Source: Notolepis coatsorum (Eukaryota > Chordata > Actinopteri > Aulopiformes > Paralepididae). Taken from it: DNA of 64,000 nucleotides. The notes beneath the pieces were generated by a model that saw only the letters and a program-made list of their open reading frames with translations, did not search any database and was not told the origin of the DNA. Both the position numbers and the translations under genes were made by a program. Shown one piece after another: positions 1 through 64,000 of the stretch. Positions within the stretch are counted from its first letter, which is position 1, and the number at the start of each line of letters is the position of its first letter. The DNA is taken from contig OZ020599.1 in NCBI GenBank assembly GCA_963971535.1, positions 97,919,646 to 97,983,645 of the forward strand, written 5' to 3'.

Positions 1-321
1 CCAGAGTCAAGGAAATAAATAATAAATCAAAATAAATGTATAGAAACTCTTCACACCCACACAGCGTTTCTTCTACCCGTGTGTTGTTAAAGACAACTCT
101 GTGATCTGCTGGTGGGATCCTACTACTCTCTTTCGACTCACTAATGTACCCACGTTGTGAGACACAGAAACCATATCCACACCCTCCCCTAGCTTATAGG
201 AGCCCGTTGATTTATTAGGGGTGTAATGTAAACAGTATGTGCCAAATGAGGGCCTTTGATGCTTCTCCCTCAGAACCGTGGTTTAAGAAGCGTTGAGAGC
301 TGCCACCATCCCCCCCTACTG

Positions 322-323
<2 letters not shown>

Positions 324-411
<88 letters not shown>
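324..411. repeat. (CT)n microsatellite
   Basis: About 88 bp of CT dinucleotide with one CC interruption near 370. Confidence 0.97.
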
Positions 412-414
<3 letters not shown>

Positions 415-487
415 GCTTTCTCCACTCCCTCTCCCGAGACCCTTCGGCTGAATAATGGGGCTGCGTCTGTCTTTAAGAATGGGATGT

Positions 488-515
488 GGGGGGGGGGGGG
501 GGGGGGGGGGGGGGT
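488..515. repeat. Poly-G run
   Basis: An almost pure G run of more than 25 bases, followed by G-rich sequence to about 533. Confidence 0.9.
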
Positions 516-894
516 CGGGGGTCAGGGGGGGGCGTCATTAGGCTGGTCATTGGTGGTCAGTGTGTTGTTGTAGGGGGTTGGGGGCAGAGAGAGCCTTGTT
601 TACAGACTGCGTGTGTTTACATTTCCTTATGGCCAGCGCCAGCTTTAGGGACTGCTGGAAATGAAAGGAAATGCTCTTATTCTGCTTAGTAATGGAAAAA
701 TCCAAAACCCAATGCATCAGAGGAGTCCAAGATGAAGTTATTTATTCGGTGGGCTGTGGCCAACGCTCTCCTGGGTTGATATAAAGATGACTTGGAGGGA
801 GGAGTCCGAGCTTCCTCGTGTGGAGAGGCTAGCATGGGAACACCATGGGATCTCCTGCAGTACAACCTCCTCATAGTCACAGCGTGCAACATCT

Positions 895-1160
895 AGTCTA
901 GTCAAGATCAAGTCTGCCAACACCATACAGACATTCAAGGCCTTGCTTAAAACCCACCTTTTTCGCTCTGAATGATCACTAGTTACTTTGCTGTTGTGTT
1001 GTGTGTCTGAGGTGTTCTTATGTTCTCTGTCTGTCCGTCTGCCTGGTTCCCCTGTTTCTTTGTCCTGTCCATTTATTCGTATTATTTTTTCCCCCCGGGA
1101 AAATTTTTACGCAAAACGTAAAAATGTACTTAACAATACTATTATCTATTCTATTCAATT
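895..1160 (+). mobile_element. L2-type LINE fragment, reverse transcriptase C-terminus and 3' UTR
   Basis: Around 905-980 the + strand reads KSANTIQTFKALLKTHLFRSE then stop, which resembles the C-terminus of fish L2 reverse transcriptases (a TFK-LLKTHLF motif shortly before the stop). AT/pyrimidine-rich tail sequence follows until a minus-strand SINE begins. The 5' part of the element is absent, a common truncated LINE remnant. Confidence 0.6.
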
Positions 1161-1634
1161 CTATTATTTTTTTTTTACCTACTTTTTCTCCTCCTTTTTC
1201 TGTGATTTTTCTCCCATCTCCAATTTTCCTCTCGTGCCAATTCTCCCTCCCCTGTCCTGATCGTTGCTCGCATGTGCCCCCCACTGGTCGGTCGTAGGGA
1301 GGATAGAAGCCCATCACATCACATGTCCCCTCCGATACATGTGGAGGCAGCCAGTCACTTCTTTTCACCTGCCAGCACGGACTCTCATTGGCGAGGTGTA
1401 ACGTGTGGGAGGCTCACACTGCCCCCGCCATCTCCTGTCTTTGCTGTGCAGGCGCCCTGACCGACCTGTAGGAGTCGCTGTTTACAACGACCAGACTACC
1501 ACCCATCGACTCCCCTCCCGCTGACTCTGCCAATTGAGTCAGTATGACGGCCGGCCCAAGCCGGAGGCAACGCTGACAGCCGGTGACATTGCGTTGGTGA
1601 CGAGCGCAATGTCCGCTGCGCCACCCAGCCGCCA
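1161..1634 (-). mobile_element. tRNA-derived SINE, copy 1 (minus strand)
   Basis: Read on the minus strand it starts GGCGGCTGGGTGGCGCAGCG and continues through the same body as the copies at 60.9 kb and 45.3-45.8 kb, ending in a T-rich stretch on the + strand. Relative to the 60.9-kb copy it lacks the B-box segment GGTTCGAATCC, so its internal pol III promoter is damaged. TTCAATT occurs on both sides as a possible short target duplication. Confidence 0.8.
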
Positions 1635-3068
1635 GATTTCAATTATATTCTATAGTGTAAATTCAAGGAATTATCTTTAGCTTGTTCCCTTCATCATATC
1701 TTTATTTCACATCATCTGTTGACCATTCCCCATTGTTGTTTTAATTTGGTGTCTTTAAATCCTCGTCATATTTCTGAAACGTCAATTGTTAGTTTGGTCG
1801 GCGGTTGTAAAAGCATTGTGTCAGTGATAACTTGTTCAACAATGTTAATAGGTATCAAATACAAGGGAAATGATAGCGATGAGTAAAAAAAAAAAAAAAA
1901 AATAAGATCATCCTTTCAGATGTGGTTTACATACTGTATATGTTTGCCTAAAAATGGATCCATACCTGCATGACCTATTGGAAATGTCCTGCTCTATTTC
2001 CCATATTCAAGGTATTGCGGAGAAGAGGCCATTCTACATTATACACATTATAATTCTGTATTATTTGGTATAATGGTTATTTGAAATTAACATATGTCTT
2101 GTCTACATTATTTCGGTACTCAATTGAAGCTTTCTGTACACTCCACGAGTTACGGACTGGGATCAAACCCCCCCACCCCCCCCCTTTCCCCCCGCTATTT
2201 GGTTCGGTATGACCCAAACCGAACAGTAAACCCCCATTTCTGACAAATCGCGCCAAAATTTGGAAGCCCAAACACTAACACACAGCAGCGATGTGGGGAT
2301 GACCTGTGAAATCACACAACCAAGAATGCGTTCTGTCACAAAGCGGATAAATCAGTTCCAGGCATGAGGCTGTCAAGTACAGCGGCGGTATTGACCTCAT
2401 ATCGCCTTGAAAGATTACGAGGGCGAGGAATGACAATTTGACAAGTCTCTTAATGTTAGCAACAAAGGGCATCATGGGAAAAGATGTTAGGCTATTTTTA
2501 ATTTTTTTTTTTTAAAGAAGCACAAACACAAAAGGACTGGTATATAAAGTGTTTTGGGACAAAATAAGTTATTTCAAATAAAAGTATTAAAAGACAGAAT
2601 TATTAAGAACTTGTTTACGTTATCATACATTCATCCTTTATTTTAATTCAACATTATTTTAGTGGCTTATAGCTTGGGCCGCCCATCTTGGCATCTGCCC
2701 ACCTTACCATATGGTGCAATCGTGCAGTTCCACACTGAATCTCACCCGCCTCTTATTGCGCCTCTCTGTCAGACAAGACTCATACGCATGCTTGCTTTCA
2801 CATCTTGCACAGAGAGAGCCATTCACTTTATACCTTCGTTTGACAGGAAACAGCTAAAAATATCGCACTAACACTTCTACTGTAATTGCTACGTTGCCCT
2901 CTTTATAGTTGGTATACTGTATCTGGCTTAAAGCGACCACCAATGAATGTAATTGCTGTGTGTGTCATGTCAGTTAGCTCAGGCTGTATAAATATAAGGT
3001 ACACGGCTGAGACTTAAGTGCCACTCTTCTCGCATATAAAATAACGTCACACGCGGGCCAAGAAGTCA
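1635..3068. other. No gene recognised
   Basis: AT-rich sequence with a poly-A run (about 1,886-1,902) and a C-rich stretch near 2,167-2,195. No exon, RNA gene or assignable repeat seen. Confidence 0.5.
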
Positions 3069-3280
3069 TTAACCCTTTCACTATACCGCACTACCTTAAT
3101 GGTAAACCCTTTCACGGCGACAATAAACACAGAAGGTTAACCCTTTCACTGCCACGCGACAAAGGGTTAACCCTTTCACTACCACACACCACAGAAGGTC
3201 AACCCTTTACTATCACACTGACCGTCCGTAGTGCGATAGTAAAGGGTTAACCTTCTGTAGTGTGGTAGTGAAAGGGTTAA
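3069..3280. mobile_element. TTAA-bounded palindromic MITE-like element, 212 bp
   Basis: Begins TTAACCCTTTCACTATACC and ends GTAGTGAAAGGGTTAA. Forward units (TTAACCCTTTCAC...) run to a centre near 3,225, after which the same units continue inverted. The centre is a hairpin formed by CTTTACTATCACAC and its near reverse complement. Similar in size and layout to 62,844-63,059. TTAA at both ends suggests piggyBac-type targeting, by inference. Confidence 0.7.
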
Positions 3281-3524
3281 CGCAGTGGGACACATGCCAG
3301 GATTATGTGGAAAAAAGTTACAAATGGCCGTGAAATAAGTTACAAAACTAATTTAATCTTGTAATGGGAAATTGGGTGGAAGTTATGCAAAATTATTCCG
3401 GGGCTAGTATGTGGTATCGGCGTCGGGACACGAGAGTATGTCACGTCGATGTCACCCCCCCCCCCTGCCCTCTCTGTTAGTGCTATGATTCACCTAATCA
3501 CTGTAATAAGTGTTTTCCTCTGCA

Positions 3525-3698
3525 GGCGGTCGGGTGGTCCGTGAGTCAGAGCCTGTTAGGGCCACACATGCTAAGAAGCACAGGCAGCACCAGATGCATG
3601 GTGCTGGAGATCAAGAGCACAACGAATTGACCATCATTCATTCACAGAGCCCGAGCACCGGCGGCTACCATGGGACATTTATTCTCCGGGATAGATGA
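3525..3698 (+). other. Candidate terminal exon (unassigned)
   Basis: A good acceptor (ttttcctctgcag ending at 3,524) is followed by 57 open codons ending in TAG at 3,696-3,698. The peptide starts GGRVVRESEPVRATHAKKH and ends STGGYHGTFILRDR. I recognise no domain. No matching upstream exon is visible, and the following sequence looks like a LINE tail. It may be chance. Confidence 0.2.
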
Positions 3699-3889
3699 CA
3701 TGGCTGGGAGTTCACTAGCTGTACTACTCTCACTGTACACTCACTGCGCTCCCGCGACAACTCATTGCTCACCGGGGAATCATTTATATGATTTCTGTCT
3801 TTCTCAATGATGTCTGCAGTCTGGTGGAAGAATGTGCTGCAAAAAGCACCCCGAGGCGTCACCGTATGGATGCCCTTATTGTTATTGTA

Positions 3890-4045
3890 TTCGCTATGCT
3901 CCTAATTTTCTACGTTTGTTTTTCTTGAACACTTATTGATTAATTCTTGCACTACTTGTGTTTTTGCTGCGAGGAGCCAAGAAACTAAATAATTTCACTC
4001 CTCTACACTGTAAAACTATAAGGACGTGACAAAATAAACTTGAAA
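3890..4045 (+). mobile_element. LINE 3'-tail-like sequence
   Basis: Runs through 'cttgcactacttgtgtttttg' style sequence, 'gaggagccaagaaactaaat' and 'gacaaaataaacttgaaact', resembling the short 3' tail of fish non-LTR elements and including an AATAAA. Confidence 0.45.
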
Positions 4046-4872
4046 CTTGCATTGTGCTCGTGTTACTGTAGCTTGAGTTAGCTGACTTGTAGCGCACCCC
4101 CTCTGGGGCCATTAACCTGCACGTCAGTTATGCACAGGGATTGCACACAATTAATTACTTTTACACAATTGCTGTACTTGAGTACAATTCTGAGGTATTT
4201 ATTTTATTATATTTCTGAGGTATTACAATAATACAGGCTGGTTTTCTAGATCGTGAGATAATAGAGTGATTTGTGCGGCGTATGCGCAAATCTCGCCGCT
4301 GCTCACCTGAAACCTATATGATTGCCAGGTCAAAGGTAAACATGACCATGTTTCTTCACAAAGCCATCGGGGGGGGGGGGGGGGGGGGGGGTCGTTTTCC
4401 CGACACTGCGATCATTACAAAAGCATGTTTTATGATGGGGTTCGGTAAAATAGATGTAAAATAGACGTTACCTTTGTCAGAAGGTATTCCACTCGCTCCA
4501 AGTGTCTTGAATCGGAACAGGATCAATACATATAACGTTAGGTGGCCCTCCTTCGTTGTCTTCTTCGTCTATAATCTGCTCGGGCCGGACTATACCACGG
4601 AGCCCAATAGGTTTCCTCATCGTCATTGCCGGTCCCAGCACACTCACAAAGGCCCGTGCGAGTGTTTAGAATAAGAAAATAGGAAAAAAGGAAAAAGGAA
4701 CTAAAAACGAGACATCTTGTTCGATATACGAGATATCTCGTTTTTGGCGCTCAACCGCTGTCTCTCAGAAACGAGATTGGTGCTCAATGAGTTAAAGGGT
4801 TTTGCATTCAAGTCATGCAATCAGTTCATAAGAATAATGTACATTTTTTTTTTTTTTTACTTTATGCCAGAA
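4046..4872. other. No gene recognised
   Basis: Mixed sequence with a poly-G run of about 22 bases at 4,370-4,391 and a poly-T run near 4,846. Nothing assignable. Confidence 0.5.
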
Positions 4873-5787
4873 GAAGAGCAGAGCAGCCTCTCAGGAGCAT
4901 CTTAATAGAACACAGAAGCAGAGTAGTCTCTCAGGAGCATCTTAATGTAGAACACAGAAGCAGAGTAGCCTCTCAGGAGCATCTTAATGTAGAACACAGA
5001 AGCAGAGCAGCCTCTCAGGAGCATCTTAATAGAACACAGAAGCAGAGCAGCCTCTCAGGAGCATCTTAATGTAGAACACAGAAGCAGAGTAGCCTCTCAG
5101 GAGCATCTTAATGTAGAACACAGAAGCAGAGTAGCCTCTCAGGAGCATCTTAATGTAGAACACAGAAGCAGAGTAGCCTCTCAGGAGCATCTTAATGTAG
5201 AACACAGAAGCAGAGTAGCCTCTCAGGAGCATCTTAATGTAGAACACAGAAGCAGAGCAGCCTCTCAGGAGCATCTTAATGTAGAACACAGAAGCAGAGC
5301 AGCCTCTCAGGAGCATCTTATAGAACACAGAAGCAGAGCAGCCTCTCAGGAGCATCTTAATGTAGAACACAGAAGCAGAGTAGCCTCTCAGGAGCATCTT
5401 AATGTAGAACACAGAAGCAGAGCAGCCTCTCAGGAGCATCTTAATGTAGAACACAGAAGCAGAGTAGCCTCTCAGGAGCATCTTAATGTAGAACACAGAA
5501 AGCAGAGTAGCCTCTCAGGAGCATCTTAATGTAGAACACAGAAGCAGAGTAGCCTCTCAGGAGCATCTTAATAGAACACAGAAGCAGAGCAGCCTCTCAG
5601 GAGCATCTTAATGTAGAACACAGAAGCAGAGTAGCCTCTCAGGAGCATCTTAATAGAACACAGAAGCAGAGTAGCCTCTCAGGAGCATCTTAATAGAACA
5701 CAGAAGCAGAGCAGCTCTCAGGAGCATCTTAATGTAGAACACAGAAGCAGAGTAGCCTCTCAGAGGCATCTTAATGTAGAACACAGA
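4873..5787. repeat. 42-bp minisatellite, about 22 units
   Basis: The unit reads aacacagaagcagagtagcc then tctcaggagcatcttaatgtag, with 39-bp variants lacking GTA after TTAAT. Because 42 and 39 are multiples of three, long spurious ORFs appear on both strands (minus: 14-residue units containing LLRG and SASVFY). Confidence 0.95.
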
Positions 5788-7222
5788 TATCAAAGACAGA
5801 TCTGGGCCAGATGTTCCAATAACATGCTTATTAAAGAGAACCTTCCAGCTTACACATTGTAAGTCAGTCAAACAAAGATGATCTGTTGTGTATCTGTTAG
5901 GCTGGACAAGATATGCCTCCTAAAGTGTGTAAACGGAAGTACAGGAAGTACAGGCTACAGGCGTTCCGGTTTCGACAAAACAACGATAGAAACGACACGA
6001 CCCGCGGGACGTTCTAGCTTGTTTGCCGACAGGATTCGGGGAAAAGTTTGGTCCGTTCGGAGGCAGCTTCCAGGGGAAGTACATACACCGGAAATTCTAC
6101 CCCATACTGACACTTTCGGCCGTGCTTTACCAGTCTTTATCTCACGGAGGAGATAAAACTGGGAACGAGGTTATGTATCTGTAAGTTTGGGAGGACGAAG
6201 CGTGTAAACGTTGGGTTGTAGCAGCATTGAGTGCTTTTGTGAGAGGAGGAAGCGTTGTGTGTAAAAATGGCCAGGTTGTAGAAGTATATCGAGCACAGTG
6301 AGTGTGTTATTCAGTATGTTAAGATGATATATATCCTCCAGGAACCTCATTAGCATGCCCTTGTTGCCATCACTCTGAGGCCTCGAGGGTCGGTGGACAC
6401 AAGCAGGGAGGGACGCCGGTTTTGAAGTCGTGATCACAGTTTCTGGAAGCCCAGGATCAGTCAGTGGTCATGATTCCTAAACATTTAGAGTGTGTGAAGG
6501 ATGAGTGTAAATAGCCCAAATGGAAGCAGTTGATATTTTTATTCACAACTTTGTAGAAGCTCGCCCCTCTGCGACCAACAGTGTGTCCCTTCATTAGCTA
6601 AAGGGGATTTGGGTACGCGAGGGGGAGGATGCTGAATTCTGCGCTAATGTTGACGTCTGCATTTCATCAAAACCTTTTTTCTTTTTTTTGAGGGGGTGGG
6701 AGGAGGATGGGGGGGGGGGGGGTGCATGACTGGTCTCCTGGCCGGCGCGGCCCCTAATAAACCATCTGATGTGCACAGTGTGCAGTGATGTGCAGTGACA
6801 GGCTGCCAAAGTTCCCGCCCTTTTGCTCAACCTCATCCTCACTACCTCTGCCTCCGGAGTGGAGTGACCCCCAAGAGACAGATAGCGTGGAGCCATACGC
6901 CCCGTTTCTACCCCACAAGTAATTTCTTTGGAAGCGATAGGGATGAAGCGAGGGGATACATTTTGGTTCAGATTTCATGTCCATCTGTGTTTTTTTTGCT
7001 TTACTGCTTTTATTGCAACACACTGTTTATACGTGAATGCTTTATTACATTTTCTTCTGAATTATTATCGCCTTCTAATAGCCCTCTTGTGTGAACGTCC
7101 AGAGGTTGTTCACAAGACCAAATCCAGTTTATTCACACATTTAAGGAGCTGTAAGTGGTATTTTTTTGTTTGTTAAAGTAAGTGGTCTAACTCATCCGTC
7201 ACTGATATAGTGTTTGGTCAGT
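5788..7222. other. No gene recognised
   Basis: Non-repetitive sequence apart from a poly-G run near 6,711-6,722. No exon or transposon recognised on either strand. Confidence 0.5.
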
Positions 7223-7480
7223 AACATGGGCAGTAGCGTCATTTCAGTAAATGCCAAGGTATGGCAAGGGAGGGGGGTGGTGGATTAAAATGTTGTCAAA
7301 TCAGTTGTGCAATAGTCAATTTTCGTGAGTTGTTTCTATACAATTCACTTATGACATATTTGGTAACATTAATGAACAAAGGAGACAACTACAGTATGTA
7401 AGTAGTAAACCTATTTCTTTTTTTTAATTCCAGTCGATCATAATGATCATGATCATATTACGGAGCGCTCACTGCATTTG

Positions 7481-7614
<134 letters not shown>

Positions 7615-7774
7615 GGGGACTATTACGGAGTGCACACTGTGTTGCGTTGTCCCGGAATGGATTTGGTAGCTGTCATTTCTCACAAAATGACACGCAAATG
7701 AGAGGATTTTGTCACAAATGACCAAATTTATTTCAGATTGATTTCAAATGTCAAATTTGGTTAGGAGCCAAGGT

Positions 7775-8144
7775 TAGGGATGGGTAGGTACCTTTCAGAT
7801 TTGAACCGATACGGTACCGGTACCTGTGAATCGATACCGGTACCCAACGGTACCTTTTTCCGGTACTTTAGTCTCAAGAAATTTAATTTACCTACCTCAG
7901 TTGTGAATAAAAATATCCAAACTTCAAATAACTACAATTTCGACAGTTTTCGGCTTGCCATTGCTCCGACTGCTTTGTTGTTGAATCAAGTCAAATCCTA
8001 GGCAAGCATATATTGTGCGTGTGAACGTTGACATGAAAAAAAAAAAGGTAAAAAAAAAAAAAAAAAGTATAAATCCCCCCCCCCCCCCTCGGTATCTCAC
8101 TTGAATCGGTACCTCAAAAGTACCGAATTCGGTACCCATCCCTA
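7775..8144. mobile_element. Nested hAT-like MITE, 370 bp
   Basis: Terminal inverted repeats TAGGGATGGGTA and (read inward) TAGGGATGGGTACC. Flanked by perfect 8-bp duplication GCCAAGGT at 7,767-7,774 and 8,145-8,152. The interior is full of GGTACC motifs near both ends. It sits inside the 7,231-8,190 element and is therefore the later insertion. Confidence 0.88.
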
Positions 8145-8198
8145 GCCAAGGTACAGTGCCATACCTTGCCATACCAAAACGACGCCTATGAACATGGG

Positions 8199-9929
8199 TC
8201 TCCCAGTCCCCCCGCTCTGCAGTAAACACAAAATACATTTTCTGGTATCCCTTCCCAATTAATCCAATCAGGAGAGAGAACTCCGCACTGCAAATCTTTT
8301 TAAATATAAGCTATAGTTTTAAGCAAATGTGTCTTTGAAACAAGTACAATTATCTACCAGTGCAGTAAGAAAATGTGGCTTGACAATTTTTTTTTAAATA
8401 AGTAATAATATCTATGGCGGAGGGAGTGGGAGACCCACTGACCAGATACTATATCAGTGATGGCTGTTGGAATGTAGAGCTATTTAACACTTATATTTTT
8501 AAAAAAAATTATAAAAATACCACTTAAAGCACCTTTAAACTCTGTATGTTCAGACACAGTAAAAGGAGCCATCTAGTCGTTGGATCTTTTCATTTGCTTT
8601 TTATTGCTTGCATCATCAAAGAAAACGCCAAATTGCACTTAGTTATTAATACTCAACTTTTTGCACCGCTGCACTCTTCCTTGTGCTCTCTTGTGGTTCT
8701 TCAGTCCGCTTGGATGTCTGAAGGTTTGATGAATTAGTTCCTACCCATACCGTGCAATTATAAGTTGATGAATATCGCTACTATTACTCTTCCACACTTT
8801 ACCTCAAGTTAAAAGTATTTAAGTGCCCACTGTACCGTGTGCCCGTAGCAGTGAGTTACTAATCATCGCCATGACTCTTCCACCACACCTTACAGCCGTT
8901 AACGCTTCAGCTTCCTCAGCTTCCACCGCTCTGTGTTCTTATAAAGATGTTACGTTTACTCTGCCACCCTGACCCTATAGACCCCCTGAACCGCAACCCC
9001 TAAGTATAGTGTAAGTGTGGTACTAAAGATGGATAATTACAATACGTGTTTCTTTGTAATTACACGCGGCAATACAAACACTGTGATCCTAAAGTACCAC
9101 CGTTACCTTTTATGGATTTGAACCCGGCGTCCTTCCTCCTCTTCATGCCGGGAGGATTTTTTATTTAACTGTATAGATGTTGTTCATAAGAGGGAAAAAA
9201 TACGCACACATCCCTTGGGCTGAAAATACCACGAATCGGAGAAGAAAGAAGCCACACAAAATGTGCGTCGGAGCAGAAGAGCCGCCGCCGCTTCTCTCCC
9301 CTCTCTCGACCGCGGACGCTGTTGTCTGCAACAATGGCCCCTCTTGTCTTATAACAAATTAGCAGAATCTTCACATTTCGCACCAAATCGCCCCGCGTTC
9401 CGAGTGACATAACTCGACGAGTTATTGCTTTCATTGGCAGAGGCTTTTTCTCTCTTTTCTTTTTTTCTTTTCTTACAGTGACTAAGGCCTGACTGGAGGC
9501 GAGCAGTGTAAGGGTGTATATATATACCCTTATGGGTGTCCCTGCTCCATTCAGGCTATTTCTGTATCTTGAAGGAAGGAAGAAGGGCCTGGGGGGGAGC
9601 AGGCTCGGGGGGGGCGCAGGCAAATAGCGAGGGTCTCAACACTCAAAAGCAAACATTACCCTGTGTTTGAACTGCACACCTTGGGCCCTGCGAGTCTCCC
9701 ACACACTCGCACTCTCTCCGCTCGGAGTCCTATTCCTACTCACACCCCCTTTAGCTGGCCCAGCTAAACACACCGCTTATCCCAGGACCGGCCCATAAAT
9801 CAGGGGAGGAAAAGCAGCTCTGACAGGGTCTCACCTCCACGGCCAGCAGCTCTTAGCTAGCAGCTCTCTGACTACTAACGTGCGACTACGGCTGTGGAAC
9901 ATGAGGCAAAAGAGATGCTGGTGGTGTGG
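8199..9929. other. No gene recognised
   Basis: Largely non-repetitive. A small hairpin (TAAGGGTGTATATATATACCCTTA) is near 9,508-9,532. No coding or mobile feature supported. Confidence 0.45.
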
Positions 9930-10440
9930 TTTATTGTTTATTGTTTAAAAGGATCCCCATTAGCTGCCACCTAAGTGGCGAGCTAGTCTTCCTGGGGTCC
10001 ACACAGAAAGACAACACAAAACACACAAAACATAACAATACATGAGATACATATCATATGATAATCACTATTCACTTTAATTAACAATGATAATCTAAAA
10101 ATAGTAAAAACATCGTAGACATCTTTATAAACATCCGAATATTTTGCTCACATATTTAAGTAGTGCATTCTTAGGTGGTACTTGAAAAGACACTTTGCTA
10201 TTCAATTAACTTATGTTCAGTGGACAGTTATTCCAATGATTGATGGCACGATAAACAACCGTCCTCTTTAAAGCATTTGATTTTGGACGTGGTAACATAA
10301 TCTGTCCATCATCGGATGACCTAGTAAAATAAGAATGAACCTGACCGCATCTGACAATTTGTTTGTATAAGAAAACAGGTTGAGACGAAAAGACAGTGTT
10401 CCTGAAAAATGTAACGTGTTGAAAACCAGCCTATTCTCTA
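9930..10440 (-). mobile_element. LINE fragment, reverse transcriptase C-terminus and 3' tail (minus strand)
   Basis: On the minus strand, about 10,340 to 10,205 reads TRSSDDGQIMLPRPKSNAL then KRTVVYRAINHWNNCPLN, the usual ending of fish L2/CR1-clade reverse transcriptases (K-S--YR----WN-LP). The 3' tail carries 'ggaccccaggaagactagct' and 'taatggggatcc', common in fish LINE tails. Confidence 0.7.
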
Positions 10441-10689
10441 CATCAGTGGATGTTCACTGTACCATGTAGAACAACTGCGTGTGAGGCGGGACAGTTAATT
10501 ACACTGTAGACCCCCCCCCCCCCCCCCCTCTTTAACAGACTTAATTTGTATAAATTACTTCCCCTCTTCAATGAGGAGAATGTATTTCCTTTGGTCTGGG
10601 GGGAAAAAGTATTCATTATAGAAGCCTAATGTTTGGAGTTGCTAGGATCAAGCGCTCGCTCTCTCTCTCGTTGCCTGGACTCAATTTAT

Positions 10690-11566
10690 ACCTAGCTACT
10701 GCTTTCACTGTCTACCCATATACTCTGTATGATAGCATGTACAACAGTGCTGTATATACCCGCATATTTACATTTATATCTTTATATTTACCGCACATAT
10801 CATATGTAATGGTTGTCATAGCGTCACCTTAAACTTCGATGCCCCGAGGGAGTTTCGAACCTGTGGTCTACCGCACCACAGGTCGACAGCACAGACCACT
10901 ATACCAAGAGGTGAATTCACTGCTTTTCAACGTGTCTATGTGTCTTTTAAGGGTGAGAGTGAGTTTAACCCATAGTACCGCTACTCGCCACAATCACTTC
11001 ACAACATCTGAAGTCCATCATGACTGCGCCTCACGGTACCATCCGTTACACACATATATATACACCCATATTTGTCTGAATATACCTGCATATAACCCCT
11101 CTATATACTTGCTTGTACACCTGCATATAACCCATAGCTCTGTATGATAGCATATACAATAATGCTGTATATACCGTATATATTTATTCTCACTGCATTA
11201 TATACCTATCCTCACCTGTCTGTACTTACCTGCACATAGTCCTTTACTATATCTATATCTGTACATATCCTACTCTTACTAAGTTACACTGCTGGCCAGT
11301 AGTAGTCATACTGTTTTTATTTATTATACTACAACTCTGTATGACGTAGGTACATCTGATTAGCACTACACTCACTCAGTAGTACCAACTTGTATATTTT
11401 ATACCCAGTTTAATCACCTGTACATTGCTGTTGCACTTTACTGTTACATTTGCACTCTGGTTGGATGCCAAACTTATTTTCTTTGTACTGTACTTGTGCT
11501 GTATGATGACAATACATTTGAATCTAATCTAATCTAATCTAATCTAATCTAATCTAATCTAATCTA
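10690..11566 (+). mobile_element. LINE 3' UTR/tail copy 1, ending in (AATCT)n, with a nested insertion
   Basis: Homologous along its length to 59,288-59,822: both contain 'cagtgctgtatata', 'ctgtctgtacttacctgcac', 'gcactctggttggatgccaa' and end 'gaatctaatctaatct'. A 246-bp element (10,805-11,050) interrupts this copy and is missing from the other. The (AATCT)n tail covers about 11,519-11,566. Confidence 0.75.
10805..11050 (-). mobile_element. 246-bp TGTAACGG-ended element with tRNA-like segment
   Basis: Starts TGTAATGGTTG and ends CCATCCGTTACA, giving terminal inverted repeats TGTAAYGG. On the minus strand about 10,842-10,912 resembles a tRNA head: an A-box-like TTGGTATAGTGG and a B-box-like GGTTCGAAACTCC. 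A second copy is at 30,979-31,190. Flanks CACATATCATA and CACATATATA suggest a target duplication of about 9-10 bp. SINE-like promoter and MITE-like ends together are unusual. Confidence 0.65.
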
Positions 11567-12373
11567 AAGGGACCGTGTCAGAGTTCAGTTCTCAGGGGAG
11601 AGAGAGACGGCGTGCCTCACTATAGAAGACAGCCGGGCTAATGTTCCAAATGGTACGACTGGAGACGAGTAATTCCAAGAGGGAATACTAGTATCCAAGG
11701 GGTTAAACAAAAGCCTTGAGCCAGTTTGCGGCCTGGCTTCAATGTGCAGAAATACTCAGCGAACGACGGCAACAATATAAAAAGTGACACATTCCCCGGA
11801 GGAAAGGGTTCTTCTAACATGAGTGTTTCCCAACGTCGCTTTTCTTCTCTTGGTTCTGTTGTTTCCACTTTGTTTATTCACCAGCGTTTCAAAGCGCTGA
11901 CCTCAGCCCCCGCTGCCTAAACTCTGTTTCCAAACAATTCTGATACATCAACGCGAAAGAATGAAAGAAACGCGGGCCGCCTTGAAAAAGCTAGCTTTTT
12001 TTCATCCTTGGCATCAGTCAATTACCACCAGGGCAGCGTTGCTGAACGCCTCCCGCATTTTTCCCTAAGCACTCGGAGGAATGTCCTCTCTGGACCGACC
12101 CGTACGGAACGGTATTGATTCTGACATGTTTATTTTCACGGCAGAGGCATTTTAGATTTTTTAACAAGACCAGCACGTTTCAGCTATTGTTGTTGCACGT
12201 CAGATGGAATGCTCCTCCTAATGGGCACGGGCCTTTAGCCTCACTGTACACTTTTTAAGATATATCTTCAGGGCATTTCTGCTTCATTATTATATATCGC
12301 GGCATGTTTAGGTCATATGGACTGACCTTGGTTAGCTCAGTGTGTCCCGTTGATTCACTCTCTGCTCTGTTTC
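11567..12373. other. No gene recognised
   Basis: Non-repetitive sequence. No exon, RNA gene or mobile element recognised. Confidence 0.45.
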
Positions 12374-12606
12374 AGGAGGTAGAGCAGTCGTCTGGTAATC
12401 AGAAGGTTCCCGGTTCAATTCCAGCTCCTCCCGGGCACTGTGTCGAAGTGTCCTTGAGCAAGACACTTAACCCCTAATTGCTCCCGATGAGCAGGTCGGC
12501 ACCTTGCATGGTCGTCTGCCGCCAGTGTGAATGTGTGAGTGAATGGGTAAAATGTGTGGAACAACATTTAGGATAAAAGCTGCTATATAAATGCACCATT
12601 TACCAT
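12374..12606 (+). mobile_element. tRNA-derived SINE, second family (plus strand)
   Basis: Head GGAGGTAGAGCAGTCGTCTGG with A-box-like sequence and a B box GGTTCAATTCC at 12,412-12,422. The body contains 'gtgtccttgagcaagacact' and 'taattgctcccgatgagc' and ends 'gctatataaatgcaccattt'. A minus-strand relative is at 26,262-26,490. Confidence 0.8.
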
Positions 12607-12839
12607 TTTATTTGAAAGTGTTACAGTATAATACAGTGTTGTTGGATGTTGCCTTTCTGGTCTCGGGAAATATACAAGAGTGTATAAAGTGTCATGCTGC
12701 TTATTGAAAAGTGTTAATCCGAGCTTTTTCTGTGCAGTCAGTAGGTGTGACAACCTTCTACAGCAGCAGGTAAAACTCACTCCTAAGTTAAGTACCCCCC
12801 ACTTCACCACCTGAATTGGATCCTTTTCAGGTGGTGAAA

Positions 12840-13115
12840 TGGACAGATAAATCAAATCAAATGTATATGTAGAGCCCGAAATCACAACGAATTTCCCCCA
12901 CAGGCTTCACAGATCAAGAAGAAACATCACAATATAGATCCGCAACAAAAACCACCATAAAATCAAAAATCTTGCAACACCCCCAGACTTTCCCCATTTT
13001 GAAGATAAGGATTGACTCCCTAAAACCGAGCAATAGGGGAAAAACAGGGGGAGAAACCTCAGATGGGCAATTCAAAGGGGATCCCCCCATCAGGGTGTGT
13101 CGGTGTCGGTGATAT
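12840..13115 (-). repeat. Dispersed teleost repeat segment
   Basis: Contains 'gactccctaaaaccgagcaa', 'gggagaaacctcagatgggc' and 'ggggatccccccat', recalling a widespread fish retroelement segment (as I remember it). No ends or ORF identified; orientation uncertain. Confidence 0.45.
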
Positions 13116-13357
13116 ATGGTGCTGCAATGGATGATAGATGGATGGAGAATAGAACAAGCGAATAATTGGTATGTTTATGCATTATATACAGTACATGATG
13201 AAATATAAACACATATACATACATAGTAGCAATAGTATCTAAAGTATATAAGATAAGACCGTGGTGCTTCACATACATGGTCACACGGTGCTGGTGGGTG
13301 GAGGGTTCGCGGTCTGGGGTCGTCGGAGGACATGTTCAGAGCGTGAAGTGTCCACTA

Positions 13358-13869
13358 TAGGGCTGACCCCTATTAATCGATTAGTCGACTAATCGGTCGA
13401 AAGGAGCCGTAGTCGACTGGCCAACCTCTTAGTCGAATATAAAAAAAAAATAAAAAAAAATATTATTATTATTATTATTTTTCTAATAATTTTTTCCAAA
13501 AGAAAAGAGGCCTAGAAGCGTGGCTAACGCTAATGGCATGCATACCAGAGGCTAACTGCCTACAAAAACAGGCACAGAGGCACTGAAAGAGGATTTCACC
13601 CATCTAATGAACACACTAGACTAGACAAATATCAAGATCTATCCATCAGTGGACCAATTGCATGCTTTTGCAGAGGACAAGAAGCCTTCCGTCGACTCCT
13701 TCAGACATTAAGCACCCCCCACAGACCAATTTTTTTTTTTTTTTTTATATTATATATATATTTTTTTATTATTATTATTATTATTTTTTAAGTCGACCAA
13801 TAGTCGACTAACGGCAAATTTTGGCCAATCCTAGTCGACCATCCAAATCCTTAGTCGGGGACAACCCTA
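13358..13869. mobile_element. hAT-like MITE, 512 bp
   Basis: Left end TAGGGCTGACCCC and right end, read inward, TAGGGTTGTCCCC. Flanks GTCCACTA (13,350-13,357) and GTCCGCTA (13,870-13,877) are an 8-bp duplication with one mismatch. The interior carries repeated AGTCGACTA palindromes near both ends and two A/T-rich tracts. Confidence 0.85.
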
Positions 13870-13877
13870 GTCCGCTA

Positions 13878-14564
13878 GCACCTAGTGACCACCGTTACAA
13901 GTGGTGCTGTGACCTGGATAATAATGGTTGAGTCCAGCTCTCCAGCTGGGGTCCCTGTTGGAGTGCGGTGTGAGTTTAGAGGGGTGAGTGAAAGTGTAAA
14001 CCTTGCAATGGTAGAACCTTGGTGTAAACTCTGTCTGTCTGTTGACGTCACTGGCCAACGCGGTTGGAACAACCAGCAAGGAGAGATAGAGAGAAATGCA
14101 CATTCATTTAAACATGCTGTAAGTGAGGTTATTTAGTTTCCCAAGTCCCCCATCACTAGCCTAATAGCGCGTGTGACAATATAATTCTAGGCTAGAGCAG
14201 CCATGCTAAGTGGCTAACATTAGGCTTGTACTTGTGTGTTTAAAGTCATGTTTGAGGCCCATCATGTATGACAGTGTTTGCAGCACTTTACCCTCTCAAA
14301 ACGATCCCACACATTGGATTTCCTGTCCGCCATAACTACTAACGTTACTTCCAGCCATGTAAGCGTAAATGTCCGTCTGTCCCTGTGTCGCCACCCACTT
14401 CCTATGTACGTCGCTTCAAATGAAAGGTCCTCTAGCCACGGTCCAACCATGCACCGACTTAATTTCGACAAAGTGCAGCTCCTGAATGGAGTCTTTTCCC
14501 CCAATGCGAGCAGACGAGTCGACCAATGAAAACTCGGTTACATAGGCTTTGAAAAGAGGCTATC

Positions 14565-14595
<31 letters not shown>

Positions 14596-15375
14596 ACACA
14601 GTGACACACACACTCCTCTGCACTCGCTTGTGTGTGGTTGGTTTTGCTGTTCAGAGTAATGAGATATAGGCTACTACTATACTAATTGAGATACTGCAGT
14701 CAAAAGAGAAAACTCAAGTTCAGCAGTTCCCGGCTTGTTCTTCGCTATTCCCTTTAAAAAGGTGATTTTCATCATAAAGTAGGAATCTTTTTTTCAGTCT
14801 AGAAAAAGACACATGCGGGTAAGATGAAGTGACCCTGCTTCCCGCTAACGATCTGGAGTAGAATTGATTTCCCCCATATGGTGGACATTAAAAAAAAAAA
14901 AAAAAAAAAAAAAAGAGGAAAAGTGGAATTCTTTTACTTTCAGGCTTTAATGGATATTAATTACCGCAGACACTCGGAGCTGTGCACTTGACAGTAAGAT
15001 GGATCTGTTGTTATGTTTTATGCTTCGACTATTGAAAAGCACTTCCTTCCCGTGGCTTATCCTTGAGGACAATCAGAGAGGAAGAGGTCTGCTAAGCCCC
15101 CGCCGCGCGCATCGGTCCCAGAGGATCCTCATTGTCCTTCTCATACAATATCAATCAATACGGAGGAGCGTTTGGGGAGCTCTCGCATCGCAAAATGGCT
15201 CTCATGGAAACTTGAGGTGCCGCTACGTGTTTTACCAGGTGCCACGGTGGACAAGAAGAATAGCTGTAGTTACCGTTTACAGACACGGGCGTTGTTTTTA
15301 GTGTTACGTCAGCATGCTTGTTGTGATATAATAAACTGTATAGCGATAATGTAGAAATGTATTGTTTTATATATA
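13878..15375. other. No gene recognised
   Basis: Contains a C-run plus short (CA)n at about 14,564-14,600 and a poly-A run at 14,891-14,914. Small ORFs show no recognisable domain. Confidence 0.45.
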
Positions 15376-15534
15376 ACATTTACATTTTACATTTACATTT
15401 AGTAATTTAGCTGATGCTTTTATCCAAAGCGACTTACAAGTTCAGGTCAGCAGGAAGGGTGCAACTCTGGCAGCTAAGGATACGTAAGATTGTTCGTCAA
15501 ACAGTGTTGAACTTGAGTGCTACAGTCTTGAGTG
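15376..15534 (-). mobile_element. UnaL2-type LINE/SINE 3' end (minus strand)
   Basis: Read on the minus strand it has 'acttgtaagtcgctttggat' and 'aaaagcatcagctaaatta' followed by TGTAAA-type repeats. A GGATA loop over a CGCTTT stem plus (TGTAA)n is the recognised 3' tail of eel UnaL2 and its partner SINEs. It adjoins the 29-bp minisatellite. Confidence 0.75.
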
Positions 15535-17306
15535 CATAGTAGTATAGACATATTAGCATAGTATGTAGTAGTATAGACGACATACTATTAGCATTGTAGG
15601 TAGTAGTATAGACATATTATCATAGTAGGTAGTAGTATAGACATATTAGCATAGTATGTAGTAGTATAGACATATTAGCATAGTGGGTAGTAGTATAGAC
15701 ATATTAGCATAGTAGGTAGTAGTATAGACATATTAGCATAGTATGTAGTAATATAGACATATTAGCATAGTATGTAGTAGTATAGACATATTAGCATAGT
15801 AGGTAGTAATATAGACATATTAGCATAGTAGGTAGTAGTATAGACATATTAGCATAGTAGGTAGTAGAATAGACATATTATCATAGTAGGTAGTAGTATA
15901 GACATATTATCATAGTAGGTAGTAGTATAGACATATTATCATAGTAGGTAGTAGTATAGACATATTAGCATAGTAGGTAGTAGTATAGACATATTATCAT
16001 TATCTAAAAAAAAAAGAAGAAAAGAAATCGAACCCCAACTAACCTGACTGTCATGCACTTGTCCTAATAAACTAACCTACACTGTAACACGCAACACTTT
16101 GATGAACATTGTTACTCAGCTGATAGAGTTGTGCCCTTCCTGATGACCTGTCGTACAGAACTTGTAAGTCGCTTTGGATAAAAGCGTCAGCTAAATTACT
16201 AAATGTAAATGCAAATGTAAATGTAGTAGTATAGACATATTAGCATAGTAGGTAGTAGTATAGACATATTAGCATAGTATGTAGTAGTATAGACATATTA
16301 GTATAGTAGGTAGTAATATAGACATATTAGCATAGTAGGTAGTAGTATAGACATATTAGCATAGTAGGTAGTAGTATAGACATATTAGCATAGTAGGTAG
16401 TAGTATAGACATATTAGCATAGTGGGTAGTAGTATAGACATATTAGCATAGTGGGTAGTAGTATAGACATATTAGCATAGTAGGTAGTAGTATAGACATA
16501 TTAGCATAGTAGGTAGTAGTATAGACATATTAGCATAGTAGGTAGTAGTATAGACATATTAGCATAGTAGGTAGTAGTATAGACATATTAGCATAGTAGG
16601 TAGTAATATAGACATATTAGCATAGTAGGTAGTAGTATAGACATATTAGCATAGTAGGTAGTAATATAGACATATTAGCATAGTAGGTAGTAGTATAGAC
16701 ATATTAGCATAGTAGGTAGTAGTATAGACATATTAGCATAGTAGGTAGTAATATAGACATATTAGCATAGTAGGTAGTAGTATAGACATATTAGCATAGT
16801 AGGTAGTAGTATAGACATATTAGCATAGTAGGTAGTAATATAGACATATTAGCATAGTGGGTAGTAGTATAGACATATTAGCATAGTAGGTAGTAGTATA
16901 GACATATTAGCATAGTAGGTAGTAATATAGACATATTAGCATAGTGGGTAGTAGTATAGACATATTAGCATAGTGGGTAGTAGTATAGACATATTAGCAT
17001 AGTAGGTAGTAGTATAGACATATTAGCATAGTGGGTAGTAGTATAGACATATTAGCATAGTGGGTAGTAGTATAGACATATTAGCATAGTATGTAGTAGT
17101 ATAGACATATTAGCATAGTAGGTAGTAGTATAGACATATTAGCATAGTAGGTAGTAGTATAGACATATTAGCATAGTGGGTAGTAGTATAGACATATTAG
17201 CATAGTAGGTAGTAGTATAGACATATTAGCATAGTAGGTAGTAGTATAGACATATTAGCATAGTAGGTAGTAGTATAGACATATTAGTATATAGGTAGTA
17301 ATATAG
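15535..17306. repeat. 29-bp minisatellite, split by a SINE-like insertion
   Basis: Unit tagacatattagcatagtag plus gtagtagta, in two blocks (15,535-16,000 and 16,226-17,306), together over 50 units with point variants (agtggg, agtatg, gtaata). Block 2 is markedly more homogeneous. Confidence 0.95.
16001..16225 (+). mobile_element. UnaL2-tailed SINE-like element (plus strand)
   Basis: Contains the full tail stem-loop CGCTTT-GGATA-AAAGCG at 16,170-16,186 and ends with TGTAAA repeats. Its body matches the minus-strand copy at 31,357-31,551 ('cagctgatagagttgtgccc'). It lies within the 29-bp minisatellite. Confidence 0.8.
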
Positions 17307-17888
17307 TCAAGGTAGATTCCTTCGTAGCAAAGTGCATAATAGTAAAAGACAGTACAAAGGTTATTTTTTTCTTACAACAGTGTTATTACTCAGGTGTAAT
17401 ATATGCATGTCTTGTCATGTCATTGTCCTCCGTTGCCTGGGAAGAAGTGTCTTCCGGGCATCTAGCACAGCTCGTACAGCCTGGATCTAAATGCTAAGCT
17501 CAAGGGCTCAGATTGCAGATCATTTCCCAGTGGGGTCAGCTTCCCCTGCGGATGGACGGCTGGTGATCAGGGTGGATATTGGAGGCTGTGGTTAAACCTG
17601 GTTAATACGAGAACGGCCTGGAATTCCACGACTACTATAGAAAAAAGGCCACGACAGTCGTTCTGACCGCTCACATATTACTGGCATATCATTTACATAA
17701 TATATACACATTTAAAAAAAAAAAAAAAAAATTCATGGATTTGTTAGGACAGCTAATGTGAAAAATCTGGACAACTGTGCAATTCTAATGAATTATTAAT
17801 TCAGTTCAGAATAACACAACCTGCTTGCCACGAAAGGAAACGATTAAAAGTCTGTATCAAGTACTGATTTGTAATTTATTATAGGCTA
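17307..17888. other. No gene recognised
   Basis: Non-repetitive except a poly-A run near 17,714-17,731. Confidence 0.45.
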
Positions 17889-19171
17889 TACTATACTGCC
17901 CTGTCAAGGCAGACCGCAGTAACTTCAAAAAAGTGAAACCTTGAAAAATGGCTTTAAAGGGGAACTATTTTACTATTTCTTTCACTATTTGGGCACTTTT
18001 ACACAATTCCTGTGAGTCTATGGAACACCTCTGTAATATATATATATTTTTTTATTCATTGTTTTGTATTTCTAATCAAGTCCTCAAAAACAGCATTTTT
18101 CTACCTCAAGATCTCGAGCCGTTTTGAGCTGATGTGGACTGGGGTGCAGGTGCTGGTGCCTGAGGAGCCACATTAACATGCAGCAGTGACTATATGACAT
18201 CACATATAGGCACCTTTTCAAACGACTCAGTTCAGTGAGGGTGAATATTGTGAAAGGAGAATTGGAAGAATGCGCCAATATGAGAATTTTGAGACATAGA
18301 TCATATTAATATAAGTTCACATAGCTAGGAAACAATGCTAAACACTCAAAAAGGCCATTTATAAGATAGTTCCCCTTTAAAGTTTTTTGACTTGCCATCC
18401 AAAATGTGTTATAGGTAGATAGATGATAGTACCCAGATTTAACATGTATTAATGAAGTAATCTTTAGGCATACAAAAATATGACATAATTATTTTAATTA
18501 ACCCCCAAAAAGCAGATACTGCACTCTGCTGCACAGTTCCCTTAAATAATTATACAGGTAATGTACAGGCAAAGTGCAGTAACTTCAAATACAATGTTGT
18601 TTTCCCTCCAGCTTTCATAACTTAACCTAGCCATTTTATTTGGATCATCATCATTCCAATATATTCAGGTGTTAAATTTCATTTTCAAAATGGCTAGGTT
18701 AAGTTATGAAAGCTGGAGGGAAAACAACATTGTATTTGAAGTTACTGCACTTTGCCTGTACATTACCTGTATAATTATTTAAGGGAACTGTGCAGCAGAG
18801 TGCAGTATCTGCTTTTTGGGGGTTAATTAAAATAATTATGTCATATTTTTGTATGCCTAAAGATTACTTCATTAATACATGTTAAATCTGGGTACTATCA
18901 TCTATCTACCTATAACACATTTTGGATGGCAAGTCAAAACACTTTAAAGCCATTTTTCACTGTTTGGAAGTTACTGCGGTCTGCCTGGTTTTTGAGTGTG
19001 ATTTTGTAGTTACTGCAGTTTTTAAAACCCCATATCTCCAAAACTGAGCGACATTAACATCTGAAACTTGGTCACAAGATAAAACATTTATTGACAAGTT
19101 CAATTTCACTCATAACTCAATTCTGACTTTTTTTGAGTTACTGCGGTCTGCCTTGACAGGGCAGTATAGTA
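17889..19171. mobile_element. Fold-back transposon with 251-bp arms, interrupted by a MITE
   Basis: Outer ends are inverted copies: left TACTATACTGCCCTGTCAAG, right CTTGACAGGGCAGTATAGTA. Inner arms 18,387-18,637 and 18,687-18,937 are 251 bp each and I see no mismatch on reading, with a 49-bp spacer. The outer parts repeat 'gcagaccgcagtaact' motifs. A 415-bp MITE at 17,960-18,374 interrupts the left side. No ORF of note. Superfamily unassigned. Confidence 0.85.
17960..18374. mobile_element. Nested 415-bp MITE in the fold-back element
   Basis: Ends GGGAACTAT and ATAGTTCCC, flanked on both sides by CTTTAAAG (17,952-17,959 and 18,375-18,382). The intact opposite arm of the fold-back element (about 18,941-18,955) has a single CTTTAAAG at the equivalent place, which confirms insertion. 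Because CTTTAAAG is palindromic, an 8-bp hAT duplication cannot be told from a TTAA or TTTAAA duplication. Confidence 0.8.
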
Positions 19172-19189
19172 CATATTATATTACTGTAT

Positions 19190-19700
19190 TTCATTTAATT
19201 TCAAACCTTTATTTAAACTCGAAAGGCAACCGAGGTCTCCCTCATTTACAGTCATGTCGAGTGTACGTACAGAAATGAGCAAAAAAAAGCATATACTGTA
19301 CAATCACACAGCATATAAAAAAGACAACAACACGAGGCAAAAAGTAAGGATAACAAATCAATTAAAACATGTACAACTTGATTGACAAAGGTTGGAGATC
19401 ATGGTTTTAAACTTAACAGAGGGGAGAATCTCAAGCTTTAGCTATGATGCCATTAGCTAGGGGCATCACAACGAAATGCAGATGTACCCTAATATACTAT
19501 CTACAATGTACAGTATCAACAACATTTGATCTACCTTTGTACCAGCAAATATTGTTGGGATAACCAATCAATGGTATAGATACGTACATATAGGCTATAA
19601 TATAACAAGCAAATAATATATGAACAATATCCTTGGTGGCACAGGAGATAAACTTTGAAGTAATCTTTCTCAGTTTCACAACATACTGCTGCTTTTGTAG
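19190..19700 (-). mobile_element. Possible degraded LINE tail (minus strand)
   Basis: Starts 'tcaaacctttatttaaactc' with 'gaggtctccctcatttacag', resembling reverse-oriented fish LINE 3' tails. Degraded and weakly supported. Confidence 0.3.
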
Positions 19701-20474
19701 AGCAGTGCAAGCTGCCTATTGAGATGGTTCAGTTCGCTAATATGTAGGCTGTATTTGATGTTTTTGGCTAGAAAGCTTCCTTTCTCCCTTGACTTTAGCA
19801 AGTTTAAAAAAAAAATGTGTCAAAAAAATAAACAGAAAGGATTGTTAGTCAATAGAGACAAACACTGGGATGACACACCATCTAAATGGTGACCTCTAAC
19901 GGCCTTTCTAGGTAGAAATAACTCAATACTGTTTTGTAAATCTAATCCAAAAACAATGTTAGACTAAAATATACACATATTTCTGGAAAAGCCAAGGACC
20001 TCGACTCGCGTGGCTTATATTTCAACAAAGCTATTACGTTTCTAAATTCAAAAACAGTCAAAATGGCCGCCTTGGCCTTTCTGTGTGCAGAGGGTAATCC
20101 TAAACACCTGGGCTGAGATCCGATGGGATTAGGGGCTCCATGAGGACAAGCCTGACCCTTCTAGATGGGAGGCCGAGTCTGTCTAAAGTGAACTTGATTG
20201 ATCCATGTTGGCAGACTACACAATTCTTTGTGTGTGATATCTAGTTATTATGTTGAGTCAAAATACGTTTGTTGGCCAGCCGTCTGGTGGTCATCGGTTA
20301 TCGTAATCTTACATTTAAATTAAATGTTTGCTCATGCATATCTTTGGACACCTCTAGCTGATAAACCAATCAGGATACAGAAACGGGAAGTACGGACCCC
20401 AAAATTGTCAACAAGAACAACAGAGAATCTGACTGGAACGCTAGCTGGATTATACATCGCAACATGAGACAGTA
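19701..20474. other. No gene recognised
   Basis: Non-repetitive; nothing assignable. Confidence 0.4.
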
Positions 20475-20780
20475 AATACTATTGTAATAAAACGTTCAAA
20501 ACTATGTTCAATTTGTGTATTGTTTTGTTACTATAAGATTGTATTTCGCACTGTATTAAGCCATTCCGAGTCACAGATGAGCTTTAGATGGTTAACGTGA
20601 TATTAACTTCTATCTATCCGACCTAAATACTATTGTAATAAAACGTTCAAAACTATGTTCAACTTGTGTTTTGTTTCTTACTATAAGATTGTATTTCGCA
20701 CTGTATTAAGCCATACCGACGTCACAGATGAGCTTGCTAGCCATTAGATTGTTAACGTGATATTAACGTTAGATCTATGA
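20475..20780. repeat. Two-copy tandem duplication, unit about 151 bp
   Basis: 'aatactattgtaataaaacg' begins at 20,475 and again at 20,626. The two copies then align through 'gattgtatttcgcactgtat' and 'cacagatgagctt' with small differences. Confidence 0.9.
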
Positions 20781-20929
20781 CCACAATTTGATTCCAAGTT
20801 TTTACATACCTCACTTTGTTGGTCTCTCACGAAAGTCTTTCTCTGGACTGCAAATATACCGTCTCATAAATATACTCTTCCAATATATAAATATACATAT
20901 AAATATATTGTTTTAGATGCTGTTGTCAC

Positions 20930-21300
20930 TATGAATTACAAATGGGGGACCCTGATGTAAACAAGACAAACGTCTTTCTCTGGTCTGCATCCCCTTAACA
21001 ATTGTTTGATACTTTTCTGGACTCTTTGTATCATAAACAGTACTGTATTTGCAAATCTGGTATGTCATAATTAAATGTATAGATGTAGCAGTAGGCCTAC
21101 TGTATCTGTATGTCATGTATGTCATATATGTTATGATGAATTGAAAATGGGGGACCCTGATGTAAACAAGATGAAAGTCTTTCTCTGGTCTGCATCCCCT
21201 TAACAATTGTGTGTATTGAGCTGTACTGTATTGTACCCATTCTGCAATCTGTTAATAACGTTTTCAATCAATCAATCAACATTTATAACACAATAACAAG
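20930..21300 (+). repeat. Dispersed repeat with (CAAT)n end, related to 46.07-46.28 kb
   Basis: 'gggggaccctgatgtaaaca' with 'ctttctctggtctgcatccc' occurs at 20,943 and again near 21,152, followed by 'acccattctgcaatctgtta' and an (AATC)n tail. The same string appears inverted at 46,068-46,285. Its identity as a retroelement 3' end is an inference. Confidence 0.6.
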
Positions 21301-21361
21301 TGTGAAAATAACATGTTATTTATTTGAACAGTCAGAAAAAATAAATAACGCACATCCTCTT

Positions 21362-21946
21362 ACCGTGCATGGCCTGGCTCTTACCGTGCATGGCCTGGCT
21401 CTTACCGTGCATGGTCCAGCTCTTACCGTGCATGGCCTGGCTCTTACCGTGCATGGTCCAGTTCTTACCGTGCATGGCCTGGCTCTTACCGTGCATGGCC
21501 TGGCTCTTACCGTGCATGGCCTGGCTCTTACCGTGCATGGTCCAGTTCTTACCGTGCATGGCCTGGCTCTTACCGTGCATGGCCTGGCTCTTACCGTGCA
21601 TGGCCTGGCTCTTACCGTGCATGGCCTGGCTCTTACCGCGCATGGTCCAGTTCTTACCGTGCATGGCCTGGCTCTTACCGCGCATGGTCCAGTTCTTACC
21701 GTGCATGGCCTGGCTCTTACCGTGCATGGTCCAGCTCTTACTGTGCATGGCCTGGCTCTTACTGTGCATGGCCTGGCTCTTACCGTGCATGGCCTGGCTC
21801 TTACCGTGCATGGCCTGGCTCTTACCGTGCATGGTCCAGTTCTTACCGTGCATGGCCTGGCTCTTACCGTGCATGGTCCAGTTCTTACTGTGCATGGCCT
21901 GGCTCTTACCGTGCATGGCCTGGCTCTTACCGTGCATGGTCCAGTT
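21362..21946. repeat. 21-bp minisatellite, about 28 units
   Basis: Unit ctcttaccgtgcatggcctg plus g, with variants ggtccagtt and ccgcgc. Unit length divisible by three keeps several frames open on both strands, giving 224-253-codon ORFs that are artefacts of periodicity. Confidence 0.95.
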
Positions 21947-23407
21947 AAGGAGCACCTTTAGCCACAGGCTCATCTCCATCACAGATGTGCAGAGGAACAT
22001 GTCAGGTGTTCCTTTTTTCCATCTGCTGGCCTCAGTCAGATAGGATGCTATAGTCCAGCATGTTTCATTTGATTTCATATTCTCTACATACATCTAAGTA
22101 AGTATAAGTAAAATTGTATTTTATATAGAACCTTTTTAGAACAAAGTTACAAAGTGCACTAACAGCAAAATCACAATCACCTAGAGGCGGAGTAGGTACA
22201 TAGGAGTTTGGAAATGTATGAAGGGGCAAGACCATGTAGGGCCTTGGATGTGATGTATCTTGAAGTATATTCTATACTTTACAGGGAGCCAATGAAGGGA
22301 TGTGAGGATTGGTGTGATGATGTGTGACCTGCGTTGGTTTTGGTTAGCAGGCTGGCTGCAGCGTTTGTTGCAGGTGGGACAGGGCTGCTTGCTTGAGACA
22401 GGAGAAAAGAGCATTGCAGTAGTCAAGGCGTGAACAAATTTGGGTATGGATCAGTAATTCTAGATCCCTGATTGATAGCATTGATTAGATTTGAGTTGGA
22501 AAAAGCAGGTTTGCACACGCTTGTTTATGTGTCGGTCAAAGTTCAGATTTTTTGTCAAAGATTACACCCAGAGGGTTGAAGAGGGTTTAACATTAGAGGC
22601 CAGAGGGCAGATACAGGGACTATTTATTAGGGCCAATTTTGTATGAATTTAGCTGAAGGAAATTGAGTGACATCCAATTCTTAATGACAGCCAGGTAGTC
22701 CTGGAGGGTACCAACATTTCCTATATGGTTTGTCTTAACTGAAAGATATAGCTGCACGTCATCAGCGTGGCGTCGGTGAGAGATGAACTAACCAGGTCGC
22801 CTAGAGGTAACATGTACAGTGAGAAAAGGATGAGACCAAGGGTTGAACCCTGCGTAACTCCACAGATTATAAGGGCAGTTGAGGACACAAAGTGATCTGA
22901 CTATGACAACCTGAAACCTTGGGTTTGACAGATAGGACGAGAGCCAATTGAGAGCAGCAGAGCCTGAGATACATACCCACTGGTTTAGACGTTCAATCAA
23001 GATGGAGTGATCATCAATAGTATCAAGAAGAGTCAATCAGGACCAGGATATAATGTTCTCCATTGTCAGCCTGCATGAGGATGTAATTTGTCACTCTTAG
23101 CAGTGCAGTTTCTGTACTATGATGGCAGTGAAAACCGGATTGGAATTTATTGAAAATATTTTGATCCTCAATGACGAGGAGCTGCCGTGCAATGATTTCT
23201 TCAAAGCCTATGTAACGATTTTGGAGATGAAAGGTAGCTTCGAAATCGGTCTACAGTTATTTGATTGGGGGTTAGACCAAGGGCAGGTTTTTAGTTTTTT
23301 GTAAGTAGGTCGGACGCTCGCCATCTTAATCAGGAGCACAGCCAGAGGTGAGAGAGATTGATCATGGAGAGCAGGCTAGGACCCAGGGTGGACAGGACCT
23401 CATCAAG

Positions 23408-23604
<197 letters not shown>

Positions 23605-23668
23605 GGGGGGGGTACATCTAAAGGGCAAGAGGACAGGCGCATACGGGATAGAGTGTCAATGACATTGC

Positions 23669-23670
<2 letters not shown>

Positions 23671-23716
<46 letters not shown>
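23671..23716. repeat. (AG)n microsatellite inside the L2 element
   Basis: 46 bp of AG within the L2 linker region. Confidence 0.95.
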
Positions 23717-23719
<3 letters not shown>

Positions 23720-23903
23720 AGACATCGGACAAGAGAGTAGGACAGCGCACTGGCGAATCACAGGAAACGGTATAGTGTTGTTAAAATCGGATCGAATATT
23801 ATTGATTTTGTCAACAAAGGAGGACAAACAATGTTCACAGTCTACTGGGGAGGAGGCAGAAACAGTAGGATGGGCAGGTTTTTACAAAGCTGGTCAGTGG
23901 TTT

Positions 23904-24443
23904 TTAACCCTTTCACTACCAGCCTACAGAAGGTTAACCTTTCACTACCACACTACAGAAGGTTAACCTTTCACTACCACACTACAGACGGTTAACCTTT
24001 CACTACCACACTACAGAAGGTTAACCTTTCACTACCACACTACAGACGGTTAACCTTTCACTACCACACTACAGAAGGTTAACCTTTCACTACCACACTA
24101 CAGAAGGTTAACCTTTCACTACCACACTACAGAAGGTGAACCTTTCACTACCACACTACCAAAGGGTTAACCCTTTCACAACCACACTACAGAAGGTTAA
24201 CCTTTCACTACCACACTACAGACGGTGTAGTGTAGTGTGGTAGTGAAAGGCTCAACCTTCTGTAGTGTGGTTGTGAAAGGGTTAACCCTTTGGTAGTGTG
24301 GTAGTGAAAGGCTCAACCTTCTGTAGTGTGGTTGTGAAAGGGTTAACCCTTTGGTAGTGTGGTTGTGAAAGGGTTAACCCTTTGGTAGTGTGGTTGTGAA
24401 AGGGTTAACCCTTTGGTAGTGTGGTAGTCAGTGAAAGGGTTAA
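23904..24443. mobile_element. TTAA-bounded inverted minisatellite inserted in the L2 element
   Basis: Starts TTAACCCTTTCACTACC and ends GAAAGGGTTAA. Forward units (cactacagaaggttaacc...) run to a centre near 24,222, and inverted units run to the end. L2 coding sequence is present on both sides, so this is an insertion. TTAA at both boundaries is consistent with duplication of a single TTAA. Confidence 0.8.
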
Positions 24444-24802
24444 ACAGGAACCTATAGGCTTGTGTTTGTTGTCACCAATTAGGCCCAGGAGCAGCACACT
24501 GATCATGAACCAGGTTACAAGATCATTAACGTCGGGGGAGTCAGGTGGGGTGGGGTTGGGGGGGGGGGGGGGCAATGGTGCAGAGTGGACATCGAGGAAG
24601 CGCGGGCGGATTGTGGGCTTCTGCCGTTGAACGGAGGATGGTGTCAAAAACAATGCGTTTGTGGTCAGAGAGACAAAATGGAATATAGAGAAGAGGGTTC
24701 AGAGAACCAGAGTGGGAGGCACGAACGAGGTCAAGAGCGTGACCGTGGTGGTGGTCACACGTAGCACCAGACACATGTGGAACAGGGTTAAAAGAGCTGG
24801 TA

Positions 24803-24972
24803 GGGGCGCCAGGGTGGCGCACCGCGTAACTGGAACGCAGCCGTCCCGCGGGTTCGACTCCCGGACCCGGAGACCTTTGCTGCATGTCTTCCCCCCATAT
24901 CTTCTTCTCCCACCCTTCCTCTCTGCCGGGCCTGTCCGAAATAAAGCAATAAAAGACCAAAAAAACTAATCT
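24803..24972 (+). mobile_element. tRNA-derived SINE, third family, perfect 15-bp target duplication
   Basis: TTAAAAGAGCTGGTA is duplicated at 24,788-24,802 and 24,973-24,987. The head GGGCGCCAGGGTGGCGCACC includes an A box, and a B box GGTTCGACTCC lies at 24,851-24,861. The body contains 'cctttgctgcatgtcttcc' and an A-rich 3' end. Inserted in a 60-bp repeat unit of the L2 endonuclease region. Confidence 0.92.
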
Positions 24973-25292
24973 TTAAAAGAGCTGGTAATATTCTTTACGT
25001 CCTGCGTAGAACCAGACACGTGTGGAACAAGGTTAAAAGAGCTGGTAATATTCTTTACGTCCTGCGTAGAACCAGACACGTGTGGAACGAGGTTAAAAGA
25101 GCTGGTAATATTCTTTACGTCCTGCGTAGAACCAGACACGTGTGGAACGAGGTTAAAAGAGCTGGTAATATTCTTTACGTCCTGCGTAGAACCAGACACG
25201 TGTGGAACGAGGTTAAAAGAGCTGGTAATATTCTTTACGTCCTGCGTAGAACCAGACACATGTGGAACGAGGTTAAAAGAGTTGGTAATATA
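24973..25292. repeat. 60-bp tandem repeat within L2 endonuclease sequence
   Basis: About five units of 60 bp (gctggtaatattctttacgt, cctgcgtagaaccagacacg, tgtggaacgaggttaaaaga). On the minus strand each gives 20 residues containing FNLVPHVSGSTQD, similar to the FNLVQHVSGPTH segment of L2 endonucleases. The unit split by the SINE is a further copy. Confidence 0.92.
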
Positions 25293-25529
25293 ATTTTTAA
25301 AAGTTGATAGCAAAATAATTTGAGAGGTTGTCAATGTGCACATTTATCGCCAGCCATAATACCTCTTCGTCATATTTGAGAACCACAGAAGTTAACAATT
25401 TAAAACACAGTTAAAAAGCCTTGTTTGGGTTTGGATGGACGGTAGACAACCCAGCAACATACTGTAATTTTACTGTACATTTTTAAAGAAAGTAATTCAA
25501 AGCTGTTGAAGGTACTCTGTGTGATTTTA

Positions 25530-25830
25530 CACTTACTGTACATTCTGGATATTTTTACTGTATATTTTATATTAGAATGTAACATACTGTCGGAAATCTT
25601 ATATTAGTATATTTTATATTAGAATGTAACATAGGAAATGTATATCATATTTTATTCTTAGGCTTATTTTTATTCTTATTCGTGACTTTTTGTTTTTGTC
25701 TACCTAAATGTTTACTGTTTACTGTGAGCGATTAGTAGTGCCAAATTTCCCTCAGGATGAATAAAGTATTTCTATTCTATTCTATTCTATTCTATTCTAT
25801 TCTATTCTATTCTATTCTATTCTATTCTAT
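25530..25830 (+). mobile_element. LINE 3' tail ending in (ATTCT)n
   Basis: Shares 'tttttactgtatattttata', 'gtttactgtttactgtgagc' and 'ggatgaataaagtatttcta' with the LINE at 44.9-46.0 kb, and ends in an ATTCT repeat (about 25,770-25,830). Confidence 0.75.
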
Positions 25831-26261
25831 CTCATTACAAGTAAAGGTATTTCTCAAAAACAACTGTGTTGCCCCCACCGCGACCCGTGAGCCTATAGGG
25901 AGATGGAGGGTCTGCTAATTGGGAGCCAGAGTTCTGTTCGAGGGCAGCAGTCCCCAGGTCCAAGCCCCGAGGTCTCAGTTAAAAGTCCAGATTTTGAGAT
26001 AAAATTAGATTGTTAAGAATAAAAGTCTGGTTTAATAACAGAGATCTTGTGTTACACAACACAAACACTACCGGAGTGAAAGGCTTGATTGAGAGTGAAC
26101 CTCTTGATGGAGATCTCTGGCTCTGGTCAGACCTGGCGTTAACGTTTTGGAACGCACTGAGATTCCATCGCTCAGACCACATTATGGCCACGTTTCTGTT
26201 ATCAGCGGTGTACGCAGACCGGTCCTGGGCCACATTGGAGCCTAGTCAACTGCATCATAAA

Positions 26262-26490
26262 TGGACAATGGTGCATTTATATAGCACTTTTGTCCTTTTT
26301 GTTCCTCACATTTGACCCATTCACTCACACACCGACGGCGGAGGCGACCACGCAAGGTGCCGACCCGCTCGCCGGGAGCAGTTAGGGGTTAAGTGTCTCG
26401 CTCAAGGACACTTAAGACACACTGCCAGGGGAGGAGCGGGAATCGAACAGGGAATCTCCGGGTTACCAGTCGACTGCTCTACCTCCCGCG
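26262..26490 (-). mobile_element. tRNA-derived SINE, second family (minus strand)
   Basis: Reverse complement of the family at 12,374-12,606: 'catttatatagcactttt', 'gttaggggttaagtgtct', 'ctcaaggacactta', and a head ending 'ctgctctacctcccgc'. Confidence 0.8.
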
Positions 26491-26637
26491 ACACTGTCAC
26501 GTCTTCTGGAGTCTGATAATTTGGTGCTGAAAGGCAAAAGTATCTGCTCTCCCTTTTTCCTCATCTCCACTTCCTGTTCGTGGATCATGTTGAGCAAATC
26601 CAAAGTAAAAGAGTTTTTCTGTTCTCATCCTCTATTG

Positions 26638-26964
26638 CAGCGGTTCTCAAACTATGGGTCACGACCCAAAGTGGGGTCGGGGGTCGCGCATTGGCAAGTA
26701 AAAAAAAAAAAATATATATATAAATATCTTTTTTAATGTTCTGGCAACATATTTTGGCAAAATATGCCTCATTTTATAAATGTGTATTGATAACATAGTG
26801 CTGTAATTACATTTTCTAATAAATATGCATGATCAAGTTCAACAAGGTGTGCTTTTATTTCCCTTAATTCCATTTTGAAATTACGCAATACATTAAGTGT
26901 GGGGTCGCCAAAAAAAATCCTAAATAAAATAGGGTCGTGGTATAAAAAAGTTTGAGAACCCCTG
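26638..26964. mobile_element. hAT-like MITE, 327 bp
   Basis: Left end CAGCGGTTCTCAAAC, right end GTTTGAGAACCCCTG, a terminal inverted repeat typical of Charlie-like hAT derivatives, with GGGTCG motifs inside. No clear 8-bp duplication (CTCTATTG versus CGGGCTTG), so it is probably old. Confidence 0.75.
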
Positions 26965-27383
26965 CGGGCTTGCTGCGCCGCTTCAGCTGGCCCATGCTTT
27001 CTTATAATTACAAGCATCAAGAAAACAATTATTAGCCTAATTAAAGCCCTTTCCTATCCAGATTGTCGCTCTGCAGGCAGTTCTTTTAATTGCTTAAAAA
27101 CATCCCGACTTGGAGTAATTTTCCAGTGTCCCGGTCAAACCTTTCCCCCCAAGAAACCCAACTTTATGGATTGGTTTTATGACTCATCATATGGGATGGA
27201 GAAATCATCACTCAGATAAATTGCAGGCAAGCAAAACTAGGCTGTTTTTATCAATTGTCAGGGTAGATAGCAAATAAGCGAATTTCCCAAAAAGTTGGCA
27301 TGTTCCTTTAAGAGCGGATAGACAGTGTTTGACACATGTCGGTGGTCTGTTGTTAATTATAACGGAGAAAGGATGGTCTGGAG

Positions 27384-28532
27384 CAGGGGTCAGCAACCTT
27401 TTTGACATGAAGTGCCAGTTTGAAATATAGTTGTAACTAGTGTGCCTGTGCCATATCAACAATATTCCATGCATCGTAAATATTTTTTCTCATAATCAGG
27501 TATTTTTAATGATAGTTTTTACATTATTACATCATTATTGTTATTATTAACAATATTATTATGATGGTTGTATCAACCCTAAATCTGAGTTGGGGCGGGG
27601 GTGCAATGCAGACAAACAGTTTTGCTTTACTGAGCTCCGTTATCTGGGGGCTGTAGTTGGTCACTTTAAGATGCACACCGGAGCATCTTTTAATCCAGCT
27701 GTTTGCTGTTCTCTGATATTTTCTGACATTTCGTTGATGCGTCGCTCGACACTTCAAGCTGACATGGGGATATCTTTTATCCTTGATTTGATTGTCTCTT
27801 TGTTTGGCAAGCCTTCAAACAAAACATCTGAGCTACAGAGAAAAGCCTCCTTGATATACTCATCAGTGAATGGCTTTCCACATTTCGCAATGCAATGAGC
27901 AATGCGATAGCTTGCTTCAGTTGCGTGGTTTTTAGCAGTCGTGAACACTTTGAGGGTGCTGGCTTGCTTTCCATACCTGGCCACGGCACGTTTAATCGAT
28001 TCTGCCTTAACTTTTTTGATGCTTCGTCTCAAAATGGCGTTTCACACCTGACGTTCTGCAAACTACATTTTCTAAACATAAAGTACACACAGCACGGTCC
28101 TTCTGACACACAAACCCGTAGTCGTCTGTCCACGAGGGCTGGAATGCCCGAATTTCCTTTTCTTTAACTTTAGCGGGGGTTGCCATCATGAAAGACGGCA
28201 CATACAGAATGCAACCGCAGCACTGTGTGATTACCTGGGAACTGCGCTCGGGCGCGGGAGGCCAGCTGACTGCTGACAGCTGAGCACCATGGGAACAGCT
28301 GTATAGCTGTCATAGGGGTGTGCAAAACAGTCGACTTACAAAAAAGAACCTGTGGGAGGATTTCAACAAGATAAATGCGACAACAGTGCAAAATATTTCA
28401 CTATAATATTTCAAAGCGAAGAAAAAAAAAGTATATATATATATTTATTTATTTATTATGCTGCCCCCTGTGCCAATGAAAATGCCCCCGCGTGCCTATG
28501 CGGGCACGCATGCCTAGGGTTGCCTACCCCTG
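27384..28532 (-). mobile_element. hAT transposon, internally deleted, 8-bp target duplication
   Basis: Ends CAGGGGTCAGCAACC and, read inward from the right, CAGGGGTAGGCAACCCT. Flanked by perfect GTCTGGAG at 27,376-27,383 and 28,533-28,540. Carries minus-strand remnants of the N-terminal part of a hAT transposase but lacks the catalytic core, making it a 1,149-bp non-autonomous copy. Confidence 0.9.
27640..28201 (-). pseudogene. hAT transposase N-terminal fragment (ZBED/SCAND3-like)
   Basis: Starts at an ATG at 28,201 on the minus strand. It shows FQPSWTDDYGFVC, a BED-like zinc finger (CTLCLENVVC followed by VKRHFETKH), ATEASYRIAHCIAKCGKPF, EAFLCSSDVLFEGLPNKETI and SRIKDIP, and in another frame further weak similarity. 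These match the first part of vertebrate domesticated or active hAT transposases of the ZBED5/SCAND3 type. At least two frame changes occur and the RNase-H-like core is missing. It cannot encode a working transposase. Confidence 0.82.
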
Positions 28533-28592
28533 GTCTGGAGGAAGACTAGGCTCAGCCAGATACATACTGTAGAGGTCTGTGTGTCCTGGGAG

Positions 28593-30037
28593 CAGTGGTG
28601 GAAAGTAACTAAGTATTTTTAAACAAGTACTGCACTTAAGTACAATTTCAAGTTACTTGTACTTTACGTGAGTATTTAACATTTTTAGGGAACATTATAC
28701 TTTATACTCCACTACATTGATCTGAACCCATCAGTTACTAGTTACTTTGAAGATTATATAGTTTCACGTTTTGAAGCCTGTCAACTTCAAGAGCACGTAA
28801 TCGAAGCAGCATAACTGGACCACATACCCCTTTAACATAACCTTTAATCAGAGCAGCATAACTGGACCACATACCACTTTAACATAACCTTTAATCAGAG
28901 CAGCATAACTGGACCACATACCACTTTAACATAACCTTTAATCAGAGCAGCATAACTGGACCACATGTTACCACTTTAACATAACCTTTAATCAGAGCAG
29001 CATAACTGGACCACATGATACCACTTTAACACAACCTTTAATCAGAGCAGCATAACTGGACCACATACCACTTTAACATAACCTTTAATCAGAGCAGCAG
29101 AACTGGACCACATACCACTTTAACATAACCTTTAATCAGAGCAGCAGAACTGGACCACATACCACTTTAACATAACCTTTAATCAGAGCAGCATAACTGG
29201 ACCACATACCACTTTAACATAACCTTTAATCAGAGCAGCATAACTGGACCACGTACCACTTTAACATAACCTTTAATCAGAGCAGCATAACTGGACCACG
29301 TACCACTTTAACATCAGAGCAGCATAACTGGACCACATACCACTTTAACATAACCTTTAATCAGAGCAGCAGAACTGGACCACATACCACTTTAACATAA
29401 CCTTTAATCAGAGCAGCAGAACTGGACCACATACCACTTTAACATAACCTTTAATCAGAGCAGCAGAACTGGACCACATACCACTTTAACATGACCTTTA
29501 ATCAGAGTAGCATAACTGGACCACATACCACTTTAACATAACCTTTAATCAGAGCAGCATAACTGGACCACGTACCACTTTAACATAACCTTTAATCAGA
29601 GCAGCATAACTGGACCACATACCACTTTAACATAACCTTTAATCAGATCAGCATAACTGGACCACATACCACTTTAACATAGCCTTTAATCAGAGCAGCA
29701 GAACTGGACCACATACCACTTTAACATCACCTTTAATCAGAGCAGCAGAACTGGACCACGTACCACTTTAACATCACCTTTAATCAGAGCAGCAGAACTG
29801 GACCACATACTACTTTAACATAACCTTCAGTGGTCAATGGATCAAGGGTTGAATGCTACCAAGCACTTGAATACACCAACGACAACGTCATGTAGAATGC
29901 ATACTTTTACTATAGAGCAAATACTTCTCTACTTTTACTTAAGTCAAAATTTGAATTTACTTTGACCAGAGTACTCGTTTATCTGGGTATTTGTACTTTT
30001 ACTTTAGTAAAGGAACTGTGTACTTCTACTACCACTG
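28593..30037. mobile_element. hAT-like MITE with internal 47-bp minisatellite
   Basis: Begins CAGTGGTGGAAAGTAAC and ends TTCTACTACCACTG. Perfect 8-bp duplication CCTGGGAG at 28,585-28,592 and 30,038-30,045. Subterminal 'aagtaactaagtattt' and 'tacttttactttagtaaagg' are the usual ends of a common fish hAT MITE. Length is 1,445 bp because about 1 kb of tandem repeat lies inside. Confidence 0.92.
28797..29826. repeat. 47-bp minisatellite inside the hAT MITE, about 22 units
   Basis: Unit agagcagcataactggacca, cataccactttaacataacc, tttaatc, with sporadic variants and one shortened unit near 29,305. Confidence 0.95.
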
Positions 30038-30216
30038 CCTGGGAGAGAGGCGCCTGTTTTCTACAATCTACATGCAGCTAAATGACAAGACACAAAAACA
30101 CAGTAAGATGTCAGTTCCCTCACTGTTTGGGTCAGTACCATCTTTTTTTGTAAAGATGCCAAAAAGTGTCAAAGTTGTTCATGTTAAACCATGGCCTGTA
30201 GCAGTTCAGAAGGTAA

Positions 30217-30372
30217 TTAACCCTTTCACTGCCGCACTACCAAACGGTTAACCCTTTCACTGCGACAATACACAGAAGGTTAACCCTTTCACTGCCACAC
30301 GACAGCCGGTTAACCCTTTCACTGTTTCACTGCCACACGACAGAAGGTTAACCCTTTACTATCACACAACCG
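30217..30372. repeat. TTAACCC-unit array, half element
   Basis: Starts TTAACCCTTTCACTGCC and runs forward through 'ttaaccctttactatcacac' and 'aaccgatggcgacgg', which equals one arm of the 62.8-kb palindrome up to near its centre. The inverted half is absent. Confidence 0.75.
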
Positions 30373-30882
30373 ATGGCGACGGAATGTGCCATGTGTGATG
30401 TCGGAGACTTGACATCCAGAGACATCCAGTTTATGCCACAAGGGAATCGATGGAGGCGTCCTCCATCATAGCCCGTCAAGCTTTTTGACAACGAAGGTCA
30501 TCTGTATATCAGCCGCTACACACCTGCTGCGGTAGAGACCTTGTCGGTAGTTCTGGCGGGGGGGGGGGGGGGGGGGGGCCCTCGCGGCGAGCGGGGGAGG
30601 GTAGTAGTGGGTACAGCGGAAGGACGAAGGGACGGAGGTGGGGAGCCGGTGTGAGCTCCTGTTCCTGGACACTGGATCCTGGGGCTGTTGAGTGGAGAGA
30701 AGCTGAGCCACGCAGGTGGGATGGAGGGGCTCCACTGCCGACAGTAACACTAACAGGCTGGGATGTGGTGTCGACAACCTGGAGAGAAGGAGTTTTCCAG
30801 TTCCTCAACCAGAGGGACAGATATCTGGAAGGACACATGTATATCTCTGTACAATACTATCACACATGTGTATATACATGTG

Positions 30883-31190
<308 letters not shown>

Positions 31191-31640
31191 CATGTACAAT
31201 AGTATCCCACATGCATATCTCTGTACAATACTATCACACATGTATATACAGTATATGTACAATACTATCACACATGTATATATCTGTACAATACTATCAC
31301 ACATGTATTATATCTGTACAATAGTATCACACATGTATATATCTGTACAATTACTATCATTACATTACATTACATTTAGTCATTTAGCTGACGCTTTTAT
31401 CCAAAGCGACTTACAAGTTCTGTACGACAAGTCATCAGGAAGGGCACAACTCTATCAGCTGAGTAACAATGTACATTAAAGTGTTGAGTGCTACAGTGTA
31501 GGTTAGTATATTAGGACAGTAAGGTTAGTTAGGGTTCGATTTTTTAGATAACATGTATATATCTGTACAATACTATCACACATGTATATATCTGTAAAAT
31601 AGTATCCCACATGCATATCTCTGTACAATAATATGATTCC
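31191..31640. repeat. Degenerate ~28-bp minisatellite split by a SINE-like element
   Basis: Units of the form tgtacaatactatcacacatg plus tatatatc, before and after the insertion at 31,357-31,551. Confidence 0.85.
31357..31551 (-). mobile_element. UnaL2-tailed SINE-like element (minus strand)
   Basis: Reverse complement of the 16.0-kb element: (ATTAC)n, then 'cttttatccaaagcgactta', then 'tatcagctgagtaacaatgt'. Again located inside a minisatellite. Confidence 0.8.
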
Positions 31641-32683
31641 TACTCGTCCACTGTACATAACCCTGTTTATCTGTCTCTGTTGGCTTCTGTAGATAAGTCA
31701 GTATGTAAATGATGTATGTAATCCTACCGCTTTTTATCTCTTTATTTTATTATAATGTATTATACATTATCTTTTTTCATTTGCCTTTGTGCATTCTTAG
31801 TTTATTTGTTTATTTATTTGTTTATTGTTATTTGCTCTTACAAACATAAATTCTGGAATAAAAGAAGTAAAAGAAGAACAGTTAAAATGTGCAGGTCAAA
31901 AATCCCACGGGTTTATAAGCGACCCCCCCCCCCCCCCCTCCCCCTCTTAAACCTGTATAGAATAACTACACATTCTCTTCCAACCAATGCCTTGTAGTGC
32001 TGTTGAGTGTTGACAATGCAATTTCCCCCCAGAGATAATAAAGTCTGACAGATACTGTTTGTACACACAGCTATTCTTTTGGCTCTGGCCACACAATGCT
32101 AAGTTATTCAAGCTGTGATAGATATTCCGTCTTCGACAGGAGAGTTTGGATTAACATTAACATCGTGACCCCCTTTATGCCGGGGCGACGGTTCACAGCA
32201 GGCCAATCAATAAAGATCTTGTTATTTGTATTGTTAGTGGTTACACAGCTGCTTATGTTTTCGGCCATGAAGAAAGCGCAGGCTTCTTTCTCCGGGTGGT
32301 CCGATAAGGATCGATGAACGTTTCCGCTGCACATCCACAGAAAATGTATTCCAGTGGCCGGATCACCTGTCTCTCTCTCTCTTTTCTTTTTTGGATCAAA
32401 TCTTTTTACTTTCCATTTTCAACAAACAACAACACAACATCAACGTCAATAATAACAGCAATAATACTAATAATAATGACAAGACAATATCAATAATAAG
32501 AAATAATAAAAACGTAACTAATAAATACAAAATACAAAATACCAAGTAAAAAATAAAAACATCACAAACAACACAAAAGACATTAGACATTGGACACCTG
32601 TCTCTCAAGCTCAATCAACCACTGTCCCCTCTCTCTCTCCATCTCCCCCTCCCTCCGTGCCCCCCCCCCCCCCCTCTCTCTAG

Positions 32684-32806
32684 ATGTGGACGAGTGTGCG
32701 GAGGCACTTGACAACTGCAGCATCGACGCCATCTGCCAGAACACCGTGAGGTCGTACAAATGTATCTGCAAGTCGGGCTACAGAGGGGACGGCAAGCACT
32801 GTGAAG
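32684..32806 (+). CDS. scube3: SCUBE-family (scube3-like) exon: calcium-binding EGF domain, first of two in window
   Basis: One internal exon of a secreted SCUBE (signal peptide-CUB-EGF) protein. The reading runs [12 protein letters not shown], then AICQNT, then [17 protein letters not shown]. It has six cysteines in EGF order, the DxDE calcium-binding start and the Cx(D/N)xxxx(F/Y)xCxC pattern associated with Asp/Asn beta-hydroxylation ([12 protein letters not shown]). An AG acceptor ends at 32,683 and a GT donor starts at 32,807 (GAAG|GTAAAA). The exon is 123 bp, phase 1 at both ends, as in EGF exons of this family. From memory of the paralogues, the [14 protein letters not shown] wording is nearest SCUBE3, less like SCUBE1 or SCUBE2. 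The acceptor's pyrimidine tract is a C-run/CT microsatellite at about 32,626-32,681. Family call is firm; paralogue is an inference. Confidence 0.92.
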
Positions 32807-33119
32807 GTAAAACACTTATTCCATCGATCTGGGGCTTTGTGAGGCGCATTGGTTATTGATTTTGACCCCCCCCCCCGTTCACTTTGGCCTTTACGCGGTT
32901 ACTATAGTCCTCCCGGGTTCCATATGGGGAGGTGTACAGAATGGGGAGGTATGTCGTCGTGGATCCATGCAAAGTGCATGGATTTTTTTTTACTATAGGC
33001 CCTACTGTCGTCAAACCTCCTATCGAAAATATTTAAAATGCAAATTTTTTCCCCTTTTTTTTCCCTTCAAAAGTGTTGTTTTGGTGTTGTTTTCTTGCAG
33101 AATGCAATCTTATACCCAA

Positions 33120-33582
33120 TAGGGCTGCACGATTAATCGTTTTTTAATCGAAATCGCGATTTGGAATGATGCAATTATCAAATCGCCAAGCCTGCATTTA
33201 TTTTTATTTTTTTTTAAACCAGGAAGTCCCATTGAGATACAAGATCTCCTTTGCAAGGTAGACCTGGCCAAGATGACAGCAATAACATTTGCAATACATC
33301 ACACAGAAATAAAATGTGCGATACATCACACAAGAACATAATAAATGTGCATGTATACAATACATCACATGTAAACACAAAGCAGAATAGTCTACATGAT
33401 AGTAAAAGTGTATAATACAGGGTAATACAGTCATTTTGCAGTTGGGACCCGACTACAGAAAGCAGCAACATTCTTCTTGTAAAAAAAAATCTAAAATATG
33501 TTATAATCGCATCGCAAATCGCAATCGCAATATCTGTCAGAATAATCGCAATTAGATTATTTCCCAAAATCGTGCAGCCCTA
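33120..33582. mobile_element. hAT-like MITE, 463 bp, in SCUBE intron
   Basis: Ends TAGGGCTGCACGATT and, read inward, TAGGGCTGCACGATTTT. Perfect 8-bp duplication ATACCCAA at 33,112-33,119 and 33,583-33,590. The interior (about 33,216-33,450) resembles a reverse-oriented LINE tail ('accaggaagtcccattgaga'). Confidence 0.92.
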
Positions 33583-33590
33583 ATACCCAA

Positions 33591-34129
33591 TACAATACAC
33601 AGTTTTTCTGCGCCCCGGACCGATGTAAAAATTGGCTTGGTGGGTGCATTATAAATGAAAATATCATATCATATCATATCAGATATGACGTTTTCCCCCA
33701 CTTTCTTTTTATGCAGATAGGACGTTTTGTTTTTCGGCCATACTGTGAAAATAAAGAAAACATATTCTTTGCATTTAAGCGTGTCATATACCACACTGTC
33801 ATTTCTACTGGAAAAACACAGCAAAATACCGTTATACTGTCAAAACTACGAACATTAATATTTTGGCCGCATCTTCCCGCCCCCCTAAATCAATCTATTC
33901 TTATCCAGTCATCCACTCATGGTTTGGAGACAGCTTCCTCCTCCTCTCTTGTGTGACGCATACGACCAGGAGGACAACTCTCTACGTCGAGCCAAAGCGT
34001 CACGCGTTCTCTCACGTTGATTAACGCGATCAATTAAGATGTACGACGAGAGGGACCCCAGCTGCCTCTAAAGAGCTCCTGTCCCTCTCGGCACGCCTCA
34101 TTAACTTTAAAAGTCTCCCGAAGAAGAAG
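33591..34129. other. Intronic sequence, nothing recognised
   Basis: Non-repetitive apart from a short ATATC repeat at about 33,660-33,680. Confidence 0.4.
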
Positions 34130-34210
34130 AAGAAGAAGAAGAAGAAGAAGAAGAAGAAGAAGAAGAAGAAGAAGAAGGAGAAGAAGGAGAAGAAGAAGAA
34201 GAAGGAGAAA
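34130..34210. repeat. (GAA)n microsatellite
   Basis: About 80 bp of GAA with a few GGA units, followed by a short G-run. Confidence 0.95.
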
Positions 34211-35669
34211 AGAGGGGGGGGGGGCAGGTGCAGACGGCTCCTTTGTGACAAGATTAAATGAAGCAGTAAATTTCCTACACATGTTAGAGAAGGGTATTAA
34301 GATAGTGGAAGAGACGGCAGTCAAGAAAGGCCTGCCAAACTGTCAGGGATGTTTCCACAGCCCAGGGCAGCGAGGCCTGTCAGACAACAAGCCCGTTTTC
34401 CTTCTCAGATGCGCTCTCCTCAGAAGCCTTCGGATCATTACACCCTACTATTTTTTTTATATTTTTTTTATTAGTTATTATTGCTAAACCATATTTCATA
34501 ATGTCATTTTTTCCTCCCCACTGGTATTCCTTAATTCATCTGTTTTTCATGGCCTTTCGCCTGTGGGTTGTAAAAGTTGACTTTATTGAGTCAATCGTGG
34601 AATACGCACAATGCCATTGGACTGAGAGGAGCGGTCAGCCGATGTCAGCGAGTATTGTGTATCTTATATGAACCATCAAGGCTGAGTCCTTCTGAAGCAA
34701 ACTGTTCCGGGACCGAGGATTACATGAACAGAATAAACTATTTCGAACAGTCTTTCTTGCTCTATATACCAACACATTCTCTCCCTGTGTTCAACTTAAA
34801 ATATAGGTCATAGGAGTTTATAAAAATGCAATCATTTGCTTCCATTTATGCAAATAAATATACACCAAGGCGGATGGAAATGGGACATAAAATTATGTTT
34901 TAGAAACAGTCTTGGGGAAGTATCATTGAATATCTGAATATTTGGAAAACGGTTTCACAAGTTCAGCAGGGCGACGGTGACACACGTTTGATTAATAAGG
35001 ATCGTGTGGAAGTGACATTTAGGAAAGCTGTTGAAATACATTATTCCTGTGAGCTCTTGATTGAAACTCAGGGGGGACATTTCTAGCTTTTAAGCTATAG
35101 CACTTGTTTTTCTTATGAACGGACAGATTATTCCTGCCTGAATCAGATCAGAAGGAACACAAGGTTCCATCGTGATAAGACAGCTGAAGTACACTCTGCC
35201 TCAGGAGGAGACTCAAACATCTTAATCCGTTTGGACAGGCATTCCTAATTAAGCAAATATGTTTGTGCACACACTGTGCTAATCTCTTTGAGGAGTTTGA
35301 CGGGGAGTTTGGACCAACATATGGACTCACTAAAGGCAACCGTTAACCGTTACTAACCATTGTGACATGGGCCACGTTTGATATACGACGAGGCTGCCGC
35401 CGTTTCAGAAGGGGAAGAAGGGACATGTTGCCCCGTCTGTCCGCTGTGATCAGGGCGTGTGAGAAGCGTGTGCAGTATATCAGCAGCCCAGGGAGGCAGA
35501 GAGGCAGGGAGAGGGAGGCGGAGATGGTTCCAGTTCCTGTCTGTTTGCTGTCAAGTCAAATTAAGCCCTGAGTTGAGGCAACTTCAAAGAGGAGCTGAAG
35601 AATCTGGATCACCGGGTCCTAAATAGGCCAGTGAGTCCCGAGGGGGAGATGGGCCACATACTGGTCCCG
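34211..35669. other. Intronic sequence, nothing recognised
   Basis: Mostly non-repetitive. Small ORFs show no domain. Confidence 0.4.
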
Positions 35670-37734
35670 CCTAGCCTGGGTCTGCCCAGTCTGGATCTGC
35701 CTAGCCTGGATCTACCTAACCTGGGTCTGCCCAGCCTGGGTCTACCTAGCCTGGATCTGCCCAGCCTGGGTCTGCCTAGCCTGGATCTGCCTAGCCTGGA
35801 TCTGCCTAGCCTGGGTCTGCCTAGCCTGGATCTGCCTAGCCTGGATCTGCCTAGCCTGGGTCTGCCCAGCCTGGGTCTGCCTAGCCTGGATCTGCCTAGC
35901 CTGGATCTGCCCAGTCTGGGTCTGCCTAGCCTGGATCTGCCTAGCCTGGATCTACCTAACCTGGGTCTGCCTAGCCTGGATCTGCCCAGCCTGGATCTAC
36001 CTAGCCTGGATCTGCCCAGCCTGGGTCTACCTAGCCTGGGTCTACCTAGCCTGGATCTGCCCAGCCTGGATCTACCTAGCCTGGATCTGCCCAGCCTGGG
36101 TCTGCCCAGCCTGGGTCTGCCTAGCCTGGGTCTGCCTAGCCTGGATCTACCTAGCCTGGATCTGCCCAGCCTGGGTCTGCCCAGCCTGGGTCTGCCTAGC
36201 CTGGGTCTACCTAGCCTGGGTCTGCCCAGTCTGGGTCTGCCTAGCCTGGATCTACCTAGCCTGGATCTACCTAGCCTGGATCTACCTAGCCTGGATCTGC
36301 CCAGCCTGGATCTACCTAGCCTGGATCTGCCCAGCCTGGGTCTGCCCAGCCTGGATCTACCTAGCCTGGGTCTGCCTAGCCTGGGTATGCCTTGCCTGGG
36401 TCTGCCTAGCCTGGATCTGCCCAGCCTGGATCTACCTAGCCTGGGTCTACCTAGCCTGGGTCTGCCTAGCCTGGGTCTGCCCAGTCTGGATCTACCTAGC
36501 CTGGGTCTGCCCAGTCTGGATCTACCTAGCCTGGATCTACCTAGCCTGGATCTGCCCAGCCTGGATCTGCCTAGCCTGGGTCTGCCCAGTCTGGATCTAC
36601 CTAGCCTGGGTCTGCCCAGTCTGGATCTACCTAGCCTGGGTCTGCCCAGTCTGGATCTACCTAGCCTGGATCTGCCTAGCCTGGATCTGCCCAGCCTGGG
36701 TCTGCCTAGCCTGGATCTACCTAGCCTGGGTCTGCCTTGCCTGGGTCTGCCTAGCCTGGGTCTGCCTAGCCTGGGTCTACCTAGCCTGGGTCTGCCTAGC
36801 CTGGATCTGCCCAGCCTGGATCTGCCCAGCCTGGATCTGCCTAGCCTGGATCTACCTAGCCTGGGTCTGCCTTGCCTGGGTCTGCCTAGCCTGGGTCTGC
36901 CTAGCCTGGGTCTACCTAGCCTGGGTCTGCCTAGCCTGGGTCTGCCCAGTCTGGGTCTGCCTAGCCTGGATCTACCTAGCCTGGATCTGCCCAGCCTGGA
37001 TCTGCCTAGCCTGGATCTGCCTAGCCTGGGTCTGCCTAGCCTGGGTCTACCTAGCCTGGGTCTACCTAGCCTGGATCTGCCCAGCCTGGATCTGCCTAGC
37101 CTGGATCTGCCCAGCCTGGATCTGCCTAGCCTGGATCTGCCTAGCCTGGGTCTGCCTAGCCTGGGTCTGCCTAGCCTGGGTCTACCTAGCCTGGGTCTAC
37201 CTAGCCTGGGTCTACCTAGCCTGGGTCTACCTAGCCTGGGTCTACCTAGCCTGATCTGCCTAGCCTGGATCTGCCTAGCCTGGATCTGCCCAGCCTGGAT
37301 CTGCCTAGCCTGGATCTGCCTAGCCTGGATCTGCCCAGCCTGGATCTGCCCAGCCTGGATCTGCCCAGCCTGGATCTGCCCAGCCTGGATCTGCCCAGCC
37401 TGGATCTGCCCAGCCTGGATCTGCCCAGCCTGGATCTGCCTAGCCTGGATCTGCCTAGCCTGGATCTGCCTAGCCTGGATCTGCCTAGCCTGGATCTGCC
37501 CAGCCTGGGTCTGCCTAGCCTGGATCTGCCTAGCCTGGGTCTGCCTAGCCTGGATCTGCCTAGCCTGGATCTGCCCAGCCTGGGTCTGGCCCAGCCTGGG
37601 TCTGCCTAGCCTGGATCTGCCTAGCCTGGATCTGCCTAGCCTGGATCTGCCCAGCCTGGGTCTGCCTAGCCTGGATCTGCCCAGCCTGGAATCTACCTAG
37701 CCTGGATCTGCCCAGCCTGGGTCTGCCTAGCCTG
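35670..37734. repeat. 15-bp minisatellite, about 138 units
   Basis: Unit cctagcctggatctg with variants (cccag, gggtct, ctacct). An ORF of 689 codons crosses it on the + strand as PSLDL/PSLGL pentapeptides, changing register at a single-base loss near 37,253. It lies inside the SCUBE intron. Confidence 0.96.
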
Positions 37735-37819
37735 CATAATGGATAATGCCTACCTCTGCTCAGCCGCCATTTCCACAACAGACAACTCTACTGGACTCAA
37801 TCTGTCGATCCTCTCCTCT

Positions 37820-37858
37820 CCCCCACCCCCCCCCCCCCCCCCCCCCCCCCCTCTCTCC

Positions 37859-37938
<80 letters not shown>

Positions 37939-37960
37939 CCTCCCCCCCCCCCTATCTTCT
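37820..37960. repeat. C-run followed by (CT)n
   Basis: About 29 C residues, then CT repeats with interruptions and a second short C-run. Confidence 0.92.
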
Positions 37961-38400
37961 CTCTCTCTCTGCCATATCTCATTTAAGCAGGGTTATCTAC
38001 TGCTGTGTGCTGATATACTGTAATGAAGATGTACTGCACACCACACACTCACTGTGTGTGCTGCGGGGGGTTGGAGGCGCACGACAAGATGTGTTGAGCT
38101 AAATAATGTAATAAGCACCAGGTCTGCTGCATCAGCCCAGCGTTACCAGATCAGAGCATTCTGAGAGAGTTGTTGAGAAAAACTGTAATGGAATAAATGT
38201 AGTCTGATCTTCGGAAACCATTTGACACAGCCTAATTGGCGCCAACAGACTTAAGGGTGATTTATTTTTTCCCCCTCATAGACTTTCTTCGAATCCTAGA
38301 AAAGTTGTCACGGACTGAGAGGCTGATGTGGTATTTAGTTCCTCTGAGAAATTGTTCTATTCCGTTGTCTCACATGTGTTTTTATCTCTTCTCTCGACAG

Positions 38401-38529
38401 ATTTAGATGAATGTGCGACTGAATACAATGGCGGCTGCGTCCATGACTGCATCAACATCCCAGGAAACTACAGATGCACGTGCTATGATGGCTTCCGCCT
38501 CGCTCATGATGGCCACAACTGCCTAGGGA
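38401..38529 (+). CDS. scube3: SCUBE-family (scube3-like) exon: second calcium-binding EGF domain, abnormal donor
   Basis: This encodes the EGF domain that follows the one at 32.7 kb. The reading is [13 protein letters not shown], then [13 protein letters not shown], then [15 protein letters not shown]: six cysteines, DxDE start and the [12 protein letters not shown] hydroxylation pattern. The [15 protein letters not shown] and [11 protein letters not shown] strings are characteristic of SCUBE EGF2. The AG acceptor ends at 38,400 (ctctcgacag) and the exon begins in phase 1, matching the upstream donor. The expected family boundary is after 38,526 (CTA G), but the next bases are GG, not GT. 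The nearest in-frame donors are GT at 38,530 (drawn here, one extra codon) and GTATGT at 38,536 (three extra codons). A 167-bp (TG)n follows. No exon for EGF3 was recognised downstream, so the next intron may exceed 25 kb. Confidence 0.9.
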
Positions 38530-38548
38530 GTGTGTGTATGTTTGTGTT

Positions 38549-38718
<170 letters not shown>

Positions 38719-38835
38719 TGCCTGCAAATACAATCATTTGGGTTTGCCACAGACTGGCTCTGGTTCTGGAGTCTCAGAACCTTGGTGAGCCAGCCCACGT
38801 TCACACCAGTTTAAGTGGACCCCAAAATGCCACCG

Positions 38836-39094
38836 TTGTTGACATTGGTTGACAGTGGTGATATTGTTGACATTGTTGACATTGTTGACAGTGGTGATAT
38901 TGTTGACATTGTTGATATCATTGACATTGTTGACATTGTTGATATTGTTGACATTGTTGACATTGTTGACATTGTTGATATTGTTGATATCGTTGACATT
39001 GTTGACATTGTTGATCTTGTTGACATTTTTGACATTGTTGATCTTGTTGACATTGTTGATATTGTTGACATTGTTGATATTGTTGATATTGTTG
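38836..39094. repeat. 9-bp minisatellite
   Basis: Unit gttgacatt with gttgatatt and gttgatctt variants, about 28 units. Reads as (VDI)n or similar in all three + frames. Confidence 0.95.
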
Positions 39095-39157
39095 TAAGTC
39101 GCTGCTTCGCTCTTTCGTCCTTCCTCCTCCTCTTGTCTCCATGGCCTAGAATAACCA

Positions 39158-39217
39158 CCTGTAGTGTGGTTAGTGAAAGGGTTAACCTTCTGTAGTGTGG
39201 TTGTGAAAGGGTTAACC
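39158..39217. repeat. TTAACCC-family units, inverted orientation
   Basis: Two inverted units 'gtagtgtggttagtgaaagg' and 'gtagtgtggttgtgaaaggg' followed by TTAACCC. Confidence 0.8.
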
Positions 39218-39339
39218 CTTGGTCGAGTACAAGGAGAACACAGAGGCTGACCAATGGAGTTTCCTGACTTCCTTGCTCTGCGTGGCTCTCATTAAAACCT
39301 ATAGTATTCTTCTTTCTCCTGTACACACGCTAGAGATTT

Positions 39340-39972
39340 ACCACAGAAATACTGTAGTGAAATACTGTAGTGAAATACTGTAGTGAAACGCTGTAGTGAA
39401 ATACTGTAGTGAAATGCTGTAGTGAAATACTGTAGTGAAATGCTGTAGTGAAAATGCTGTAGTGAAACGCTGTAGTGAAATACTGTAGTGAAATACTGTA
39501 GTGAAATGCTGTAGTGAAATGCTGTAGTGAAATGCTGTAGTGAAATACTGTAGTGAAATACTGTAGTGAAATGCTGTAGTGAAATGCTGTAGTGAAATGC
39601 TGTAGTGAAATACTGTAGTGAAATGCTGTAGTGAAATACTGTAGTGAAATGCTGTAGTGAAATGCTGTAGTGAAATGCTGTAGTGAAATGCTGTAGTGAA
39701 ATACTGTAGTGAAATGCTGTAGTGAAATACTGTAGTGAAATGCTGTAGTGAAACGCTGTAGTGAAATACTGTAGTGAAATACTGTAGTGAAATGCTGTAG
39801 TGAAATGCTGTAGTGAAATGCTGTAGTGAAATGCCTGTAGTGAAATACTGTAGTGAAATACTGTAGTGAAAATACTGTAGTGAAATGCTGTAGTGAAATA
39901 CTGTAGTGAAATACTGTAGTGAAATACTGTAGTGAAATGCTGTAGTGAAATGCTGTAGTGAAATGCTGTAGT
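39340..39972. repeat. 13-bp minisatellite, about 48 units
   Basis: Unit gaaatgctgtagt or gaaatactgtagt, with single-base indels near 39,450, 39,834 and 39,870. Confidence 0.96.
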
Positions 39973-40199
39973 GATTTATAGTATTCCTGTGTTTGTTTCC
40001 TCTTTATACACCAGTTTGTGCGTTCACCTTAGTATTTCTGTAGTGGAATATTATTGAAACGTATGTGACTGTATGTATTCCTGTGGTTTTATAAAAAACA
40101 ACCTTGGCTGAACAGGAACACTACAGTTTTTACTATAGTTCATCTTCGTATGCGCGTGTGTCTGTGTATTTATGCATGTACAGTACTGTATGTGTATGT

Positions 40200-40475
40200 T
40201 TAAACCCTTTCACTACCACACTACAGAAGGTTAACCCTTTCACTACCACACACACAATGTTAACCCTTTCACTACCACACTACAGAAGGTTAACCCTTTC
40301 ACTACCACAACTACACAATGTTAACCCTTTCACTACCAGACTACAGACAGTTAACCTTCTGTAGTGTGGTAGTGAAAGGGTCAACCTTCTGTAGTGTGGT
40401 TGTGAAAGGGTTAACTGTCTGTAATGTGGTAGTGAAAGGGTTAACCTTCTGTAGGTGTGGTAGTGAAAGGGTTAA
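40200..40475. mobile_element. TTAA-bounded inverted array, 276 bp
   Basis: Starts TTAAACCCTTTCACTACC, runs forward to a centre near 40,350 and returns inverted to end GTGAAAGGGTTAA. Same family as 23,904-24,443. Confidence 0.75.
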
Positions 40476-40540
40476 CACTGTGCGTGTGTGTGTCTGTGAG
40501 TGTGTGTGTGTATGCATGAACTGTGCGCACACATGCATGT

Positions 40541-40544
40541 GTGT

Positions 40545-40597
<53 letters not shown>
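40541..40597. repeat. (TG)n microsatellite
   Basis: About 57 bp of TG following other TG-rich sequence from 40,480. Confidence 0.95.
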
Positions 40598-40599
<2 letters not shown>

Positions 40600-41256
40600 G
40601 CAGCTGTACCTGTCCCTCTCCTCATTAAGTTTGGGGGGAAACACGATGAGAGAATGGGTCTAGAAGGATCACAGAGCAGACTGTGCACCCTGCTCTCCAC
40701 CGAGTCGCATGCGTCAAGTCCCATATTGAACCTGACATAATCCATGTCTGCGCATTAATTCACCCCTCCGTCTCCTCCTCCGCGCCTGAAGTCCCACAGT
40801 AGGCGGCAGTAATGTATTCCGGGGGCTTTGCGTGTGATCCGTTAGACGGTTGCGTTTTGGAGTGTGTGATTAGACGCCGAGCTGTTCGCCCCCCTCCTCT
40901 CTCACTCTCTCTCGCTCGTAAGGTACGAGGAGTCTCTCTCGCATAGCTTGTTTTTCCACAAAAGGAAGAAAGAGTGTGAGAGGAAAGGGGGGAAAAAAAG
41001 AGAATAAGTCTCGGGCGAAAAGGGTTGTGAATTTATGAAGAGCTTCGACCCTGGGCTGGGAGGGGGGGGGCAGGGGGGGGGGGGGGGGGCTCTGAGTGAG
41101 CCGTCAGCAGACCGTACTTTCCCATGGTTTAATATTTCACCAGTGTGCCATTCATATTAGCCTCCATGGAGCACACATTACACTTAAAGGTTATGAAATG
41201 AAGGGGAAAAGTCGGCTCCGTCTGCTCTTAGGAGCTGCTAAACATAGACATCAGAC

Positions 41257-42063
41257 CTCCTCCTCCTTCTCCTCCTCCTCCTCCTCCTCCCCCTCTTCCT
41301 CCTTCTCTTCCTCCTCTCCCCCCGTATCCTCCTCCTCCCCCTCCTTCTCCTTCTCCTTCTCCTCCTCCTCCTCCTCCCCCTCTTCCTCCTTCTCTTCCTC
41401 CTCTCCCCCCGTATCCTCCTTCTCCCCCTCCTTCTCTCCTCCTCCTCTCCTCCTCCTCCTCTCCCTCCTCCTCCTCCTCCTCCTCCTCCTCCCCTTCCTT
41501 ATCCTCCTCCCTCCTTCTCCTCCCCCTCCTTATCATCCTCCTCCTTCTCTTCCTCCTCCTCCTCCTCCTCCTCCTCCTCCTCCTCCTTCTCCTTCTCCTC
41601 TCCTCCTTCTCCTCCTCCTCCTCCTTCTCTTCCTCCTCCTCCTCCCCCCTCCTCCTCCTTATCCTCCTCCTCCTTCTCCTCCCCCTCCTTATCATCCTCC
41701 TCCTTCTCTTCCTCCTCCTCCTTCTCCTCCTTTCCCCTCCTTCTTCTCCTCCTCCTCCCACCCTCCTTCTCCTCCTTCTCCTCCTCCTCCTCCTCCTCCT
41801 CCTCCTCCTCCTCCTCCTCCTTCTCCTCCTTCTCTTCCTCCTCCTCCTCCCCCTCCTCCCTCCTTATCCTCCTCTCCTTCTCCTCCCCCTCCTTATCATC
41901 CTCCTCCTTCTCTTCCTCCTCCTCCTTCTCCTCCTTTCCCCCTCCTTCTTCTCCTCCTCCTCCCACCCTCCTTCTCCTCCTTCTCCTCCTCCCTCCTCCT
42001 TCTCTCTCCTTCTCATCCTCCTCCCTCCTCCTCCTCCTCCTCCTCCTCCTCCTCCTCCTCCTC
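41257..42063. repeat. Polypyrimidine (CTC/CTT)n tract, about 800 bp
   Basis: Almost pure pyrimidine on the + strand with scattered 'ttatcatcctcctccttctc' interruptions, itself in repeated blocks of roughly 150-250 bp. Gives Ser/Pro/Leu-rich and Arg/Glu-rich spurious ORFs. Confidence 0.97.
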
Positions 42064-42131
42064 CATTCCACTTTTCTGTCTCCAAACCTGGTAGCTCCTC
42101 AAAACTATCCTCCTCGTTTTGTTTGGTTTAG

Positions 42132-42317
42132 AACCTCTGGTGTGTGACGCTTCTAACCTCTGGTGTGTGACGCCTCTAACCTCTGGTGTGTGACGCCTCT
42201 AACCTCTGGTGTGTGACGTCCTCTAACCTCTGCTGTGTGACGCCTCTAACCTCTGGTGTGTGACGCCTCTAACCTCTGGTGTGTGACGCCTCTAACTCTG
42301 GTGTGTGACGCCTCTAA
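42132..42317. repeat. 23-bp minisatellite running into an assembly gap
   Basis: About eight units of aacctctggtgtgtgacgcc plus tct. The last unit is cut by the N block. Confidence 0.95.
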
Positions 42318-42517
42318 NNNNNNNNNNNNNNNNNNNNNNNNNNNNNNNNNNNNNNNNNNNNNNNNNNNNNNNNNNNNNNNNNNNNNNNNNNNNNNNNNNN
42401 NNNNNNNNNNNNNNNNNNNNNNNNNNNNNNNNNNNNNNNNNNNNNNNNNNNNNNNNNNNNNNNNNNNNNNNNNNNNNNNNNNNNNNNNNNNNNNNNNNNN
42501 NNNNNNNNNNNNNNNNN
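42318..42517. other. Assembly gap (200 N)
   Basis: Exactly 200 Ns, probably a fixed-size placeholder. Confidence 1.
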
Positions 42518-42621
42518 CAAGCCCTTTATTAGTTGAATCAGGTGTGCTGGTGGTGGAATTTAACAAATACATGGAACAGTTGGGGTGTCTCGAGGAGAGG
42601 TTTGGGAACCACTGCTCTAAC
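42518..42621. mobile_element. hAT-like MITE right end, truncated by gap
   Basis: 'gttgaatcaggtgtgctggt' and 'gaggtttgggaaccactgct' correspond, reversed, to a common fish MITE end beginning CAGTGGTTCCCAAACC. The other end would be in the gap. Confidence 0.6.
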
Positions 42622-42872
42622 ACACACACATACATGCTCTCTCTCTAACACACAAACACACATGCTCTCTCTCTCTCTCTTTCTAACACACACAGACATG
42701 CTCTATATCTCTCTCTAACACACAAAATGACATGCTCTCTCTCTTGCTCTTTCCCTCTCTTTCTAACACACATACACATATACATGCTCTCTCTCTAACA
42801 TACACACACAAACAGACATGTTCTCTCTCTTTCTAACACACACAGACATGCTCTATCTATCTCTCTCTCTTC
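42622..42872. repeat. Compound CT/ACAC microsatellite
   Basis: Repeats of 'acacacatgctctctctctct' with AACACACA blocks. Confidence 0.9.
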
Positions 42873-43262
42873 AATTCAAATGGGCTTTATTTCACATTCT
42901 TGTATTTCTCCCAGTAGGTATGGGAGTTTTGAGTTATTGTCCATGTTTTCAAAGTCTCTTTGGGTGTTTGCAATTTGTGGGAAGTATATGTCTTGGTATA
43001 GTGGGCAGGTTGTTAAGAAGTGGAGCTCGGTTTCCACCTCATCTTGTGTGCAGTGGGTGCATAGTCTGTCTTCGCTTGGGAGCCAGGTCTGCCTATGGCG
43101 GCCTTTCTCTATGGCTAGGCTGTGCTCGCTGAGTCTGTACCTAGTCAAGGATCTTCTTAGTATTGGGTCAGTCACAGTGCTCAGGTATTCTGCCACTGTG
43201 TACTCTCTGTTTAGGGCCAAATAGCATTTAAATTTGCTCTGGTTTTGGGTTGTTTCTTTCCA
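42873..43262 (-). mobile_element. Tx1/L1-type LINE C-terminal fragment (minus strand)
   Basis: The minus strand is open and reads YTVAEYLSTVTDPILRRSLT, YRLSEHSLAIEKGRH, then a CCHC-like knuckle RLCTHCTQDEVETELHFL followed by TTCPLY, and ends ILG-type residues LPYLLGEIQECEIKPI. This C-terminal zinc knuckle with HFL-xCPxY is found in fish L1/Tx1-clade ORF2 proteins. The 5' part is missing; a (CT)n tract adjoins. Confidence 0.75.
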
Positions 43263-43267
43263 ATGTG

Positions 43268-43378
<111 letters not shown>

Positions 43379-43581
43379 CCTTGCTCTGGTGGAGGGTCAG
43401 GGGCATTGCCGGGTCTGTGCAGCGATAACACTGTATATTGACTGTAGAACGGGAGCTCTCTCTCGCTCTCTCTCTCTTGCTATATGTTGACTGTATCATG
43501 CCCAGCCTCGGGCAGCGCTATTATTTAAGAATATGTTGACTGTATGAAAAAAAAATAAAAAATTATATAATTTTTTTTAAC

Positions 43582-43589
<8 letters not shown>

Positions 43590-43620
<31 letters not shown>
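43590..43620. repeat. Poly-G run, about 31 bases
   Basis: Longest uninterrupted G run in the window. Confidence 0.97.
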
Positions 43621-43986
43621 CGTCGCGTGTTTAAATCTCGCACAGGGCCTCGCATTTCTCCCAGGCGGCCCTGCTGTAATATATAATCCTGTACCTGTAA
43701 TAGCTATAAACCTGTACTCTAATAGCGTGCTACTGCATAGTGGATGGAAATCACCCCAGCAGCCAAAGGTTGACTTATGTTGGATTTGTAACAAGATCCC
43801 AAAGGAAATGTCATGGATTTTGAAATCTTCCAAATGACTGACATCATTACAGTAGCCCTGGGCTGGGGGCTATGAAGGCTGTGTGATGTGTGAGAGCCAT
43901 TGTATTCTATTCGAACGATCAGATATTATCAATATAGCCTGGATGTTGGAGCAGGGAGGCAGATATGGATCACCTTGTAAACTGCC

Positions 43987-44120
43987 ATGAGTGAGTGAGT
44001 GAGTGAGTGAGTGAGTGAGTGAGTGAGTGAGTGAGTGAGTGAGTGAGTGAGTGAGTGAGTGAGTGAGTGAGTGAGTGAGTGAGTGAGTGAGTGAGTGAGT
44101 GAGTGAGTGAGTGAGTGAGT
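43987..44120. repeat. (GAGT)n microsatellite
   Basis: About 33 copies of the tetranucleotide, essentially perfect. Confidence 0.98.
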
Positions 44121-44179
44121 ATGTTGATGTCTGTGGGAAGTGGGGGGGGGGGCTGTGTACATACACTGTATATATGCAG

Positions 44180-44615
44180 GGATGGAATGTATTGGGACTG
44201 TATTCAAGTACTGTACTTGAATATAGCTTTTGAGCTTTGCTTAAGTATTTCCATTTCAGGGAACTTCGTACTTTCAACTTATTGGAAAAATATTCAACTT
44301 TTAACTCCATTTGCCTCTGAAGCTACTAATAGCAGTGAAGAAAACTGCAATAGTGACCGGTGATGAAAATGATGCATTTTCAAAGTTGCAATCAGAGTCA
44401 GCATAACCTTTGAAGGTCAGTGCATCAAGGACTTAACGCTTAAAAGAATGTTACATAGAATGGGTACTTTTACCGTTGATGCTTAATTGAAATTTTAAAT
44501 ACTTTTGTCTTTCTGCTCAAGTAGAACTCCGAATAGAATACATTTAATTAGACCGGAATGCTAATCTATCTGGTAACCTTTTTTCTTTTACTTAATCAAA
44601 AGAATGGTGTGTACT
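44180..44615. mobile_element. Diverged relative of the 28.6-30.0 kb hAT MITE
   Basis: Parallel landmarks: 'caagtactgtacttgaatat', 'agggaacttcgtactttcaa', 'cataacctttgaaggtcagt', 'catcaaggacttaacgct', 'atagaatgggtacttttac'. No tandem array inside, so it shows the unexpanded form. No clear duplication. Confidence 0.65.
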
Positions 44616-44867
44616 TCTTATGTGTGAGAGTGTGTTTCTGTGTTGCAGGTGAGATACGATATGTAATGTAGATGGACTGGGCAGTAATTAAGTAATACAG
44701 CATTCCTATAAGCATCGATGCCCAGGAAGCAAACCCACGCACATAATGTTTGCACATAATTACACACTGCGGCATCATGTTTCCACACAATTATACATCA
44801 AACTAGGAAATGTAATCGAAAAAGGCTTTTACAGTGCGTGCTGTCTGTGTTTAAAAAGTGCATGTGT

Positions 44868-44904
<37 letters not shown>

Positions 44905-44924
44905 AAACAGTGATAATACCCCCA

Positions 44925-45990
44925 TGCTTTAGGTCTTCTTTTGATGACATGGAAGAGCGGGGCATGCATCAACCCCCCCTTGTTAAGCTCCATGCCATCA
45001 GGGACAACCCCTCCCACCCACTATACACACAGACTTGGCTGACAGAAGGAGCACGTTCAGTGCTAGACTCCCTAAAAGACTAAAAGACTCCCGAGATGTA
45101 GCACTGAACGGCACAGGAAGTCCTTCATTCCGACAGCCATCAGACTTTATAATGCATCACTGTGCCTCACTGCATCACTGAGCACAGGGTGACAGTTACC
45201 ATCTTCCTGGACTTTTACTTTTAAAACAACATTGTTCAATATTACACTTACAGTACACTTACTGTAGATTTCTGTATATATATATAAATATAAAAATATA
45301 AAAATATATATATATATTTTTTATTTTTTTTTAATCCTCTCTTTCTCAGATTTTTCTGTTTTTCTCCCCGTCCCAATTTAGTCGTTGTGCCAATTCCCCC
45401 CCCTCCCCTACCTGGTTGTTGTGCGCATGTTCTCCTACTGGTCGGTACAAGGGAACCCTGAAGTCATCCGCGTGCTTCCTCCGACACGCGCGGCGACAGC
45501 CAGTGACTCTTTTTTCACCAGGCAGCGAGGACTCTCATTGGTGAAGTGTAACGCGTGGGAGGTCACGCTGCCTTCATCAAGTCCTCCGCTGAGCAATCGC
45601 CCGGACCTGACCTGTAGGCGTCGCTGTCCACAACGCCAGATTCCCACCCATGACTTGCCCTCCCCCTAACCCAGCCAAACGAGTTAGTATAGCGATCAGC
45701 CCAAGCCCCAAGCAATGCTGCCGCAGCCTCTTGCATTGGTGACGAGCGCAATCTCCGCTATGCCACCTGACCGTGATTTCTGTATATTTTTACTGTATAT
45801 TTTATATTAGAATGTATATACATAACATAGGAAATGTATACCCCGGACCGTATTTTATTCGTAGGCTTATTTGTATTCTTATTCGTGACGTGTTCTTGTC
45901 TACCTACATGTTTACTGTTTACTGTGAGCGATAAGTAGGGGATGACAATTTCCCTCGGGATGAATAAAGTATTTTATTTTATTTTAAATT
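44925..45990 (+). mobile_element. LINE 3' end with reverse transcriptase C-terminus, split by a SINE
   Basis: About 45,106-45,191 reads RHRKSFIPTAIRLYNASLC to a stop, the classical ending of several fish LINE ORF2 proteins. The 3' UTR matches 25,530-25,830 but is interrupted by a minus-strand SINE, after which it resumes to 'ggatgaataaagtatttta'. Confidence 0.85.
45280..45774 (-). mobile_element. tRNA-derived SINE, copy 2 (minus strand), nested in LINE
   Basis: 13-bp duplication GATTTCTGTATAT at 45,267-45,279 and 45,775-45,787. The body is the minus-strand version of the 60.9-kb SINE ('gactctcattggtgaagtgt', 'cattggtgacgagcgcaatc'). The B-box segment is missing. The related tail at 25.5 kb shows the uninterrupted arrangement. 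Confidence 0.9.
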
Positions 45991-46065
45991 TTTTTAGCTT
46001 TTTTCCCGGCCCTTTTTTGAGGGCACTAAAGTATTTCTATTCTATTCTAGTCTCTCAGCTGTAGC

Positions 46066-46067
<2 letters not shown>

Positions 46068-46107
<40 letters not shown>

Positions 46108-46285
46108 CACTTTATTAACAGATTGCAGAATGGGTACAACAGTACGGCTCAATACACACAATTGTTAAGGGGATGCAGACCAGAGAAATACTTTCGTCTT
46201 GTTTACATCAGGGTCCCCCATTTTCAATTCATCATAACATTTATGACATACAAATATACAGTACTGTTTAAGAGACAGAGTTTCT
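46068..46285 (-). repeat. Dispersed repeat, inverted relative to 20.9-21.3 kb
   Basis: (TTGA)n, then 'cagattgcagaatgggtaca', 'ggggatgcagaccagagaaa' and 'acatcagggtcccccattt', the reverse complement of the 21.1-21.3 kb repeat. Confidence 0.75.
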
Positions 46286-46311
46286 AAAAGAGAGTATATA
46301 CATTCACTGTA

Positions 46312-49300
46312 GTCTCTCTCCTGTAGTCTCTCTACTGTAGTCTCTCTACTGTAGTCTCTCCTGTAGTCTCTCTCCTGTAGTCTCTCTCCTGTAGTCTCTC
46401 TACTGTAGTCTCTCTACTGTAGTCTCTCTACTGTAGTCTCTCTACTGTAGTCTCTCCTGTAGTCTCTCTCCTGTAGTCTCCTGTAGTCTCTCTCCTGTAG
46501 TCTCTCTACTGTAGTCTCTCTACTGTAGTCTCTCTACTGTAGTCTCTCTACTGTAGTCTCTCTCCTGTAGTCTCTCTACTGTAGTCTCTCTACTGTAGTC
46601 TCTCTACTGTAGTCTCTCTCTACTGTAGTCTCTCTCCTGTAGTCTCTCTACTGTAGTCTCTCTACTGTAGTCTCTCTCTACTATAGTCTCTCTCCTGTAG
46701 TCTCTCTACTGTAGTCTCTCTACTGTAGTCTCTCTACTGTAGTCTCTCTCTACTATAGTCTCTCTCCTGTAGTCTCTCTACTGTAGTCTCTCTACTGTAG
46801 TCTCTCTACTGTAGTCTCTCTCTACTGTAGTCTCTCTCTACTGTAGTCTCTCTACTGTAGTCTCTCTACTGTAGTCTCTCTACTGTAGTCTCTCTACTGT
46901 AGTCTCTCTACTGTAGTCTCTCTCCTGTAGTCTCTCTACTGTAGTCTCTCTCCTGTAGTCTCTCTCCTGTAGTCTCTCTCTCCTGTAGTCTCTCTACTGT
47001 AGTCTCTCTCCTGTAGTCTCTCTACTGTAGTCTCTCTACTGTAGTCTCTCTCCTGTAGTCTCTCTCCTGTAGTCTCTCTCCTGTAGTCTCTCTCCTGTAG
47101 TCTCTCTACTGTAGTCTCTCTACTGTAGTCTCTCTACTGTAGTCTCTCCACTGTTGTCTCTCTACTGTAGTCTCTCTACTGTAGTCTCTCTACTGTAGTC
47201 TCTCTCTACTGTAGTCTCTCTACTGTAGTCTCTCTACTGTAGTCTCTCTCTCCTGTAGTCTCTCTACTGTAGTCTCTCTCTACTGTAGTCTCTCTCCTGT
47301 AGTCTCTCTCCTGTAGTCTCTCTCCTGTAGTCTCTCTCTACTGTAGTCTCTCTCTACTGTAGTCTCTCTCTCCTGTAGTCTCTCTACTGTAGTCTCTCTC
47401 CTGTAGTCTCTCTACTGTAGTCTCTCTACTGTAGTCTCTCTCCTGTAGTCTCTCTCTACTGTAGTCTCTCTCTACTGTAGTCTCTCTCTACTGTAGTCTC
47501 TCTCCTGTAGTCTCTCTCCTGTAGTCTCTCTACTGTAGTCTCTCTACTGTAGTCTCTCTACTGTAGTCTCTCTCTACTGTAGTCTCTCTCCTGTAGTCTC
47601 TCTACTGTAGTCTCTCTCTACTGTAGTCTCTCTCTACTGTAGTCTCTCTCCTGTAGTCTCTCTACTGTAGTCTCTCTACTGTAGTCTCTCTACTGTAGTC
47701 TCTCCACTGTTGTCTCTCTCCTGTAGTCTCTCTCCTGTAGTCTCTCTCCTGTAGTCTCTCTACTGTAGTCTCTCTCTACTGTAGTCTCTCTCTACTGTAG
47801 TCTCTCTCTCCTGTAGTCTCTCTCTACTGTAGTCTCTCTACTGTAGTCTCTCTCCTGTAGTCTCTCTCCTGTAGTCTCTCTACTGTAGTCTCTCTCCTGT
47901 AGTCTCTCTCTACTGTAGTCTCTCCACTGTTGTCTCTCTCCTGTAGTCTCTCTCCTGTAGTCTCTCTCCTGTAGTCTCTCTACTGTAGTCTCTCTCTACT
48001 GTAGTCTCTCTCTACTGTAGTCTCTCTCTCCTGTAGTCTCTCTCTACTGTAGTCTCTCTACTGTAGTCTCTCTCCTGTAGTCTCTCTCCTGTAGTCTCTC
48101 TACTGTAGTCTCTCTCCTGTAGTCTCTCTCTACTGTAGTCTCTCTCTACTGTAGTCTCTCCTGTGGTCTCTCTACTGTAGTCTCTCTCCTGTAGTCTCTC
48201 TCCTGTAGTCTCTCTCCTGTAGTCTCTCTACTGTAGTCTCTCTCCTGTAGTCTCTCTCTACTGTAGTCTCTCTACTGTAGTCTCTCTCTACTGTAGTCTC
48301 TCTCCTGTAGTCTCTCTCCTGTAGTCTCTCTCCTGTAGTCTCTCTCTCCTGTAGTCTCTCTCATGTAGTCTCTCTCCTGTAGTCTCTCTCTACTGTAGTC
48401 TCTCTACTGTAGTCTCTCTACTGTAGTCTCTCTACTGTAGTCTCTCTCCTGTAGTCTCTCTACTGTAGTCTCTCTCCTGTAGTCTCTCTACTGTAGTCTC
48501 TCTCCTGTAGTCTCTCTCCTGTAGTCTCTCTACTGTAGTCTCTCTCCTGTAGTCTCTCTCCTGTAGTCTCTCTCTCCTGTAGTCTCTCTACTGTAGTCTC
48601 TCTCCTGTAGTCTCTCTACTGTAGTCTCTCTCTCCTGTAGTCTCTCTCCTGTATTCTCTCTCCTGTAGTCTCTCTACTGTAGTCTCTCTCCTGTAGTCTC
48701 TCTCCTGTAGTCTCTCTCCTGTAGTCTCTCTCCTGTAGTCTCTCTCTCCTGTAGTCTCTCTCCTGTAGTCTCTCTCTCCTGTAGTCTCTCTCTACTGTAG
48801 TCTCTCTACTGTAGTCTCTCTACTGTAGTCTCTCTCCTGTAGTCTCTCTACTGTAGTCTATCTCCTGTAGTCTCTCTACTGTAGTCTCTCTCCTGTAGTC
48901 TCTCTCCTGTAGTCTCTCTACTGTAGTCTCTCTCCTGTAGTCTCTCTCCTGTAGTCTCTCTACTGTAGTCTCTCTGCTGTAGTCTCTCTCCTGTAGTCTC
49001 TCTCCTGTAGTCTCTCTACTGTAGTCTCTCTCCTGTAGTCTCTCTACTGTAGTCTCTCTCTCCTGTAGTCTCTCTCTTGTAGTCTCTCTACTGTAGTCTC
49101 TCTCCTGTAGTCTCTACTGTAGTCTCTACTGTAGTCTCTCTACTGTAGTCTCTCTCCTGTAGTCTCTACTGTAGTCTCTCTCCTGTAGTCTCTCTACTGT
49201 AGTCTCTCTCCTGTAGTCTCTCTCCTGTAGTCTCTCTCTCCTGTAGTCTCTCTCCTGTAGTCTCTCTCTCCTGTAGTCTCTCTACTGTAGTCTCTCTCCT

Positions 49301-51262
49301 GTAGTCTCTCTCTTGTAGTCTCTCTACTGTAGTCTCTCTACTGTAGTCTCTACTGTAGTCTCTCTACTGTAGTCTCTACTGTAGTCTCTCTCCTGTAGTC
49401 TCTCTCTCCTGTAGTCTCTCTACTGTAGTCTCTCTACTGTAGTCTCTACTGTAGTCTCTCTACTGTAGTCTCTACTGTAGTCTCTCTACTGTAGTCTCTA
49501 CTGTAGTCTCTCTACTGTAGTCTCTCTCTCCTGTAGTCTCTCTACTGTAGTCTCTCTTATAGTCTCTCTCCTGTAGTCTCTCTACTGTAGTCTCTCTCCT
49601 GTAGTCTCTCTCTACTGTAGTCTCTCTCTACTGTAGTCTCTCCTGTGGTCTCTCTACTGTAGTCTCTCTCCTGTAGTCTCTCTCCTGTAGTCTCTCTCCT
49701 GTAGTCTCTCTACTGTAGTCTCTCTCCTGTAGTCTCTCTCTACTGTAGTCTCTCTACTGTAGTCTCTCTCTACTGTAGTCTCTCTCCTGTAGTCTCTCTC
49801 CTGTAGTCTCTCTCCTGTAGTCTCTCTCTCCTGTAGTCTCTCTCATGTAGTCTCTCTCCTGTAGTCTCTCTCTACTGTAGTCTCTCTACTGTAGTCTCTC
49901 TACTGTAGTCTCTCTACTGTAGTCTCTCTCCTGTAGTCTCTCTACTGTAGTCTCTCTCCTGTAGTCTCTCTACTGTAGTCTCTCTCCTGTAGTCTCTCTC
50001 CTGTAGTCTCTCTACTGTAGTCTCTCTCCTGTAGTCTTTCTCCTGTAGTCTCTCTCTCCTGTAGTCTCTCTACTGTAGTCTCTCTCCTGTAGTCTCTCTA
50101 CTGTAGTCTCTCTACTGTAGTCTCTCTACTGTAGTCTCTCTCTCCTGTAGTCTCTCTCCTGTATTCTCTCTCCTGTAGTCTCTCTACTGTAGTCTCTCTC
50201 CTGTAGTCTCTCTCCTGTAGTCTCTCTCCTGTAGTCTCTCTCCTGTAGTCTCTCTCTCCTGTAGTCTCTCTCCTGTAGTCTCTCTCTCCTGTAGTCTCTC
50301 TCTACTGTAGTCTCTCTACTGTAGTCTCTCTACTGTAGTCTCTCTCCTGTAGTCTCTCTACTGTAGTCTATCTCCTGTAGTCTCTCTACTGTAGTCTCTC
50401 TCCTGTAGTCTCTCTCCTGTAGTCTCTCTACTGTAGTCTCTCTCCTGTAGTCTCTCTCCTGTAGTCTCTCTACTGTAGTCTCTCTGCTGTAGTCTCTCTC
50501 CTGTAGTCTCTCTCCTGTAGTCTCTCTACTGTAGTCTCTCTCCTGTAGTCTCTCTACTGTAGTCTCTCTCTCCTGTAGTCTCTCTCTTGTAGTCTCTCTA
50601 CTGTAGTCTCTCTCCTGTAGTCTCTACTGTAGTCTCTACTGTAGTCTCTCTACTGTAGTCTCTCTCCTGTAGTCTCTACTGTAGTCTCTCTCCTGTAGTC
50701 TCTCTACTGTAGTCTCTCTCCTGTAGTCTCTCTCCTGTAGTCTCTCTCTCCTGTAGTCTCTCTCCTGTAGTCTCTCTCTCCTGTAGTCTCTCTACTGTAG
50801 TCTCTCTCCTGTAGTCTCTCTCTTGTAGTCTCTCTACTGTAGTCTCTCTACTGTAGTCTCTACTGTAGTCTCTCTACTGTAGTCTCTACTGTAGTCTCTC
50901 TCCTGTAGTCTCTCTCTCCTGTAGTCTCTCTACTGTAGTCTCTCTACTGTAGTCTCTACTGTAGTCTCTCTACTGTAGTCTCTACTGTAGTCTCTCTACT
51001 GTAGTCTCTACTGTAGTCTCTCTACTGTAGTCTCTCTCTCCTGTAGTCTCTCTACTGTAGTCTCTCTTATAGTCTCTCTACTGTAGTCTCTCTACTGTAG
51101 TCTCTACTGTAGTCTCTCTACTGTAGTCTCTACTGTAGTCTCTCTACTGTAGTCTCTACTGTAGTATCTACTGTAGTCTCTACTGTAGTCTCTCTACTGT
51201 AGTCTCTACTGTAGTCTCTCTACTGTAGTCTCTACTGTAGTCTCTCTACTGTAGTCTCTATC
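46312..51262. repeat. Five-kilobase 13-16-bp minisatellite with internal segmental duplication
   Basis: Units of ctgtagtctctctc or ctactgtagtctct, roughly 350 copies, purely C/T apart from the GTAG/ACTG core. Rare variants (ctgtggtc, catgtag, gtattctc, gtagtctatc, tctgctgt, tctcttat) occur twice in the same order about 1,482-1,510 bp apart. Confidence 0.97.
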
Positions 51263-52675
51263 TGCAGCTGCACCTCTCTGTCTCCTCTAATCCTCTGTGA
51301 TCACCTCAGATCTGACTGGGTGGGGAGTTGGCAGCTACCTGCCCAGAGACAGACAGGGCGTAGGTAGGAGGGTAAGTTTGTTTGCTATGTTTGTTACTTT
51401 CCTGTCTGCAAACGAGTTCCTGTTAGCTAGCAAGTAGCAAGTTGAAGTTGAATAAACGTTTAGCAAGATTTTATTTTGCAAACTACATTTTGTGTCGTCG
51501 TTTTTAGTTAACGACATTGCATGGATCATTTCGCCACGTTAGTGACACATGATCTCTCCATTAACGTGACGTCTCGTCTCGTTTTCGTCGGGGGGAAAGC
51601 TTCGTTGACGACCATATTTAGTCGTAATTTTGGTTGACTAAATTAACACTGTAGGTAGGCAAGTACAGCACAGAAGGCTCAGGAACCACAGGGGAGGTCC
51701 CACAAGCTCAGCGTCTAGTCTCCTTGTAGTCCTGGAAGGAGGTTTTAATCTTCTGGCTATGTGTGGGGAGGCATATCAGGAGGACTCAAATGATACCAAG
51801 CACCTTCTGCACGGATCCCAGATATATATATATATATAATATATGTGTTAACCTTGAGGGCATCTCATCCGAGGTAATAAGATGACCACAATGATTCCAA
51901 ACATGTTCTGTATGGATTCCAGATACAACTAGAAAAACCTTGATCCATTCTGCCAAACATTTCCCGCGAACCACTGCAATACAGCTGAAATTTCAAATAA
52001 TGATCACAGGGTCATCCTTGCAAAAAGCATGGTGGGTTCAGGCTCCAGGGATGACAGACAGACGTGGTTCATACAGACATTCTGATGAGCGAAGCTTCGC
52101 CTTCAGAGCATCTCACACATTCTGTTTTCAGTCTCACTCCTTGGCACAGAATAATTTCCTCTGGAAGGAACAGGACAAAGTGATTTTCTTGAGAGATGAA
52201 AAACTGCAGCGCCGGTCCCACCCTGGGGCTTTCAGGGGTCAGTCGTGGGGTCAACCCCAGTCTCACCTCTCTCTCTCAAGCTGCAAAACAAATAGGTTAT
52301 TATCGCTCCCAGACTGACCCGCAGTGATCCGGCTCTACAATGGGATTCAATCTTAACACGTTTCAAAAACAGCGGGTTCGGTTTTTGTTTAGTTCCACAA
52401 AAGCTGGTTTCACAAAAAGGGAAAAAGCGGGAGTTAGGGTTCAACATCAAACTGTTCGGCTGAAAAGAAAAGGAGTACAAATGACCAGCGTTATCCTATG
52501 TGGTACGAGCCACTCGTGAAGACGACCGAACGTGACGCACATAAAAATGGAAATTGCGATTAGACCGTATTAGTCATTCATTTAGTGTTTGTTCACTGTG
52601 CAGTATTATCGCCAAGTGGAGAGCCGTTAAAAAGTAATGATTTCCCTGTCACAGGCCACAGTCTGAAGCCCCCTA
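51263..52675. other. No gene recognised; possible MITE end near 51.6 kb
   Basis: About 51,600-51,650 ('ttggttgactaaattaacac') resembles the end of a common fish MITE, but no partner end was found. A short (TA)n lies near 51,822. No exon recognised. Confidence 0.4.
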
Positions 52676-53186
52676 ACCCTTTCACTACCACACTACAGAC
52701 GGTTAACCCTTTCACTACCACACTACAGACGGTTAACCCTTTCACTACCACACTACAGACGGTTAACCCTTTCACTACCACACTACAGAAGGTTAACACT
52801 TTCACTACCACACTACAGACGGTTAACCCTTTCACTACCACACTGCAGAAGGTTAACCCTTCACTACCACGCTACAGAACCCTTTCACTGCAACGCTACA
52901 GAAGGTTAACACTTTCTCTACCACGCGACAGAAGGTTAACCCTTCACTGCCACGCTACATAAGGTTAACCCTTCACTGCCACGCTACATAAGGTTAACCC
53001 TTTCACTACCATGCTACAGAAGGTTAACCCTTTCACTACTCCGCTACCCTTTCACTACCCCGCTACAGACGGTTAACCCTTTCACTACCACGCTACAGAA
53101 GGTTAACCTTTCACTAACATGCTACAGAAGGTTAACCCTTTCACTACCACACTACAGAAGGTTAACCTTTCACTACCACAACATGA
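52676..53186. repeat. TTAACCC-unit array, left of DIRS element
   Basis: About 18 forward units of 'aaccctttcactaccacact' plus 'acagacggtt' or 'acagaaggtt', decaying toward the right. It continues past the DIRS insertion at 58,316. Confidence 0.92.
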
Positions 53187-53206
53187 GGTTCTATGACGTT
53201 AATGGA

Positions 53207-53378
53207 TTGCTCAGCACCTGTTCTGCACTGTACTTCACTTCGTGCACGAGCACTGAATAAAAAATTCCACCATGTACCTTTACCTCCCAACATCCGTCTG
53301 ACCACACCCCCTTCCGCTTACCTTCATAAGCAGGTGTGTGGCCACCTACTCGCCTCCTTCTTCACTTTCACCACAAGG
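53207..53378 (+). repeat. DIRS left inverted terminal repeat
   Basis: From TTGCTCAGCACCTGTTCTGC to TTTCACCACAAGG; inverted copy at 58,104-58,273 with a small indel and few mismatches. Confidence 0.92.
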
Positions 53379-53498
53379 AAGTGCCTTCGGTAGATCCCCA
53401 CTTGACGAGGTTGTTAGCTGAAGAAAGTTGAGACGTGTTTACATTGTGCTTATTTTTTTCTTCTCTCATAAATATTCGATAGAAAAAGATAAGTCATA

Positions 53499-55167
53499 AT
53501 GTCTACTTCGGAGAGTCGCAGAGCCACTCTCCACCAGCGGTTCTCCATTTCCGCCTCCGTCGTGCGTTCTGGTGCGGGGCTGTTGCCTCTCTCGTGGTTG
53601 GCAGCCACGCCCGGTAGGCGTCCAATGGGTAGTTTGCCTCTCCAAAGAGCTGGTGCACCGGTGCCGTCGCTTCTGCGATGGCCTGGTCATGGCTCTGGTT
53701 CCTCTGCTTCCGGGGAATCGTCCGCTGTTGAGCGGCCGGTTCCTTTGGTTCCGGAGGATTTGAGACGCAAACTTTTTGCGTCTGCTCGCTCCCGTCGCAA
53801 GATGGTGGCTTGCAGACGCGAACGGCCTGGGTTTGGTGAATTGCTGGAGCCCGATGAGGATGCGTCGGTCTCTACCTGCCCGATGGAAACAGAGGATTAC
53901 ATGGTGGAGGCAGACGGGTTCTTATTCGAAGGCCCGGTGGAGACATGTATCCCGGCCGTCCAGGTAACACTGGAGGGGGGTGAAATGTCTCCTTGGGGGC
54001 CATGTTTGAGGATGTCGGGGAAGACCCTCTGACTCGTCGGCAGGATGCCCTACTATCAGCCACATCAGAATGTGGCTCCTTGACCAGTCGTAGCCTGCTG
54101 CATGTGAGGGATGCGGGCTCGGTGGAGGAAAGTCTGCAGGGGGAACTGCAGGCTTTGTTTCCCGAGCTTATGGCGGTGGCGGCCGCCGCAAACGGCGTGC
54201 CGCTGCCGCAGCCACTGCCTGTTCCTGTCCCTGATGATCTAATAGGTCATCTCTGGCAGCGTCGCCCGGTGAGAGGGGTGGACGTTGTCTACCCATTTTC
54301 CCCTCAATGGGGGTCTATGTTCGTCTGGGCCAGGTGGTGTCCCACATCATTGGCCTCACCCCCGCCTACGTGCCAGTCACGCGGGTGGCGGGTTTGGTCA
54401 ACGGTATGAGAGAGGGCATGCCACGGCTTGATAGGCCGATGGCCGCTCTCCTCTGTCCGGAGGTGGTGTGGGAGCCGTTACGCAAGCCGGTTCCTCAAGG
54501 GAAATCGGCGAGGCGGTTGGCTTATTGGAGCGACCAGTCATTCATCTCTGGAACGCAATCTCTGGCTGCCGCGTCTAACGCCGCGCAGCTGGCAAGATTT
54601 ATGTCCGGGATGTTGACGGGCGGCATGGAGCTGGGTGATGTCCAACATGACCAGCTCACCCAGGCGGTAGGAGCTGTCCTGCATCTGACTCAGCTGCAGG
54701 CCATATCCGCTGGGAAAGTGCGCGCCCTGGTGACTCTGATCCAGCGCCACCTTTGGCTGGAGCAGGCCGGTGTGCCGGAGAAGAAGAGAGCCCCTCTTCT
54801 AATGGCACCCCTCTCCGACGCTGGACTGTTCGGGAAGGCCCTGCAGTTGATGACCTCAACGTGCAGAGAAATGGCAGAGGAGCGATCCGTGCTCCAACCC
54901 CATTTTCCCCCTCCCGACATCGCTGGTGGAGTCAGACGGCTGCCACGTCGTCGAGCTTCCTCCGCCGTGACTGCTGCTGCTACCACCGCCACTGCTGGCC
55001 CTTCGAAGAAGGCCAGGAGGAGAGAGGGCGCCGCCGCTGCAGCCGGCCCATCCACGCCTGGAGGAGACGGTAGGGATCGTCGTGACCAGCCGCCGATTGT
55101 CTACCGTCCCTCCGGGGCTTCCCGCGGTGGCAAATCCCGAGCGGCTCAAGGCGGCCGGCGCCGCTAG
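53499..55167 (+). pseudogene. DIRS GAG-like ORF with two frameshifts
   Basis: ATG at 53,499 (MSTSESRRATLHQRFSIS). Three overlapping open segments, about 53,499-54,000, 54,000-54,300 and 54,307-55,167, together about 555 codons. The last carries LWLEQAGVPEKKRAPLLMAP then SDAGLFGKAL, comparable to the LWL-...-LDAP-...-GLFG block of DIRS GAG proteins as I recall them, and an Arg/Lys-rich C-terminus (KKARRREG, GGRRR) suited to nucleic-acid binding. Each register change corresponds to one missing base, near 53,992 and 54,305. Region is GC- and CpG-rich. Function as a nucleocapsid-like protein is inferred from the family. Confidence 0.78.
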
Positions 55168-55238
55168 ACCCAGTGACTTTTTTCCCCTGTGGTCCCATCT
55201 GTTAATTCCCTCCCCAGCCTCTCATATAATTTGTTCAA

Positions 55239-55267
55239 AAATAAAAAGTCCCCTCTGAAGGGGGACT
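55239..55267 (+). terminator. Poly(A) signal and hairpin after the GAG-like ORF
   Basis: AATAAA at about 55,239-55,244, followed by a stem AGTCCCCT / AGGGGGACT with a CTGA loop and a T-run. About 75 bp after the ORF stop. It may end the GAG transcript. Confidence 0.45.
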
Positions 55268-58010
55268 GTATTTTTTGTTAAACAAACTGTGTGTTTCTTC
55301 ACCAAAACATATGATGAGGTTGCAAAGTGTGAATCTTCACTAGTATACATTGATAGAAGGGTTGAGTTCGTGTTATGAGCTTAAGCAAGGTCTGCAGCAT
55401 ACACTCGGTTATAGAAGGGTTTCTACCTCGGCCTGACACTCCACATGCAGGTAGAGGCTGGTTGTATGGTCTGTTGCTTACACAAGTAATATTGAGCTAC
55501 AACACTGTTGTGTTAGTTGCAGTAATGCTCGTATACACACGTTCCACGGCCCAGCCGTTCACTCTCTCTATCAGTGTCTTTTCTATGTACAACATGGGAT
55601 GCGGGTGTAGGATTCACACACACACGACTTGGTTTTGTTGTAAACCCTGTTCACAGTTCTGTGGGTAGCGTGCATTGTATTAGCTTGCGCTATTCATTGG
55701 CATTCTACCAAAGGTATCATATGCTACAGTTGTTATTGTGTGCAGGGGGAAGGGTTTGTGAGGGGGTGCCGAATAAACCCCTCCTTCCCTCTTCTGATTG
55801 GTCAGGGGGTTTTACTCGTCTCCTGTTAGGCCAGTCGGGGCCAAGCCGTTAGGCGACTTGGCAGGGAGGGGGGGGGGGGGGGGGGGGGGGAAGGGTTACC
55901 CTGACTCTACTCCTATTAAAAACAGGCGTTGAGTGTTGGGTTTTCCCCCGTCATAGCATACGTCACTACGCACGTTGCTGTTGACGATGGCTTCCGTGAG
56001 TTAGATCTTTACGTACGATCTGTTGATGTCAAAGTGTCGGGATAGAACGTAGGACTTACGGGTCCTCTACGTTCGATTTTATGTGTAACTTGAGTCGGTT
56101 GGTCACATGACTCATAGTTACCATGGCTTTTTCATTCTACGACTCACGTGGGAAGGCTCTCTGGGGAATTCAGTCTGAAATCCTCTGTGATAGGGGTGAC
56201 TGGATGTAAAAATGTAAACAGTTTTTACCCCCGGCTGTGTCGAATGGGATTCATGTCTGTTGGTGCTTCCTTCTTTTTTATAAAAAGAGTTGGAGTATAG
56301 GAAGCACCACACCCCTCTTGTCGTTTCCCCATGGCGCCTTGGAGATTCACTGAAAGGTCTAAATAGCCTGTTCATTGATGTGGTTGTGTCCCGACGCATG
56401 CATAGTGCTAGCTCGGGTTGTTCGTTACAGATCATGCAGTAGCTAGTACGCCTTGGTTGCTTGTGGTTAAAACAGCGTTTTTATAAAGCAACTGGGATGG
56501 AGGTTTTTCCTCTTCCGACAACCTGTTACTGGTTCTTGACGGATTCTCGTTCATATCTGGGGGATGATAACGGAATGGTTCTGAACATATGTAGAGGGGT
56601 CTCACGCCCTTGGGGTGGGCCACCGGGCGCGGTTCACACCGGCAGTCTGGGTGGCGCCCTCTTTTCATGTTTTAGTTCAAACACGCATATCTGCCCCTTC
56701 TCCTGGAGTAGGCATGTCGGCGTGGTTAGGGCACAGGACTGGTTCTGGTCGCGCTGGTCCAGGTCAGTTAACCCGTTTGTCCGCCGGGGATGCAGATCTG
56801 CTGTTCTGGTACCCTGAGGGACTTGGGCTTTTTTCCAGGGGGAAAAAAGGCCGGGTCGGCCCGGGGCGTTACGAGGTTAGGCGTTATGGAGATCCTTGTT
56901 GGGTACTTTGTACCTGGCACTATCATGGGGGCTGGTTCTCCTTTTTTCTTCACTCCTCTCTCACGCATGGCGAAGAGAGGGCTGTTGGGGTGGTCTTTGG
57001 ACCTCCTCTGGTAACCCTGTATACTTCCCGAGCCGCCTGGCCCGGTCCGAAGTAAAGGTTCGTTGATACCGTAGGCCTGGTATAACCCTTTTTTCTGAGG
57101 GGTTATAGGAACAACCACCGTCGGTACCAAGAGGGTGGTTGATTCTCTGGTATGTTGGAGCAGTGTCAACTCCCGGGTTACCCGGTTGAGTGTGCCCCTG
57201 CACGTTCATGACGTCTGCCTATCATGTCAGCCTTCTCTGCCTCGACCCCTCTGGGTGGGTTTTTTTTAATGGAGGCTTTGTCATGCACCAACGCCAGCAT
57301 ACGCCCCTTCCGCCGGGGGGGCTGTTTTCAGCTGACTCCTTTGGCGCCTGTCTCGTCCACAGTGCTCCAGGCTCAGGTTACAGCCTGTTGCTTGGTTTCC
57401 CCGGTATGCTGCCTGCTTCCGTTGGTTAACCTTTTTTGTGTGCTTATGGCCATGCTGACTGCCTGTTCTGCAGGGTCAGTGTGCCAGGCGGTGTGCTATT
57501 GGAGGGTAAGGGCCCGCTCTTGGAGGGGCCTTATCCGAATACGCTGGTGATGTGGGGGGCGGTGTCACTAAGTGACCGCCTGGTGGGGTCTTGATGCCTG
57601 GCGTCATTGACCTCTCCGGGCCCCCGTTCCAGGAGGTCCAGTCCCTTCAGTGGGTCTGGGTCTTCCTTCGCGCTCCGCTGCTACGGCCTTGCCACAGGGT
57701 TGGGTTTGCTCTTAAACCCTGTGATTTCTGGGGGCAGTAACGAGGTTGTTCCTTCCGTTCGTTCCCGGGTGGCATGCGGGTTGTGCGTGTGTGTAGTCGT
57801 GGGGTCAAGCCACGGTCTGCTCACCCTGTGCATTGAGTTGCTTGAGTGCCTCTTCGCACGGTCGGATCCGTCGCCCTCCCGTGAACCTCCAATAGGGGGG
57901 GTATCCTCCATTAGGGAGGGTCGGGGGGGCTCGGTCCTCCCCGGTCTGATGGTTGTGGGGGGCCTCAGCGGGGTACATTTGTCGGGCTATGGCTCCCGCT
58001 CAGCCCCTGT
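55268..58010. other. DIRS internal region without recognisable pol
   Basis: GT-rich on the + strand with a poly-G run (about 55,867-55,890). The longest frames (56,615-57,055 and 57,607-58,053 on +; 56,768-57,169 on -) show none of the reverse transcriptase, RNase H or recombinase motifs expected of DIRS pol. Confidence 0.6.
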
Positions 58011-58078
58011 TGCAGAACAGGTGCTGAGCAATGTATATAACCCAGTTCTATGAGTTAAATGGTGCGCTCAGCACCTGG
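58011..58078 (+). repeat. DIRS internal complementary region
   Basis: TGCAGAACAGGTGCTGAGCAA (58,011-58,031) is the exact reverse complement of the left terminus (53,207-53,227). The following bases through GCGCTCAGCACCTG (58,078) are the reverse complement of the right terminus (58,262-58,308). Confidence 0.93.
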
Positions 58079-58103
58079 ACGCCGCTGCGGCCCTTGATCT
58101 CAC

Positions 58104-58308
58104 CTTGTGGTGAAAGTTTGGGAAGGAGGCGAGTAGGTGGCCACACACCTGCTTATGAAGGTAAGCGGAAGGGGGTGTGGTCAGACGGATGTTGGGAGGT
58201 AAAGGTACATGGTGGAATTTTTTATTCAGTGCTCGTGCACGAAGTGAAGTACAGTGCAGAACAGGTGCTGAGCGCACCATTTAACTCATAGAACTGGGTT
58301 ATATACAT
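58104..58308 (-). repeat. DIRS right inverted terminal repeat and extension
   Basis: CCTTGTGGTGAAAGTTT to CAGGTGCTGAGC is the inverted copy of the left repeat. GCACCATTTAACTCATAGAA and following bases form the right-end extension matched only by the internal complementary region. Confidence 0.92.
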
Positions 58309-58310
58309 AA

Positions 58311-58525
58311 CCCTTCGTTAACCCTTTCACTACCACACTGCCGAAGGTTAACCCCTCACTACCACGCTACAGAAGGTTAACCCTTCACTACCACGCTACG
58401 AACCCTTTCACTGCCATGCTACAGAAGGTTAACCCTTTCACTACCAAACTACATAAGGTTAACCCTTTCACGGCCACACTACAGAAGGTTAACTCTTTCT
58501 CTACCCCGCTACAGACGGTTAACCC
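58311..58525. repeat. TTAACCC-unit array, right of DIRS element
   Basis: Resumes forward units ('ttaaccctttcactaccaca', 'ctacagaaggttaaccc') immediately after the DIRS right end. Confidence 0.92.
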
Positions 58526-59287
58526 GACGTGAAGGGAAGGCCGACCTTAACCGGGAGCACGCCCAGCGGCATGGACAGAAACGCCACACTCATTCAACAA
58601 TAAGCCCTGATTAAATGCACACCCAGTGCTGTGTGATTCAGTTTAATACTCTTTTGAAAACAAGTTTGTTCAGTTAAGATCTTTTGCGCAACCCATGAAA
58701 GGAGGCCTATACCGGCATCAACAGTGGCTCATCCCCGTTCACAGACCACTGCTCGTCGTGAAAACATTATGACAGCAGGAGGGAGATGGGCACGCAGGAC
58801 GGCATGCTTCGGGAGACGCTAACGTTTATTCTGTAAAATTTTTCACTTTCTCTTTTTCCAACCCACAGAGATCGCCGTGATCTGCAGAGGGGTACAAATT
58901 AGTAAATTAACAAACTGCCTCTGAGATAGCTGTGCATTCATTAGAAGTGTGAGCAATAATGAATAGATATATGTTGCCATATGCACACAATTCGAATCTA
59001 ATCGAATCCAAGTATGGTTGGGAGCCCTGTAGTGTACACAGACCCCCCCCCTACTCAGCGTGAGTCTGGACTGCCCTCTTGTGGTCAATGTGTGTCTGTA
59101 GTTTACAGTGGTTCTAAAACCTTGGCTCATGTCAAGCCAAGGACCCCTACAAATAGATCCACATTTAGGCCACATACCTTGATTTGATTTGATACGATTT
59201 TGTCTCTGGGACTTCCGTCTGAGATGGCTCTTGCTGGTAGATATGACTGAGTGTCCCAAATACCACAAATTATCTATATATGTACAA
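58526..59287. other. No gene recognised
   Basis: Non-repetitive. An ORF on the minus strand (58,843-59,268) has no recognisable domain. Confidence 0.4.
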
Positions 59288-59822
59288 CTATATATATATA
59301 TGTAAAACAGTGCTGTATATAACGCATATTTACATTTTTACATTTACAGCATATATATATATATATTTGTCTGAATATACCTGCATATAATCCCTCTATA
59401 TACTATAATTATACACCTGCATATAACCCAATGCTGTACCGTATATATATATATTTATTCTCACTGTATATATATATCCACAACTGTCTGTACTTACCTG
59501 CACACAATCCTTTTACATATCTGTAGATACTATATGTACATATCCTACTCTTACTAGTTGCACTGCTGGCCAGTATGACTACTACCATACTGTCTTTATA
59601 CATGTATCATATTAATACTACAACTCTGTACATACATCGGAATAGAACTAACACTCAGTAGTACTCATTTGTATATCTTATACCCAGTTTAATCACCTGT
59701 ACATTGTATTACTATTGCACTTTACTGCTACATTTGCACTCTGGTTGGATGCCAAACTTATTTTCGTTGTACTGTACTTGTGCTGTATGATGATGACAAT
59801 ACATTTGAATCTAATCTAATCT
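59288..59822 (+). mobile_element. LINE 3' UTR/tail copy 2, ending in (AATCT)n
   Basis: Matches 10,690-11,566 without the 246-bp insertion, ending 'gaatctaatctaatcta'. Confidence 0.8.
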
Positions 59823-59982
59823 ATACGATCAATATAGTCACTCTTCTCCGATTGGGCACTCCCTTTGACTCACTGAGAACCTCCTGGAAACCTCTCAAGG
59901 ACCTCTCTTCACTGTTGTAGAGCTGAATAAGACGCCACAGAGCTAAAAGACACCTCCCCGCACCATAACAAACACTGTAAAA

Positions 59983-60113
59983 AGGTTAACCGTCTGTAGT
60001 GTGGTAGTGAAAGGGTTAACCTTCTGTAGTTTGGTAGTGAAAGGGTTAACCGCCTGTAGTGTGGTAGTGAAAGGGTTAAAAAAAACATGTCATGTGGTAG
60101 TGAAAGGGTTAAC
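59983..60113. repeat. TTAACCC-family array, inverted orientation
   Basis: Four inverted units ('ctgtagtgtggtagtgaaag', 'ggttaacc'). Confidence 0.88.
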
Positions 60114-60352
60114 CTTCTGTATTGTTGTATTGTATTGTGTGCTGATTGTATGCCTATGTTAACTTTATACCAATTGCTGTGGTGCACTCTGGACTGCGGT
60201 CCATGTGTGAAAAGTACTATATAGATAGTTATTCATATTTATTATTGTTATATTGTAGAAATGTATGCATTGAAATGTCTGTAAATCTCGACGGCATTGT
60301 AAATGAAGGTGACCTCAATCGTCTTTTCGAGAATAAATAAAGGTTGATGTAT

Positions 60353-60403
60353 TGTCGCAGTGAAAGGGTTAACACTTTGGTAGTGTGGCAGTGAAAGGGT
60401 TAA
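60353..60403. repeat. TTAACCC-family units, inverted orientation
   Basis: Two units, 'cagtgaaagggttaacact' and 'ggcagtgaaagggttaa'. The intervening 60,114-60,352 looks like unrelated LINE-tail sequence ending 'gagaataaataaagg'. Confidence 0.8.
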
Positions 60404-60877
60404 GCCTCTGCTGAGCTCAACGCTCATATTATGTCATAAACCCGTAGCCTATTTATACCCCTCCCCGAGGCTGTACGAGTTAGGCCAACGCGTCATAACA
60501 GAGCGATTACTAGCCGACAGCTTCGTCGCCTTTCTTCGGGATTCGAGCTATGTTCTTGGAACTGCTTAGGAATGTCGAGACATTAGGTGAGGTTACTGTA
60601 CGGTATGCACATCTCTGAATCCAGTGCGGCGGGAGAGGACAGTGAAAGTGACAGAGCTGTCACTGTCGTCATCATTCAGGCCTGCCGGGAGGAAGTGGGG
60701 AGGATGGTATAGACTGGCATACCAACATGTCACGGAGGAGTACAAAGCACTCCTTTATATCTCTATCGGTTTGACAGCAGAAACTTACTTTTTATTTTGG
60801 TACTGTATGAAGCACAATCTCAGGGGGCTCATAGAGAACCAAGCATTTCACTGTAATGTACTGTGTACATTATATGT
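60404..60877. other. No gene recognised
   Basis: Contains ATGTTCTTGGAACTGCTTAG at about 60,550 followed by a GTGAGG donor-like site after 12 codons, insufficient to call an exon. Confidence 0.35.
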
Positions 60878-62068
60878 AATAATAATAATAATAATAACTT
60901 AGTTTGGGGCGGCTGGGTGGCGCAGCGGACATTGCGCTCGTCACCAACGCAAGAGACACCGGGTTCGAATCCGGCTGTCGGCTTGGGCCGGCCGTCATAC
61001 TAACTCAATTGGCAGAGTTAGCGGGTGGGAAGTCGAAGGGTGGTAGTCTGGTCGTTGTGAACAGCGACTCCTACAGGTCGGTTGGGGCGCCTGCACAGCA
61101 AAGTCAGGAAAATGACGGGGGCAGTGTGAGCCTCCCACACTTTACTCATCGCCTAATGAGAGTCCACGCTGGCAGGTGAAAAGATGTGACAGGCTGCCTC
61201 CACTGTCCACATGTATTGGAGGGGACATGTGATGCAAGGTTTCTATCCTCCCTACAACCGGCCAGTGGGGGGCATATGCGAGCAACGATCAGGACAAGGG
61301 AAGGGAGAATATGAAAAAAGAGGTAAAATTGGGATGGGGAGGGGAAAAAAATCTCAGAAAAAAGGAGGAGAAAAAGTAGATAAAAAAAAGAAATAATAAC
61401 TTAGTTTTATATAGCGCCTTTCAGAAGACCCAAGGTCGCTTTACATAGGGGGGGGAAACAACAAAAGTAACAAACAGTGGACAGACACAACATACAAGTG
61501 AGAAATTAGGGGTTAAAGGCCAACTTGAAGAGGTGGGTTTTGAGGAGTTTTTTGTATGAGTCCAGAGTTGGGGCGTTGCAGAGTTCTGCAGGGAGGGAGT
61601 TCCAGAGGGTGGGAGCTGCCACACTGAAAGCTCTGTCCCCAAAGGTCTGCAGTCTGGTTCGGGGAATGGAGAGCTGACCAGTGTCTGTGAATCGCAGGGA
61701 CCGTGACTGAGTGAGGGGGTGGAGGAGGTCAGTGAGGTACTGAGGTGCCAGAGCGTGGAGGGATTTGTAAGTGGGTGCAGTAGGGTTTTGTAGGTGATGC
61801 AGGATTTGATGGGGAGCCAGTGGAGGTGGATGAGGGTGGGGGTGATGTGCTGCCAGGGTTTGGTGCAGGTGAGAACCCTGGCAGCTGAGTTTTGAACATA
61901 CTGGAGCCTGTCCAGGGTTTTGCTTGGTGTATATGTGACAAATAAAACAAAACTTGAACTTGAACTGGTATCAGACCTGTCACCTGAATAAAAAGGGATT
62001 GTTGAATAGATGTTAGGCTCTGGAAGAAAACATGAGGTACTTGATTTGTTCTCTACTGCAAGTGACAA
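60878..62068 (-). mobile_element. L2-clade LINE 3' portion (minus strand), split by a SINE at its tail
   Basis: Minus strand reads LDRLQYVQNSAARVLTCTKP, WQHITPTLIHLHWLPIKS, then in shifted frames the usual C-terminal region. The HI-PTL-HLHWLPIK string is characteristic of L2/CR1-clade reverse transcriptase ends. The 3' tail is an ATT repeat (about 60,878-60,897). Only the last part of ORF2 is present, with frameshifts, so it is a 5'-truncated dead copy. Confidence 0.85.
60906..61391 (+). mobile_element. tRNA-derived SINE, copy 3 (plus strand), perfect 16-bp target duplication
   Basis: AATAATAACTTAGTTT flanks it at 60,890-60,905 and 61,392-61,407. Head GGGGCGGCTGGGTGGCGCAG with A box, and intact B box GGTTCGAATCC at 60,962-60,972. 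The 3' end is A/G-rich. It is the only one of the three copies with both promoter boxes. Confidence 0.93.
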
Positions 62069-62843
62069 GTCCTTTTTGGAGTCTATTTGGGTACTACGAT
62101 TTTGTCTACATCTAGTACAGCTGACTTAAAATCTATGCAATATTTTCAATAATATCATGGTTTAAGATTGTTGCATTGTACAAATGCAATGAATTACAGA
62201 AAACCTTGAATTTGCACCATTCCGTTCTGTTGGAAGTTTTTAACTTGTTAGATGTTGGTTGTAATTGTTTCATTTGATTTCCTTTGTTCTACTTGTTTGG
62301 TAATCTATGATGTCTAAACTGTACTCTTAATATGCGCTTGTATACACTGCCTATTCTTAACAGGTCTCTCTTGATCTCAATGAGGCAAACCTGTATAAAT
62401 AAAACGACAAAAAAAAAGAGGAAAATATCAAGGAGCTGGAAATATTCAAATCATGTGTATTTTTTTTTGGTCAATGTGTGACTGACATCATCATCGTATG
62501 CGACAGATAAAACATCTGTGTGGTTTACTTAGCACTCATTTAGCCTATGAAAATATGACCCTCTTCGGGAATAATCCCAATCTTTCACACGTGTTCTTAT
62601 TATAGAACGTCCAGTTAGATCATGCAAATCAGAGCACGGATGCAAATGCACATTGTGAGAAATACGAGCTTGGGGCGTGAGCAAAGCTGAAGGGTGGGTA
62701 TTTATTTGGGCAGGGCTCTTGCACAGGCATGCAGCATCGGTACGTACATGTACAGTAAGCTGGCACGCATTTACTGACTCACCCAGTGTCACCGCACCCT
62801 GCAGCCAAGTGGGCCAGAAACCACACTATACAATTGTGATGTT
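62069..62843. other. Mostly unassigned; LINE-tail-like segment near 62.35-62.42 kb
   Basis: 'tctctcttgatctcaatgag' and 'cctgtataaataaaacgac' resemble a fish LINE 3' tail. The rest is non-repetitive. Confidence 0.4.
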
Positions 62844-63059
62844 TTAACCCTTTCACTGCCACATGACAGAAGGTTAACCCTTTACTATCACACAACCGAC
62901 GGCGATGCTCCATCATTAGCATCATTAACTCCGCATCCGCGGAGCTAATGATGCTAATGATGGAGCATCGCCGTCGGTTGTGTGATAGTAAAGGGCTAAC
63001 CTTCTGTATTGTCACAGTGAAAGGGTTAACCGGCTGTCGTGTGGCAGTGAAAGGGTTAA
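62844..63059. mobile_element. TTAA-bounded palindromic MITE-like element, 216 bp
   Basis: Starts TTAACCCTTTCACTGCC, ends GGCAGTGAAAGGGTTAA. The core 62,874-62,999 is a hairpin: two 61-bp arms (TTAACCCTTTACTATCACAC inward to CTCCGC) around a 4-base loop ATCC, with about two mismatches. Outer units repeat the CCCTTTCAC motif. Confidence 0.88.
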
Positions 63060-63532
63060 GAGGGAAGGATCGTCATCATCAAAATGAGATGACTCGGATG
63101 GAATTTCTTTGTCGCCGACAAACGCTCACCTTAAAAAAAAAAACACGGTAGCCTATCCATACAACAAGAAAGAATCATTCTGGCGTGTGTCACTGCAGCC
63201 AAGAAGCTGATAGCCATGAGGTGGAAACAACCTGAGAAACTCACAATGATTAATTGGTCTCCGACACTACTGGATGTCATTTATATGGAAATCTCTACTG
63301 CACGTGTAATTGGGGTTTGACAGACCAGCATTGAGCTGTGGGTTTCAGCAGCCGAGAAAGCCACCATCTAGCAGTGGAGCGGGGTTGGGGTGTTGGTCCC
63401 GGGGGATCCGGGGATCCTGGGGTGGGGGAGGAAATGTCTTTAGTGGTGTCTGTAGTAATATAATTAAATTTTGAATTTAGATTTTTGTGTCTGTATTTAT
63501 TTTTGTTATTCTATCGTCATTATCTGTTTCAG

Positions 63533-63973
63533 CGCCAATGACGAAAAAAGTCGGGTTATCTCGCCGGTGGTTGAGCGCCAATCACGAGAAAAGTCGGGTT
63601 TTAATCGTTATTTCTTTTATTCGCTATATCCATTCATAATTCATCCATCCAGCCTGATCATTGGGAATGGCTCCGAGATCGCAAACGGCCAATACCGCCA
63701 CCTAACGCCTTGCGGCCGGTATTGCACATCATTGGAATCCCTCTGGTTTGGGCTGTGCATCGATCTAAGAAGTCCGGTCCGGGTTTTCCTTCTAATAACA
63801 ATAATTATAATTTGGGCATGGGGAGCGGTTATAACACAGTTTGGGGACACTCACACTGGAGCACCGTGGATTCATGTGTTTTGGTTGATAAACGTTGGAA
63901 AGACGACCGCAATCAATATTTGGAATGGCGATCAGGAATTGGATTATTCTTTTTGCAGTACATCAGATATGAG
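63533..63973 (+). other. Candidate 441-bp open exon (unassigned)
   Basis: Acceptor-like 'tatctgtttcag' ends at 63,532 and donor-like GAG|GTAAGG at 63,973/63,974. The frame is open throughout, starting ANDEKSRVISPVVE and including WAWGAVITQFGDTHTGAPW. No family recognised. A 26-bp motif (GCGCCAATGACGAAAAAAG...) is repeated 43 bp apart at its start. Equally likely to be non-coding. Confidence 0.18.
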
Positions 63974-64000
63974 GTAAGGACTCTATGTTACCAATCTTGG

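Follow-up and report, generated by a model that had tools for sequence, protein, structure and literature searches.

A stretch of 64,000 nucleotides from the genome of Notolepis coatsorum (hereafter the window) holds a DIRS-type element with inverted terminal repeats (ITRs), an internal complementary region and a gag-like gene, followed by about 2.8 kb in the place where reverse transcriptase (RT), RNase H and tyrosine recombinase (YR) would be expected to stand. The question raised by this locus is whether a single copy has lost its pol, or whether the element represents a family that has retained gag and depends on pol from elsewhere. In this study, the element was compared with its copies in the same genome and with a complete DIRS of that genome, L071, and our results suggest that it very probably belongs to a non-autonomous, gag-bearing DIRS family without pol that would be moved in trans.

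Copies, limits and circle junction of the element

The original prediction called for further genome copies with the same ends, and many were found. A DNA search of the same genome (3.42 Gb) scored 27 candidates, of which six span the whole stretch originally reported at 94-97% identity and four further copies match at least 4,538 nt in one piece, the others being partial. The 28-nt right end has 663 exact matches in the genome (324 + 339; reversed control, 0), which corresponds very roughly to 330 copies with this exact end form, because an intact copy yields two matches. Among the first 100 places listed, 32 end pairs lying 251-273 nt apart were counted by hand, 13 of them at 269 nt and 7 at 272 nt. 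The fetched copies were selected by likeness to the window and belong to the 272 class in 21 of 24 exact pairs, thus they are not representative of the family. One locus of the 269 class, a 130-nt piece only, carries the same non-coding sequence (94.6% identity) at the expected YR place, if the layout of L071 is assumed. The flank of an element near C1:15332180 consists of a 30-nt satellite.

The shared sequence of the other copies stops at 53188 and 58319, at GTT and before unrelated flanks, and the element was delimited accordingly; alignment to these copies places its true ends 19 nt (left) and 11 nt (right) outward of those first reported. Its features, with positions in the window, are as follows.

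53188..58319, + strand: whole element of 5,132 nt, with GTT at each end; limits of the sequence shared with other copies, with differing flanks beyond
53188..53378, + strand: left terminus and left ITR; 173 nt are 97% complementary to the right side; inverse match to 58103-58295 of other copies
53493..55167, + strand: gag, broken into three overlapping frames (53493-54032, 53984-54409 and 54238-55167)
55168..58010, + strand: non-coding region at the expected pol/YR place; six-frame Pfam search empty at E<=10, and no match to pol or YR of L071
57959..58001, + strand: 43-nt block, 84% identical to L071, just before the internal complementary region
58011..58077, + strand: internal complementary region; 28 nt deleted at 58031/58032 in this copy alone; circle junction gone
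58103..58295, + strand: right ITR, from complementarity to the left side and comparison with other copies
58296..58319, + strand: right extension, GTT at its end, pairing with the internal complementary region only; part of the 28-nt end

Both the ITRs and the right extension, as in non-autonomous DIRS1-like elements, are thus present in the window copy, the ITRs pairing between 53188-53360 and 58122-58294. In the sampled copies, GTT was found at all 12 left ends and at 30 of the 34 right ends, the other four reading GAT or ATT. No target duplication beyond GTT was seen by eye in eight copies with both flanks, a pattern of trinucleotide insertion without target duplication. The flanks of one copy (L003) read ...CTACAGAAG-GTT and GTT-AACC..., and when joined they restore an unbroken unit of a 30-nt satellite, which fits what is expected of insertion at GTT.

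Within the internal stretch of the window copy, one part is complementary to the start of the element on the left and another to its end on the right. In its relatives, the reverse complement of the internal region reads as the right end ...AACCCTTC, then GTT, then the left end CTATGACGTTAATGG..., that is, as the junction of a closed circle, and 36 other loci have this junction in their internal region, where the two complementary parts overlap on its three nucleotides. The window copy has lost this overlap: compared with the other copies, it lacks 28 nt exactly at the circle junction, and an exact search of the genome found its own junction form in the window and nowhere else. The apparently clean junction is therefore the scar of a private deletion. 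In some copies the left end reads CTATGTCGTTAATGGC and the same letters recur in their own internal region, thus ends and internal copy have changed together between lineages.

The terminal architecture described at the outset as complete, with precise and nearly mismatch-free repeats, accordingly holds for the ITRs and for the existence of an internal complementary stretch, but the ends had to be corrected, and the internal region is imprecise in this copy. Movement described as fairly recent can be upheld in a relative sense only, the closest sampled relatives of the window copy being 97-98% identical to it.

The gag gene and the region downstream of it

Many relatives have a single open gag frame of about 558 aa, whereas in the window gag is frameshifted. 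With its gag broken and its circle junction lost, the window element is, judged from its sequence, a dead copy. An uninterrupted frame of at least 540 aa was counted by hand in 48 of the 128 gag matches listed, in a listing ranked by score that favours intact copies. Homology of the window gag to that of L071 is evident from 38% identity over 170 aa (E 1e-28). Neither Pfam nor the solved structures gave a match for Gag, and its predicted structure has a mean pLDDT of 29.9.

Plain dN/dS values (0.26-0.67 in nine frames, two of them from one locus) were rejected: they overstate selection because the synonymous sites are CpG-rich, and a context-corrected test, with the neutral spectrum taken from the non-coding part, was therefore used. 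In eight pairs, N/S was 0.47-0.74 of the expected value (p 2e-4 to 0.11), three of the eight single pairs falling short of p 0.05. Among differences fixed between three lineages (A, B and C), we counted 23 N/28 S for A and B (p 5e-4), 15 N/14 S for A and C (p 0.045), 13 N/22 S for B and C (p 1e-4) and 12 N/10 S for A against B+C (p 0.12), with a neutral N share of 0.684 taken from the pairwise context-corrected test and with contrasts that share data with one another. No stops occur among these fixed differences, though many copies were chosen for open frames, which biases against stops and not against N. The signal is real but moderate, and it suggests that gag has been under purifying selection while the lineages were already without pol. 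Since all of the lineages between which it is seen lack pol, the pol-less, gag-bearing state would be a trait of the family.

The original prediction found no trace of RT, RNase H or tyrosine recombinase in the 2.8 kb, and the searches agree with it. No Pfam domain matched 55170-58010 at E<=10 in any of the six frames, and the RT/RNase H and recombinase frames of L071, used as probes, matched none of 51 loci at 1e-3, whereas the gag of L071 matched 18 of the 51. The 51 loci comprise the window and 50 fetched sequences. Several of the 51 cover the same insertion, and three are either very short or made up of flank alone; at least 400 nt of the non-coding region is present in 47 and at least 2,500 nt in 12. 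The L071 probes do detect L071, but by construction. As far as similarity searches can tell, the family as sampled therefore differs from complete DIRS1-like elements in encoding neither RT and RNase H nor YR, and the findings that would have spoken against a non-autonomous family, namely domain matches in this region or other copies with pol in that place, did not turn up with Pfam or in the sampled copies. Three gag loci picked blind to their downstream sequence (L064-L066) have the same right part as the window element.

Several minor candidates were also considered. Rfam placed Trp_leader on the minus strand at 55240-55310 with 28 bits, below the threshold of 41, and this match was taken as chance. 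A search for PF05869 (Dam methylase), which we take to be a DIRS domain, gave no match. A genome search with PF00589 returned single-recombinase elements, taken as Cryptons and not as DIRS.

A second form of the element was encountered at two loci, L067 and L045, which match the window element in its right-hand non-coding part (77-99% in bins of 300 nt) and gave no gag, pol or YR match with the L071 probes. The inner part of these loci is itself repeated in the genome at 92-97%. They look like a gag-less derivative with related ends, the left half of which is known from L067 only.

A complete DIRS of the same genome and the rival explanations

L071 was found with an RNase H probe, which gave at least 150 matches, many with equal score and a 668-aa frame. 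It is about 5.4 kb long, with ITRs of 187 nt at 96%, an internal region, gag, RT (PF00078, 1.3e-25; RT_RNaseH sub-threshold at 9e-4) and a third frame, which has no Pfam match and holds HSTR at its end, a motif named for DIRS recombinases in PMC3266345. Its end has 2,902 exact matches in the genome (1,446 + 1,456). L071 shares with the window family the gag homology, 24 of 28 terminal nucleotides, the 43-nt block before the internal region and the GTT ends, but it encodes RT/RNase H and the HSTR-bearing third frame, and its ITRs are otherwise unrelated. Of the four differences in the last 28 nt, two fall on arm positions that pair with each other, which preserves the palindrome. The anticipated autonomous partner sharing the termini was thus not recovered, as no complete element with ends identical to those of the window family was found; L071 is a relative of the family and, as a plausible helper, its best candidate.

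A non-autonomous family is preferred over a single deleted copy because there are many copies, the sampled relatives are without pol, and gag is open and selected. The proposal that the family keeps GAG and borrows pol in trans is supported to this extent, the borrowing being what we infer from the copy number and the absent pol: as enzymes for copying and insertion were not found in the family, it probably moves with those of a related complete family. Following the DIRS model given in PMC3266345, the RNA of the family would be transcribed from the ITRs, packaged in Gag made by the family itself or by a related element, and copied by a reverse transcriptase supplied in trans. Pairing with the internal complementary region would then close the circle, and a recombinase that is likewise supplied in trans, possibly from the L071-type family, would insert it at GTT.

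A simple deletion of pol in the window copy, or in a few sisters of an otherwise complete DIRS family, could be envisaged, as complete DIRS do occur in the genome and the 269-nt subclass was hardly sampled. However, all three lineages carry this 2.8 kb, at least 2,500 nt of which is found in 12 of the 51 loci, and the element has full DIRS length, so sequence has been replaced rather than lost, and the sampled 269-class locus is non-coding at the expected YR place; we consider this explanation very unlikely. It is even more improbable, to the point of being hardly credible, that the 2.8 kb encodes an unknown enzyme in place of pol. The region does contain short frames of up to 156 aa, it is about 95% identical between lineages, and a scan of single frames gave, for the opposite strand, one Pfam match that is very weak, to Herpes_UL17 (E 0.07, 12.4 bits vs a cut-off of 25). 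Against this stand the empty six-frame Pfam search, the lack of similarity to the pol or YR of L071, the lack of a long frame in the non-coding region of four relatives, and a divergence at non-CpG sites of 0.026-0.035, not far below that of fourfold sites (0.035-0.049).

The identity of the helper is a separate matter. That the family has a complete partner of its own with near-identical ends, rare or hidden, and that L071 is only a cousin, is a realistic alternative, though we lean against it. L071 has 4 mismatches in the 28-nt end and a gag with only 38% identity, and most of the RNase H matches listed are of one family; on the other hand, by eye and among the matches listed, no gag or right-end place has an RNase H place less than 10 kb away. 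A lasting two-part DIRS system, in which one family gives the enzymes and the other keeps a selected Gag, seems unlikely but is worth stating; Gag would be kept either because it works chiefly on its own encoding RNA or because the enzyme-bearing family uses it or is restrained by it. The non-autonomous, gag-bearing family itself would let one ask why such an element keeps Gag, and as its ends and circle junction are readable in hundreds of copies, their comparison could show which terminal parts the trans-acting enzymes need.

Comparison with known systems

No gag-bearing non-autonomous DIRS was found in the papers searched, including passages of PMC9210276, PMC12477816, PMC2996953, PMC6681497 and PMC8498967; most subscription papers and Repbase lie outside this search, and an entry may exist there. 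According to PMC3266345, the DIRS1-like elements of ray-finned fishes (GaDIRS1, GaDIRS2 and TnDIRS1a) share with the window family the GTT start, the AAC circle junction, gag in first position and a length of about 5 kb. Counted by hand, the ITR and the internal region measure about 40 and 58 nt in relatives of the window copy, similar to the 36-46 and 56-57 nt of these fish elements. While the fish elements encode RT/RH and YR, the window family shows neither.

SIRE, the non-autonomous derivative of VIPER, is likewise a non-autonomous tyrosine-recombinase retrotransposon, but as described in PMC6681497 it belongs to trypanosomes, measures about 435 nt from the parts given, has no gag and differs in terminal layout. 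TR-GAG and similar gag-only, non-autonomous LTR elements of plants also combine gag and terminal structures, lack pol and are thought to move in trans. However, TR-GAG elements, as LTR elements, carry direct repeats and have an integrase as partner, whereas the terminal repeats of the window family are inverted, with no direct long terminal repeats, and come with an internal copy of the junction and a putative recombinase partner. If our reading is true, the gag-only lifestyle known from LTR retrotransposons would have arisen among recombinase-bearing retrotransposons too.

The 30-nt satellite and simple arrays in the window

The window-family element, a non-autonomous DIRS that keeps gag, is frequently surrounded by a 30-nt satellite (unit GTTAACCCTTTCACTACCACACTACAGAAG), which was found within 250 nt of the element in 10 of 34 right flanks at the sampled loci, while none of 19 unrelated loci (72 kb) carried it. 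One further satellite-flanked copy was identified at L073. The satellite is located as follows:

52670-53187 and 58320-58530: around the window copy
L003, L028, L031, L033, L034, L038, L042, L045, L064 and L073 (loci of the same genome): in the flanks

Every satellite unit contains GTTAAC, which provides a target for the element.

Long simple tandem arrays were also identified elsewhere in the window:

21161-21961
35577-37700
39292-40028

Several frames are open in these arrays, the longest of 707 aa, but they do not represent genes.

A possible tandem array of gag copies and an apparent gag-less derivative

Among the gag matches listed, three copies of equal score are spaced by exactly 4,387 nt:

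G000:C9:86988335-86998032: gag triplet (L013-L015)

This pattern resembles a tandem array made from the window-family element. At L067 and L045, an apparent derivative lacking gag shares with the window family its non-coding region on the right-hand side, and the ends of the two are related.

A complete DIRS and a Crypton-like element

The candidate helper is located at:

G000:C13:27449300-27455800: complete DIRS (L071)

Its family accounts for 2,902 exact end matches in the genome, and paired ends fall into two spacing classes of about 283 and 285-286. Because the L071-type places compared by eye with RNase H matches listed on C1 belonged to the 285-286 class, the 283 class may represent a second set without enzymes.

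A Crypton-like element, found at L049-L063, has just one recombinase frame, which is 419 aa long in 9 of the matches listed. Several copies show no differences across about 1.9 kb, thus this element may be young.
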